Assembly: GCF_030282845.1 (NCBI RefSeq) | Contig: NZ_JASTWE010000026.1 | Coordinates: 1 to 51,046 of the forward strand | Direction: 5' to 3' | From: Pseudodesulfovibrio pelocollis | GTDB taxonomy: Bacteria; Desulfobacterota; Desulfovibrionia; Desulfovibrionales; Desulfovibrionaceae | DNA: 51,046 nt | Part shown: positions 1 to 51,046 of the stretch, piece by piece | How the letters are laid out: each line of letters opens with the position of its first letter | Position numbering within the stretch: the stretch's first letter is position 1 | Made by a program: the position numbers and the translations under genes | Notes under the pieces: generated by a model | Database searches by the model: none | What the model was told of the DNA's origin: nothing | The model's input: only the letters and a program-made list of their open reading frames with translations

Positions 1-2
1 AA

Positions 3-28
3 ATTTAATTGCGGAACGCAACACTAGT
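3..28. repeat. Left copy of a 26-bp inverted repeat shared with the other window end
   Basis: These 26 bases reappear as an exact reverse complement at 51019-51044. The inner part holds a small palindrome, TTGCG-GAA-CGCAA, and the inward edge is ACTAGT. The similarity stops at once on both sides. The repeat lies about 45 bp beyond the stop codon of the YgiQ-type gene. It could be the tip of an insertion sequence bordering the assembled region, with CTAG as target site; that reading is inference. Confidence 0.75.
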
Positions 29-72
29 TATCTGGCACAGCCCCAAAAAGATTCTGGTGGAACAGGTTGGGA

Positions 73-1893
73 TCAGGAATGTTTCCTGCGTGCCGGGCTT
101 CGTTTGTCGCGCGCCGGGGGCTGGCCTGCGGGCATGAGCAGGCCGTGCTGGCGCAGGCGCTGGGCATCGGTCCGGGCCACGGGGATGGGCTGGCCCGCGA
201 GGTCTGTTCCGGCGTGGAACATGGCTGCTGCGGCCGTGCCCGGCAGGGGGATGAAGCACTGCACCTGCTCGGGCTTCCATCCCCGTTCGCGCAGCCAGCG
301 GCCCAGGGCGCGCATATCGTCGTCGGTGCAGCCGGGGAAGGCGCTCATCAGGTAGGGAATGACGTATTGGCGCTTGCCCGCCTTGGCCGATTCCCGGGCA
401 AAGACATCGAGGAACCGCTCGAAGGTGTCAAAGGGCGGCTTGCGCATCAGCCGCAGGACATGGTCGGCCATGTTCTCGGGCGCGACCTTGGCCTGGCCGC
501 CCACATAGGTGCGGATGAGCCGGGCCAGGGGGGCCATGTCGGTCAGGGCCAGGTCCATGCGCCAGCCGCTGGCCACGCGCACGTGCTTGACCCCGGGCAG
601 CCCGGCAACTCCATCAAGGAGGTCGAGGAAGGCGGACTGGCCGACCGTGAAATGGCGGCATATCTTGGGGGTCAGGCAGCTGGCGCGCTGGCAGGCGGAC
701 TGGTCTGCGGCGCAGTGCCCGCCCCACATGTTGGCGCTGGGGCCGCCCACATCACTGATGCTGCCGGTGAAGCCGGGCACCCGGGTCACGGCCTCTGCCT
801 CGCGCAGGAGCGAGGCCCGGCTGCGCGAGCGTATCTGCCGCCCCTGGTGCAGGGCCAGGGTGCAGAACGAGCAGCCGCCCGCGCACCCGCGGTGGGTGGT
901 GATGGAGGTCATGATCATGTCCGCGGCCGGGATGCGCTCGGAGTAAGCCGGGTGGGGCAGCCGGGTGAAGGGCAGCCCGGCCAGCTCGTCGAGACCGCGC
1001 GTATCCAGCGGCGGGCCGGGCGGGGTGACGATGACCAGCCTGTCGCCGCTTTGCTGCACCGCGATCTCCCGGTTCTGGTGGACCTGCCTTTCCAGCATGA
1101 CGGTGGCCCGGATCAGGGCCTGGGGATCGGCCTGGATTTCCTCATGGGAGGGCAGCTCCATGACCGGGGCGAAGTCTGGCACATCGCTGCTGGCCCCGGC
1201 GGTGACCACGCCGGGAATGCGGGCCAGGAGCGGGCGCAGAGTTTTCAAGTCCATGCCGTCCGCATTTTCGATGGCGCTGGCCAGGGCCACGATGGAATTT
1301 TCGGCCATGCCGTAGGTGATGGCCGTGGCCTTGCTGTCGATGAGGATGGAGCGGCGGATCGAGTCGGTCCAGAAGTCGAAGTGGGCGACGCGGCGCAGGG
1401 AGGCCTCGATGCCGCCGAGGATCACCGGCAGGCCGCGAAAGGCGCGCTGGACCACGTTGGCGTAGGCGATGCAGGCCCGGTTGGGGCGGTTTCCGGCCTT
1501 GCCGCCCGGGGTGTAGGCATCGTCGCTGCGCTTCTTGCGAAAGGCCGTGTAGTGGGCGAGCATGGAGTCCAGCGAACCGGCCGTGACCCCGGCGAAGAGG
1601 CGGGGCCTGCCCATGCGGACCACATCGTCGGGCGCGTCCCAGCGGGGCTGGGCCACCACGCCCACCCGGTAGCCGTGGTGCACCAGCCAGCGTCCCAGCA
1701 GGGCGGCCCCAAAGGACGGATGGTCCACATAGGCGTCGCCCGTGACCAGCAGGATGTCCAGCTCGTCCCAGCCCAGGCGGTCCATCTCCTGGCGGGTCAT
1801 GGGCAGCACCGGGGGCTGGGGCAGGGGCTGGCGGCGGGACAAGGCGGCGGGCGTCATGGCGCGATGATGGCCCATGGGCGCGGATTGGTCCAT
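73..1893 (-). CDS. YgiQ family radical SAM protein
   Basis: 606-residue protein of the YgiQ/UPF0313 family, radical S-adenosylmethionine enzymes whose reaction is not established. The 4Fe-4S site is the C-x3-C-x2-C motif at about residues 337, 341 and 344 (HRGCAGGCSFC), followed by the family signature GGPSANMWG. The N-terminal region (VTGDAYVDHPSFG, GGIEASLRR) also fits YgiQ. The ATG at 1893 is chosen because it lies just after the stop of the upstream gene (22 bp gap); the frame stays open farther upstream but would overlap that gene with low-complexity sequence. It is the last gene of a likely unit helicase-glycosyltransferase-ygiQ. No clear terminator is visible between it and the window edge. 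Confidence 0.92.
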   Translation of the reverse strand: MDQSAPMGHHRAMTPAALSRRQPLPQPPVLPMTRQEMDRLGWDELDILLVTGDAYVDHPSFGAALLGRWLVHHGYRVGVVAQPRWDAPDDVVRMGRPRLFAGVTAGSLDSMLAHYTAFRKKRSDDAYTPGGKAGNRPNRACIAYANVVQRAFRGLPVILGGIEASLRRVAHFDFWTDSIRRSILIDSKATAITYGMAENSIVALASAIENADGMDLKTLRPLLARIPGVVTAGASSDVPDFAPVMELPSHEEIQADPQALIRATVMLERQVHQNREIAVQQSGDRLVIVTPPGPPLDTRGLDELAGLPFTRLPHPAYSERIPAADMIMTSITTHRGCAGGCSFCTLALHQGRQIRSRSRASLLREAEAVTRVPGFTGSISDVGGPSANMWGGHCAADQSACQRASCLTPKICRHFTVGQSAFLDLLDGVAGLPGVKHVRVASGWRMDLALTDMAPLARLIRTYVGGQAKVAPENMADHVLRLMRKPPFDTFERFLDVFARESAKAGKRQYVIPYLMSAFPGCTDDDMRALGRWLRERGWKPEQVQCFIPLPGTAAAAMFHAGTDLAGQPIPVARTDAQRLRQHGLLMPAGQPPARDKRSPARRKHS

Positions 1894-1915
1894 AGAATTC
1901 ACCACAAGGCCGGGG

Positions 1916-2731
1916 TCAGGCGTAGCGCGCCCGGACGCGGGCGAAGAGAGCGGGTTTGCGGTCGTACTGGTGGACGATGGCCGGGATGCGGCCGCGCGCG
2001 TTGCGCACCAGCCCCTGTGCATCCACAACCGGTTCGCCCTTGGTGGTGGCCAGGGTCAGGACCGGGCCGTCATTGTCGTGCAGGGTCAGGTTCTCCAGCG
2101 CGCCAGAGTGGGCCAGCCAGTTGTGGACCAGCAAGGTGTGGACCAGGATGTTGTGGACGCCCTGGTCGTATCCGGCCATGCGCTCGCCAGGGGTGAAGGG
2201 CACCAGCCGCCGGGTCATGGCGTCGAGGTAGGCGAGCATGGTCTCGTGGTCGGCCAGCACCGTGCCCGAGCAGGACACGGGCCGGTCCGCCACCGAGGCC
2301 AGCGCCTCCTCCCCCAGGTGGCGGCGCACCCAGCGGCTGTTGTGCGGGCAGGTGCCGATGCTGGTGCCCGGGTCTTCGAGCACGCAGTTGAGGCCGCCAG
2401 CCCAGGCCGCGCCAAAGGGATCGGCCTGGAAGACGACGTCGCGCACGTCAGTGAGCAGGATGCGCCCATGGCGGGTGGTCGAGGCCAGCAGAAGGTCCCG
2501 GTAGAGGAAATAGCGCAGGGCGTTGAGGGGGAGGGCTTCCAGGCCGACGGGCGGCGACACCGGCAGGAGGGTGACGCCGTGGGCCGCCACCCGGTCCGTG
2601 TCGCGGGTGGTGGGCGAGACGAAAAGCACGCATGCGCCCCGGAACCCCGACTCCCCGAGGGAAGCCAGGAAGGGGCGCATGTCGCCGTAATGATAGCCTG
2701 CGGCCAGACCGAGGATCAGGTCTGCTGGCAT
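1916..2731 (-). CDS. Possible nucleotide-sugar glycosyltransferase-like protein
   Basis: 271 residues, no signal peptide or membrane segment seen. The stretch LLTDVRDVVFQADPF (about residues 92-106) resembles the acidic D-x-D-type metal/nucleotide-sugar site of GT-A glycosyltransferases, and the later D-Q-G (GYDQGVHN) and H-D-N motifs fit that fold. I do not recognise a named family and the substrate cannot be told. It sits 36 bp after the DEAD-box helicase gene and 22 bp before ygiQ on the same strand, so it is probably cotranscribed with both, though no cell-surface gene is near. No strong ribosome binding site precedes the ATG. Confidence 0.6.
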   Translation of the reverse strand: MPADLILGLAAGYHYGDMRPFLASLGESGFRGACVLFVSPTTRDTDRVAAHGVTLLPVSPPVGLEALPLNALRYFLYRDLLLASTTRHGRILLTDVRDVVFQADPFGAAWAGGLNCVLEDPGTSIGTCPHNSRWVRRHLGEEALASVADRPVSCSGTVLADHETMLAYLDAMTRRLVPFTPGERMAGYDQGVHNILVHTLLVHNWLAHSGALENLTLHDNDGPVLTLATTKGEPVVDAQGLVRNARGRIPAIVHQYDRKPALFARVRARYA

Positions 2732-2767
2732 GGTGGAGCGGGCTGGTGGGCCAGCGGGTCGGGCCGA

Positions 2768-4849
2768 CTAGGCGCCCGACGAGGGCTTCTTGCGCCTGCG
2801 CCGTCTGGGCCTGGGCCGGGACACGGGTTTGGAATCGTCGTCGCCTTGGGGGGCGCGCGTCTCGATGTTTTCCGCCGTTGACCACTGGTCGTGATCCTGC
2901 GGGTGGTCGTGCTCCGGCAGATCGTCGCGCTCCTGCGGGCGGTCGCGCTCGGGCTGCTCGCGCATGACTGCGGGCTCGTCTCCGGGCCCGTTTCCGGTTG
3001 CGTTCCCGGGTGTGTCCCCAGGTGCGTCGGGCCTGCGCTTGCCGCGCCTCGAACGCCGCGATTTGCCCGGCTTGTCCTCGTCACCAGGAGATTCACCGGG
3101 CTGGCGACGGGGTTCTGCTTCACGTCCCTGATCACGCCCTTGATCGCGCCTGTTTTCGCCCTTGTCGCCATTTTCGCCTTCCGGGGCAACCCGTTGGGCC
3201 TCGCGCGGTTCACTGCGCTCGGTCCTCTCCTGTGGCGCGGGCTCGCCCTCGTCGCGACGCTCGGCGGGTCTGCGGGGGCGGTCGCGGTCCTGTTCCTGCC
3301 TGTCGTCGCGGCGGGTGTTCGTTTCGCGCGCCGGGGCGTCATCGCGGGGGCCGTCCTGATTGCCGCGTCCGCGACGCTTGCCACCCCGCGACGGGCGTTC
3401 GTCGTCGCGCTCGTCCTGACGCCTTTGGGCCGGGGCCGGAGCAGGGGCGGATTGCCTGCCGCCAGCGGGCTCGGCCGCGCGCTTGCCGTGCAGGGCGCTC
3501 TGGTAGATCTCGTCCAGGAGCATGGCCAGCAGGCCGAGGGATTCCTCGTTGTCCGCATACTTGCGGGCCAGGGACAGGAAGCGGGCGGCGCGTTCGCGCT
3601 CCAGATTGGTCAGCTTGCGGAATTTCTTTTCGAGCAGGGCGGTGAGCCGCTCTTCGATGATTTTGGCCACGTCTTCTTCGGTGGGGTCCTTGATCTCGTC
3701 GAAATGGATGGAGAAGCGGGTGGCGATGCGCTCAAGCTCCATGCGCTGGATGACGTCCACCAGGGTGATGGCCGTGCCCGTGGCCCCGGCCCGGCCGGTG
3801 CGGCCCGCGCGGTGGACATAGGACTCCGGGTCTTCGGGCGGCTCCAGCATGAAGACATGGGACAATTCCGGGATGTCGATGCCGCGCGCGGCCACGTCCG
3901 TGGCCACCAGGAAGCGCAGCTTGCCCGCCTTGATCTGGGCCATGAGCGATTCGCGCTTGGCCTGGGTCAGGTCCGAGGTCAGCCCCTCGGCGTCGAAGCC
4001 GAACTGGGCGAGGAGGGCGGCGGTGAACTCCACGTTGCGCTTGGTGTTGGAGAAGATGAGGGCCGAGGTGGGGTTCTCAAGCTCGATGAGCTTGATGAGC
4101 TTGCGCTCCTTGCCCATGGCCGGAACCTCCACGAACTGGTGGGCGATGGCCGAGATGTTGGCCTCTTCGCTCGACAGGCTGAGGAACTCCGGCTTGTTCA
4201 TGAATTCCTCGGCCAGACGCAGCACGCTCTGGGGGAAGGTGGCCGAGAACATGTACGCCCCGCGCAGCGAGCGCGGCAGGTAGCGCTTGACCTCGACCAT
4301 GTCGGGGTAGAAGCCCACCGAGAGCATGCGGTCCGCCTCGTCGAAGATGAGGGCCTTGAGGTGGTCGAGCGTCAGGTTGCGGCGCACGAGGTGGTCGAGG
4401 ATGCGGCCCGGGGTGCCCACCACGAGGTGCGCGCCATCGCGGAAGGCGTCGAGCTGCTCCTTGTAGCCCACGCCGCCGTAGACCGCGACCACGCCGATGC
4501 CCTTCTCGCCGGAGAGCATGCGGGCCTCGTCGGCCACCTGGCGGGCCAGCTCGCGGGTGGGGACCATGACCAGGGCCTGGCACTGGGCCAGGGCCGGGTC
4601 GAGTTTTTCGAGCAGCGGGAGCACGAAGGCACCGGTCTTGCCCGAGCCGGTCCTGGCCTGGACCATGACGTCGCGGTCCGCCAGCAGGAAGGGCATGGCC
4701 TTTTCCTGCACGGGCATGAGCTTGGTCCACCCGGCGCGGTCGCAGGCCTGGCGCAGGACTGGGGGCAGGGCGTCGAAGGTGATGATGTGCTGGTCCGAGT
4801 CGGTCCCGGGTGTTTCGTCTGTCGGTTCTCTGGTGATGTCGTTTTCCAT
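2768..4849 (-). CDS. DEAD-box ATP-dependent RNA helicase
   Basis: 693 residues. RNA unwinding ATPase of the DeaD/CsdA/RhlE type, expected to act in RNA remodelling such as ribosome assembly. All core motifs are visible in order: Q motif region (FDALPPVLRQ), motif I ARTGSGKT, Ia PTRELAR, II DEAD, III SAT, V TDVAARGID, VI HRAGRTGRAG. After the core there is a short helical segment and then about 230 residues of low-complexity Arg/Asp/Pro/Gly-rich tail ending in a basic cluster (RPRRRRRKK), typical of RNA-binding tails. The ATG at 4849 has AGGA upstream and lies downstream of a promoter-like sequence, so an in-frame ATG at 4960 is unlikely. First gene of the helicase-glycosyltransferase-ygiQ run. 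Confidence 0.95.
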   Translation of the reverse strand: MENDITREPTDETPGTDSDQHIITFDALPPVLRQACDRAGWTKLMPVQEKAMPFLLADRDVMVQARTGSGKTGAFVLPLLEKLDPALAQCQALVMVPTRELARQVADEARMLSGEKGIGVVAVYGGVGYKEQLDAFRDGAHLVVGTPGRILDHLVRRNLTLDHLKALIFDEADRMLSVGFYPDMVEVKRYLPRSLRGAYMFSATFPQSVLRLAEEFMNKPEFLSLSSEEANISAIAHQFVEVPAMGKERKLIKLIELENPTSALIFSNTKRNVEFTAALLAQFGFDAEGLTSDLTQAKRESLMAQIKAGKLRFLVATDVAARGIDIPELSHVFMLEPPEDPESYVHRAGRTGRAGATGTAITLVDVIQRMELERIATRFSIHFDEIKDPTEEDVAKIIEERLTALLEKKFRKLTNLERERAARFLSLARKYADNEESLGLLAMLLDEIYQSALHGKRAAEPAGGRQSAPAPAPAQRRQDERDDERPSRGGKRRGRGNQDGPRDDAPARETNTRRDDRQEQDRDRPRRPAERRDEGEPAPQERTERSEPREAQRVAPEGENGDKGENRRDQGRDQGREAEPRRQPGESPGDEDKPGKSRRSRRGKRRPDAPGDTPGNATGNGPGDEPAVMREQPERDRPQERDDLPEHDHPQDHDQWSTAENIETRAPQGDDDSKPVSRPRPRRRRRKKPSSGA

Positions 4850-4930
4850 GGTGTCCTGAAGTGTATGGTGTGGACCCCGGCGGCGGATGCGATGATCTGG
4901 CCGGGGCGTGAATGGCTCTTTGGCGCGATA

Positions 4931-4960
4931 AGCATACACCTTTTCGCGTCGTTTGTACAA
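4931..4960 (-). promoter_or_regulatory. Sigma-70-type promoter of the DEAD-box helicase gene
   Basis: On the minus strand, TTGTAC (4960-4955) is followed after 18 bases by TATGCT (4936-4931). Transcription would start near 4924, about 75 bases before the ATG at 4849. This excludes translation from the ATG at 4960. Confidence 0.5.
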
Positions 4961-4990
4961 TGGCTCCTGTTGGAGGGGGCCGACGGGCCG

Positions 4991-5758
4991 TCAGTGGAGA
5001 AATTGCTCGTTGAAAATGCGCTCCTCCAGCGAGTGGTCCGGGTCGAAGAGGATGCGGGCGTGCAGCGACGGGTCCTCGCGCACGGTCACATGCGTCACCG
5101 CGCGGACCTGCTTGGAGTCTGCCGACGCATCCACCGGACGGTGCACGGGGTTGAGTATCTCGAATTCCACCTCGGCCGTGTGGGGCAGGAGCGCGCCGTT
5201 CCAGCGCCGGGGCCGGAAGGGGCTGACCGGGGTCAGGGCCAGGACGTTGGACCCCAGGGGGATGATGGGGCCGTGGGCCGAGAGGTTGTAGGCCGTGCTG
5301 CCCGCCGGGGTGGCCACCATGACCCCGTCGCAGACGAGGTTTTCCAGGCGCTGGCGGCCGTTGACCAGCACCCGCACATGGGCCGACTGCTGGGAGCGGC
5401 GCAAGAGGGCCACCTCGTTGAAGGCCAGGGCTTCGTGGCGCTGGCCGTCAATGGTGGTGGCGGTCATGCGCAGGGGGCGCAGCTGGTGCGGCTGGGCGTT
5501 GCCGAGGCGCTCGCGCAGGTTTTCGCAGTCGAACTCGTTGAGCAGAAAGCCGACAGAGCCCCGGTTCATGCCGTAGATGGGCAGGCCGGTGTGCAGGTAT
5601 GCGTGCATGGTCCGCAGCAGGAAGCCGTCGCCGCCCAGGGCGATGATCACCTCAGCTTCGGCCACCGGCACCAGGAGCATGGCGGCAGCCAACTGGCGCA
5701 GCCCCTCGCGGGCCTTGGGCGAGGCGGACGAAACGCAGGCGATCCTGTCGAATGGCAT
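4991..5758 (-). CDS. nadK: NAD kinase
   Basis: 255 residues. Phosphorylates NAD to NADP in the cytosol. The family diagnostic GGDG motif is in ALGGDGFLLR (about residues 41-50), followed by the substrate motif NE (AFNEVALLRR) and the glycine-rich TPAGSTAYNLSAHGP block. Length is slightly short of the usual 290 because the N-terminus before GGDG is reduced. The ATG at 5758 has a GAGGAG 12 bases upstream and lies about 45 bases after a predicted transcription start; an upstream ATG at 5794 would be only about 9 bases from that start and is disfavoured. Ends 141 bp before the helicase gene, which has its own promoter. Confidence 0.93.
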   Translation of the reverse strand: MPFDRIACVSSASPKAREGLRQLAAAMLLVPVAEAEVIIALGGDGFLLRTMHAYLHTGLPIYGMNRGSVGFLLNEFDCENLRERLGNAQPHQLRPLRMTATTIDGQRHEALAFNEVALLRRSQQSAHVRVLVNGRQRLENLVCDGVMVATPAGSTAYNLSAHGPIIPLGSNVLALTPVSPFRPRRWNGALLPHTAEVEFEILNPVHRPVDASADSKQVRAVTHVTVREDPSLHARILFDPDHSLEERIFNEQFLH

Positions 5759-5809
5759 GGCGATGCTGTTCTCCTCAGGTGAAGACATCCACATGGGTTT
5801 TCTGGAAAT

Positions 5810-5837
5810 CCTATACCGCGTGTCATGCCTGGGGCAA
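5810..5837 (-). promoter_or_regulatory. Promoter of the NAD kinase gene
   Basis: Minus strand TTGCCC (5837-5832), 16-base spacer, TATAGG (5815-5810). It starts right at the end of the terminator of the preceding citrate synthase gene. The predicted start, near 5803, supports translation from 5758. Confidence 0.5.
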
Positions 5838-5838
5838 G

Positions 5839-5865
5839 AAAAACCCCGGCCCTGACGGGCCGGGG
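5839..5865 (-). terminator. Intrinsic terminator of the citrate synthase gene
   Basis: On the minus strand a perfect 9-bp GC stem, CCCCGGCCC / GGGCCGGGG, with loop GTCA is followed by TTTTT. It lies 24 bp after the citrate synthase stop codon. Confidence 0.9.
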
Positions 5866-5888
5866 GTGTGCTCTTGCATTGCCGTGTC

Positions 5889-7193
5889 CTACCGCTGGTC
5901 GATGGGCACGTAGGCGCGCGGGGTCTGGCCGGTGTAGATCTGGCGCGGCCGGTGAATGCGAGTGGTTCCGTCGCTGTGGGCCTCGTACCAGTGGGCTATC
6001 CAGCCGGGCATGCGGCCGATGGCGAACATGACCGGGAACATGTTCACCGGGATGCCCAGGGCGCGCAGGATGATGCCGGAGTAGAAGTCCACGTTGGGGT
6101 AGAGCTTGCGCTCTATGAAGTACTCGTCGCGCATGGCCGCGTCGGCCAGTTCCAGAGCGATGTCCAGCAGCGGGTCTTCGTAGCCCGTGGATTCGAGCAT
6201 GTCGTGGGCCGCCTTGCGCAGGATCTTTGCCCGGGGGTCGAAGCTCTTGTAGATGCGGTGGCCAAAACCCATCAGCTTGAGTTCCTTTTTCTTCGCCCGC
6301 TCAAGGTATTGGGGGATCGAAGATTCGCCGTCGCGGATCTGTTCGAGCATGGTGACCACGCCCGCGTTGGCACCGCCGTGCAGGCGGCCCCACAGGGCGC
6401 AGATGCCCGCCGAGACCGAGGCAAAGAGGTTGGCCTCGGTGGACTGGACCATGCGCACCGTGGAGCAGGAGCAGTTCTGCTCGTGGTCGGCGTGGAGCAG
6501 GAAGAAGAGGGAGAGGGCGCGCACCTGTTCGTCCGTGGGGTCGAACTGCTTGTAGGGGATGGAGTGCATCATGTGCAGGAAGTTTCGGCAGTACGACAGC
6601 TTGGGGTCGGGATACATGAAGGGCAATCCCTGGCCCTTGCGGAAGGACCAGGCAGCGATGGTGCGCACCTTGGAGATGATCTTGGCTGCGGCGCGCAGGA
6701 ATTCGTCCTCGGTCTCGATCTCCAGCAGATCCGGGTGGTAGCAGCCCATGGCGTTGATCACTGCCGAGAGGAGGGCCATGGGATGCCCGGCCGAGGGGAA
6801 TCCGTCGAAGTGGTGGCGCAACCCCTCGTGCAGCAGTTCCTGGTCGCTGAGCAGGTCGCGGAACTGCTGGCGCTGCTCCCGGGTGGGCAGGGCGTCGAAG
6901 ATGAGCATGTACGCGGTTTCGATGAAGGTGCTGCTGGCGGCCAGTTCCTCGATGGGGTAGCCGCGGTAGCGCAGGATGCCGTTTTCGCCATCCACGAAGG
7001 TGATTGCGCTGGAGCAGGCCCCGGTGTTGCCGTAGCCCGGGTCGTAGGTGATGTGGCCGGTCTCCTTTCTCAGGGAGCGGATGTCGATGGCGTGCTCGTT
7101 CTCGCTGCCCACGATGACGGGCAGTTCGTAGGTGGTGCCGTCGAGGATGAGGTAGGCGGTCTTGCCCTTGGTGTCCTTGGTCTCTTTCAACAT
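5889..7193 (-). CDS. gltA: Citrate synthase
   Basis: 434 residues, usual length for the bacterial type II enzyme that condenses oxaloacetate with acetyl-CoA. Conserved catalytic regions are visible: HADHEQNCSCSTVR, LHGGANAGVV, MGFGHRIYKSFDPRA and the C-terminal DFYSGIILRALGIP with its catalytic Asp. The ATG at 7193 is chosen for its GAGG at 7-base spacing; an in-frame ATG at 7214 (sequence MTSRGNR before it) is possible. In sulfate reducers with an incomplete citric acid cycle it serves mainly 2-oxoglutarate and glutamate synthesis. Single-gene unit with its own promoter, a leader of about 200 bases and a strong terminator. Confidence 0.95.
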   Translation of the reverse strand: MLKETKDTKGKTAYLILDGTTYELPVIVGSENEHAIDIRSLRKETGHITYDPGYGNTGACSSAITFVDGENGILRYRGYPIEELAASSTFIETAYMLIFDALPTREQRQQFRDLLSDQELLHEGLRHHFDGFPSAGHPMALLSAVINAMGCYHPDLLEIETEDEFLRAAAKIISKVRTIAAWSFRKGQGLPFMYPDPKLSYCRNFLHMMHSIPYKQFDPTDEQVRALSLFFLLHADHEQNCSCSTVRMVQSTEANLFASVSAGICALWGRLHGGANAGVVTMLEQIRDGESSIPQYLERAKKKELKLMGFGHRIYKSFDPRAKILRKAAHDMLESTGYEDPLLDIALELADAAMRDEYFIERKLYPNVDFYSGIILRALGIPVNMFPVMFAIGRMPGWIAHWYEAHSDGTTRIHRPRQIYTGQTPRAYVPIDQR

Positions 7194-7407
7194 GCGGTTA
7201 CCTCTGGAAGTCATGAGTGAAGCCCCCCTCCAGGCGTCGGGTGCAAAAGAAAATTCGGCTGTTCGGACCTGGTGTCGAAGGGTTTCTTCGTCGTCCGCCC
7301 CCGGATGGCTCCGGGGGTGCGCCAAAGGGCGAGCCCGCCACAAGGTGCGCCCGGAAATTCGGTGATGCCGATCCGGGCGGAGTGGACTCGGTGTCGTGGT
7401 ATGGGCA

Positions 7408-7436
7408 TGTATAGTCGAGAGATTCCGCCATGTCAA
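7408..7436 (-). promoter_or_regulatory. Strong sigma-70 promoter of gltA
   Basis: Minus strand TTGACA (7436-7431), exactly 17 bases, TATACA (7413-7408). This is near consensus. Transcription starting near 7400 gives a leader of about 207 nucleotides before the ATG at 7193, unusually long for a simple metabolic gene. Confidence 0.75.
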
Positions 7437-7563
7437 ACTCCGATGGGCGATGATTGCACAAAAAAGTCAACACGCGGGGCACGATGCGGGGGCGCACCTG
7501 CCTTGCCGGGTCTTTTGCGACACTACGCCGAACCTGGGCGGGACACAATCCCCGACACAGGGG

Positions 7564-7595
7564 TTGACAAGGACCAATATACCCCTATAGGGTAT
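7564..7595 (+). promoter_or_regulatory. Promoter with CsoR/CstR-type operator palindrome
   Basis: The -35 TTGACA is at 7564-7569 and a -10 (TATAGG at 7586 or TAGGGT at 7588) follows at 16-18 bases. Over the -10 lies the near-perfect inverted repeat ATACCCCTATAGGGTAT at 7579-7595. Such A/T-flanked C-tract/G-tract palindromes are the operator type of the CsoR/RcnR/FrmR/CstR repressor family, which senses copper, nickel, formaldehyde or persulfide. A bound repressor would block RNA polymerase. No such regulator gene lies in the window. Confidence 0.65.
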
Positions 7596-7650
7596 GTTGC
7601 AGGAAGGGAACAGGCGGCCTGCGCAACCAAATATCAGGAGTGCGGCGATC

Positions 7651-8694
7651 ATGAAGAAATCGGGTGCAACCCAATCCGGCCTGAGCCGACGCGGATTTCT
7701 CAAGGCCCTGGCCGTGGGCGGGGCGGGTCTGGCCGCGCCCTCGCTGGCCCTGGCCGCGCCGGGTGAGGCTTCGGCCACCCCCGGGGTCGCGGCGGACGCG
7801 GAGCTTGTCACGGTCCTCGACCTGTCGCGGTGCATCGGCTGCGGGGCGTGCGTGGAGGCGTGCCGCGAGGCCAACGAGGAAAAGTTTCCCGAGCCGACCA
7901 AGCCCTTTCCGGCCATGTCGCCCGCCCGGCGCGCCAAGCCCGAGGACTGGTCCGGGCGGCGCGACATCGACGACAGGCTGACCCCCTACAACTGGCTCTA
8001 CATCCAGAGCGTCCGGGTGCGCCATGGCGGCGCGGATCACACCGTCCACATCCCTCGCCGCTGCATGCACTGCGTCAACCCGCCCTGCGCCAACCTGTGT
8101 CCCTTTGGCGCGGCCAACAAGCAGACCAACGGCCTGACCCTCATCAACGACTCGCTGTGCCTGGGCGGGGCCAAGTGCCGCACGGTCTGTCCCTGGCATG
8201 TCCCGCAGCGCCAGTCCGGGGTGGGGCTCTATCTCCACCTCATGCCGCGCTTTGCGGGCAACGGCGTCATGTACAAGTGCGACCGCTGCCATCAGCGCCT
8301 CGATCGGGGCGAGGTGCCCGCCTGCATCGAGCAGTGTCCCGAGGAGGTGCAGACCATCGGCCCACGCCGGGAGATGATCGCCAAGGCGCGGGAACTGGCC
8401 GAATCGATGAACGGCTTCATGTACGGTTTGGACGAGAACGGCGGCACCAACACCATCTATGTCTCGCCGGTGCCCTTTGAGCTGCTGGACGCGGCCATTG
8501 AGCAGGGCAGGGGCCGCCCGCACCTCAAGGGTGTGGCCGATGTCATGGCCGAAGAAAATTCAGCGGCCACGGCCGCGCTCCTTGCCCCGGTGGCGGGCAT
8601 CGCCGCCGGATTCCTGGGGATCGGGGCAAGGCTGCTCGGTCCGGGCGAAGACGGCCACGCGACTCAGTCCAAGGAGGGTGACGATGCGCGCTAG
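7651..8694 (+). CDS. Tat-exported four-cluster 4Fe-4S ferredoxin subunit
   Basis: 347 residues. N-terminal twin-arginine signal SRRGFLKALAVGGAGLAAP (residues 12-30) ending at an AxA site. Four cysteine clusters follow, the pattern of FdnH/HybA/DmsB-type electron-transfer subunits: CIGCGACVEAC (61-71), CMHCVNPPCANLCP, CLGGAKCRTVCP and CDRCH with CIEQCP. Near the C-terminus (about 312-333) a hydrophobic helix could anchor it in the membrane. It should pass electrons between a periplasmic partner and the quinone pool through the overlapping cytochrome b gene, yet no catalytic subunit is encoded alongside. The ATG at 7651 has AGGAG upstream and starts at the Tat signal; an in-frame ATG at 7594 lies inside the promoter and operator. 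Confidence 0.9.
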   Translation: MKKSGATQSGLSRRGFLKALAVGGAGLAAPSLALAAPGEASATPGVAADAELVTVLDLSRCIGCGACVEACREANEEKFPEPTKPFPAMSPARRAKPEDWSGRRDIDDRLTPYNWLYIQSVRVRHGGADHTVHIPRRCMHCVNPPCANLCPFGAANKQTNGLTLINDSLCLGGAKCRTVCPWHVPQRQSGVGLYLHLMPRFAGNGVMYKCDRCHQRLDRGEVPACIEQCPEEVQTIGPRREMIAKARELAESMNGFMYGLDENGGTNTIYVSPVPFELLDAAIEQGRGRPHLKGVADVMAEENSAATAALLAPVAGIAAGFLGIGARLLGPGEDGHATQSKEGDDAR

Positions 8695-9145
8695 ACCGTA
8701 TTCCTCATGGATCAGCCGTCTCTTTGTCGTGTCCGTGGCCGGGCTTGCCGTGACCGGCCTGCTCCAGATGCCGCTGGCCGAGCGCTACGCCCTGACCGAG
8801 GTGCCGGGGCTGGCCTGGACCGGGGATTTCTTCCTTGTCCACCGGCTGCACTCCTATTTCGCGGCCCTGCTGCTCTTCACGGCCGGGCTGGCCGCCACCA
8901 ACTGGCTGCGCGCCTGGCGCGACCGGCTGGCGCTGACGCCGCTGGGCGCGGCCCGGGTGGTCATCCTCGGCGGGCTCATGGTCAGCGGCGGCCTGCGAAT
9001 GTACCGCAATCTGCCTTCGGTGACCCTTGAACCGGCCCTGGTGGTGACCATCGAATGGGTGCATCTCGGGTTGGCCGTGGCGCTGGGGGGCGCGGCCCTG
9101 GCGGCCCTGCTGCGCGGCCCCTCGGCCTATGCCCGGCTGCGCTGA
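8684..9145 (+). CDS. Cytochrome b-type membrane anchor subunit
   Basis: 153 residues with four predicted membrane helices (about 7-29, 48-73, 84-104 and 117-143). His53, His56 and His127 lie in or at the ends of helices and could ligate heme b, as in FdnI/cytochrome b561-like anchors. It starts with ATG at 8684, inside the end of the ferredoxin-subunit gene (11-bp overlap), with a perfect AAGGAGG, so the two are translationally coupled and probably form one membrane complex. Followed by an intrinsic terminator, so the operon is only these two genes. Partner and direction of electron flow cannot be told. Confidence 0.8.
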   Translation: MRARPYSSWISRLFVVSVAGLAVTGLLQMPLAERYALTEVPGLAWTGDFFLVHRLHSYFAALLLFTAGLAATNWLRAWRDRLALTPLGAARVVILGGLMVSGGLRMYRNLPSVTLEPALVVTIEWVHLGLAVALGGAALAALLRGPSAYARLR

Positions 9146-9172
9146 TTTTCCGTCACACTCCTTCCTCTGTGT

Positions 9173-9198
9173 GGGGAGCCCGCCAGGGCTCCCCTTTT
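9173..9198 (+). terminator. Intrinsic terminator after the FeS/cytochrome b pair
   Basis: Perfect 8-bp stem GGGGAGCC / GGCTCCCC with a 6-base loop followed by TTTT, 27 bp after the cytochrome b stop codon. Confidence 0.85.
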
Positions 9199-9247
9199 CG
9201 TTGTGTCCTGATGGTGCTATGGTTCGCCAATCATTGCGGAGGAATGC

Positions 9248-9583
9248 ATGAAAACCATAAGCTGGGACGAATTTGAACAGGTGGAGTTGCGGGTGGGGAC
9301 CATCACCAGGGTCGAGCCGTTTCCCGAGGCGCGAACCCCGGCCTACAAGGTGTGGGTGGATTTCGGCCCGGACATCGGCGAGCGCAAGTCGAGCGCCCAG
9401 ATCACCCAGCTGTATGCCCCGGAAGAACTGACGGGTCGCCAGATCGTGGCCGTGGTCAACTTCGCGCCCAAGCAGATCGGCCCCATGCGCTCGGAGTGTC
9501 TGATCACCGGCTTCTACCGCGACGACGGCGTGGTCCTGGCCGTGCCGGACAAGCCCGTGCCAAACGGCCTGAAGCTGGGGTGA
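9248..9583 (+). CDS. CsaA-like tRNA-binding (EMAP/OB-fold) protein
   Basis: 111 residues, the full length of CsaA/YgjH-type stand-alone tRNA-binding domains. Typical features: ELRVGTITRVEPFPEARTPA at residues 13-32, the SSAQITQLY segment, VNFAPKQIGPMRSE and the closing PNGLKLG. CsaA proteins are dimeric RNA-binding proteins described as having chaperone or export-related activity; the role here is not known. GGAGG lies 5 bases before the ATG. Probably monocistronic: a terminator precedes it and a weak GCGGC-TTTG-GCCGC hairpin follows at about 9588-9601. Confidence 0.88.
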   Translation: MKTISWDEFEQVELRVGTITRVEPFPEARTPAYKVWVDFGPDIGERKSSAQITQLYAPEELTGRQIVAVVNFAPKQIGPMRSECLITGFYRDDGVVLAVPDKPVPNGLKLG

Positions 9584-9793
9584 GGGCGGCTTTGGCCGCC
9601 GCAGACGTTTTCCGGCACCCGAGGGCAGTCCCCGGAGGCGATTCCCTTTCACCCCGGGATTTCCAGATCGGTGTGTTTTGTCCTGCCGGGGCGGTCTGTT
9701 GCGTCAATCTGACCGGGTATTTCATGTTATAATCTTGTGCTTCCCCTTGCGTTCGTCATTGTGGCTTTTATGGTGGAAAAGAGGTCTTCCGCC

Positions 9794-11299
9794 ATGAAAA
9801 CACTGCTCGTTTATCCCGCCTATCCAGATACCTTTTGGAGTTTCAAGCACGTCTTGCCCTTTGTCTCGAAAAAGGCGGCCTTTCCGCCCCTGGGCTTGCT
9901 CACGGTGGCCGCCATGCTCCCGGCCGGTTGGGAGAAACGGCTCGTGGACACCAATGTCGCGCCCCTGAGCGAGGCGGATCTGGCCTGGGCGGACATGGTC
10001 ATGGTCAGCGCCATGCTGGTCCAGGCGCCCAGCGCGCGCCAGATCATCGGGCGGGCCAGGGAGGCGGGCAAGCTGGTGGTGGCGGGCGGCCCGGCCTTCG
10101 GCACCGGGCGCGAGACGTTTCCCGGCGTCGATCACTTCATCGTGGGTGAGGCCGAGGAGATCATGCCCGCCTTTGTGGAAGACCTGCAAAACGGGACGGC
10201 CAGGGAAGTGTATCAGTCGGACCGGCGGCCCGATCTGGCGACCACGCCGATTCCCCTCTGGGAGCTGCTGAATTTCAAGGATTACGTGTCCATGTCCGTG
10301 CAATATTCGCGTGGCTGCCCCTTTGACTGCGAGTTCTGCGGCATCATGGCCCTCAACGGCAGGCGGTCGCGGGTCAAGAGCCCGGAGCAGATGCTGCGCG
10401 AGATGCAGAGCCTGTATGACGCGGGCTGGCGCGACACCGTGTTCGTCGTGGACGACAACTTCATCGGCAACGTGGCCCATGTGAAGCGGCTGCTGCCCCG
10501 GCTGGCCCAGTGGCAGCGCGAGCGCGGCTATCCGTACATGCTCATGACCGAGGCGAGCATCAATCTGGCCAATGACCGGGAACTCATGACCATGATGAGC
10601 GAGGCCAACTTCCACAAGGTGTTCATCGGCATCGAGACGCCGTCGGTGGACAGCCTGATCGAGTGCGGCAAGAAGCAGAACGTGGCGATGGATTTCGCCA
10701 GCGCGGTCAGGGAGATTCACCGTCACGGGATGCAGGTCATGGGCGGGTTCATCGTGGGCTTTGACCATGACACGCCGTCCATCTTCGAGCAGCAGATCCG
10801 GTTCATCCAGGAGATCGGCGTGGTCACGGCCATGGTCGGCGTGCTCAACGCCATGCCGCAGACCCGCCTGTGGAGGCGGCTGGAGCAGGAAGGGCGGCTC
10901 TTTGGCGAGGCCAGCGGCGAGAACACCGACGCCTGCCTGAACTTCATCCCGGCCATGGGGCGCAAGGCATTGCTCGACGGGTACAAGCAACTGCTCGGCG
11001 TCATCTATTCCCCACGAAAATACTACAAGCGGATCAACACGTTCCTGCGCGAATACTGCCCCACCGCCCGGCGGCGGACCGATCCTGTCGAGCTGCTGGC
11101 CCTGGTCAAGAGCATGTGGCATGTCGGCGTGGTCTCGCGCGCCCGATTCAACTACTGGAAGCTCATGATCAAGACCATGCTGACCAACCGCAAGGCCTTC
11201 CCGGTGGCTGTGGAACTCGCCATCCTCGGCCTGCACTTCGACCGGGTGGCCAAGCGCGTCATGCACACCGACACGACTTGCGACACCATTACGGTCTGA
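9794..11299 (+). CDS. B12-binding-type radical SAM protein
   Basis: 501 residues. The N-terminal third has the Rossmann-like layout of cobalamin-binding domains (PPLGLLTVAAMLP, DTNVAPL, VVAGGPAFGTG, VGEAEE) but lacks the D-x-H-x-x-G ligand motif, as in BchE-like enzymes. The radical SAM cluster is C175-x3-C179-x2-C182 in YSRGCPFDCEFC. The C-terminal part (after about 370) looks like the DUF4070 extension. Such enzymes methylate or rearrange unreactive carbons of lipids or tetrapyrroles; the substrate is unknown. The gene stands alone. The start is ATG 9794 with AGAGG upstream, giving the usual KTLLVYP beginning; an upstream in-frame ATG at 9737 would add a hydrophobic stretch. Confidence 0.88.
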   Translation: MKTLLVYPAYPDTFWSFKHVLPFVSKKAAFPPLGLLTVAAMLPAGWEKRLVDTNVAPLSEADLAWADMVMVSAMLVQAPSARQIIGRAREAGKLVVAGGPAFGTGRETFPGVDHFIVGEAEEIMPAFVEDLQNGTAREVYQSDRRPDLATTPIPLWELLNFKDYVSMSVQYSRGCPFDCEFCGIMALNGRRSRVKSPEQMLREMQSLYDAGWRDTVFVVDDNFIGNVAHVKRLLPRLAQWQRERGYPYMLMTEASINLANDRELMTMMSEANFHKVFIGIETPSVDSLIECGKKQNVAMDFASAVREIHRHGMQVMGGFIVGFDHDTPSIFEQQIRFIQEIGVVTAMVGVLNAMPQTRLWRRLEQEGRLFGEASGENTDACLNFIPAMGRKALLDGYKQLLGVIYSPRKYYKRINTFLREYCPTARRRTDPVELLALVKSMWHVGVVSRARFNYWKLMIKTMLTNRKAFPVAVELAILGLHFDRVAKRVMHTDTTCDTITV

Positions 11300-11329
11300 G
11301 GGGGATGAGACCGGATCAAAGGACACAGG

Positions 11330-11356
11330 AAAGGCTGCTCGCGGGAGCGGCCTTTT
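11330..11356. terminator. Bidirectional hairpin between convergent genes
   Basis: AAAGGCTGCTC-gcgg-GAGCGGCCTTTT, an 11-bp stem with one internal mismatch and A/T tails on both sides. It sits between the radical SAM gene (ends 11299) and the MobA-like gene on the other strand (ends 11377), so it can serve both. Confidence 0.8.
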
Positions 11357-11376
11357 CACTGTCTCTCCAGCCCCGG

Positions 11377-11976
11377 TCAGCCCACCTGCGGCAGCAACCG
11401 GGCCAGGGCGTCCTGGTAGTCCCCGGGGTGATTCAGATCAAGCACGGTGCCCGGGTCGTCGAGGTCCAGGCTGGTCGCTTCGTGCCGGAGCAGCACGGCG
11501 CGCAGGCCGCCCGTGCCGTCGTGGGCCAGGATTTCCGGCAGCAATGACCGGCTGATGAGGGGCGGGTGGCCGCGCTGTCCCCGAAAGCGGGGGCAGAGGA
11601 CGGCGAACTTGGTGCGTCGGTACTCGTCGGCCAGCCGGGCGATGGTATCCGGCCTGACCAGGGGCATGTCCACCGGGAGCAGGAAGAAGGCGGCCGTTTC
11701 GGGGTCCAGGGCGCGCAGGCCGGTCAGCACCGAGGAGAACATGCCCTGCCCGAAGTGCGCGTTGTGGACCGGGGTCGCTCCGGCCCTGGCCGCCTCGGCC
11801 GCCACCGCGTCCCGGTCGTTGCCAGTGACCACGATGATCCGGTCAAGGCCGTTGGCCCGGAACAGGCCGACGCAGTGGGACAGGAGCGTGCCCGGGCCAA
11901 AGGGAAGCAGGGGCTTGCAGCGTCCCATGCGCGAGGAGTGTCCGGCGGCCGGGATGATGGCGGCCAGCATGGTCAT
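11377..11976 (-). CDS. MobA-like NTP transferase (molybdenum cofactor nucleotidyltransferase type)
   Basis: 199 residues. N-terminal nucleotide-binding signature AAIIPAAGHSSRMGRCKPLLPF (split across residues 5-26), then VTGNDRDAV, LLPVDMPLVRP with the metal-binding Asp, and RGQRGHPP. This is the MobA/MocA family, which links CMP or GMP to molybdopterin; next to an XdhC-like gene a MocA-like role in making molybdopterin cytosine dinucleotide for xanthine dehydrogenase-type enzymes is most likely (inference). Its ATG overlaps the stop of the XdhC-like gene in an ATGA arrangement, so the two are translationally coupled. Last gene of the five-gene run. Confidence 0.88.
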   Translation of the reverse strand: MTMLAAIIPAAGHSSRMGRCKPLLPFGPGTLLSHCVGLFRANGLDRIIVVTGNDRDAVAAEAARAGATPVHNAHFGQGMFSSVLTGLRALDPETAAFFLLPVDMPLVRPDTIARLADEYRRTKFAVLCPRFRGQRGHPPLISRSLLPEILAHDGTGGLRAVLLRHEATSLDLDDPGTVLDLNHPGDYQDALARLLPQVG

Positions 11977-12968
11977 GCCGGTGTTCCGGCCAGCCTTGCC
12001 CGGGCGCTGACCAGTTCGGCCCCGATGCTGATGGCGATTTCCTCGGGCGTGCGCGCACCGATGGACAGGCCGATGGGGCAGTGGCAGCGCGCCATGTCGC
12101 CATTGGTGAATCCCTCGGCCAGCAGGCTCGCATAGATCGTGTCCCGCTTGGTCCGGCTGCCGATCATGCCCACATACCCGGCCGGGGTGCGCAGCGCCTG
12201 GGCGAGCACGGTCCTGTCGTGCAGGTGGCCCCGGGTGACGATGACCACAAAGGCGTTTTCGGTGATGTCCAGGTCTTGGCAGCACCCCTCGAAGGAGGGC
12301 AGGACCACGATCCGGTCCGCCTCGGGGAACCGCTGCCCATTGGCGAAGTCCGGCCTGTCGTCGAGGACCACGGTGCGGAATCCGGCCATGGCCCCGATGC
12401 GGGCGGTGAACAGCGACACATGCCCGGCCCCGAAGAGGAAGAGGGGCGGTGCGGGGACAAAGGGTTCCACCAGCCGCATGGCGGAGTCGAGCCGCTCCAG
12501 GACAACGGCCCTGGCGGGCGGTGCGTCCGCGATGCCGTGGTCCACGGCCCGCAGCGTGGCCGCGCCTTCCAGCCGGGTGATCAGGGCTGCGCGGGTGCCG
12601 CTTTGCAGGCTGTGGTCCAGCCGGGCGTAGGCCGTGGCGCAGGAGCCGCCCGGCCCCGCGACCTCCAGCAACACCGAGAGGCCGCCGCCGCAGATCATGT
12701 CCGACTCGGCCGCCAGGGGGCCGGTCATGTCCGCGAAGAAGAGCAGGGCCGCGCCGTCTCCGGCATCGAACAGGGCCATTGCCTCGCGCCGGGCCATGGC
12801 CTCGACGAGGCCGCCGCCCACGGTGCCGATGGTGGTCCCGTCGGTCCGGACGATCATCTTGGCCCCGGGCGGGCGCGGGGTGGACCCGGCGCTTTCGGCC
12901 ACAGTCGCCAGGACCACGGTCTCGCCCTGCGATGTCAACTGACGCACGGAGCGAACAAGGGCTTGCAT
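11973..12968 (-). CDS. XdhC/CoxI family maturation factor
   Basis: 331 residues. XdhC proteins bind molybdenum cofactor and insert it, after sulfuration, into xanthine dehydrogenase or aldehyde oxidoreductase-type enzymes. The N-terminal XdhC/CoxI domain is seen in VLATVAESAGSTPRPPGAKM and GTVGGGLVEA, and the C-terminal Rossmann domain in LFLFGAGHVS, VLDDRPDFAN, VTRGHLHD, YVGMIGSRTK and CPIGLSIGARTPEEIAISI. The ATG at 12968 has GAAGGAA at good spacing; farther upstream the frame is open but low in complexity and overlaps the hydrolase gene. No molybdenum hydroxylase gene is in the window, so the client is encoded elsewhere. Confidence 0.92.
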   Translation of the reverse strand: MQALVRSVRQLTSQGETVVLATVAESAGSTPRPPGAKMIVRTDGTTIGTVGGGLVEAMARREAMALFDAGDGAALLFFADMTGPLAAESDMICGGGLSVLLEVAGPGGSCATAYARLDHSLQSGTRAALITRLEGAATLRAVDHGIADAPPARAVVLERLDSAMRLVEPFVPAPPLFLFGAGHVSLFTARIGAMAGFRTVVLDDRPDFANGQRFPEADRIVVLPSFEGCCQDLDITENAFVVIVTRGHLHDRTVLAQALRTPAGYVGMIGSRTKRDTIYASLLAEGFTNGDMARCHCPIGLSIGARTPEEIAISIGAELVSARARLAGTPA

Positions 12969-12999
12969 GGCGGTTATTCCTTCTGGGCGTGTTTGCGGA

Positions 13000-13572
13000 T
13001 CAAGCCTGCGGGTCAGGATCGCGCCCGGCGTGTCCGGGCTGGAACCGGACCTCATCCGAGGGCATGACCGTGCAGAAGCGGCGGTTAAGCACCGCGTTGT
13101 GGTGGGCGACGATGGTCCGGGCCGGGGCCGCGTCCGTGTCGTAGGTGGAGTGGCCGTCGGCCGCCAGGACGCTCGAATAGCCGTGGGCCAGGGCGCTGCG
13201 CACCGTGGTGTCCACGCAGATTTCCGTCTGGAGGCCGCAGAAGACGAGCCGCTGTGCGCCGAGCCCCTTGAGCGCCTTGTCGAGGCCCGTGTCGAAGAAG
13301 GCGTCATAGGAATATTTCAGGGAGACGGCGTCGCCGGGGTGCGGGGCGATTGCCGGATGAATCCGCCAGTTGTGCGAATCCTTCTCGAACTCGCTGCCCG
13401 CATCGCGGGTGGTGTGCTGGATGTAGACCACCGGCACGCCTGCCGTGCGGGCCGCCTTGATCAGCCCCTTGATGACATCAAGGACTTCTTCCCCCCGGTA
13501 CAACTCGAACCCTGGCGTCTCGAACATGACGTTCTGGACGTCGATGACCACAAGAGCCGTGTTTGCCGACAT
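13000..13572 (-). CDS. Isochorismatase-like cysteine hydrolase
   Basis: 190 residues. The Asp-Lys-Cys catalytic triad of the isochorismatase/nicotinamidase superfamily is visible: Asp in VVIDVQ (residue 11), Lys in SLKYSYDAF (about 84) and Cys in CGLQTEICVDTT (about 117). Substrates in this family range from nicotinamide to carbamoyl compounds and cannot be told here. It lies 17 bp after the MoeA-PBP gene and 31 bp before the XdhC-like gene on the same strand, so it is cotranscribed with molybdenum-cofactor genes; a link such as hydrolysis in a purine or amide pathway is only a guess. Confidence 0.88.
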   Translation of the reverse strand: MSANTALVVIDVQNVMFETPGFELYRGEEVLDVIKGLIKAARTAGVPVVYIQHTTRDAGSEFEKDSHNWRIHPAIAPHPGDAVSLKYSYDAFFDTGLDKALKGLGAQRLVFCGLQTEICVDTTVRSALAHGYSSVLAADGHSTYDTDAAPARTIVAHHNAVLNRRFCTVMPSDEVRFQPGHAGRDPDPQA

Positions 13573-13589
13573 GGATAGTGCTCCTTTGC

Positions 13590-15557
13590 TCAGCCCAGGC
13601 CCATGCCCGGGCGCATGATCTGGCCGGTGAGGGTGGTTTCGTAGCCACCCTGGGCGTTGATGGCGGCCTTGACCGTGTCCTTGCGGATGGTGGCCAGCAG
13701 GGTGACGATGCGTGGGTCTTCCATGTGCGCGGAGGGAATGACCAGATCGTAGCGCTCGTGGGCCAGGGGCACGAAGTCGAGATCGAGGGCCCTGGCCGCT
13801 GCAAAGATGCCCAGGCCGCAGGAGGCCGCGCCCGTGAGCACATTGACGGCCACGGCCATGTGCGTGAACTCCTCGTTGTCGTAGCCGGTCACGTCTGTCG
13901 GAATGATGCCGGCGGTCTTCAGGTGGTGGTCGAGGAGGATGCGCGTGCCCGCCCCGCGCTGGCGGTTGATGAAGCGCACGTCGTCGCGGGCCAGGTCTTC
14001 GACGCCCCGGATGGACAGGGGGTTGCCCTTTGGTACGATAAGCCCCTGGTGGCGGATGGCGAGGTTGACCACGGTGACGTCCAGCCCCTTGAGGTAGCGC
14101 TTGATGAAGGGGAAGTTGAAGTCCGCGCTCTCGGGGTCGAAGAGGTGCGCCCCGGCGAACAGGGCCGAGCCCGCCTTGAGGGCGGTCAGGCCGCCCATGC
14201 TCCCGGCGTGGCTCGAAACCAGCCGCAGGGGCTCGGCCAGACCCATCAGCTCGTTGGCCAGCAGGTCCAGCGTGTTGTCGTGGCTGCCTACATGGACCAG
14301 GACGCGGTCAAGGTCGGCCATGGGCACCAGCAGTTCGGCGGTGACGGATTCGCCCTCGTCCACGCCCTCTGACGCCTCGGGAATGTAGGCCACGGCCTGG
14401 GCCCGGGTCATGGTGGTGATCATGCCCGCCCCACGGGCCAGGGGCGCGGCGACAATGCGCCCGTTTTCGCGCTCGCCGATGCGCCCGGCCGCAAGGCGCA
14501 GGGCCTCGCGCATGCCGGGCTTGGAGGGGGTCTTACGGGCCAGCACCACCTGGGCGGTGGCGCGCTCGGGTGCGGTCGCGCCCATGAGCCAGGAGAGCAC
14601 CGGGGCGAGAATCTTCTCATGGCAGACCACGGCGCTGACCGGATAGCCGGGCGCGCCCACCAGCAGGCGGCCGGGGTGGCCGCTGCGCTCATCGGTGACG
14701 GCCACCAGGGTGGGCTTGCCGGGCATGACCGAGATGCCGTGGACCAGCACCCGGCCCACGGACTCGAACACGCGCCGGGTGTAATCCTTGCTGCCCGCGC
14801 TGGAGCCCGCGCCGACGATGACCGCATGGTTGCCCGCGTTCAGCCCGTCGAGCACGGCCCGGCGCAGGGTTGCCTCGTCGTCCCTTACCGGTGGGGTGAA
14901 ACTCGCGTTCACGCCCCAGGAGGCCGCATAGGCCATGAACACCTGGGAGTTGGATTCGATGACCTGCCCGGCCCGGGGTTCGGGTCTGTCCTTGAAGTCG
15001 AGCACCTCGTCGCCCGTGGGCACGAACACGGCCCGGACCCGCTCGCGCACCTCGACCTCGTAGATGCCCGCTGCGAGCAGGGCGCCGATGTCGCAGGGGG
15101 TGAGTTGGCGGAACTGGGGGATGAGCAGTTCGGTGGCCACGATGTCCTCGCCGATGCGGCGCACATGCTGCCAGGGGAAGGCCGGGGCGTCGATGAGCAC
15201 CGTGTCCTCGTCCTTCTGGACCACGTTCTCGATCATGATCACGGCGTTCATGCCCTCGGGCAGCGGATTACCGGTGTTGACGAAGACGAACTGCGCGCCG
15301 TGGGTCAGGGATGCAGGCCGGTCCTCGCGCGCGGCAAAGGTGGTGTCGGCGCGCACGGCGATGCCGTCCATGGCGGCGGAGTGGAAGGTGGGCGACGAGT
15401 AGCGGGCGAAGATGGGCCCGGCCGTGACCCGCCCGGCCGCCTCGTGGGTGGGCACGGTCTCGACGGCCAGCAGACGCTTGCGGTCCAGCGCCGCCCTGGC
15501 GCGGCCCACGGCCTCTTCCACCGGGATGGTCTCAAGGTATATGTTGCGTTTGGCCAT
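13590..15557 (-). CDS. MoeA-like molybdotransferase fused to a periplasmic-binding-protein-like domain
   Basis: 655 residues. Residues about 1-405 form a MoeA domain, the enzyme that inserts molybdate (or tungstate) into adenylylated molybdopterin: HSAAMDGIAVRA, TGNPLPEGMNAVIMIE, PTGDEV and VMPGKPTLVA/GAPGYPVSA motifs are present. Residues about 415-640 are a second domain like the PBP/LysR substrate-binding fold (LVHVGSHDNTLDLLANEL, FINRQRGAGTRILLD, GYDNEEFTHMAVAVNV, AASCGLGIFAAARAL), lacking any signal peptide, so it is cytoplasmic and could sense oxyanions or pterin. The same fusion occurs in Desulfovibrio and archaea (family knowledge). It lies 36 bp after the M29 peptidase gene. Confidence 0.92.
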   Translation of the reverse strand: MAKRNIYLETIPVEEAVGRARAALDRKRLLAVETVPTHEAAGRVTAGPIFARYSSPTFHSAAMDGIAVRADTTFAAREDRPASLTHGAQFVFVNTGNPLPEGMNAVIMIENVVQKDEDTVLIDAPAFPWQHVRRIGEDIVATELLIPQFRQLTPCDIGALLAAGIYEVEVRERVRAVFVPTGDEVLDFKDRPEPRAGQVIESNSQVFMAYAASWGVNASFTPPVRDDEATLRRAVLDGLNAGNHAVIVGAGSSAGSKDYTRRVFESVGRVLVHGISVMPGKPTLVAVTDERSGHPGRLLVGAPGYPVSAVVCHEKILAPVLSWLMGATAPERATAQVVLARKTPSKPGMREALRLAAGRIGERENGRIVAAPLARGAGMITTMTRAQAVAYIPEASEGVDEGESVTAELLVPMADLDRVLVHVGSHDNTLDLLANELMGLAEPLRLVSSHAGSMGGLTALKAGSALFAGAHLFDPESADFNFPFIKRYLKGLDVTVVNLAIRHQGLIVPKGNPLSIRGVEDLARDDVRFINRQRGAGTRILLDHHLKTAGIIPTDVTGYDNEEFTHMAVAVNVLTGAASCGLGIFAAARALDLDFVPLAHERYDLVIPSAHMEDPRIVTLLATIRKDTVKAAINAQGGYETTLTGQIMRPGMGLG

Positions 15558-15593
15558 GGCTTTCTCCCTGCTTTCGCCGCCCGGGGCGGTTCG

Positions 15594-16793
15594 TCAATAC
15601 TGGAATTCCCCGTCCTTGTAGATGACCAGCTCGCTGCCGTCGGCCAGGGTGGCGGTGACGGTCTTGCGCTCGGTGCTGACCAGGTCCCAGTGCAGGGCGG
15701 AATCGTTGAAGCCCAGTTCGGTCTTCTTGTCCTTGTCCAGGGTGGACTGGTCGCCCGCATAGGTGTCGGCGTAGGACGCGCCCACGGCCACGTGGCAGTT
15801 GCCCTGGTCGCCGCCGAAGTTCTCGTCGAACAGGGTGTTGGCCATGAAGGCGCTGATCTTGGAGAAACGGCGGTCGGTCAGGGAGAATTCGCCCAGCCGG
15901 TTGGCTCCCTCGTCCAGGGTCAACTGCTTGGCCACGAACTCCCCGCCCACCCGGGCCTCGGTCTTGACGGCCACGCCGTTCTCGAAGGTCAGGCGCACGC
16001 CTTCCACATAGTTGCCCGAGCGGTAGGAGGGCTGGTCCGCGTAGTACACGCCCTCGGTGCCGCGCCAGTCGGGCGAGAGGAATATCTCGAAGCTCGGGAT
16101 GTTGTGGCCCGAGACGCCGAGCCAGCGCCGGTCGCGGCCCGGGGTCACGGTCAGGTCCGTGTTCTCGGAGGTGACGCGCAGCCGCGTGATGTCCAGGCCG
16201 TTGAGCCACGCCTTGACCTTTTCGGCCTCGTCGAAGATCTCGGCCCACTTGGCGGACGGGTCCTCGTGGTCGAGGAAGCAGGCGTCCACCACCTGGGCCT
16301 TGAACTCGGCCATGGTCAGCCCGGCCGCCTCGGCCATGGCCTCGGTGGGGTAGAGGCACAGGGTCCAGCCGAAGTCGCCGGACTGCTCGCGACGCTCCAT
16401 GATGTCGCGCATGAATTTGCGGGCCACGGCGGCCAGGCCTATCTTGCTTGGGTCCACATCCTTGAGGTGGGTCAGGGTGGCGGGCGCGATGAGGGAGATG
16501 AGTCCGTTCAAGCTCTCGATCAGCTCCCGATCCCCGGCCGGGACAGCCGTGAGCTGGGCGTCGGCTCCCTTGCCGTAGAAGGACAGGTCCATGCCCGGGG
16601 TCATGTTCTGCCGGGCCACCGGGTTGAGCCCCTTTTCGATGAGCATGTCGAAGACCGCCTCGGCCAGGGGCAGGGCCGGGGCGTCGAAGCGCAGCAGGAT
16701 GGTGTCGCCGGGGGCATAGGGTTTGGTGCGGGCGGTGGTCAGGCCCCACCACAGTGTCTGGGCGTATTTCTTCAATTCTTCTTTGGTGAACAT
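15594..16793 (-). CDS. M29 family (thermophilic-type) metallo-aminopeptidase
   Basis: 399 residues, normal for AmpS/aminopeptidase T, which remove N-terminal amino acids using two metal ions. Conserved pieces are the Glu-containing LTFENGVAV/GGEFVAKQL region, GANRLGEFSLTDRRFSKI, MANTLFDENFGGDQGNCHVAVG with metal-binding His, and the final HWDL with another metal ligand. The ATG at 16793 has AAGGA upstream and gives the typical FTKEELKKYAQ start. It is the first gene of the minus-strand run leading into the MoeA fusion; whether peptidase and cofactor genes are functionally linked is unclear. Confidence 0.92.
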   Translation of the reverse strand: MFTKEELKKYAQTLWWGLTTARTKPYAPGDTILLRFDAPALPLAEAVFDMLIEKGLNPVARQNMTPGMDLSFYGKGADAQLTAVPAGDRELIESLNGLISLIAPATLTHLKDVDPSKIGLAAVARKFMRDIMERREQSGDFGWTLCLYPTEAMAEAAGLTMAEFKAQVVDACFLDHEDPSAKWAEIFDEAEKVKAWLNGLDITRLRVTSENTDLTVTPGRDRRWLGVSGHNIPSFEIFLSPDWRGTEGVYYADQPSYRSGNYVEGVRLTFENGVAVKTEARVGGEFVAKQLTLDEGANRLGEFSLTDRRFSKISAFMANTLFDENFGGDQGNCHVAVGASYADTYAGDQSTLDKDKKTELGFNDSALHWDLVSTERKTVTATLADGSELVIYKDGEFQY

Positions 16794-16913
16794 GAGTGTC
16801 CTTGTCGGTGTTGAGGGTTGTCGTCTGCGGGCACGATAAACGACTCGGCCGCCGGTCACAACACCCGAAAACGCGCCGGGCGGCGGCCGGGTGGTGAAAT
16901 GGGTTTTCATGTC

Positions 16914-16940
16914 TTGACACAGGGCGGGCTTGAATATATC
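16914..16940 (+). promoter_or_regulatory. Promoter of the ferredoxin gene
   Basis: TTGACA at 16914-16919 followed by the AT-rich TATATCTG (16935-16942), giving a -10 of TATATC at 15 bases or TATCTG at 17 bases. About 110 bases of leader precede the ferredoxin ATG. Confidence 0.6.
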
Positions 16941-17052
16941 TGCAACTCGTGCCCGGCCTTTCGGGTCGGAAGCGTGCAATCACCGCTGCGCATCAGGCGC
17001 AGCAAACCAGCCCCGTGAGACGCGGGCATCCCAAATCATTCTGGAGGGAACA

Positions 17053-17241
17053 ATGGGCTACACTATCACTGTTGATCATGACAAATGTACCGGCGACGGC
17101 GAGTGCGTTGACGTCTGCCCCGTGGAAGTCTACGAGCTTCAGGACGGCAAGGCCGTTGCCGTGAACGAGGAAGAGTGCCTCGGTTGTGAGTCCTGCGTCG
17201 AGGTCTGCGAGGCCGACGCTATCACCATCGAAGAGAACTAG
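17053..17241 (+). CDS. Ferredoxin of the D. africanus Fd III type ([3Fe-4S]/[4Fe-4S])
   Basis: 62 residues. Small soluble electron carrier. The first cluster motif is C12-x2-D15-x2-C18-x3-C22-P, in which Asp takes the place of the second cysteine; this is the signature of Desulfovibrio africanus ferredoxin III, whose 3Fe cluster can reversibly take up a fourth metal at the Asp (established knowledge). The second motif is the classic C-x2-C-x2-C-x3-C (CLGCESCVEVC) for a 4Fe-4S cluster. GGAGGG precedes the ATG. Single-gene unit with its own promoter and terminator. Highly acidic, as usual for ferredoxins. Confidence 0.95.
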   Translation: MGYTITVDHDKCTGDGECVDVCPVEVYELQDGKAVAVNEEECLGCESCVEVCEADAITIEEN

Positions 17242-17264
17242 TTCCGAAAGTTTTGCCACGGCTC

Positions 17265-17297
17265 CGGGAGCGGCGGGTCACCGTTGCTCCCGTTTCC
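17265..17297 (+). terminator. Intrinsic terminator of the ferredoxin gene
   Basis: CGGGAGC (17265-17271) pairs with GCTCCCG (17286-17292), with inner pairing in the loop, followed by a T-rich tract to about 17303. It lies 24 bp after the stop codon. Confidence 0.75.
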
Positions 17298-17404
17298 TTT
17301 TTCGGCCATGGCCGCAGCGTGGCGGTTCGCGGTCCCGGCTCGGGAGACCGGCGCTCCCTTTGCCCGCCCCGACGGTTTTTGGCCTGCCGACGCCGCCCGT
17401 GCGG

Positions 17405-17432
17405 TTGACGATTTTGATTCGCGACTTACCAT
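17405..17432 (+). promoter_or_regulatory. Promoter of the YkgJ-type gene cluster
   Basis: TTGACG at 17405-17410, 16 bases, TACCAT at 17427-17432. The rest of the 311-bp gap between ferredoxin and the YkgJ-type gene shows the ferredoxin terminator and nothing else I can support. Confidence 0.45.
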
Positions 17433-17552
17433 AACGGGCATGACGTCGCCCGGCGACGCGACACGGGCCACACATGCAGACTCATATGGCTGGCCAAATG
17501 GGCGGGCCAGCCAGACGGGTTCAGACATGCGGGCCAGACGAGGAGCATACAC

Positions 17553-18389
17553 ATGGCGCTGGATTTTTCCGAATATTTCAAGCGGTACGAGGCCATAGTC
17601 GCCGAGGTCGAAGGGGTCTTCGACAAGTTCGAGGCCGAGATGGGCGATCTGGTCAAGTGTGGCAAGGGGTGCAGCGACTGCTGCCACGCCCTGTTCGACA
17701 TCACCCTGGCCGAGGCCATCTACATCAACCACAAGTTCAACGAGCTGTTCTCGGGGCTTGAGCGCAGCACGGTCCTGAATCGGGCAGACCAGGCCGACCG
17801 CCAGATACACAAGCTCAAGCGCAAGGTGTACAAGGCGAGCCAGGAAGGCCGCCCCGCCTCGGAAATCCTCCTGGAGGTCTCGCGGGCCCGGGTGCGCTGC
17901 CCCATGCTCTCCGACGACAACCTCTGTGTCATGTACGAGCACCGGCCCATCACCTGCCGCCTCTATGGCGTGCCCACCTCCATCGCGGGCGAGGCCCACA
18001 CCTGCAACCTCTCGGGTTTCAAGGGCGGCGAAAAATATCCCACCGTGAACATGGACATTGTCCTTGACCGGCTCATCACCATCGGCCGCGACCTGCAAAA
18101 GGGCATCGGCAGCCGCTACATGGAGCTGGGCGAAATGCTCGTGCCCCTGTCCATGGCCCTGGTCACCGAGTACGACGAGGATTACCTCGGGGTGCGCGCC
18201 CCGGCCAAGGACACCGGCTCCGCCAAGCCCGCCGCCGCGCCCGTGGAGATCAAGGCGCCGGGCGGTGCGCCGTTCAGGGCCCCGGGCGGGGATGCTGACA
18301 ACTGTTCGTCATGTACCGAAAGCAAGTCCGCCTGCGAGTCGTGCACCAGCAAGACCATCGTCCTTGGCGGGGACGGAGGGCAGGCATGA
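17553..18389 (+). CDS. YkgJ-type Cys-rich (Zn/Fe-chelating) protein with extra Cys-rich tail
   Basis: 278 residues, cytoplasmic. The YkgJ/UPF0153 motif is C36-x3-C40-x2-C43-C44 (CGKGCSDCC), continued by RCPML, C in NLCVMYEHRPITCRLYGVP and CNLSGF; the family is thought to bind zinc or an iron-sulfur cluster, function unknown. Unusual is the C-terminus: after an Ala/Pro-rich linker there is NCSSCTESKSACESC (about residues 250-264), two more C-x2-C pairs that could form a separate metal site. GAGGAG precedes the ATG. The stop overlaps the next gene's ATG by 4 bp, so it is coupled with the small gene and the TPR gene. Confidence 0.8.
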   Translation: MALDFSEYFKRYEAIVAEVEGVFDKFEAEMGDLVKCGKGCSDCCHALFDITLAEAIYINHKFNELFSGLERSTVLNRADQADRQIHKLKRKVYKASQEGRPASEILLEVSRARVRCPMLSDDNLCVMYEHRPITCRLYGVPTSIAGEAHTCNLSGFKGGEKYPTVNMDIVLDRLITIGRDLQKGIGSRYMELGEMLVPLSMALVTEYDEDYLGVRAPAKDTGSAKPAAAPVEIKAPGGAPFRAPGGDADNCSSCTESKSACESCTSKTIVLGGDGGQA

Positions 18390-18751
18390 GCGATCCCAAC
18401 AGCTACGAGGAATTCACCCCCGAGCAGCTGGCCGAGCGCAAGCTGTGGATGTACGAGAAGATGTCGCCCCGGCGGCGCAAGTTCGTGGACCGCGTGGGGT
18501 TTGAGAACTGGGACCCCTTCGCGGCTCCCTTCGACCCCATAGACATCCGCCGCGACAAGACCGGCCACACCTCGGACCACCTGACCCAGCTCTTCATGCG
18601 TCACTGCGGCAAGAACGCCAACCAGGAATACGTGGACGCGGTCAACGAGTTCAACGTCATGCTGGTGATGAATTTCGAGAAGGTCAGACCGGTCTTCGAT
18701 TACTGCCTCTGGTATGCGGATCATCTGAAAAAACACGGCGTCAAGCCGTAA
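18386..18751 (+). CDS. Small conserved-looking protein of unknown function
   Basis: 121 residues, charged, no membrane segment and no motif I recognise. It contains a basic helix (EKMSPRRRKFVDRVGF), a D-P-F repeat-like patch (WDPFAAPFDPIDI), and a C-terminal half rich in aromatic residues with two cysteines. The ATG overlaps the stop of the YkgJ-type gene (ATGA) and the next TPR gene starts 15 bp after its stop, so these three almost certainly work together. Reading-frame integrity and coupling support it as a real gene. Confidence 0.7.
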   Translation: MSDPNSYEEFTPEQLAERKLWMYEKMSPRRRKFVDRVGFENWDPFAAPFDPIDIRRDKTGHTSDHLTQLFMRHCGKNANQEYVDAVNEFNVMLVMNFEKVRPVFDYCLWYADHLKKHGVKP

Positions 18752-18766
18752 TGAAAGGATAGGCCC

Positions 18767-19387
18767 ATGGAAAAATTCGACAATCTCGACGAGTACATCG
18801 CCGACCTCAAGGCCAAGCTGAAGAAGAACCCCCAGTGCGGCAACAGCCACTACAACCTTGGCGTGGCCTATCTTTCGCGCCGCGACTTCATGGAGGCCGA
18901 GCGCGAATTCCTGGACGCCGTGGCCCATTCGCCGCGCCTGGCCGAGGGGTATGTGCAGCTGGGCGGCATCGCCTTGCAGCAAGGGGACCTTGAAAGCTGT
19001 ATGAACTACAACATCCAGGCCACCCAGCAGCGCCCCTTCTTTGCCGTGCCCTGGGGCAACATCGGTTTTGTCCAGCTCCAGCTGGGCGATACGGACAAGG
19101 CCCACAAGGCGCTCAAGAAGGCGCTGAAGCTGGACCCCGAGTTCGTCCAGGCCCAGGCCACCATGTCCAGCCTGTACATCACCATCGGCGATTACGAAGA
19201 GGCGGACAAGCTGCTCAAGAAGATTCTGGACAAGTACCCCAATTTCGGCCCGGCCTGGAACAACAAGGCCCTCATCCACGCGGCCAGGAAGGAATGGGCC
19301 GATGCCGCCACGTGCATGGCCAAGGCCATGGAGAACGGGTTCGACGTGCCCGAAGAATTCCAGAAGGAAGTCGAGGCCAACAACTGA
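18767..19387 (+). CDS. Tetratricopeptide repeat protein
   Basis: 206 residues, cytoplasmic, no signal peptide. At least four TPR-like helical pairs are visible, for example NSHYNLGVAYLSRRDFMEAE, GYVQLGGIALQQGDLESC, WGNIGFVQLQLGDTDKAHKA and AQATMSSLYITIGDYEEADK. TPR proteins are scaffolds for protein contacts; the partner is unknown. Third gene of the YkgJ-type cluster, 15 bp after the small unknown gene. A strong terminator follows at 19436. Confidence 0.88.
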   Translation: MEKFDNLDEYIADLKAKLKKNPQCGNSHYNLGVAYLSRRDFMEAEREFLDAVAHSPRLAEGYVQLGGIALQQGDLESCMNYNIQATQQRPFFAVPWGNIGFVQLQLGDTDKAHKALKKALKLDPEFVQAQATMSSLYITIGDYEEADKLLKKILDKYPNFGPAWNNKALIHAARKEWADAATCMAKAMENGFDVPEEFQKEVEANN

Positions 19388-19435
19388 CCCCTCGTCCGGC
19401 AGCCTTGCGGGCCGGAAAAAAATGATTATCATCAA

Positions 19436-19463
19436 GGGGACCGTGTCGTGCGGTCCCCTTTTT
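19436..19463 (+). terminator. Intrinsic terminator after the TPR gene
   Basis: Perfect 8-bp stem GGGGACCG / CGGTCCCC, 7-base loop, TTTTT tail, 48 bp after the TPR stop codon. Confidence 0.88.
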
Positions 19464-19520
19464 CGTGGGCAGGGCCGGGGCGACTCCCGGGCGCGCCCTT
19501 CACCCCCTGCGGGAGGCGTC

Positions 19521-20231
19521 ATGTCCAGATTCCGCCAAGTGAAAGGAGACCTGCGGGCCATCCTGGCCGACGAAGGCTGGCAGGCCCGGCTGGAAGACCT
19601 TGGGGCATGGCCCCCGGGCATCCTCGTGCCGCCCCTGCTCTCGCTGCGCCTGGACCGGGACGAGGCGGTGCGCTGGCACTCGGCCACGGCCTTTGGCCTG
19701 ACTGCGGAGCGCATGGCCGAGGCATCCATGGAAAAGGCCCGGATACTCATGCGCACCTGCATGTGGTACATGAACGAGGAGTCGGGCAACCTGGGCTGGG
19801 GCATCCCCCACTTCATGGGCGAGGCCATGGCCCGAAGCGAGCGTATCGCCCTTGAGTTTCACAAGGTTTTCGTGTCCTACATCTTCTGCGACGAGGCCTG
19901 CGACGGCAACTATCTCGATCATCCGGAGCTGCGGCGCGACGTGTTCTGGGGATTGGCCCGGCTGGCCGAGGTCCGGCCCGGGCTGGTGGCCCACGGCGAG
20001 CGGTTCCTGGCGGCCGCCCTGGCCGAGGAAGACGCCTTCAACCGGGCCCACGCGGCCCGCGTTCTCGGCCTGATCGGCGCTGCCCCGGCACGCGAACCGC
20101 TGGAGGGGCTGCGGGACGACCCCGCGCCCGTGCGCACGTATCTTGACCGGGAGCTGATGGACACCACTGTCGGCCAGATGGCGTCAGGGGCACTGAGCGC
20201 GCTGAATGCGCCGGTACGACGGGAAGGGTGA
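19521..20231 (+). CDS. DVU0298-like (HEAT-repeat-type) protein
   Basis: 236 residues, cytoplasmic. It resembles DVU0298, a protein found with sulfate reducers whose role is unknown; the resemblance is from memory and not checked. Visible features are an Arg/Glu-rich N-terminus (MSRFRQVKGDLRAIL), RWHSATAFGLTAERMA, the conserved-looking MWYMNEESGNLGWGIPHFMGEAMA, SYIFCDEACDGNYLDHPELRRDVFWGLARLAE, and a C-terminal segment like a HEAT repeat (NRAHAARVLGLIGAAPAREPL). GGGAGG precedes the ATG. A terminator upstream separates it from the TPR gene. Confidence 0.7.
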   Translation: MSRFRQVKGDLRAILADEGWQARLEDLGAWPPGILVPPLLSLRLDRDEAVRWHSATAFGLTAERMAEASMEKARILMRTCMWYMNEESGNLGWGIPHFMGEAMARSERIALEFHKVFVSYIFCDEACDGNYLDHPELRRDVFWGLARLAEVRPGLVAHGERFLAAALAEEDAFNRAHAARVLGLIGAAPAREPLEGLRDDPAPVRTYLDRELMDTTVGQMASGALSALNAPVRREG

Positions 20232-20270
20232 TCGGGCCGGGCCGGCCAGCGCGGACGGCCCGGCTCATCG

Positions 20271-20591
20271 CTAGAAGTTCATGATCTTGTCCGCCTTGCA
20301 CATCTCGTCGTAGAGAAACTGCATGTTGGAGAGCTTGACCGTGTCTGATTCATCCACGCCGTGGATGGCCATGCACTTGCCTCAGGCGACGAGGACGCCC
20401 TCGCTCAAGCTGAAGACTTTGGCCTGCTCGCCGATGGGAAACCGCTCGCTGTCCCCGGCCGACAGGTCCACGGCCGGGCCGTTGAGAAAGAGGGTCACGC
20501 CCTCGCCCGCGCTGAGCAGGAAGTTGCCATAGCGCACGGCGTTCCATTTCACTTCAGGGTCCGTGCTGGTCAGGGTGATAAGTATATGCAT
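20271..20591 (-). CDS. DsrE-like selenoprotein with in-frame TGA (probable Sec70)
   Basis: Reading through one TGA (20384-20382) gives an intact 106-residue DsrE/YchN-like protein: MHILITLTSTDPEVKWNAVR, ALRYGN-like core, GEGVTLFLNGPAV, FSLSEGVLVA, then U-G-K-C and MAIHGV, ending TAG at 20271. DsrE-like proteins carry a Cys in LxxCxxC at this place and handle persulfide sulfur; here TGA falls exactly on it, forming a U-x-x-C redox pair. A SECIS-like hairpin starts 14 bases after the TGA. AAAGGAG precedes the ATG, and a promoter lies just upstream. The 36 codons after the TGA keep protein-like composition. DsrE-like selenoproteins are known from marine metagenomes. Conventional gene calling would give a truncated 69-residue protein. 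Confidence 0.85.
20351..20367 (-). promoter_or_regulatory. Bacterial SECIS-like hairpin
   Basis: On the minus strand a perfect 7-bp stem CATCCAC / GTGGATG closes a loop of GGC. The loop lies 21 bases after the TGA, inside the 16-37-base window known for bacterial SECIS elements, and begins with G as is typical. It is within the coding sequence, as expected for bacteria. Confidence 0.75.
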
Positions 20592-20625
20592 CCGCCGCAA
20601 CTCCTTTGTTTTTCGATTGATGATG

Positions 20626-20654
20626 TCTATAGCAAGGTCGTGGGGAGAGGGCAA
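20626..20654 (-). promoter_or_regulatory. Promoter of the DsrE-like selenoprotein gene
   Basis: Minus strand TTGCCC (20654-20649), 17 bases, TATAGA (20631-20626). Transcription would start about 28 bases before the ATG at 20591. Confidence 0.6.
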
Positions 20655-20742
20655 CACCGCCTGGAAGCCGCAGGCCCCGCGACGCGATGGCACCCCCTCT
20701 CCGCCAGCCCGGCAAAAAAGGGAAAAAATGTCCGCGCCGCGC

Positions 20743-20771
20743 TTGACAACCGGGCGGCTCGCGGATAGATA
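20743..20771 (+). promoter_or_regulatory. Promoter of tRNA-Val
   Basis: TTGACA at 20743-20748, exactly 17 bases, TAGATA at 20766-20771. The mature tRNA begins 21 bases after the -10. Confidence 0.8.
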
Positions 20772-20791
20772 TTCACTCCGCTTCGACGAGA

Positions 20792-20866
20792 AGGCGCGTA
20801 GCTCAGGGGGAGAGCATTTGCTTGACGTGCAAAGGGTCGTGGGTTCAAATCCCTCCGCGCCTACCA
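20792..20866 (+). tRNA. tRNA-Val (anticodon GAC)
   Basis: 75 nucleotides with encoded CCA. Acceptor AGGCGCG pairs fully with CGCGCCT; D arm GCTC/GAGC with a 7-base loop; anticodon arm TTTGC/GCAAA with loop TTGACGT, giving anticodon GAC at 34-36; variable loop GGGTC; T arm GTGGG/CCCTC with loop TTCAAAT; discriminator A. The T stem has one U-U mismatch (second pair) and position 37 is G, both slightly unusual. Followed by an intrinsic terminator. Confidence 0.93.
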
Positions 20867-20878
20867 GAAATCCCCGGG

Positions 20879-20902
20879 AAGGGAGGCCAAGAGCCTCCCT
20901 TT
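20879..20902 (+). terminator. Intrinsic terminator after tRNA-Val
   Basis: AAGGGAGGC pairs with GCCTCCCTT around a 5-base loop, followed by TCATTATTT. It lies 13 bp after the tRNA CCA. Confidence 0.85.
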
Positions 20903-20937
20903 CATTATTTAGATGGTCGTTGAAAGAATTGAAACGC

Positions 20938-21102
20938 GCAGGCTGTTCAAAAATGGTTGGATGCTAGGCGCGAAAAAAGTTCAAGGCCGAAGGGTACTTC
21001 CTTCCGCGAGGATTTGAACTTTTTGAATAAGCTTTCTGTACGGCTCGAAGAATCGCCTACAGTCGCTTAACGTCCGCAGGCGGCCATTTATCAACAGCCT
21101 GC
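20938..21102 (-). repeat. Palindromic repeat element, copy A (reverse orientation)
   Basis: 165 bp bounded by GCAGGCTGTT and AACAGCCTGC. In reverse complement it matches the two other copies (36389-36510 and 39187-39310), including the core hairpin AAAAAGTTCAA ... TTGAACTTTTTT around a segment like CCTCGCGGAAGGAAGTACCC. This copy has about 40 extra bases on one side, and its core inverted repeat is partly decayed. It lies between the tRNA-Val terminator and thrS, ending 25 bases before the thrS ribosome binding site, so it is in the thrS leader or promoter region. Confidence 0.85.
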
Positions 21103-21141
21103 AAGATGGCCCGCGCCACGGCGCGGCAAAGGAGCCTGACA

Positions 21142-23079
21142 GTGCAGATCGAAGTCTCCGGGAACAGGATCGACGTGCCCGACGGCGCGTCGTGCGCCGA
21201 CGTCCTGCAACAGGGCGTCTCCAAAAAGCAGTTCAAGAACGTGGTCGCCGCCCGCTGCGGCGAGACCGTCCTTGACCTGACCGCGCCCGTTCCCGGCACC
21301 TGCACTACCATTGAGCCCATCATCGCCGACAGCGAGGAAGGGCTCGACATCATCCGCCACTCCGCCGCCCACCTCATGGCCGAGGCGGTCAAGAGGCTCT
21401 TCCCCGCAGCCAAGGTGACCATCGGCCCGGCCATCAAGGACGGCTTCTACTATGATTTCGACTTCGAGCGCCCCTTCACCCCCGAGGACCTTGAGGCCAT
21501 CGAGAAGGAGATGCTTAGTTCCGTAGGGGCCAACAAGGAGTTCTCCTGCCGGGCCATGAGCGCCGACGCGGCCAGGGAATTCTTCGAGGCCATGGGCGAG
21601 ACCTACAAGGGCGAGATCATCGACGATCTGGGCGGTGACACCTTCACCGTCTATTCCCACGGCGATTTTGCGGATCTGTGTCGCGGGCCGCATGTGCCGC
21701 GCACCGGCATGATCAAGGCCTTCAAGCTGCTCTCCGTGGCCGGGGCCTATTGGCGCGGCAGCGAGAAGAACAAGCAGCTTCAGCGCATCTACGGCACGGC
21801 CTGGTCCGATCCCAAGGCCCTCAAGAAATATCTCGACAGGCTCGAAGAGGCCAGGAAGCGCGACCACCGCAAGCTGGGCGCCCAGCTCGACCTCTTCTCC
21901 ACCCACGAGGACGTGGGCGGCGGCATGATCCTGTGGCATCCCAAGGGCGGGCTGGTGCGCACCATCCTCGAGGATTTCGAGCGCAAGGAGCACCTCAAGC
22001 GCGGCTACCAGATCGTGCAGGGCCCCCTCATCCTCAAGCGCGAGCTGTGGGAGAAGTCAGGCCATTACGACAACTACCGCGAGAACATGTATTTCACCGA
22101 GATCGATGAGCAGGGGTACGGCATCAAGCCCATGAACTGCCTGTCGCACATGCTCATCTTCAAGCGCAAGATCCAGAGCTACCGCGACCTGCCCCAGCGC
22201 TATTTCGAGCTGGGCGTGGTCCATCGCCACGAGAAGTCGGGCGTGCTCCACGGCCTGATGCGGGTGCGTTCCTTCACTCAGGACGATGCCCACCTCATTT
22301 GCCGCCCGGACCAGCTTCAGGACGAGATCATCGGCGTCTTCAACTTCGTGCGCGACATCATGGACCTCTTCGGCTTTACGTTCGAGGCCGAGATATCCAC
22401 CCGGCCGGAGAAATCCGTGGGCACCGACGCCGACTGGGAGCTGGCCACCGCCGCACTCAAGGATGCGCTGGACGCGCTGGGCAAGCCCTACGCCATCAAC
22501 GAGGGCGACGGCGCGTTCTACGGGCCCAAGATCGACATCATCCTGCGCGACTCCCTGGAAAGGCGCTGGCAATGCGCTACAATCCAATGCGATTTTACCT
22601 TGCCAGAGCGGTTTGACTTGGTATATGTGGGCGATGACGGTGAACGCCACCGGCCGGTCATGCTGCATCGGGTCATCCTCGGTTCCATCGAACGGTTCAT
22701 CGGCGTCCTCATCGAACATTTCGCCGGGGCGTTGCCTGTATGGCTGGCTCCGGTTCAGGCGCGTCTGTTGAACGTGACGGACGCCCAGGCCGAATTCACG
22801 GAAAAAGCCCGGGCCTATCTGGCGGGAAGGGGTATCCGCATCGAAGCGGACACCCGCAACGAGAAGCTGGGGTACAAGGTACGGGAAGCGCAGGTTGAAA
22901 AGATTCCGTACATGTTGGTGGTCGGCGACAAAGAGGTGGAGGCCGGGTGCGTCAATATTCGCTCGCGCGATGGCGAGGACCCCGGCATGGTGACACTGGA
23001 AGAGGCCGCGCAGCTCATTCTCGACGCTGCCCAGGCCCCTTTCAAACGAGGAGGCATGCGCTATAGCTTTTCGGGGTAA
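21142..23079 (+). CDS. thrS: Threonyl-tRNA synthetase
   Basis: 645 residues. Class II synthetase charging tRNA-Thr. N-terminal TGS domain ([13 protein letters not shown]...), editing domain with [10 protein letters not shown] and the Zn-linked DLCRGPHVP, catalytic core with motif 2 region [25 protein letters not shown], zinc ligand Cys in MNCLSHM, motif 3 [13 protein letters not shown], and a C-terminal anticodon-binding domain ([12 protein letters not shown]). The GTG at 21142 is chosen because AAAGGAG lies 7 bases upstream; an in-frame ATG at 21106 touches the repeat element and has no site. First gene of the translation cluster; its 3' end overlaps the infC start. A local drop in GC near 22570-22660 is seen. 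Confidence 0.95.
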
Positions 23080-23611
23080 CGACCGCCGAGACCAGAAGAA
23101 GCAAGATCTGGTCCGGCGCAACGAGCGGATTCGCATCCCCAAGGTGCGGGTTGTGGATGAAGACGGCGAGCAGCTGGGTGTTCTCGACACTCGTGACGCG
23201 CTTGATCGCGCCAGGGAAAAGGGCCTTGATCTGGTCGAGGTCGCGCCCAACGCGGACCCGCCGGTCTGCAAGATCATGGATTACGGCAAATTCAAGTACC
23301 AGCAGCAGAAAAAGTTGCAGGAAGCCAAGAAGAAGCAGACCGTCATCAAGATCAAGGAAGTCAAGTTCCGGCCCAAGACCGACGAGCACGACTACCAGAC
23401 CAAGCTCAGTAAAATTTTGAAATTCCTGGACGATGGTGATCGCTGTAAAGTCACCGTCTTCTTCCGGGGACGCGAGATCGTCCACAAGGACCGCGGGCTC
23501 AAGATGCTTGAGCGGGTTGTGACCGATACCGCGGAAGTCGCCAAAGTTGAGAGCAGGCCCATGTCAGAGGGACGGACGATGACAATGATGCTTGCTCCCG
23601 TAAAAAAATAG
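23063..23611 (+). CDS. infC: Translation initiation factor IF-3, probable AUA start
   Basis: 182 residues if translation starts at ATA 23063; this length matches IF-3 (about 180). The conserved N-terminus [20 protein letters not shown] and the body ([41 protein letters not shown]) are intact, but no ATG, GTG or TTG lies in frame before the conserved start; the first, GTG at 23144, would remove [15 protein letters not shown] at 23050-23054 is 8 bases before the ATA. E. coli infC uses AUU, which lets IF-3 repress its own synthesis by rejecting non-canonical starts; AUA could serve the same purpose. Overlaps thrS by 17 bp. Confidence 0.9.
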
Positions 23612-23651
23612 TCGACTCGCAAGGGACCTGTTCCCTTTCAAGGAGGATACG

Positions 23652-23849
23652 ATGCCCAAGATCAAAACCAGACGCGCTGCCGCCAAGCGGTTTTCCAAGA
23701 CCGCTTCCGGCAAGTTCAAGCGCCGCAGGCAGAACCTGCGGCACATTCTGACCAAGAAGAATGCCAAGCGGAAGCGTCGCCTGGGGCAGTCCACCACCGT
23801 GGACAGCACCAACATGAAGGCGGTTCGCCGCCAGTTGCCCAACGGCTAG
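23652..23849 (+). CDS. rpmI: Ribosomal protein bL35
   Basis: 65 residues, full length. [21 protein letters not shown] is the family start, followed by the very basic [21 protein letters not shown]. Large-subunit ribosomal protein. Preceded by AAGGAGG and 40 bp after infC, in the classic infC-rpmI-rplT order. Confidence 0.97.
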
Positions 23850-24024
23850 TTCGTTTCGGGCCGCGCGTCTGCTGCGTTCCCCATGGATTCCGGATGGCCG
23901 GAATTCAACGCATCAGGCCGGAGTCGGCCGGGATCGAAGTGTGGATTCGGAAACAATCTAAAGCAATCCGCCTCGTCGGGGGAGTCCGTCCGGCCCGGGA
24001 GGTATTAAGCGATGGAGGTTCGAC

Positions 24025-24378
24025 ATGAGAGTTAAACGCGGCGTCGCCGCCAAGAAGCGTCACAAGAAATATTTGAAGATGGCCAAGGGCTACCGCGGAG
24101 CGGGCAGCCGCCTGTACCGTACCGCCCGGGAACGGGTCGAGAAGGCCCTGTGCCATGCCTACCGCGACCGCAAGGGCAAGAAGCGCGAGTTCCGCAAGCT
24201 GTGGATCATGCGCATCAACGCCGCCGCCCGCATCAATGGCATGTCCTACAGCCGTCTGATGGATGGCCTTAAAAAGGCCGGAATCGAGCTCAACCGCAAG
24301 GTGCTGGCCGACATGGCAGTGCGCGACCCCCAGGTGTTCGCGAAAGTCGCAGAGGCCGCCAAAGCCAAGGTGAGCTAG
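24025..24378 (+). CDS. rplT: Ribosomal protein bL20
   Basis: 117 residues, full length. [42 protein letters not shown] and [23 protein letters not shown] are the family blocks. L20 is needed for 50S assembly and in other bacteria represses this operon through mRNA binding. The 175-bp gap after rpmI is larger than usual; it holds several short inverted repeats that could be an L20 site, but no match to the known operator can be claimed. Confidence 0.97.
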
Positions 24379-24380
24379 AC

Positions 24381-25433
24381 GTGAGTGATGCATTGAAGTC
24401 CTTCCTGGAAGGACTCGACAGCCTGGCCCAGGATTGCGAATCGCGCAAGGGCCAGGCTTGTTCGTTGAAGGAGCTGGAAGAGCTGCGCATCGAGTTCCTC
24501 GGCCGCAAGGGCAGGCTGGCCCAGTCCATGGGCCAGCTTGGCCGGCTCGATGGCGAGGCCAAGCCCGCAGGTGGCCAGAAGGCCAACGAGGTCAAGCAGC
24601 GCATCACCGCGCTGCTCGATTCGTGGCAGGAGGAACTGGCCCATGCCGAGACCGACCGCGCCCTCTCCATGTTCGACCCCACCATGCCCGGGCGCAGGCC
24701 CTGGGCCGGATCGCTCCATCCCGTGACCCTGGTCATGGGGGAGATATGCGACGTGCTCACCGGCCTCGGCTTCGAGCACGCGGCAGGGCCGGAGGTGGAG
24801 AACGACTGGAACAACTTCGAGGCCCTGAACATCCCGCCCGAGCATCCGGCCCGCGACATGCAGGACACCCTGTACGTGTCCGAGCGCATCGTGCTGCGCA
24901 CCCACACCTCGCCCATGCAGATCCGCAGCATGCTCAAGCGCCAGCCGCCGCTGGCGGTCATCGCGCCCGGCAAGGTCTATCGCCGCGATTCGGACCTGAC
25001 CCACACCCCCATGTTCCATCAGATCGAGGGGCTGCTGGTGGACCGCGACGTGTCCATGGGCGACCTGCGCGGCACCCTGACCGCCTTTGTGCGCCAGCTT
25101 TTCGGGGCCGAGACAGAGGTGCGCTTCAGGCCGAGCTTTTTCCCCTTCACCGAGCCCAGCGCCGAGGTGGACATCTCCTGCGTCCTGTGCGGTGGCAAGG
25201 GGGCCAGGGACGGCGCCGCCTGTCGCGTATGCAAGGGCACGGGCTGGGTCGAGATCCTGGGGTGCGGCATGGTCGATCCCAATGTCTTCAAGTCCGTGGG
25301 CTACGATCCCGAGGTCTACTCCGGGTTCGCCTTTGGTCTGGGCGTCGAGCGGGTGGCCATGCTCAAGTACGGCATCGGCGACCTGCGCATGTTCTTCGAG
25401 AACGACGTCCGCTTCCTCGAACAGTTCGCGTAG
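24381..25433 (+). CDS. pheS: Phenylalanyl-tRNA synthetase alpha subunit
   Basis: 350 residues, normal length. N-terminal coiled coil for tRNA binding, then motif 1 region [28 protein letters not shown] with the class II motif 2, [16 protein letters not shown] and the closing [18 protein letters not shown] (motif 3). A four-Cys knuckle (CVLCGGKG and CRVCKGTGW) occurs as in many bacterial PheS. Begins with GTG two bases after the rplT stop, so it is coupled. Forms an alpha2-beta2 enzyme with PheT. Confidence 0.95.
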
Positions 25434-25500
25434 CGCGGTCACGCCCCGGCGGGGCCGGTGCCGCCCGATTGTATAACTTCTCATCGCCAATGGTAGTGCA

Positions 25501-27909
25501 ATGCTTGTCAGCTTAGATTGGTTGCGTGAATTCGTGCCCTTTGAGGGCGAACCCCAGGCCCTGGGCGACCGGCTCACCATGCTCGGCCTCGAACTCGACG
25601 GCATCCACGACCCCTTCGAGGCCGTGCGCGATCTGGTGGTGGGCCATGTGGTCGAGTGCGGGCCGCACCCCGAGGCGGACAAGCTCTCGGTCTGCCGCGT
25701 GGACGTGGGCGACGAGGTGCTCGACATCGTCTGCGGCGCGCCCAATGTGGCCGCCGGGCAGAAGGTGCCCGTGGCCAGGGTGGGCACCACCATGCCCGAC
25801 GGGCTGAAGATCAAGAAGGCCAAGCTGCGTGGCGTCGGGTCATACGGCATGATCTGCTCCGAGCGCGAGCTGGGCTTTTCCGACGATCACCAGGGCATCT
25901 GGGTCCTCGACGATTCCTTTGCGCCCGGCACCCGGTTGGCCGATGCCCTGAACCTGGAGCGCGTGGTCTTTGATTTCGACATCACGCCCAACCGGGCCGA
26001 CTGTCTGTCCATCCTCGGCTTTGCCCGCGAGACGGCCCTGGCCTTTGACCTGCCCCTGACCCTGCCCGCCCTCAATCTCCACGAGGCGGGCGGCAACGCG
26101 GCCGACGAGGTACGCATCGTCATCGACGACCCCGAGCTGTGTCCGCTGTACAACGGGCGCATCGTTCGCGGCGTGACCACGCGCAAGGGGCCGGACTGGA
26201 TGCGCTTTCGCCTCCTGGCTCTGGGCCAGCGGCCCATCAGTAATATCGTGGACTGCACCAACTACATCATGTTCGAGCTGGGCCAGCCACTGCACGCCTT
26301 TGACCTCGACCTGATCGAGGGCGCGACCATCCGGGTGGCCCCGGCCACGGAGGGCATGAGGTTCACCACCCTGGACGGCCATGAGCGCACCCTGACCGCC
26401 GCCGATCTGCTCATCTGGGACGGGGTCAAGCCCGTGGCCCTGGCCGGTGTCATGGGCGGGCTCAACTCCGAGATGCACGACGGCTCAACCAACGTCCTGC
26501 TCGAAGCCGCCATATTCCGGCCCGGCACCATCCGCAAGACCGCGCGCAGGCTTGCCCTGCCGTCGGACGCCTCCTACCGCTTCGAGCGCGGGGTGGACCA
26601 GGTCATGAACCGTTTCTGTCTCGACCGCGCGGCCCAGCTCATGGCCGAGACCTCGGGCGGCACGGTGGTCTCGGGCGTGGCCAGCGCCGAACCGAAACCC
26701 TGGCGCGACCGCACTCACACCTATCGCCACGACCGGTGCATGCGTCTGCTCGGCCTGGACCTGGAGCCGGAGTTCGCCAAGAAGGTCTTCACCCTCGAAG
26801 GGTGCGGCGTGGACGACAGCGATCCCGCCTGCTGGACCGTGTCCTCGCCCTCGCACCGGCTCGACCTGGAGCGCGAGGTGGACCTGTACGAGGAAGTGGG
26901 CCGCGTCTACGGACTGGACCGCATCCCGGCCGTGCTGCCGCGAGTGGCCAAGTCCCTGGACGGCATCGTCTCCGGCGAGACCGAGTACGGCTTCATCGGC
27001 CGGGTCAAGGCCTGGGGCGCGGGGGTGGGCCTCAACGAGGCCATCAACTACAGTTTCGTGGGCGCGGACGATCTCGACCGGCTGGGCCTGCCCGCCGAGG
27101 GGCGCGTGTTCATCGCCAACCCCCTGAGCGAGGACCAGAACGTCATGCGCACGGCCCTGGCGCCCGGCCTGCTCAACACCCTCAAGCACAATCTTTCCAA
27201 GGGCAACAATCACATCCGTGTCTTTGAGGTGGCCAAACGGTTCGTGGCCGATGCCCAGTCCGACACCGAGACGCGTGAGCACTCGGGCCTGGGCATCCTG
27301 CTCTATGGCCCGCGCCACGCGGCCGAGTGGCCCTGGCAGGGCGGCGATGCCGACTACCTGGACCTCAAGGGCCATGTGGAGCATCTGGTGCAGGGCCATC
27401 TCAAGCTTTCGGCTCCCCAGTGCGCTCTGGCCGGTGAGCACCCCTTCCTCAACCCGTGCGTGGAGGTGCGGGTGGACGACCGCTTCGTGGGCGTCATGGG
27501 CCGGGTGCGCGAGGACATGGCTGATTTTTATCACGCCCGCAAGGAGGTCTGGCTGGCCGAACTGGATCTCGACACGCTGCGCGAACTGGCCACGGCCCAC
27601 AGGATCGGTTTTGCGCCGCTGCCCGTGTTCCCGCCCAGCCGCCGCGACGTGACCGTCATCGGCTCGGCGACCCTCAAGGCCCAGGCCATCCGAGAGGTCA
27701 TCATGGGGGTGGGTGTGGACATCCTCGAATCCGTGGAGTTGGTGGCCGAGTTCGTGCCCCAGGGCCAGGAGGCGGGCCGCGAGGAGCGCAATCTTTCTTT
27801 TCGGCTCACCTATCGCCATCCGGCCCGGACCCTCACGGACACCCAGGTGGACAAGGAACACGCCAGGATTCTCGAAGCCCTGGCTTCGACCCTGCCGGTC
27901 CGGTTCTAG
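25501..27909 (+). CDS. pheT: Phenylalanyl-tRNA synthetase beta subunit
   Basis: 802 residues, normal length. N-terminal EMAP-type tRNA-binding domain (VVGHVVECGPHPEADKLSVC), B3/B4 editing domain (DFDITPNRADCLSILGFARE, KPVALAGVMGG), B5 and core domain (SHRLDLEREVDLYEEVGRVYG), and C-terminal ferredoxin-like anticodon-binding domain (FPPSRRDVTVI ... RLTYRHPARTLTDTQVDKEH). The partner of PheS, 67 bp downstream of it. Ends the synthetase/ribosomal cluster; a GC-rich hairpin follows. Confidence 0.96.
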   Translation: MLVSLDWLREFVPFEGEPQALGDRLTMLGLELDGIHDPFEAVRDLVVGHVVECGPHPEADKLSVCRVDVGDEVLDIVCGAPNVAAGQKVPVARVGTTMPDGLKIKKAKLRGVGSYGMICSERELGFSDDHQGIWVLDDSFAPGTRLADALNLERVVFDFDITPNRADCLSILGFARETALAFDLPLTLPALNLHEAGGNAADEVRIVIDDPELCPLYNGRIVRGVTTRKGPDWMRFRLLALGQRPISNIVDCTNYIMFELGQPLHAFDLDLIEGATIRVAPATEGMRFTTLDGHERTLTAADLLIWDGVKPVALAGVMGGLNSEMHDGSTNVLLEAAIFRPGTIRKTARRLALPSDASYRFERGVDQVMNRFCLDRAAQLMAETSGGTVVSGVASAEPKPWRDRTHTYRHDRCMRLLGLDLEPEFAKKVFTLEGCGVDDSDPACWTVSSPSHRLDLEREVDLYEEVGRVYGLDRIPAVLPRVAKSLDGIVSGETEYGFIGRVKAWGAGVGLNEAINYSFVGADDLDRLGLPAEGRVFIANPLSEDQNVMRTALAPGLLNTLKHNLSKGNNHIRVFEVAKRFVADAQSDTETREHSGLGILLYGPRHAAEWPWQGGDADYLDLKGHVEHLVQGHLKLSAPQCALAGEHPFLNPCVEVRVDDRFVGVMGRVREDMADFYHARKEVWLAELDLDTLRELATAHRIGFAPLPVFPPSRRDVTVIGSATLKAQAIREVIMGVGVDILESVELVAEFVPQGQEAGREERNLSFRLTYRHPARTLTDTQVDKEHARILEALASTLPVRF

Positions 27910-27941
27910 ATCGACACGCACCTGTTCCCGGCGCTCTTTCC

Positions 27942-27970
27942 GGCCCCGTCCCGCTTGAGGGGGCGGGGCC
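27942..27970 (+). terminator. GC-rich hairpin after pheT (candidate terminator)
   Basis: GGCCCCGTCCC and GGGGGCGGGGCC pair around GCTTGA. No run of T follows, only GTGTCTGTT, so termination strength is uncertain. Lies 32 bp after the pheT stop. Confidence 0.5.
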
Positions 27971-28041
27971 GTGTCTGTTGCGCCCCGGTCGGGTGACGCA
28001 AAGCTGTTGTAGGGACCGTGCCGATTTGCTAGAAATGCCAA

Positions 28042-28350
28042 ATGGAAGACTTGCAGGAGTTCAAACGGTACAAGATCGGTCAGGCCGCGCGCGAGATCGG
28101 GGTCAAGACCTATGTGCTGCGCTTCTGGGAGGGCGAGTTCGAGGAGATCGAACCCATCCGCACCGAAAGCGGCCAGCGGCTCTACACCGAGGAACACCTG
28201 GAGATCATCCGCGAGATCAAGCGGCTGCTCTACGACGAGAAGCTGACAATCGACGGAGCCAAACGCAAGTTGCGCAGTCGCGAGCAGAGCGGCATCCTGC
28301 GCGAGATTCATGACGAACTCGTGACCATCAGAAATCTCCTGAGGCGCTGA
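28042..28350 (+). CDS. MerR-family transcriptional regulator, short form
   Basis: 102 residues. Winged-helix DNA-binding domain of the MerR type: YKIGQAAREIGVKTYVLRFWE, then RLYTEEHLEIIREIKRLLYDEKLTIDGAKRKL, followed by a short C-terminal helix and no effector domain. Such short MerR proteins commonly sit right after pheT in proteobacteria (in place of, or with, ihfA); the target is unknown. Starts 132 bp after pheT; no cognate cysteine sensor motif is present, so it is unlikely to sense metal. Confidence 0.88.
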   Translation: MEDLQEFKRYKIGQAAREIGVKTYVLRFWEGEFEEIEPIRTESGQRLYTEEHLEIIREIKRLLYDEKLTIDGAKRKLRSREQSGILREIHDELVTIRNLLRR

Positions 28351-28378
28351 CCCGCCTCGTCCGCACGAGGGCCTGACC

Positions 28379-30598
28379 ATGAACAAGCTGGTGAAACTGG
28401 GCGTCATCGGAGCGGGCGTGGCCGTGTTGCTGGGGCTGGTGGCCCTGGCGATCTTCATAGTCACCTTCGACATCAACAGCTACCGAGACACCATCGGCCG
28501 CCTCGTGGTCGAGAAGACGGGCCGGGAGCTGACCATTGACGGCGACATTTCCCTGACGTTTTTTCCCCACCTCGGCGTGGGCATGGAGCGCGTCGCCTTG
28601 AGCGATGCTCCCGGCTTCGGCGACGAGCCCATGGTGGCCGTCGCCAGGGCCCGGCTCGACGTGCGCCTCCTGCCGCTCTTCTCGGGTCGGGTGCGCTTCG
28701 GCCACCTCGAACTCGAAGGGGCCAGCCTGACTCTGCGGCGCGCCCCCTCCGGCCGGACCAACTGGGACGACCTGACCGACCGGGCCACCAAGGCCGAGGC
28801 GAAACCGGCCGTGGGGCCGGAAACCGGGGGGGCGGAGCCCGGCTCCTTTGACCTTGAGATCGACGGCGTGAGCATCACGGGCTCCGAACTGGTCTGGGTG
28901 GACCGCGCCGGGGGCGCGACCGTGTCCCTGCGCAATGTCTCCCTGACCACCGAAACCATTGCCCGGGGTGCGCCCTTTGGCGTGACCATGCGCTGCGATG
29001 TGGGCAGCGAGGCCCCGGCCCTGACCGGCACCGTCGAGTTCGCGGGCACTGTCGCCATTGCCGCTGGTTCGGCAGGGGCGAGCTTCGGGGGAATGGTCCT
29101 GAATGCCGTGATCGAGGGTGAGTCCGTGCCCGGAGGCCGGGCCGACATCGCTGTCCGGGCTGACACCGTGGGCGTGGATATGCGCGCACAGGGCGCGGGC
29201 GACCACGGCAAGGCCGGGCTGGCCGTGCGCGTGGACGGACTGACGGTCGCGGCCTATGGGCTCACGGTCCGGGCGTCCGGCGCCCTGACCGGGCTCGGCT
29301 CGGCCGCCCGGCTCACGGCCTCGGTGGGGCTGGACCGCTTTGATGCGCGCAAGACTCTGGCCGCCCTGGGCGTTGACGTGCCCCGCACGGCGGACCCGCA
29401 AGCCCTGACCCGGGCCGGAGCCACGGCCGCGCTGATCGTTGACGCGGGCGGTTTCGAGGTGCGCGAGTTGGAGGCCGTCATCGACGGCACGACCATCTCC
29501 GGCTCCCTCTCCCGTCGCGAGCGCGAGGGCGCGGCCCGGGACGTGGTGCGTCTGACCATCGACACCCTTGATCTGGACCGCTACCTGCCTCCGCGCAAGG
29601 CTGGCCGCAGTGAGTCGTCCCGGTCAACGGACCAGGGCGGCAGCCGGGATTCGGACCCGATCATCGACGCCGTGCTGCTGCGCGACCTGAGCCTGGACCT
29701 GGAGGCCACGGCCCGGTCCCTGCGCGTGGCCGGAATTTCCATGACCGACGTGCAGGTCTCGGCCGGAGCGCGTCATGGGCTGGTCCGCGTCAGCCCGGTC
29801 AAGGCGGCGCTCTACGGCGGCCATGCGGCCGTGGGTCTGACCATCAACGCGGTGAGCGACCATCCGGCAAGCGATGTGATCATCGGCGTGGACCGGGTGG
29901 ACGTGGGCGGCCTCTCGCGCGACGCCCTTGGTACCGACGAGTATCAGGGGGTGCTGACCCTCAATGCCGCCCTGGCCTGCCAGGGGGCGCGGCGCGAGGC
30001 GATGCTGCGCAGCACGAACGGCCGGTTCACCTTGAACCTCGCCGATGGCGTGTTTCCGGGCGTGGACCTGATGAGCATGGCCCGCACCACGCATGAGCAG
30101 CGAAACCGCGCCGACGGCACCGTGGAGGCGGCCCGGACCGATGCCACCCGCTTCGGCTCCATCACGGCCACGGGCGTTGTCACCAACGGCGTCCTGCGCA
30201 GTCGCGATCTGGAGGTCAAGGCCCCGGGTTTGCGCGCCGATGGAGAGGGGAGCGTTGACCTGCCCTCGGGCCGCATCAACGCCCTGGTCAAGGTCAAGCT
30301 GGCACCCACGGCGCAAGGGCAGGGCGGCAGGTCCTCGGACGATCTCTACGGGGTCATGGTCCCCCTCCGGGTGACGGGCACCTTGGAGCAGCCGCGCTAC
30401 CGGGTCTCCATCGAGGAATACGTCAAGGCCCTGGGCGGCGCGGTGCTCGACACGGCTGGAAGCGTGCTGGATACGGCAGGAACCGTTGTCGAGGGGGTGA
30501 GCGATGTGCTCAAGGGGGTCGGCAAGGCCGTGATGGGCGGTGACGATGCCAAGGAGCCGGAGGGAGAGAAGAAGCGCGGCTTCTTTGGCCTGTTCTGA
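28379..30598 (+). CDS. AsmA family protein
   Basis: 739 residues. Begins with a signal-anchor helix (VIGAGVAVLLGLVALAIFIVTF, about residues 9-30) and then the AsmA N-terminal pattern (INSYRDTIGRLVVEKTGRELTIDGDISLTFFPHLGV...LSDAPGF). The rest is a long beta-rich periplasmic body with an AsmA C-terminal block (LALACQG... FTLNLADGVFPGVDLMSMART). AsmA-type proteins are thought to move phospholipid to, or help assembly in, the outer membrane. Starts 28 bp after the MerR gene and may be cotranscribed. Acts in the envelope, anchored in the inner membrane. Confidence 0.9.
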   Translation: MNKLVKLGVIGAGVAVLLGLVALAIFIVTFDINSYRDTIGRLVVEKTGRELTIDGDISLTFFPHLGVGMERVALSDAPGFGDEPMVAVARARLDVRLLPLFSGRVRFGHLELEGASLTLRRAPSGRTNWDDLTDRATKAEAKPAVGPETGGAEPGSFDLEIDGVSITGSELVWVDRAGGATVSLRNVSLTTETIARGAPFGVTMRCDVGSEAPALTGTVEFAGTVAIAAGSAGASFGGMVLNAVIEGESVPGGRADIAVRADTVGVDMRAQGAGDHGKAGLAVRVDGLTVAAYGLTVRASGALTGLGSAARLTASVGLDRFDARKTLAALGVDVPRTADPQALTRAGATAALIVDAGGFEVRELEAVIDGTTISGSLSRREREGAARDVVRLTIDTLDLDRYLPPRKAGRSESSRSTDQGGSRDSDPIIDAVLLRDLSLDLEATARSLRVAGISMTDVQVSAGARHGLVRVSPVKAALYGGHAAVGLTINAVSDHPASDVIIGVDRVDVGGLSRDALGTDEYQGVLTLNAALACQGARREAMLRSTNGRFTLNLADGVFPGVDLMSMARTTHEQRNRADGTVEAARTDATRFGSITATGVVTNGVLRSRDLEVKAPGLRADGEGSVDLPSGRINALVKVKLAPTAQGQGGRSSDDLYGVMVPLRVTGTLEQPRYRVSIEEYVKALGGAVLDTAGSVLDTAGTVVEGVSDVLKGVGKAVMGGDDAKEPEGEKKRGFFGLF

Positions 30599-30723
30599 TC
30601 CACTCCCTTGAAGCGCAGGCGTCACGGCAACGTCACGGGATTGTCGATTCGCCGGAATGAGCCAGGGACAGGTCCGTGCGAGGATGAACCATCCGCACCA
30701 TCAGAAATATCGAGGAGTCTTCC

Positions 30724-31143
30724 ATGAAAATACTGTACCTGTGCACTGGCAACTCCTGCCGCAGCCAGATGGCCGAGGGATGGACCCGCCACCTGCGCCC
30801 GGACATCGAGAGCTGGTCGGCCGGGGTGGTGCGCCACGGCATGAACCAGGACGCGGTGCGTGTCATGCAGGAGGCCGGGGTGGACATCTCGGCCCAGACC
30901 TCCAAGACCGTGGACGATCTGCCCGAGGTGGAGTTCGATTACGTGGTCACCCTCTGCGGCCATGCGGCCGAGAACTGCCCCTACTTCCCGTCAAAAGCCA
31001 GGCGCGTGCATCGCGGGTTCGACGATCCGCCGAGCCTGGCCGCCAGCCTGGCGACCGAGGAGGAGCGGCTGGCCGTGTATCGCCGGGTGCGCGACGAGAT
31101 TCGGGCCATGGTCGAAGGGCTGCCGGGCAGTCTGGAGGACTGA
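30724..31143 (+). CDS. Thioredoxin-type arsenate reductase / LMW phosphatase family protein
   Basis: 139 residues. The P-loop C-x5-R of low-molecular-weight tyrosine phosphatases is present at residues 7-14 (CTGNSCRS), and two more cysteines at about 79 and 86 ([12 protein letters not shown]) match the redox cascade of ArsC from Gram-positive plasmids and Bacillus. This favours thioredoxin-coupled arsenate reduction over protein phosphatase. No ArsR regulator or arsenite pump lies nearby, so expression is not obviously arsenic-controlled. The conserved FDDPP motif with its Asp follows. GAGG is upstream of the ATG. Confidence 0.85.
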
Positions 31144-31158
31144 GCCGGGCTGACCCTG

Positions 31159-32622
31159 CTATGAGCGGGTCACGGGAATGGCTGACGGCGGGATGGGAAC
31201 CCGCTTGATCTGCTGGGGCTTGCCGGGCTGGGGCTTGTTGGTCTGGAACTTGGGGGACTGGGCCTTGGCCTGCTGGCCAGGCTGGGCTGCCTGGGCACCG
31301 GGCTGGTTCTTCTTTTCGCCGCCCGCCACCAGGGTGTGGAGCTTGTCCATGGCCGAGTCGAGCGGCTCGCGCTCGCCCACCTGCTGGCGCAGGAACCCGT
31401 TGATGGGCGCGACCATGGCGATGGCCTTGTCTACCTCCGCGTTGGCCCCTTTCTGGTAGGCCCCGATGTTGACCATGTCTTCCACGCGCTTGAAGGTGGC
31501 CATGTGGCGCAGCAGCGCCTGTCCGTCGGCCTGGGCCTCGGACGTGACAATGTCATTGCGCAGTCGGCTGATGGATTTGAGCACGTCGATGGCCGGGTAG
31601 TGGCCGAGGTCTGCCAACTCGCGGGTGAGCACGATGTGGCCGTCGAGGATGGAGCGGGTGGAGTCGGCGATGGGCTCGGTGAAGTCGTCGCCGTCCACGA
31701 GCACGGTGTAGATGCCGGTGATGGACCCTGCGGCGCTCTTGCCCGCGCGCTCCAGCAACTGGGGCAGATGGCTGAAGACGCTCGGGGTGTAGCCGCCACG
31801 CGTGGGCGGCTCGCCCGCGGCCAGCCCCACCTCGCGCCCGGCCATGGCGAACCGGGTGACCGAGTCCATCATCAGCAGCACATCCTTGCCCTGGTCTCGG
31901 AAAAATTCCGCCACGGAAGTGGCCGCGTAAGCCGCGCGCATACGGATCAGCGGGCTCTTGTCCGAGGTGGCCACCACCAGCACGCTGCGGGCCATGCCCT
32001 CGGGGCCGAGGTCGCGCTCCATGAATTCCACCACCTCCCTGCCGCGCTCGCCCACCAGGGCGATGACGTTGATGTCCGCCTTGGTATAGCGGGCGATCAT
32101 GCCCAGCGTGGTGGACTTGCCCACGCCGGAACCGGCCATGATGCCCACGCGCTGGCCCTTGCCCAATGTCAGCAGGGCGTTGACCGAGCGGATGCCCACA
32201 TCCAGCGGCTCGTTGATGCGCGGCCGCTCCAGGGGGTTTGGCGGCTCGCGGTGCAGGGGGACAAAGGCTTCGGGCGTGAAAGGTCCTTTTCCGTCCATGG
32301 GTTCGCCGAAACCGTCCACGGCCCGGCCGAGCATGGCTGTGCCAACAGGCATATGGGGCGGGGTGGCCGCGTTCTGGATGAGGCTGCCCGGCCCGATGCC
32401 GCGCATGTCGGAATAGGGCATGAACAGGCAGGCTCCGTCGCGGAAGCCGACCACCTCGGCCGCGATGGGCTTGGCGTTTTCGGGAATGAGATAGCAGACC
32501 GAGCCCAGGGGTGCCCGGATGCCGTGGCCTTCGGCGATGAGGCCCACCACCTTGGTCACCTTGCCAAAAGCCTGGCAGGGGTCGAGCTGCTCCAGCAGGC
32601 TGAGCCTGGACTGTGAAGCCAC
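31159..32622 (-). CDS. fliI: Flagellar export ATPase FliI
   Basis: 487 residues. Cytoplasmic ATPase energising flagellar type III export. Walker A is AGSGVGKST (about 163-171), Walker B VLLMMDSVTRFAMA, with the family motifs ALVGERGREVVEF and GEPPTRGGYTPSVFSHLPQLLERAG. The GTG start at 32622 has GGGGAA upstream and lies 2 bp after the fliH stop. The last about 54 residues are a Lys/Gln/Pro-rich tail not part of the usual 440-residue core. Last gene of the flagellar run; fliJ, usually next, is not here. It converges with the arsenate reductase gene at 16 bp. Confidence 0.95.
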   Translation of the reverse strand: MASQSRLSLLEQLDPCQAFGKVTKVVGLIAEGHGIRAPLGSVCYLIPENAKPIAAEVVGFRDGACLFMPYSDMRGIGPGSLIQNAATPPHMPVGTAMLGRAVDGFGEPMDGKGPFTPEAFVPLHREPPNPLERPRINEPLDVGIRSVNALLTLGKGQRVGIMAGSGVGKSTTLGMIARYTKADINVIALVGERGREVVEFMERDLGPEGMARSVLVVATSDKSPLIRMRAAYAATSVAEFFRDQGKDVLLMMDSVTRFAMAGREVGLAAGEPPTRGGYTPSVFSHLPQLLERAGKSAAGSITGIYTVLVDGDDFTEPIADSTRSILDGHIVLTRELADLGHYPAIDVLKSISRLRNDIVTSEAQADGQALLRHMATFKRVEDMVNIGAYQKGANAEVDKAIAMVAPINGFLRQQVGEREPLDSAMDKLHTLVAGGEKKNQPGAQAAQPGQQAKAQSPKFQTNKPQPGKPQQIKRVPIPPSAIPVTRS

Positions 32623-32624
32623 GG

Positions 32625-33395
32625 CTATTCCCCGCTGCCGCCAGCGGCGGGTTCGTCGCGGGTGACGACCTCGGCGAGCTGGTCCAGGAGGGCTTCGACC
32701 CCCTTCCAGCGCGTGGCCACCGAATTGTCCACCTTGGCGTCGTCCGCCTCCACCACCACGCCGCCCTGGGTCAGGGCAGGGTCGGGCTTGACCGTCCACT
32801 GCTTGAGCGCGGGGTTGCGCGCCTGGATGTCCTTGAGAAAGGCGTCGAGACCGGCCGCGTCCTCCTCGGCGCAGCGGATGACCAGCTGCCGACGGGATTC
32901 GATGCGCTCCAGCGCCTCGCGCATCAGGGATTCGAGGGACGCCTTGCGGCTTTGGGTCATCTCGATGCGCAGGGTCTTTTCCACGGCCAGCCGGATCAGG
33001 GCCGCCACATCGCGCCTGCGGGCCTCGAAGATGTCCGTGCCGTGGGCACCGAGCCGGGCCAGGAGCTTTTCCACCTCCTGGGACATGACCAGGGTGTGCT
33101 GCTCCACGTCGGCCTGGGCCTGGGCCAGCCCCTCCTCGTAGCCCTCGTGGCGGGCCGTGGCCCGCAGGGCCTCGGCTTCCAGCTCGGCCAACATGATGAT
33201 TTCCTTGGCTTTCTCCTGCGCGCGTTGGCGGACCTTGGTCAGGTATTCCTCGTTGGTGGAATCGTCCCAGATGAGCTGGCGCTTGCCTTCCAGCTCCTGA
33301 ATGGTCATCTCGTCCGGCCCGGGCGAGCTCATGCCGATGATGACCTTGCCGGTCAGCGGGCCTCTGGTCGCGCTGTGGGGTCTAGACAAAGACAT
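32625..33395 (-). CDS. fliH: Flagellar assembly protein FliH
   Basis: 256 residues from the ATG at 33395. Long coiled-coil-rich protein (ALRATARHEGYEEGLAQAQAD, DIFEARRRDVAALIRLAVEKTL) with the C-terminal FliI-binding region; it regulates the export ATPase and connects it to the C ring. A GTG nine bases upstream (33404) is possible but the ATG has GAGG at good spacing. Overlaps the 3' end of fliG by 14 bp. Identification rests on position and coiled-coil pattern as well as sequence. Confidence 0.9.
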   Translation of the reverse strand: MSLSRPHSATRGPLTGKVIIGMSSPGPDEMTIQELEGKRQLIWDDSTNEEYLTKVRQRAQEKAKEIIMLAELEAEALRATARHEGYEEGLAQAQADVEQHTLVMSQEVEKLLARLGAHGTDIFEARRRDVAALIRLAVEKTLRIEMTQSRKASLESLMREALERIESRRQLVIRCAEEDAAGLDAFLKDIQARNPALKQWTVKPDPALTQGGVVVEADDAKVDNSVATRWKGVEALLDQLAEVVTRDEPAAGGSGE

Positions 33396-34380
33396 CGCTT
33401 CCACCTCTGTTGATGGCTATCTTGCCCTCGTCCTCCAGGCGGCGAACGGTCTTGACGATGTTCTGCTGGGACGCCTCGACCTCGGAGAGCTTCTTGGGCG
33501 GCATGATTTCCAGGTCTTCCTTGATCATGGTGCTGGCGCGCTCGGAGAGGTTCTTGAAGAACTTGTCCTTGAGTTCGTCGCTCGCGCCCTTGAGGGCGAT
33601 GGTCAGGTCCTCGTTGGAGACCTCCTTGAGCAGTTCGCGGATGGCGATGTCGTCGATGCTCTTGATGTCCTCGAACACGAACATGAGGTTCCTGATGTCC
33701 TCGGCCATCTGGGTGGACTCCTCCTCGATCTCGGAGAGGACCTCTTCCTCGGTGTTGCGGTCCACCGCGTTGAGGATCTCGGCCACGGCCGAGACGCCGC
33801 CGACCTTCTTGCCTTCCTTGCCGCCCATGGCGATGAGCTGGCTTTGCAGTACCTTGTCCACTTCCATGAGCATCTCCTCGGCCACGGCTTCGAGTTTGGC
33901 CAGGCGCATGAGCACCTCGGCGCGAACGCCGGAGGGCAGGTTCTGGATGAGTTCGGCGGCCTGATCGGGGTGCAGGTGGCCCAGGATGAGCGCCAGGGTC
34001 TGGGGATGCTCGTTTCTGAGAATCTGCGCCAGGATGCGCGGGCTGACGTTTTCCAGCTCCTGGAAGGGCGTGGGGCCGGTATCCAGGTCCAGGGAGTCCA
34101 TGATGTACTTGGCTGTCTCGCTGTCCAGGGATTTGGTCAGCAGCCGCTTGACCGTCTCCGCGCCGCCCATGAGCAGTTCCGCGCCGTAGGCCAGGGCCTC
34201 GTTGTACTCCTTGAGCACCTGGAGCACCTGTTCGCGCGGGACGGAGTCGGTATCGAGCATGGCCTTGGACACGGCCGCGATCTCGTTGCGCTCCATCCGC
34301 TTGAACACGTCGCCGGTGAACTTCTCGCCCAGGGCGAGCAGCACGATGGCTGTTTTTTGCGGTCCGGTGAAGTTGGACAT
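33382..34380 (-). CDS. fliG: Flagellar motor switch protein FliG
   Basis: 332 residues, full length. N-terminal FliF-binding domain, middle domain with the EHPQ motif (residues 124-127, LRNEHPQTLALIL), and a charged C-terminal torque domain (DDIAIRELLKEVSNEDLTIALKGA...FFKNLSERA). FliG carries the charged residues that interact with stator MotA. Starts 3 bp after fliF. Cytoplasmic rotor component. Confidence 0.96.
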   Translation of the reverse strand: MSNFTGPQKTAIVLLALGEKFTGDVFKRMERNEIAAVSKAMLDTDSVPREQVLQVLKEYNEALAYGAELLMGGAETVKRLLTKSLDSETAKYIMDSLDLDTGPTPFQELENVSPRILAQILRNEHPQTLALILGHLHPDQAAELIQNLPSGVRAEVLMRLAKLEAVAEEMLMEVDKVLQSQLIAMGGKEGKKVGGVSAVAEILNAVDRNTEEEVLSEIEEESTQMAEDIRNLMFVFEDIKSIDDIAIRELLKEVSNEDLTIALKGASDELKDKFFKNLSERASTMIKEDLEIMPPKKLSEVEASQQNIVKTVRRLEDEGKIAINRGGSDVFV

Positions 34381-34383
34381 TCC

Positions 34384-35979
34384 CTATGCCTCCTGGGCAA
34401 GCCAGCTCTTGAGCAGGTGCACGGCCTGGTCCATGTTGTCGTCGGACAGCTGCACCGCGTGGTTCTTGGCGTTTTCGAGGCGTCTGGACATGTCCATGGC
34501 CTCCTCGTCGATCTCGTCCTCTTCCAGGGCGAGGCGCTGGGAGCCGGGCAGGCCCGCCATCTCCTCGATCTCCTGTTCGGCCACACGGGGGCGGATCAGG
34601 GCCATGATCACCGGCCGCACGACCAGGATCAGGAACAGGAAGATGAGCAGGCCGTTGAGGAAGGGCTTGCCAAGCCGCTGGGCGTATTCGAGCATGGTGC
34701 GCATGAGCGAGTCGCCGTCGTACAGGCTCGGCTCGCCAAAGGAGATGTTGCTCACCTCAATGGAGTCGCCACGCACGCTGTCAAAGCCCACGGCTCCGGC
34801 GATCAGGTTCCTGATGCGGTCAAGCTCCTCGGCCGAGCGCGGCACATACACGGCCTTGCCGGTATCCTCGTCGGTCTGCCACGTTCCATCCACGATAACC
34901 GCAACGCTCAATCGTTTCAACTCCCCAACCGGGGCTATGATGTTTTCTTCCTGCCTGTTGATCTCGAAGTTGGTGGTGCGCGATTCGCGGGTGGAGTCCT
35001 GGGTGGTGCGCGTGCCGGTGAAGCCGTCGCCGCGGAAGTTGGCGTCCGGCTCGCCGCCGGCCAGGGAGGCCGCGCCCGCCGTGGTTTCCTCGCTGCGGGT
35101 CTCGGAGCGGACCACCGAGCCGTCCGGGTCGTAGCTTTCCCTGCGGATGGTCTTCTGGCTGAAATCGAGGTCTGCGTTGACCCGGGCGATGACCTTGTCG
35201 GGACCGACCACCGGGCCGAGCAGTTCCATGATCCGGCGCTGGGTGGTGTTTTCCATGTCGGCCTTGAAGTCGAGCTGGGTGCTGGACAGGGCCAGGCCAG
35301 AGGAATCGTCCTCCGGGGTGTACAGGGGGCGGCCCTTCATGTCGGTCACGGTGATGTTCTTGGGCTGGAGTCCCTCGACCGACATGGACACGAGGTTGAC
35401 CACGCCCTGCACCTCGTTGGGCGCGAGCTTGGTGTTGTCGCGAAGCTGAAGGATGATGGCCGCCGAGGGGGGCATCTGGTCCTCGATGAACAGGCTCTTC
35501 TTGGGGATGACCAGGTGCACGCGGGCCTGATCGATCTGCGGAAATTCCGATATGGTGCGGGAGAGTTCGCCCTGGAGGGCGCGCTGGAAGTTGATGTGCT
35601 GCACAAAGTCGGTCTGGCCGATCTTGACATCGTCGAAAATCTCGAAACCGATGCCCTGGCCGTGCAGGTTGCCCTCTCCGGCCACCTTCAGGCGGATCTC
35701 GTAGACGCGGTCGGCCGGGACCAGGATGGTGCGGCCGTTGTCGTCGATCTTGTAGCGCTCCTTGGCGGACTGGAGCATGCTCACCACCCTGGAGGCGTCC
35801 TCGGGGTAGAGATTGGTCATGAGCACTTTGTAGTCGGGCCTGTTCATCCAGTAGATCATCAGCGCGAAGGCCAGGACCACGGAAATGGCCAGACCCGCGA
35901 TGAGGATGCGCTGGGCCGTGGTGCGGTCCGACCATAAGCCATACAGCTTGGACAGGTAATCGGTGATGAAAGGAGGCAT
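34384..35979 (-). CDS. fliF: Flagellar MS-ring protein FliF
   Basis: 531 residues, normal length. Two membrane helices (about 24-44 and 435-457) flank a large periplasmic portion with YscJ-type ring-building motifs (LYPEDASRVVSMLQ, GEGNLHGQGIGFEIFD, ISEFPQIDQARVHLVIP). The C-terminal tail (DEIDEEAMDMSRRL, ending in LLKSWLAQEA) binds FliG. Preceded by fliE with a 56-bp gap. Basal-body scaffold in the inner membrane. Confidence 0.96.
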   Translation of the reverse strand: MPPFITDYLSKLYGLWSDRTTAQRILIAGLAISVVLAFALMIYWMNRPDYKVLMTNLYPEDASRVVSMLQSAKERYKIDDNGRTILVPADRVYEIRLKVAGEGNLHGQGIGFEIFDDVKIGQTDFVQHINFQRALQGELSRTISEFPQIDQARVHLVIPKKSLFIEDQMPPSAAIILQLRDNTKLAPNEVQGVVNLVSMSVEGLQPKNITVTDMKGRPLYTPEDDSSGLALSSTQLDFKADMENTTQRRIMELLGPVVGPDKVIARVNADLDFSQKTIRRESYDPDGSVVRSETRSEETTAGAASLAGGEPDANFRGDGFTGTRTTQDSTRESRTTNFEINRQEENIIAPVGELKRLSVAVIVDGTWQTDEDTGKAVYVPRSAEELDRIRNLIAGAVGFDSVRGDSIEVSNISFGEPSLYDGDSLMRTMLEYAQRLGKPFLNGLLIFLFLILVVRPVIMALIRPRVAEQEIEEMAGLPGSQRLALEEDEIDEEAMDMSRRLENAKNHAVQLSDDNMDQAVHLLKSWLAQEA

Positions 35980-36035
35980 CTCTTCTTCTCCCGAGGAAAG
36001 TGGTTGTCCCGGTTATGCGTTGATCGATGCGGCCG

Positions 36036-36365
36036 CTAGAGCGGCATCTTCATGATTTCCTGATAGGCGGTCATCACCTTGTTGCGCACCGCGCTGGTCA
36101 TGGACATGGCCAGCCCGGCCTTTTGCATGGTGATCATCAGCTCGTGGACGTTCTGCTTCTTGCCCGAGGCGAATTCCTCGATCATCAGCTTCTTTTCCGA
36201 CTCCATGTCATTGACCTTGACCAGCGAGTCCTTGAGCGTGTCGTTGAATCCCTGGGCCGGGGGTGTCGGTTTTAGCAACCGGGCGGCCACGGTGGAGTCC
36301 ACGGACCTGCGGCGCATGTCCATGGCGTTTTGATAGGCGTTGATGGCGACGCTTTTGATGACCAT
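36036..36365 (-). CDS. fliE: Flagellar hook-basal body protein FliE
   Basis: 109 residues, typical. Adaptor between MS ring and rod. C-terminal block ELMITMQKAGLAMSMTSAVRNKVMTAYQEIMKMPL is the family signature. The palindromic repeat copy B separates it from flgC by about 180 bp, an unusual break within this otherwise tight run. Whether fliE and the genes after it are transcribed through the repeat from the flgB promoter is unclear. Confidence 0.94.
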   Translation of the reverse strand: MVIKSVAINAYQNAMDMRRRSVDSTVAARLLKPTPPAQGFNDTLKDSLVKVNDMESEKKLMIEEFASGKKQNVHELMITMQKAGLAMSMTSAVRNKVMTAYQEIMKMPL

Positions 36366-36388
36366 TGCTGTGCTCCTTGATCCTTAAG

Positions 36389-36510
36389 AGGCTGTTGAAA
36401 AACGGCGATCTGCGTCGTTGCTTCAAAAAGTCCAAACCCTCGCGTACAGGAAGTACGCTTCGGCCTTGAACTTTTATCGCGTCTAGCATCTCACCATTTT
36501 TGAACAGCCT
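36389..36510 (+). repeat. Palindromic repeat element, copy B, inside the flagellar operon
   Basis: 122 bp from AGGCTGTTGAAAAA to TTTTTGAACAGCCT, with the core GCGTACAGGAAGTACGC and flanking CAAAAAGTCCAA / TTGAACTTTT arms. It is followed by TTTTTCAAC about 25 bases farther on, as are the other copies. Located between flgC and fliE, with about 35 bp and 24 bp on either side, so it breaks the operon spacing. The transcript could fold into a long hairpin, perhaps weakening readthrough. Confidence 0.88.
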
Positions 36511-36545
36511 CCATGTTTTGACTTTTTCAACGGTCTGTTAAAATG

Positions 36546-36983
36546 CTACACGCCGATTTGCAGCGCCTTGTTGAACATCTGCTTGACCGATTCGATGGTC
36601 TGGACGTTGGCCTCGTACCCGCGCGTGGCGTTCATCATGTAGGTCATCTCCTCGACCACGTTGATGTCCGGGTAGTAGACGTAGCCAAACTCGTTGGCGT
36701 CCGGGTGGTGCGGCTCGTAGACCTGCTTGAAGGGCCGCTGGTCTGCCGTGACGCCGAGGACCTTGACCCCGTGCAGGTCGCGGTTGAGCTGGCTGTGCAT
36801 GGCCTCGTCAAAGGGCGAGTAGACCGGGCTGGACTCGAACGACACGGATTTCCGCTGGTAGGGGCCGCCCTCCAGGGTTTTGGTGGTCCGAATGTTCGCC
36901 ATGTTCATGGAAATGACATTGAGCGTGGCGCGCTGCGCCTTGAGGCCGGACGCGCCGATGTCGAGTGCGGTCATGAAGTCCAT
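36546..36983 (-). CDS. flgC: Flagellar basal-body rod protein FlgC
   Basis: 145 residues. Proximal rod protein, exported. N-terminal LDIGASGLKAQRATLNVISMNMANIRT and C-terminal PDINVVEEMTYMMNATRGYEANVQTIESVKQMFNKAL are the conserved rod blocks. Starts immediately after flgB. Normal length (about 140). Confidence 0.96.
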   Translation of the reverse strand: MDFMTALDIGASGLKAQRATLNVISMNMANIRTTKTLEGGPYQRKSVSFESSPVYSPFDEAMHSQLNRDLHGVKVLGVTADQRPFKQVYEPHHPDANEFGYVYYPDINVVEEMTYMMNATRGYEANVQTIESVKQMFNKALQIGV

Positions 36984-37394
36984 TTACTTGCCTCCTTCGG
37001 CGATGACTTTCTGCAAGCCCTCGAAGTTCTTTTTGATGACACTGGCCAGGGCGTTGTACATGAGACCGTTCTTGCTCATGATGGCCATCTCCTTGTCCAT
37101 GTCCACGCTGTCTTCGCCGTAGACGTGGCGGGGTTTGAACTCCTGGAGTCCGTCGCCCTGGAAGCCGTCGGCGCTGAAGACCGCGGGCATGTGGCTTTTC
37201 TGGGTGCGCGTCATCTTGCCGCGCGCGTCCAGATTGAGCGCCTGCTGGAGCTTGTCCTCGAATTCGAGGCGGCGGGCCTTGTAGTCGGGCGTATCGACAT
37301 TGGCGATGTTACCCGTGACGAGATTTTGACGTTCGAGCCGCATGTCCAGCACCCGCGACGTCAAATGGATGTGGTTCCCGAAAAGTCCCTTCAT
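36984..37394 (-). CDS. flgB: Flagellar basal-body rod protein FlgB
   Basis: 136 residues, rod protein, exported. N-terminal DMRLERQNLVTGNIANVDTPDYKAR and C-terminal DMDKEMAIMSKNGLMYNALASVIKKNFEGLQKVI mark the family. Strong AGGAGG precedes the ATG. First gene of the flgBC-fliEFGHI run, behind a sigma-54-type promoter. Confidence 0.96.
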   Translation of the reverse strand: MKGLFGNHIHLTSRVLDMRLERQNLVTGNIANVDTPDYKARRLEFEDKLQQALNLDARGKMTRTQKSHMPAVFSADGFQGDGLQEFKPRHVYGEDSVDMDKEMAIMSKNGLMYNALASVIKKNFEGLQKVIAEGGK

Positions 37395-37470
37395 GCCTTG
37401 ATCCTCCTGCGTTTCCCCGGCTTGGGGTTGGTGGCGGGCATTTTTTTCCGCCTTTCCCGCGATGGGGTTA

Positions 37471-37486
37471 GCAACTAGCGTTCCAA
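37471..37486 (-). promoter_or_regulatory. Sigma-54 (RpoN) promoter of the flagellar operon
   Basis: On the minus strand TTGGAACGCTAGTTGC fits the -24/-12 consensus (GG, 10 bases, GC) in all the key positions; -12 GC is at 37472-37471. Transcription would start near 37459, about 65 bases before flgB. Sigma-54 control of mid-level flagellar genes is common and needs an enhancer-binding activator. Confidence 0.75.
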
Positions 37487-37767
37487 TTATGCAACTATCT
37501 GATTAATAAGGATATGTGCCAAAAATGCACGTCTTGAGCCTCTTCGCCGGGTCAGAGAGAAGATCGGAAGGGTCTTTGCTTTTCCATAGTAATGGGCCGC
37601 AAGGCGTCGCCCGGGGGGCGGCCCGGGGCGGCCCGGGGCGGGTCAGGGCACATGTTGCCGGTTTGGGCTGAAAGATTTTTTATTGCGGGGTGTTAACATG
37701 GGCGTTTGGGGGCGCATCTGGCCGCTGTAGGCCGCGTTTCTTGATGAAAGGTGAATGTTGTCGCTGT

Positions 37768-37783
37768 TGGCACAGGGATTGCT
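37768..37783 (+). promoter_or_regulatory. Sigma-54 promoter of the TPR gene
   Basis: TGGCACAGGGATTGCT is an almost perfect -24/-12 element: GG at 37769-37770, 10 bases, GC at 37781-37782. Transcription would start near 37794, about 70 bases before the ATG. Implies control shared with the flagellar genes. Confidence 0.82.
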
Positions 37784-37863
37784 TGGCACCAGCGCGGGCC
37801 AAGTGAGCCCGGACGATTTTTTCGACCCGGCCGCCGGGTAAAGGAGAAACGGAGGGGAACGAC

Positions 37864-38427
37864 ATGAGTGGACATCTGGATTACGAAATCAACAAGGAAC
37901 TCGGCGAGTGCTACCTGTTCATGGGTGAGCTCGACAAGGCCGAGGAATACTACAGGAAGGCCGTCGGCTCCAACGGAGTCCACCCGGACCCGTATCTGGG
38001 GCTGGCCACCGTGGCCGTGCAGCGCGGCAATCTGGCCGACGCGCTGGTCATGTACGAGAAGGCCCACAAGGTCGCGCCCAGCGACAAGAGTCTTTCCGGG
38101 ATCGCGCTCATCCGGATGGAGAACGGCGAAAAGGAGAATGCCTATTCCCTGTTCGTCGAGGCCGTCAGGATGAACCCCGAAAACATGGTCGCCCTGTTCA
38201 GCCTGATCAGGCTCGGCCATGAACTGGAGCGTGTGGCGGACATCATTCCCTATCTCCGTAATTACCTGGAGATAGATCCGGCCAAGCACGAGGTTCGCTT
38301 CTCCCTGGCCGGGTGCCTCATGTGTGCCGGGCAGGAAGACGCGGCCCGGGGGGAGCTTGAGAAGATTCTCGAAGCCAACCCCGAGTTCGCCGCCGCCAGG
38401 GAATTGCTCGAACAGCTCCAGGCCTAG
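37864..38427 (+). CDS. Tetratricopeptide repeat protein (RpoN-controlled)
   Basis: 187 residues, cytoplasmic. TPR units are visible: NKELGECYLFMGELDKAEEYYRKA, YLGLATVAVQRGNLADALVMYEKAH, IALIRMENGEKENAYSLFVEA, VRFSLAGCLMCAGQEDAARGEL. Partner unknown. Its sigma-54 promoter and position back-to-back with the flagellar operon suggest a role in motility or its regulation (inference). A good GGAGGG precedes the ATG. A long hairpin follows at 38450-38492. Confidence 0.85.
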   Translation: MSGHLDYEINKELGECYLFMGELDKAEEYYRKAVGSNGVHPDPYLGLATVAVQRGNLADALVMYEKAHKVAPSDKSLSGIALIRMENGEKENAYSLFVEAVRMNPENMVALFSLIRLGHELERVADIIPYLRNYLEIDPAKHEVRFSLAGCLMCAGQEDAARGELEKILEANPEFAAARELLEQLQA

Positions 38428-38449
38428 AACCACGGTCTCCCCTCCCCGT

Positions 38450-38492
38450 TGATTTCCCGTCCCGCCCGTTTTGGCGGACGGGGCGGGAAATC
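38450..38492. terminator. Long GC-rich hairpin after the TPR gene
   Basis: TGATTTCCCGTCCCGCCCG and its near complement CGGACGGGGCGGGAAATCA form an 18-to-19-bp stem around TTTTGG. A run of T does not follow, so it may be a rho-dependent or stabilising hairpin rather than an intrinsic terminator. Confidence 0.55.
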
Positions 38493-38560
38493 AGCATCTC
38501 CCGGGATGCCGGGGCGCGAGCCCGGACGCCGCTTGCCTTCGACCGGCAAATCTGGCACAG

Positions 38561-38582
38561 CCTCTCAAAACACCAAGAGAGG
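38561..38582 (+). promoter_or_regulatory. Hairpin that can hide the purH ribosome binding site
   Basis: CCTCTC (38561-38566) pairs with GAGAGG (38577-38582); the latter is the ribosome binding site for the ATG at 38590. Closed, it would reduce translation of the IMP cyclohydrolase. Confidence 0.35.
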
Positions 38583-38589
38583 ACTGTGC

Positions 38590-39186
38590 ATGAACCTGTT
38601 GCCCGTCAAAAGAGCGATCCTGTCCGTCACCGACAAATCCGGCCTGGCCGAATTCGGCGCGTTTCTCGTGGAGAACGGCTGCGAACTGGTCTCCACCGGC
38701 GGCACCAAGAGGATGCTTTCCGAGGCCGGGCTGCCCGTCACCCCGGTCAGCGACGTGACCGATTTTCCGGAAATCCTGGGGGGCCGCGTCAAGACCCTGC
38801 ACCCGATGATCCACGGCGGCATCCTGGCCGACAAGGACGACCACGGCCACATGGAGACCCTGCGCGACTTCGGCATCGAGCCCTTTGATCTCATCTGCGT
38901 CAATCTCTACAATTTCGCCCAGGCCGCGGCCAAGGGGCTGGGCCTCAAGGACGCGGTGGAGCAGATCGACATCGGCGGACCCACCATGCTGCGCGCCTCG
39001 GCCAAGAATTTCCATTCCATCCTCGTGGTGCCCGATCCGCAGCACTACCCCAGGATCATGGCCGAGATCGCCGAGTCCGGCGGTGTGTCCCTTGCCCTGC
39101 GCAAGGAGATGGCAGCCCTGACCTTCAGGCTTGTGTCCGAGTACGATGCCATGATCGCCAGCTATCTGGCGGAAAATGACGCATGA
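38590..39186 (+). CDS. Stand-alone IMP cyclohydrolase (N-terminal half of PurH)
   Basis: 198 residues, ending where the E. coli PurH cyclohydrolase domain ends. Closes the purine ring from FAICAR to IMP in the last step of purine synthesis. Domain motifs: LSVTDKSG, LVSTGGTKRML, GGRVKTLHPMIHGGILAD, VNLYNF (usually VNLYPF), DIGGPTMLRASAKN. The formyltransferase half is absent here but is encoded separately at 45223-46497 on the other strand. The palindromic repeat copy C begins right at its stop codon. Complete as a domain; not a truncation. Confidence 0.93.
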   Translation: MNLLPVKRAILSVTDKSGLAEFGAFLVENGCELVSTGGTKRMLSEAGLPVTPVSDVTDFPEILGGRVKTLHPMIHGGILADKDDHGHMETLRDFGIEPFDLICVNLYNFAQAAAKGLGLKDAVEQIDIGGPTMLRASAKNFHSILVVPDPQHYPRIMAEIAESGGVSLALRKEMAALTFRLVSEYDAMIASYLAENDA

Positions 39187-39310
39187 CAGGCTGTTGAAAA
39201 ATGTCCGATTGCTGCGTTGCTTCAAAAAGGTCAAATCCTCGCGTACAGGAAGTACGCTTCGGCCTTGACCTTTTTTCGCGCCTTGCACTCGAACCTTTTT
39301 GAACAGCCTG
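39187..39310 (+). repeat. Palindromic repeat element, copy C
   Basis: 124 bp from CAGGCTGTTGAAAAA to TTTTTGAACAGCCTG. The core CGCGTACAGGAAGTACGC hairpin is flanked by AAAAAGGTCAA and TTGACCTTTTTT, giving an extended stem able to act as a terminator in both directions. Starts one base after the stop codon of the IMP cyclohydrolase gene and ends about 85 bp before hflX. Best preserved of the three copies. TTTTCAAC follows at 39322-39329, as seen downstream of the other copies. Confidence 0.9.
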
Positions 39311-39395
39311 AGAAAATGACATTTTCAACACATAAATAACAGGCCGACGCGGGCGAGGCCTCGGGCTTCCCCTCGCGGCCTCAAAGGAGCGGGCC

Positions 39396-41036
<1,641 letters not shown>

Positions 41037-41072
41037 GCCGTCCGTACTTCTTGGGCGGGTAGTGGCGACGTG

Positions 41073-41102
41073 AAAGGCCGGGCTTAGCGAGTCCGGTCTT
41101 TT
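41073..41102. terminator. Bidirectional terminator between hflX and the CDF gene
   Basis: AAAGGCCGGGCT pairs with AGTCCGGTCTTTT over 12 bp with two G-U pairs and a 5-base loop. T tails on both strands. Overlaps the stop of the CDF transporter gene (41084). Confidence 0.7.
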
Positions 41103-42031
41103 CCGTCCGTGGGCACACTCGCCTCGCACATGCCGCCCACTTCCCTGCCGTCATAGGACGAGTCGCATTCCAGCGGCTCCACATGGATGGTGACCTCGGT
41201 CCTGCCCAGGGCCGCTTCGATCTCGTCCTCGATGACCCGGCACAGGTCATGGGCCTCCTGCACCGAGGTCTGGCCCGGCACGAGCAGGTGAAAGTCGATG
41301 AACCGATGGCGGCCGGATTTTCGGGTGCGCAGGCCGTGGAAGGTGGCGCTATCCCCCTGGTGCTTGCGGATGGCCGCGCCGATGCGCTCGATCTCGTCGG
41401 GCGGCAGGGCGTCGTCCATGAGCCCGCCCACCGAGCGTCTGACGAGGCCCGCGCCCGTGCGCACGATATTCGCGGCCATGACGATGGCGATGATCGGGTC
41501 GAGGATCTGCCACTGCGGCGCCACCAGGAGCACGGCCAGCCCGGCCACCATGCCCACAGAGGTCCATACGTCGGTGAGCAGGTGTTTGGCGTCGGCCTCC
41601 AGGGTGATGGAGTCGAAGTGGGTGGCCGCCCGGAGCATGACCCTGGCGGTGAAGAAATTGATGGCCGAGGCGAGCAGGGCCAGGCCGAGGCCCGGGCCGA
41701 GGTTGGTCAGTTCCCGGGGGTTGAGGAACCGGTCGATGGAGGCGTAGGCAATGGCCAGCGCTGCCGCGACGATCAGGACTCCCTCGATGCCGCTTGAGAA
41801 GTATTCGGCCTTGCCGTGGCCATAGGCGTGTTTGCGGTCGGCCGGGCGCAGGGCGATGGTGATGGCCGTGAGGGCCAGCACCCCGGCGGCGAGGTTGATG
41901 ACGGATTCCGTGGCGTCCGAGAGCAGGCCCACCGAGCCGGTCATGCCCCAGGCTCCGAACTTGAGGCCCAAAGTGATGATCGAGGCGATGATGGAGTAGA
42001 CGGCGAACCGCCTGGGGGACGCGCCGTTCAT
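41084..42031 (-). CDS. Cation diffusion facilitator family transporter
   Basis: 315 residues. Inner-membrane exporter of divalent metals (Zn, Fe, Co, Ni or Mn) in exchange for protons. About six membrane helices; metal site residues in LLSDATESVIN and ADAKHLLTDVWTS; signature HAYGHGKAEYFSSGIEG. Cytoplasmic C-terminal domain (RFIDFHLLVPGQTSVQEAHDLCRVIEDEIE, VTIHVEPLE) with His/Cys-rich end. The canonical Zn site D-x3-D reads as D-x3-E then H/D-type, so specificity is uncertain. Seven bp after plsY, likely cotranscribed. Confidence 0.92.
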   Translation of the reverse strand: MNGASPRRFAVYSIIASIITLGLKFGAWGMTGSVGLLSDATESVINLAAGVLALTAITIALRPADRKHAYGHGKAEYFSSGIEGVLIVAAALAIAYASIDRFLNPRELTNLGPGLGLALLASAINFFTARVMLRAATHFDSITLEADAKHLLTDVWTSVGMVAGLAVLLVAPQWQILDPIIAIVMAANIVRTGAGLVRRSVGGLMDDALPPDEIERIGAAIRKHQGDSATFHGLRTRKSGRHRFIDFHLLVPGQTSVQEAHDLCRVIEDEIEAALGRTEVTIHVEPLECDSSYDGREVGGMCEASVPTDGKDRTR

Positions 42032-42038
42032 GGCCGGT

Positions 42039-42629
42039 TCACGCCTTGGGCTTGGTCCAGGGGTTTTCCTCGCCGCGCGCCAGCCTGCGGATGTTCTCCC
42101 GGTGCCGCCAGAAGAGCAGGACCATGACCACCAGGGCCACGGGCACGAAGGCCACGTTGCCGGTGATGAGCATGAACACGGGCAGGGCCAAGGCCAGGGT
42201 CAGCGAGCCCATGGACACATGGCCCGACAGGCCGACCACGGCCAGACACATGGCCGCCGAAAGCAGGGTGCCCCAGAAGGAGACGGCCAGGAACGCGCCC
42301 ACGGTGGTGGCCACGGCCTTGCCGCCCTTGAAGCGCAGGAAGCAGGAAAAGGCGTGGCCGAGGATGGCCGCCAGCACCACCAGACTCAGGCCGAGGTTTG
42401 ACTCGATCCAGGCCGAGGCCATGAGCACCGGCACCAGCCCCTTGGCGATGTCGAGGACCAGGGCGGCGATGCCGAATTTCATGCCGCAGAGTCGGGCCAC
42501 GTTGGTGGCGCCGATGTTGCGGCTGCCGTCGGTGCGCGGGTCGATGCCGCACAGGGATTTGGCCACGACCAGTCCGAAGGGGATCGAGCCGATCACGTAG
42601 GCGATGATGAGCCAGAGGATGAGGGACAT
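42039..42629 (-). CDS. plsY: Glycerol-3-phosphate acyltransferase PlsY
   Basis: 196 residues, normal length. Inner-membrane enzyme that transfers the acyl group from acyl-phosphate to glycerol-3-phosphate, first step of phospholipid synthesis with PlsX. Five or so membrane helices and the three PlsY motifs: [33 protein letters not shown]. First gene of a two-gene unit with the CDF transporter. Confidence 0.95.
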
Positions 42630-42723
42630 GCGGGGTACTCCTGATGCCGTGCGTGTAGTGCTGTGTATGTATCGCTTTTGAGCCGCGATTGGAAGGGGCG
42701 GATGCCCGGACCTGTCGCGGTGG

Positions 42724-44778
42724 TCAGTCCTCGAAGACTTCCGCCAGCCTGATCTCGTTGGTCAGCGGGTCGATGCGGGAAAAGCTGACCTGAAACCGCT
42801 GGCCCGGATAGAGCTTGTCGCCCAGCAGCTTGCGCGGGGCGCGGACATTGATCTGATACTGGGGCATGGCCAGAGTGGCCATGGGACCGGTGTCCTCCAC
42901 CAGCACGGCCGGGTGCAGCGACTTGCGGTGCCGGGCCAGATAGACGAGCTTCCAGTAGCGCGGCCAGAAGCGCTGCACGGCGCTCACCGCCCTGATGCGC
43001 GTGCCCAACTGGATGGCGAGGTGGTCCAGGGCCTCGGTATCGAGGCGCGGTTGTCCGGTCAGAAGCTGGCTGCTGACCTGGGACATGTTGATGAAGTCCG
43101 TGTAGCGGCGCAACGGCGAGGTGATGGGCGCGTAGGCCGGGACGGCCAGGGCGGCGTGGCGCTTGGGCGCGGTCTCCAGGGCCGGGGGCAGCAGCAGCTT
43201 GACCGAGCGCAATATCTCCGCCGGTTCGGTGAAGATGCCCGCCGCCTCCTGGGGGAGGGCGATGTCCTGGGTGCGATGGAGCAGCGGCACGCCATGGTCC
43301 CTGGCCCAGAGGGCGAGGCCGGAATTGGCCAGGATCATGAATTCGCTGATGACCAGCTCGGCCAGGGGGCACGGCTCCTTGAGGGTGATGTCCACCACGG
43401 CCTGGGCACCTTGGCCCGTGACCGTGACCACTGGCTCGGGCTTGCGGATGACGCAGGCTCCGCTCTCGATGCGCCGGTCGATGCGCTCTTTTGCCAGCCG
43501 GTGGGCCAGGACCAGCATCGGGTCCGCCTCCTCGGCAATGGCTCGGTCGGCGGCCTCGTAGCTGACGTTGGCCCTGATGGTGGCCCAGGTCAGGCGCGGC
43601 GTCACCGAGAGCAACTCCCCCCGGGCGTCCAGGCGGAAGAGGGCGATGAGCACCGGCCGCCGCTCCCCGGCCAGCAGGCTGTACAATCCGGTGCCGAACC
43701 GCTCGGGCAGCATGTGGGCCGTGCCCTCGGGCAGGTAGAGGCTGGTGGCACGGTCGGCCACGGCCCGGTCGAGCGGCGAGCCGAAGCGCCAGTGGGCGTC
43801 GGGCCGGGCCAGGGCGATGGACAGGGCGAAGCCGTCGCCGTCCGCTTCGATGTGAAAGGCGTCGTCGATGTCCCGGGTGGTGGGCGCGTCGATGCTGATC
43901 AGGTCCAGGGAGGATTCTTCGGCGGCCTCATTGAAAAAGTCCGCTTCTATCGCTTCGATTTCGCTCAGGAATGATTCCGGCCAGCTGTCTCCCCACACAT
44001 AGCCTGCCTCGTCGAGCAGGTGGTTGTGGTGATGGGGGAGCACGCCCCAGGTCTGGGCCAGAAGCAGCGGCAGGTGGGGGGTGTCCGGCAGCCCCTTGGA
44101 GATGGCCTGCCAGACCTTGGTGCCGGTCTCGTCCAGGGTGGAGGCGATGGCGTGGCGCAGCAGGCCCTCGATGGCCCCGGCCAGTTCGCGGTCCAGGTCC
44201 GGCGGCTGGGGCTTGCGGCCCTGGCTGTAGGCTGCCCACAGCTCCTGGAGCAGGGTCTGCCCGGCCGAGGTGACGGCCTCGCGTTCCTTTTCCTCGGTCT
44301 TTTCGCGCAGTCGCTGCTCGACCTTTTCGGCGGGCCATATCTCGAAATCCGGGGGCCGGAACTTGAAGTGGGTCTTGGCCGAGAGCATGGCCCGGCCAAG
44401 GGCGGCCAGTTCGTCCGGCCCCGGGTCGTCAAAGAGCAGGTCGGCGAACCAGTTGAGCGGCGCGCTCTCCATCTCGCCCTGGGCCAGGGCCCACAGCTCC
44501 ATGACATCAAGCCCGGCCTGGATCGCGCCGCGCCGGTCCTGGTGCTCGTTGAGAAAGTCCTGTATTTCCTGTCTGTTGGCGTCTTCGTTGTGGGTCGGGC
44601 CGGTCCAGGGCAGGATGCGTGCGGCCGGGAGCTTCATCTCCCGCTTGGTGATGGTGAGGAGCCTGAGCCTGCCCGAGGATTCCTCAAGCACCCAGGCCAG
44701 CTGGGGATGATCGCCCTGCATGAACTCCACCACCGTTCCGGGGCGGATGACTGGGGCGAAAACGGATTTCTTGACCAT
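42724..44778 (-). CDS. RNase II/RNase R-type 3'-5' exoribonuclease
   Basis: 684 residues. RNB catalytic domain with the acidic site [14 protein letters not shown] (about residues 296-309), FGTGLYSLL, and near the end [11 protein letters not shown] where the essential Arg occurs. N-terminal part differs from E. coli RNase R, being a shorter KOW/HTH-like region, and a C-terminal S1-like beta domain ([22 protein letters not shown]) closes the protein. Degrades structured or defective RNA in the cytosol. Starts divergently from the SemiSWEET gene; its promoter was not identified. Confidence 0.9.
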
Positions 44779-44869
44779 GTAAGCTACTTTGATCTGCGGT
44801 GAGCGTCGGGTGTGACGTATCTATCATGAATCGGTTGTCAGCGTAAGTGGGGCGGAGTAAAGGGTCCGC

Positions 44870-45163
44870 ATGGAACGTGAAATCGTCGAGATCATCGGCA
44901 TCGTGGCCGGGTGCTGCACCACGGCCTCCTTTGTGCCCCAGGTAATCCGCACATGGCGGACCCGGTCCGTGGCCGACATCTCGCTTCGGATGTATCTGCT
45001 CCTGTGCCTCGGGGTGTCGCTGTGGCTCGTCTATGGTGCGCTCATCGGCTCGCCCGCCGTGCTGCTGGCCAATGCGGCCACCCTGCTCCTGGCCGCCGCG
45101 ATTCTGGGCATGAAGCTCGTGTTCGGACGCGCAAAGGGCCGCCCGCCCGGTCCGCGCCGATGA
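44870..45163 (+). CDS. SemiSWEET-type sugar transporter (PQ-loop)
   Basis: 97 residues with three predicted membrane helices (about 6-26, 39-59 and 64-85). The PQ motif is in the first helix (FVPQVIRTWRTRSVADIS), followed by LCLGVSLWLVYG. SemiSWEETs work as dimers that move small sugars across the membrane; the substrate is not known. Isolated gene, on the plus strand between two minus-strand genes. GAGTAAAGG lies upstream of the ATG. Confidence 0.85.
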   Translation: MEREIVEIIGIVAGCCTTASFVPQVIRTWRTRSVADISLRMYLLLCLGVSLWLVYGALIGSPAVLLANAATLLLAAAILGMKLVFGRAKGRPPGPRR

Positions 45164-45222
45164 ATCCAGGACTCCGCCGGAGCGTCCGGCCCGGCCGAGC
45201 CCCGTTCATTCATTTAAGAATC

Positions 45223-46497
45223 CTAATGCCTGAAGGACCGCTGGCCGGTAAAGACCATGGCCACCTGCGGAACCGCCTCGTTGACCGCGGCAATGACCTC
45301 GTGGTCGCGGATGGAGCCGCCGGGCTGGGCGATGGCGGTCACGCCCTGGTCGATGCACAGGTCCACGCCGTCGCGGAAAGGGAAGAATCCGTCCGACACC
45401 ACCACCGAGCCGGGCAGCCCGCCCTTGGCCTCGGCCGTGCGTCGTTCGATGTCCGCGAGTTGCGCCTTGGCTTCCGAATCTTTCAGCGCCTTGAGCTTGA
45501 GCTCGAAGATGGACAGGCCAAGCTCCTTTGACGAGAGCAGGTCCGCGTACTTGGTATAGGCCTTGGTCACGGCCAGGAGCACGCAGCCCACGCGGTCCTG
45601 CTCGCCGGTGCCGATGGCCGTGGTCACGCCGTCCTTGACGAAGAGCACGGAGTTGGACGTCACGCCCGCCTCCACGGCCCAGGCGAAGAGCAGGTCGTCG
45701 GCCTCCTGTTTGCCCGGGGCGCGGGCCAGGAAGACGTTGCCGTCCTTCTCGGCCTTGGCCGGGAGGAAGTCCCCTGCCTTGAGAATGGCGTTGCGAAACG
45801 AGAACTGGACCACCAGGCCGCCGTCGGACAGGGACTTGATGTCCAGGAACGGGGTGCGGACGAGGCTTTCCAACCCGGCGATGCCGGGAATCCGGAGAAT
45901 CCGCAGGTTTTTCTTTTTCTTCAGTTCGGCCAGGGCGTCTGGGTCGAAGTCCGGCGCGGCCACCACCTCGAAATAGGCGGAATTGATCAGCTGGGCAGAG
46001 GCCAGATCAAGGGTGCGGTTGACCACCACGGCCCCGCCGAAGGCGGCGATGCGATCCGCCTCGAAGGCGCGCCCCAGGGCCACTGCCACGCCCTCGTCGG
46101 TCCAGGCCGCGCCGCAGGGATTGTTGTGCTTGAGGATGAGTGCCGCGGGCTTGGCCGACAGGTACTGAAGGATGTTCAGGGCGTTGTCCACGTCGGTCAG
46201 GTTGGTCTTGCCCGGGTGCTTGCCCGCCTGGAGCATGTGCTCCTCGGTCAGGGCCGAGACGAGCCCCTGGCCCGCGCCGATGAACTTCACGCCGCCCACT
46301 TCCAGGCAGCCGCTCTTCAATTCGTAGAGGGCGGCGGGCTGGTCCGGGTTCTCGCCGTAGCGCAACCCCTTGGTCTGGCCGTCGATCTCCCAGGTGCGCT
46401 TGCTGAACGTCAATTCCTGGTCGCCCAGAACCAGCTTCAGATCGGCCGGAAACGGGTCCTCCTGAAGCGTGGTGTACATTTTCTTCAGATCACTCAT
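45223..46497 (-). CDS. Stand-alone AICAR formyltransferase (C-terminal half of PurH)
   Basis: 424 residues. Transfers formyl from 10-formyltetrahydrofolate to AICAR, giving FAICAR. Family motifs: LRYGENPDQPAALY, ILKHNNPCGAA (catalytic Lys-His), DRIAAFGG, DGFFPFRDGVDL and AQPGGSIRD. No IMP cyclohydrolase domain is attached; that activity is supplied by 38590-39186. The ATG at 46497 has AAGGGG upstream; the frame stays open before it but with low-complexity sequence. Preceded by a 309-bp gap to the first chemoreceptor gene. Confidence 0.94.
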   Translation of the reverse strand: MSDLKKMYTTLQEDPFPADLKLVLGDQELTFSKRTWEIDGQTKGLRYGENPDQPAALYELKSGCLEVGGVKFIGAGQGLVSALTEEHMLQAGKHPGKTNLTDVDNALNILQYLSAKPAALILKHNNPCGAAWTDEGVAVALGRAFEADRIAAFGGAVVVNRTLDLASAQLINSAYFEVVAAPDFDPDALAELKKKKNLRILRIPGIAGLESLVRTPFLDIKSLSDGGLVVQFSFRNAILKAGDFLPAKAEKDGNVFLARAPGKQEADDLLFAWAVEAGVTSNSVLFVKDGVTTAIGTGEQDRVGCVLLAVTKAYTKYADLLSSKELGLSIFELKLKALKDSEAKAQLADIERRTAEAKGGLPGSVVVSDGFFPFRDGVDLCIDQGVTAIAQPGGSIRDHEVIAAVNEAVPQVAMVFTGQRSFRH

Positions 46498-46806
46498 GGC
46501 GTTACCCCTTGCGGCTTCCTTGGCCAGTTGCTTTCTACGGTTGCGTTCCGGAAGGAGGCGGTCATAGCACAGCTTGCCCCGGCGGGCAAATCCGAAGGGC
46601 GATGCGCCCCGGCCCGGCCTCAAGCGATGTGGCGAAAAGAGTGTGCCGTTCTGCGTCCGGCAGGGGATTGAGCAATCGATCAGTCGAAATGTAACAAATA
46701 ATCATACCTCCAGGCAGAAAACTGTGGCAGAGTGGGGACAAAGTCAGAATCTGCGTCCCGGGGAGAATGGTGAACCATTGGGCGCAGCCAACGAATCGGA
46801 GGCAAT
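46498..46806. other. 309-bp divergent intergenic region
   Basis: Region between the AICAR formyltransferase gene (minus) and the first chemoreceptor gene (plus). It has an AT-rich patch (about 46686-46708) and a few short inverted repeats. No sigma-54, sigma-28 or convincing sigma-70 site and no small gene could be supported. It includes an 11-base partial match to the window-end repeat (about 46539-46550), likely chance. Confidence 0.4.
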
Positions 46807-48543
46807 ATGCGACGTTTCAGGGATTGGGGGATGCGAAGCAAGGTGTTGAGCCTTTTTCTTGCGGCAGTCATCGTGGTGCTTGGGGGATTGCTTGGGTATT
46901 TCATCCCTGTGGTGGGTGACTCGCTGATGGATGAGAAGCGCGTGGCCACCCGCAGCGCGGTGGAGACGGCTTACTCGATCATGCAATACTACGGCGAGTT
47001 GGCTGCCGCAGGGACCCTGGATCAGGCCGAGGCTCAGGATCGCGCCAAGGCCGCCATCGGGGCCATGCGCTACATGGGCGACAACTACTACTGGATCAAT
47101 GACATGGGTCCGACCATGATCATGCATCCCATCATTCCCGACATGAACGGGAAGGACCTGTCCCAGAACAGGGACCCGGAAGGGCGTCCCCTGTTCATGG
47201 ACATGGTCGAGGTCAGCAGGACCGCCGGTGAAGGATTCGTGCCCTACATGTGGCCCAAGCCGGGGTCCGACAGGCCCCAGCCCAAGATTTCCTATGTCAA
47301 GCTGTACAAGCCCTGGGGCTGGATGGTTGGCAGCGGTATCTATGTTGATGACGTCCAGGCCCAGGTGTCCACCCTTCGCTGGCAGATTCTCCTGCCCACC
47401 GTTCTCGTCATGGGCCTGATCATTGCCGTGGTGATCTTCGTGGTCCGCGGCATGGTCATGCCCCTTGAGGAGGCAGTACAGGTGGCCAACCGCATGGCCG
47501 GGGGAGATCTGAACATCAAGGTGACGGTGCGCAGCCGCGACGAGGTGGGGCAGCTCTCAGGGGCCATTGCCAACATGGTCGAGGAGTTGCGGCGCGTGGT
47601 GGGCGAGGTGCGCTCGGCCAGCGAGCAGGTGGCTGCGGGCAGCGAGGAACTGGCCGCCTCGGCCATCGAGCTGTCCCAGGGGGCCACCGAGCAGGCGGCC
47701 AGCGTCGAGGAGGTCTCGGCGTCCATGGAGGAGATGACCTCAAGCATCGGCCAGAACGCCGAAAATGCCCAGACCACCAACTCCATGACCAATCAGGCCG
47801 CCCTGGACACCGACAGCGGCGGTCGGGCCGTGGCCAAGACCGTGGAGGCCATGAAGCAGATCGCGGACAAGATCCTCATTGTCGAGGAGATCGCCCGCCA
47901 GACCAACCTGCTGGCGCTCAACGCGGCCATTGAGGCGGCCCGGGCCGGGGAGCACGGCAAGGGATTCGCCGTGGTGGCGGCCGAGGTGCGCAAGCTGGCA
48001 GAGCGCAGCGGCGCGGCCGCAGCCGAGATCAGCGAGCTGTCCACCACCAGCGTCAGGGTGGCCGAGGAGGCGGGCGGCCTGCTCGCCAAGATCGTGCCCG
48101 ACATTCGCAAGACCGCTGAACTGGTTCAGGAGATCGCGGCAGCCAGCAACGAGCAGAACGCGGGCGGCGAGCAGGTCAACAAGGCCATCCAGGAGCTGGA
48201 CAAGGTCATCCAGCAGAACGCCTCGGCCTCGGAGGAAGTGGCGTCCACGGCCGAAGAGCTGTCGAGCCATGCCGTGCAGTTGCAGCAGAGCATCCGGTTC
48301 TTCAAGGTGGGGGATGGCGACATCTCCGCGCCCCTGGCACGTGGGGGCAAGGGCACGAAGGCCTATGACCCGACCAAGGGCAAGGTGGTTTCCAAGGCGG
48401 GGGGCAAGAGTGCGCCAGGGCCGGTGGTCCGGCGCGCAAGCCCGGCAAAGCCCCTGCCTGCGGCCAAGGCCGGGCGCGCCCCGGATTCCGGCAGCGGGGT
48501 GGATCTCGACATGGACGACGACTCCGGATTCGAGCGGTTCTAG
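46807..48543 (+). CDS. Methyl-accepting chemotaxis protein with single-Cache sensor
   Basis: 578 residues. Membrane chemoreceptor: helix 1 about 12-33, periplasmic sensor of the sCache_2 type ([50 protein letters not shown]), helix 2 about 198-219, HAMP, and the cytoplasmic signalling coiled coil with hairpin tip [20 protein letters not shown]. sCache_2 domains commonly bind small organic acids; the ligand is unknown. C-terminal about 60 residues are a Lys/Gly/Pro-rich linker ending in a short acidic tail ([13 protein letters not shown]) without a CheR-binding pentapeptide. Followed by a strong terminator. Confidence 0.93.
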
Positions 48544-48564
48544 CGGCCGCGAACTGACACCATC

Positions 48565-48608
48565 AACGGAGCCGTTCCCGGCCGGGAGCGGCTCCGCCGT
48601 TGTGTTTT
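48565..48608 (+). terminator. Intrinsic terminator after the first chemoreceptor
   Basis: ACGGAGCCGTTCCC and GGGAGCGGCTCCG form a long GC stem around GGCC, followed by CCGTTGTGTTTT. 22 bp after the stop codon. Confidence 0.82.
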
Positions 48609-48710
48609 GGCAGGCGACCATGTATGGTTGCCCATGACTCCCGTCAGGTCCGGCGGCGAGAGCCAGTCGTCCCGGTCCGCACCTGATTTCCCATCGCTCG
48701 GAGGAACCCC

Positions 48711-51023
48711 GTGAACATCTCGTTTCGTCTCATCGGATCCATACTCATAATTTTCTTCATCATTGTCGGCATGTTCGCCGCCACTTGGGTGGTCACGTCG
48801 AGCCAGGAGAGCGACAGCCTAGTACTCAACATCGCCGGACGCCAGCGCATGCTCGCGGAAAAGCTCGGCAAGGAGGCCCTGGCCTTTGGCGCAAGCGGCG
48901 ACGCGGCCCTGCGCGGCCAGATCGAGACGACCATGACCCTGTTCGAGTCGTCCCTTGCTGCGCTCGACGCCTCGGGCCCCGTGCCCCTGACCCTTGATCC
49001 GCGCGGCCCCAGGGGCCAGTTGCCCGAGGCGAGCCGGGAGGCCCGGGCGCAACTGGCCAAGGTGCGCCAGCAGTGGGACGCGTATCGGGCGCTGGTGGAG
49101 CAGGGCGTGACCTCGGGCAAGCCGGACGTGGCGGGCATAGCGGCCCGGAGCGCGGCCGTGGTCGCGGCCATGAACGAGGCCGTGGTCCTGCTGCAGCGCG
49201 AGTCCGAAGGCCGGGTGACCACGCTGCTGGTCAGCCAGGCGGCATGCGTGGGCATCGGCGTGATCATCGTGCTGCTGGTGCTCTACAATCTGCGCACCAA
49301 GCTGACCCGGCCCCTTTCGCATCTCAAGGAGTACGCCGAAGCCGTGGCCGGGGGAGACCTCAAGGCCGTGAGCAAGGGTGAGTACACCGAGGAATTGCTC
49401 GACCTGAAAACCGCCATCGTGACCATGGTCGATGCCCTGGGCGAAACCATGACCACGGTGGAGACCCGGGGCCGGGAGGCCGAACGCAGCGCCGAGGAGG
49501 CGCGCCGCGCCGTGGCCAAGGCGGACGAACAGCAGGCCCAGGTGCGCGCCCTGCTTGAGACCATGAGCCGGGCCGCCACCAAGGCTAGCGACATTTCCCG
49601 CGATGTGGCCGCCTCGGTGACCCAGCTGGCGAGCCAGGTGGACGAGGTCAACCACGGCACGGACGTGCAGCGTGACCGCATGGCCGAGACGGCCACGGCC
49701 ATGGAGGAGATGAACGCCACCGTGCTTGAGGTGGCGCGCAACGCCTCCAACGCCGCCCAGTCGGCCGACCGGGCCAGGGAGAACGCCAGGACCGGGGCCG
49801 AGGGAGTCCGCGCCGCCGTGGCCTCCATCGACGCCATCAAGGACCAGATCCTCGAACTCAACGAGAGCATGGGCGAGCTGGGCAAACAGGCCGAGAACAT
49901 CGGCAAGATCATGAACGTGGTCACGGACATCGCGGACCAGACCAACCTGCTGGCCCTCAACGCGGCCATCGAGGCGGCGCGGGCGGGCGATGCCGGACGA
50001 GGCTTTGCCGTGGTGGCCGACGAGGTGCGCAAGCTGGCCGAGAAGACCATGCAGGCCACCAAGGAAGTGGGCGACGCCGTGTCGCGCATCCAGGCCCAGG
50101 CCCGGGCCAACATCCAGGCCGTGGAAACCTCGGTGCAGGATATCGTCAAGTCCACGGCCGCGGCCAACGAGTCGGGCCAGTTCATGGCCGAGATCGTGTC
50201 CATCGTGGGCGAGACCGCGGCCCAGGTGGAGTCCATCGCTACCGCCTCGGAAGAGCAGTCCGCAGCCAGCGAGGAGATCAACCAGGCCGTCACCGACGTC
50301 ACCCGCATCGCCTTCGAGACGGCGCAGGGCATGACCCGGGCCGCCCAGGCCCTGGACGCCATGGCCGCCATGGCCGCCGACCTGGACGCCGTGATCCGCG
50401 ACATGACCGGCGACGAGTCTGCGGCAGGCCGGATGGCCGGGGACGATGCACAGCCCGCCCAGAAAGCTCTCGCCCAAAAGGGTATCGCCCAAAAGGTTCC
50501 GGCCAAGGGTGTCACGGCCAAGGCAGCCCCCGCAGCCAACGGCCGGGCGAGTGCGCCTGCGGCCAAGGCCGCGCCCAGGCAGTCCGACCGTTCGGGCCTC
50601 AAGGCCGAGGACAAGGACGGCATCATGCAGTGGGCCGACGACCTGTCGGTCAACATCCGCGAGGTGGACGAGCAGCACCTGCGGCTGATCAACCTCATCA
50701 ACAAGCTCCACGCGGCCATGCGCTCGGGCAAGGGCATGCAGGCCACGGCCAGGGTGCTCGACGAGCTCAAGGAATACACCGTGTTCCATTTCTCAAGCGA
50801 GGAGGCCCTGTTCGAGGAGCACGGGTACGCGGGGCTGGTCAATCATGTGGCCGCCCACAAGGCGTTTGTGAACAAGGTGCTCGACTTCGAGCAGCAGATA
50901 CTTTCGGGCAAGTCGTCGGTGACCATGGAGGTCATGAACTTCCTCAAGGACTGGCTGGTCAAGCACATCAAGGGCGTGGACAAGAAGTACAGCGCCTTCT
51001 TCAACGAGCGCGGGATATACTAG
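48711..51023 (+). CDS. DcrH-like chemoreceptor with C-terminal hemerythrin domain
   Basis: 770 residues. Two membrane helices (about 10-32 and 171-192) flank a PilJ/NarX-type periplasmic sensor ([13 protein letters not shown] at 43-55). HAMP and the signalling coiled coil with tip [19 protein letters not shown] follow, then an Ala/Lys/Pro-rich linker and a hemerythrin domain from about 637 to the end. All di-iron ligands are present: H in VDEQH, HFSSE, HVAAH and HIKGVD. Desulfovibrio vulgaris DcrH, the known model, binds O2 there, so this is a likely oxygen or redox sensor. GTG start with GGAGG upstream. The stop codon lies inside the 26-bp end repeat. Confidence 0.94.
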
Positions 51024-51044
51024 TGTTGCGTTCCGCAATTAAAT
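51019..51044. repeat. Right copy of the 26-bp inverted repeat
   Basis: Exact reverse complement of 3-28. Begins with ACTAGT, whose TAG is the stop codon of the hemerythrin chemoreceptor gene, and runs outward to within two bases of the window end. See the left copy. Confidence 0.75.
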
Positions 51045-51046
51045 CC

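Follow-up and report, generated by a model that had tools for sequence, protein, structure and literature searches.

Gene structure and signals

The window (the whole stretch of Pseudodesulfovibrio pelocollis DNA that was analysed, 51,046 nt) carries on its reverse strand a gene at 20271..20591, which we assigned to the DsrE-like selenoproteins on the basis of its translation with TGA as Sec, its PF02635 match, and its orthologues. The open reading frame begins with an ATG at 20591 and runs for 69 codons to a TGA at 20384–20382, which is where the first-pass annotation had the standard reading end. With the TGA read as Sec, 36 further codons lead to a TAG at 20273–20271, for a total of 106 residues. 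The motif U-G-K-C occupies residues 70–73 of this product, with Sec70 encoded at 20382..20384 and Cys73 at 20373..20375 of the reverse strand. A ribosome-binding site, AAAGGAG at 20607–20601 (reverse strand), can be read directly 9 nt 5′ of the ATG, as had been proposed. The strong promoter claimed alongside it was not recovered: a scan of 20150–20800 gave 0 sigma-70-type matches. A terminator scan at the gene gave no match.

In a Pfam scan the 106-residue protein scored 24.7 bits with PF02635 (DsrE/DsrF-like), above the cut-off of 22.7. Its sole NCBIfam match, at 11.7 bits, was far under that model’s 575-bit cut-off, and no NCBIfam model recognises the full-length form. The search of the organism’s own genome with PF02635 listed two other DsrE genes and missed this one, which the direct scan finds, perhaps because the in-frame TGA splits the gene. 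Since the standard reading ends at the TGA and the full form lacks an NCBIfam model, genes of this kind are easily missed.

Relatives and coding past the TGA

A scan of genome contigs yielded 11 relatives that are 42–81% identical to the 106-residue protein (alignment A1). All 11 have TGA in the Sec70 column, and all align past it. Three wider surveys counted every match, Cys forms and fragments among them. Of 288 family genomes, 60 had a match at E 1e-3; at E 1e-12 the figures were 72 of 348 genomes for the class and 71 of 395 genomes drawn from the phylum. Within the family, 56 of the 60 matching genomes have the TGA form, a tally that includes G152, where the gene is split by a frameshift. 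Three of the other four have Cys forms only (G015, G121, and G277), and one has an N-terminal piece only (G153). The Cys-for-TGA homologues that the first-pass annotation had suggested looking for therefore exist, and they read straight through. One orthologue with TGC for TGA (L091) is nested among the Sec rows, and its genome still has selA.

Extra stops or fragments are found among the matches in G462, G595, G301, G292, G332, and G446, and a piece in G537 has CGA at the Sec column, so decayed copies exist. No homologue with the TGA as the plain end of the protein was found among the matches examined. The match in G446 stops at residue 69, but its remainder, TGA included, continues in another frame (L231).

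We examined coding in 53 distinct full-length, gap-free Sec rows, with partial rows excluded. The frame past the TGA is free of stops in all 53, whereas the other two frames contain stops in 47 and 34. As uncorrected proportions, mean pairwise pN/pS is 0.32 before the TGA and 0.49 after it, and the synonymous difference is 0.64 before the TGA, 0.25 in codons 71–80, and 0.71 after codon 80. By these sequence measures, coding persists past the TGA under purifying selection, in agreement with the DsrE-like reading beyond the TGA put forward at the outset. The low synonymous difference in codons 71–80 indicates that the codons of the hairpin described below are held at silent sites too.

A few genomes carry additional copies. 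In G034 the full gene is followed, about 200 nt further on, by a partial repeat of its 3′ end (residues 71–106; C1:4107134-4107241, L099). G213 (L048/L064) and G226 (L060/L067) each have two far-apart chromosomal copies with the same protein sequence.

A SECIS-type hairpin follows the TGA

A hairpin of the bacterial SECIS type lies at 20351..20367 on the reverse strand, identified by its fold, its covariation, and the low synonymous divergence. It reads CATCCAC-GGC-GTGGATG, with 7 bp beginning 14 nt past the TGA: the 5′ arm is at 20367–20361, the GGC loop at 20360–20358, and the 3′ arm at 20357–20351. Folding of the sequence after the TGA, a check that the first-pass annotation had proposed, gave a mixed answer. 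A 25-nt piece folded alone was unusual (−9.3 kcal/mol, z −2.4, 4 of 200 shuffles as good), but a 44-nt piece was not (z −1.0, 35 of 200 shuffles as good). Because the single-sequence fold is weak, it is the comparison across orthologues that carries the case for the hairpin.

When the count starts at the T of the TGA, positions 18–24 pair with positions 28–34. Across 52 distinct orthologues, 98.1% of the 364 cells in this 7-pair helix are paired. Both sides have changed in 22 cells, which fall at three pairs, and on either measure 0 of 500 shuffles did as well. Slid controls reached at most 53.6% paired and at most 5 cells changed on both sides. The hairpin noted in the first pass is thus upheld, and it covaries.

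Pair 19–33 is A-U in 26 of the 52 sequences, C-G in 14, G-C in 5, and broken in 7. The bases involved are the first of codon 76 and the third of codon 80. Ile at codon 76 tends to go with GAT at codon 80 and Leu with GAG, and 4 of 6 Val rows have GAC. We attribute this Ile–Asp and Leu–Glu correlation in the protein to RNA pairing at 19–33. In an 88-row set a standard 19–33 pair is present in 81 rows, and the state of the pair changes at least 20 times, with the two bases changing 18 and 17 times. A sign test of covariation confined to supported branches gave 4 to 0 (p 0.125), with too few branches for significance.

Bacterial SECIS elements place their loop 16–37 nt from the codon and have a G among the first two loop bases. 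Under this permissive rule, and in three subgroups that we set ad hoc, stems of at least 5 were found in 80 of 81, 35 of 37, and 2 of 2 Sec sequences, compared with 5 of 16 Cys sequences. The TGC form L091 keeps 5 of the 7 pairs, with a GCT loop, and L167, a Cys form, retains a 6-bp stem that satisfies the rule. The Rfam model SECIS_1 had no match in the genome, which is uninformative because its control matched in 0 of 14 genomes. A scan of 20200–20700 against all Rfam families gave no match.

Selenocysteine machinery in the host genome

The assembly holding the gene (3.43 Mb in 138 contigs, listed as 99.99% complete) encodes the full set of components whose presence the first-pass annotation had wanted checked. 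We found selA (613 bits), selB (374 bits), selD (323 bits), and the selC product tRNA-Sec (82 bits with the covariance model; called tRNA-SeC with anticodon TCA by ARAGORN). The selD gene itself has one in-frame TGA. A dsrA gene (599 bits) makes the host a likely sulfate reducer, in support of the earlier guess.

Among the family genomes, selA was found in 50 of the 56 that have the TGA form and in 179 of the 232 that do not (Fisher p 0.044), which is a weak test of Sec decoding. Searches found neither selA nor selB in three genomes that have the TGA form: G118 (estimated 95% complete, in only 3 contigs), G269 (96%), and G165 (81%). G118 has the full hairpin (row L075) although selA and selB were not found there. 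These cases may reflect assembly gaps or real loss. In G033 and G034, which belong to one genus, the gene lies about 3–4 kb from selA. The gene and selA, the latter among the matches listed, share a contig in G233, G030, and G238, about 18–27 kb apart.

Genomic surroundings and a second Sec group

We compared ORFs of at least 70 codons within 5 kb at 48 loci, including 4 Cys forms and 2 members of a second Sec group. No conserved partner gene was found within that distance beyond same-genus synteny, which covers 6 of the 48 loci, our own among them. One cluster of 9 loci is headed by an ORF that looks, by eye, like a sensor kinase; the other clusters are smaller. With no conserved partner gene, the surroundings name no acceptor.

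At three loci, a Cys-type DsrE gene lies directly 5′ of a Sec-type one on the same strand: L173 (G715, 305-1057), L199 (G645, where the Cys match spans residues 1–76 only), and L177 (G588). These tandem pairs suggest Cys/Sec heteromers. The Sec protein of G715 has an apparent N-terminal signal peptide, read by eye, and may be exported.

The second DsrE-like Sec group (L097, L098, L229, and the Sec rows among L174–L218; 37 distinct stretches) has proteins mostly of 103 residues with mostly U-G-V-C, and a hairpin of its own whose loop is often GGTCTG or similar.

Predicted fold and the position of Sec70

The predicted fold is DsrE/YchN/TusD-like. In a structural alignment, E. coli YchN (1jx7) is 20% identical. 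The YchN residue that aligns to Sec70 is Cys78, in line with the original proposal that Sec sits in the column of a redox Cys. The AlphaFold model was made with Cys for Sec, and residues 78–83, just after Sec, have pLDDT below 50. A profile from the mixed Sec/Cys alignment matched YchN in the PDB at E 4.6e-4; the profile from the 11 relatives of A1 gave nothing at E 1. All 13 of 13 diverse members gave a DsrE/DsrF-like match at E 0.01. Sec70 occupies the position of the reactive Cys in YchN and, by fold, in DsrE and TusD. In DsrE, Cys78 is the persulfide-bearing residue.

The second cysteine is optional among relatives

We extended the comparison to 174 aligned rows. Removing 14 that were fragments, had extra stops, or lacked columns, and merging duplicates, left 144 distinct rows. 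The residue at +3 is C in 105 of the 128 distinct Sec rows, L in 11, S in 9, A in 2, and R in 1. In the 16 distinct Cys rows, which are under-sampled because the profile was made from Sec forms, it is C in 15 and A in 1. A quick tree that left out both columns requires at least 6 changes between C and non-C at +3; it is poorly resolved, 66 of its 141 inner branches lacking support. The U-x-x-C motif reported in the first pass is correct for our protein, but the Cys at +3 is absent from 23 of the 128 Sec rows. Judged from this alignment, Sec is the commoner constant among relatives and the partner Cys is optional.

Relation to known systems

DsrE-like selenoproteins with UXXC were described from the Sargasso Sea in 2005, where a table puts them among the thiol redox selenoproteins (PMC1088965), and DsrE 1 and DsrE 2 appear in the Global Ocean Sampling set (PMC2398784), so the first-pass statement that such proteins are known from metagenomes was accurate. 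Desulfovibrio vulgaris was listed with one in 2006 (PMC1794560), a 2022 review includes the family (PMC9312934), and a 2026 review calls it ‘predicted with high confidence’ with motif UxxC (PMC13188914). As far as the available parts of these texts go, the published selenoprotein agrees with ours in PF02635, Sec for the first Cys, U-x-x-C, and a bacterial SECIS. No difference was evident, the D. vulgaris member (WP_014524487.1) having been compared by description. Our gene therefore adds a member to a published family, not a new kind. The motif tables, in the portions available, give UxxC as the only form, and the partial texts contain no mention of S, L, A, or R at +3; our surveyed relatives, in contrast, include UxxS, UxxL, UxxA, and UxxR forms. 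A gene called dsrE and the formation of ‘DsrABCDE’ have been reported for D. multivorans, a sulfate reducer (PMC5109826).

Unlike our protein, E. coli YchN has Cys at the Sec position. The DsrEFH and TusBCD sulfurtransferases have three subunits, whereas the gene here stands alone without conserved neighbours; linked genes for three such subunits were not seen at the 48 loci. YedF (TIGR03527), which has a DsrE-like domain with CGXC and is tied to selenium metabolism (PMC5322559), shares that domain with our protein. YedF differs in having an N-terminal SirA-like domain and Cys in place of Sec. Pfam gives only the DsrE domain for the 106-residue protein, with no N-terminal SirA/TusA domain, and a separate YedF gene is present in the same genome (196 bits).

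Discussion

The TGA is very probably read as selenocysteine. None of the three observations that the first-pass annotation had named as refuting this turned up among the matches examined or in the genome. If it were a true stop, the product would be a 69-residue protein or the gene a decayed one, as the standard reading, the three TGA-bearing genomes that gave neither selA nor selB, and the decayed look of some relatives with further stops or frameshifts would allow. We consider this highly improbable, given that protein, frame, and covarying hairpin are conserved past the TGA in tens of species and that Cys forms read straight through. Decoding as another amino acid, through a code change or suppression, is less probable still. 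We found no evidence in its favor, the genome has tRNA-Sec, selA, selB, and selD, homologues have Cys at this residue, and the TGA is followed by a SECIS-type hairpin. SelB and tRNA-Sec would decode the TGA as Sec, guided by the hairpin just downstream.

What Sec70 does is less certain. We lean toward a genuine 106-residue DsrE/DsrF-like selenoprotein in which Sec70 is most likely a single sulfur-accepting nucleophile. Its selenolate would take up sulfane sulfur or break an S-S bond, and the resulting Se-S intermediate would be handed to an acceptor thiol. In members with Cys73, ours included, that residue could free the product by forming an Se-S bond; relatives that lack it would need a thiol from elsewhere for this step. 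The competing reading, a dithiol-type oxidoreductase with a reversible Sec70–Cys73 Se-S bond and a thioredoxin-like UxxC that reduces disulfides or peroxides, is possible, although we think it distinctly less probable. UGKC in our protein and the Cys kept at +3 by most Sec rows favor it in most members, this one included, and the literature tables, in the parts available, give UxxC and the thiol redox class. It is harder to reconcile with the DsrE-like fold and with the repeated appearance of S, L, A, or R at +3, which favors Sec as a lone nucleophile over a dithiol-type pair. Such a single Sec, placed where DsrE-type proteins have their Cys, suggests a protein that accepts sulfur and passes it on, Cys73 aiding release in members that have it.

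TGA forms occur in many genomes of the Desulfobacterota phylum surveyed. A bolder proposal, which we regard as unlikely though worth stating, is that sulfate reducers use this family to carry sulfane sulfur on selenium. Lone Sec70 would replace DsrE Cys78, its Se-S adduct would feed DsrC or another acceptor of that kind, and UxxC would be one state of a motif whose partner Cys has been repeatedly gained and lost. Because some members lack the presumed resolving Cys, a general ‘redox motif’ label gives way to a question that can be tested, namely whether Sec accepts sulfur on its own. If Sec70 is indeed a lone sulfur-accepting residue, selenocysteine would here serve sulfur transfer and not disulfide reduction.
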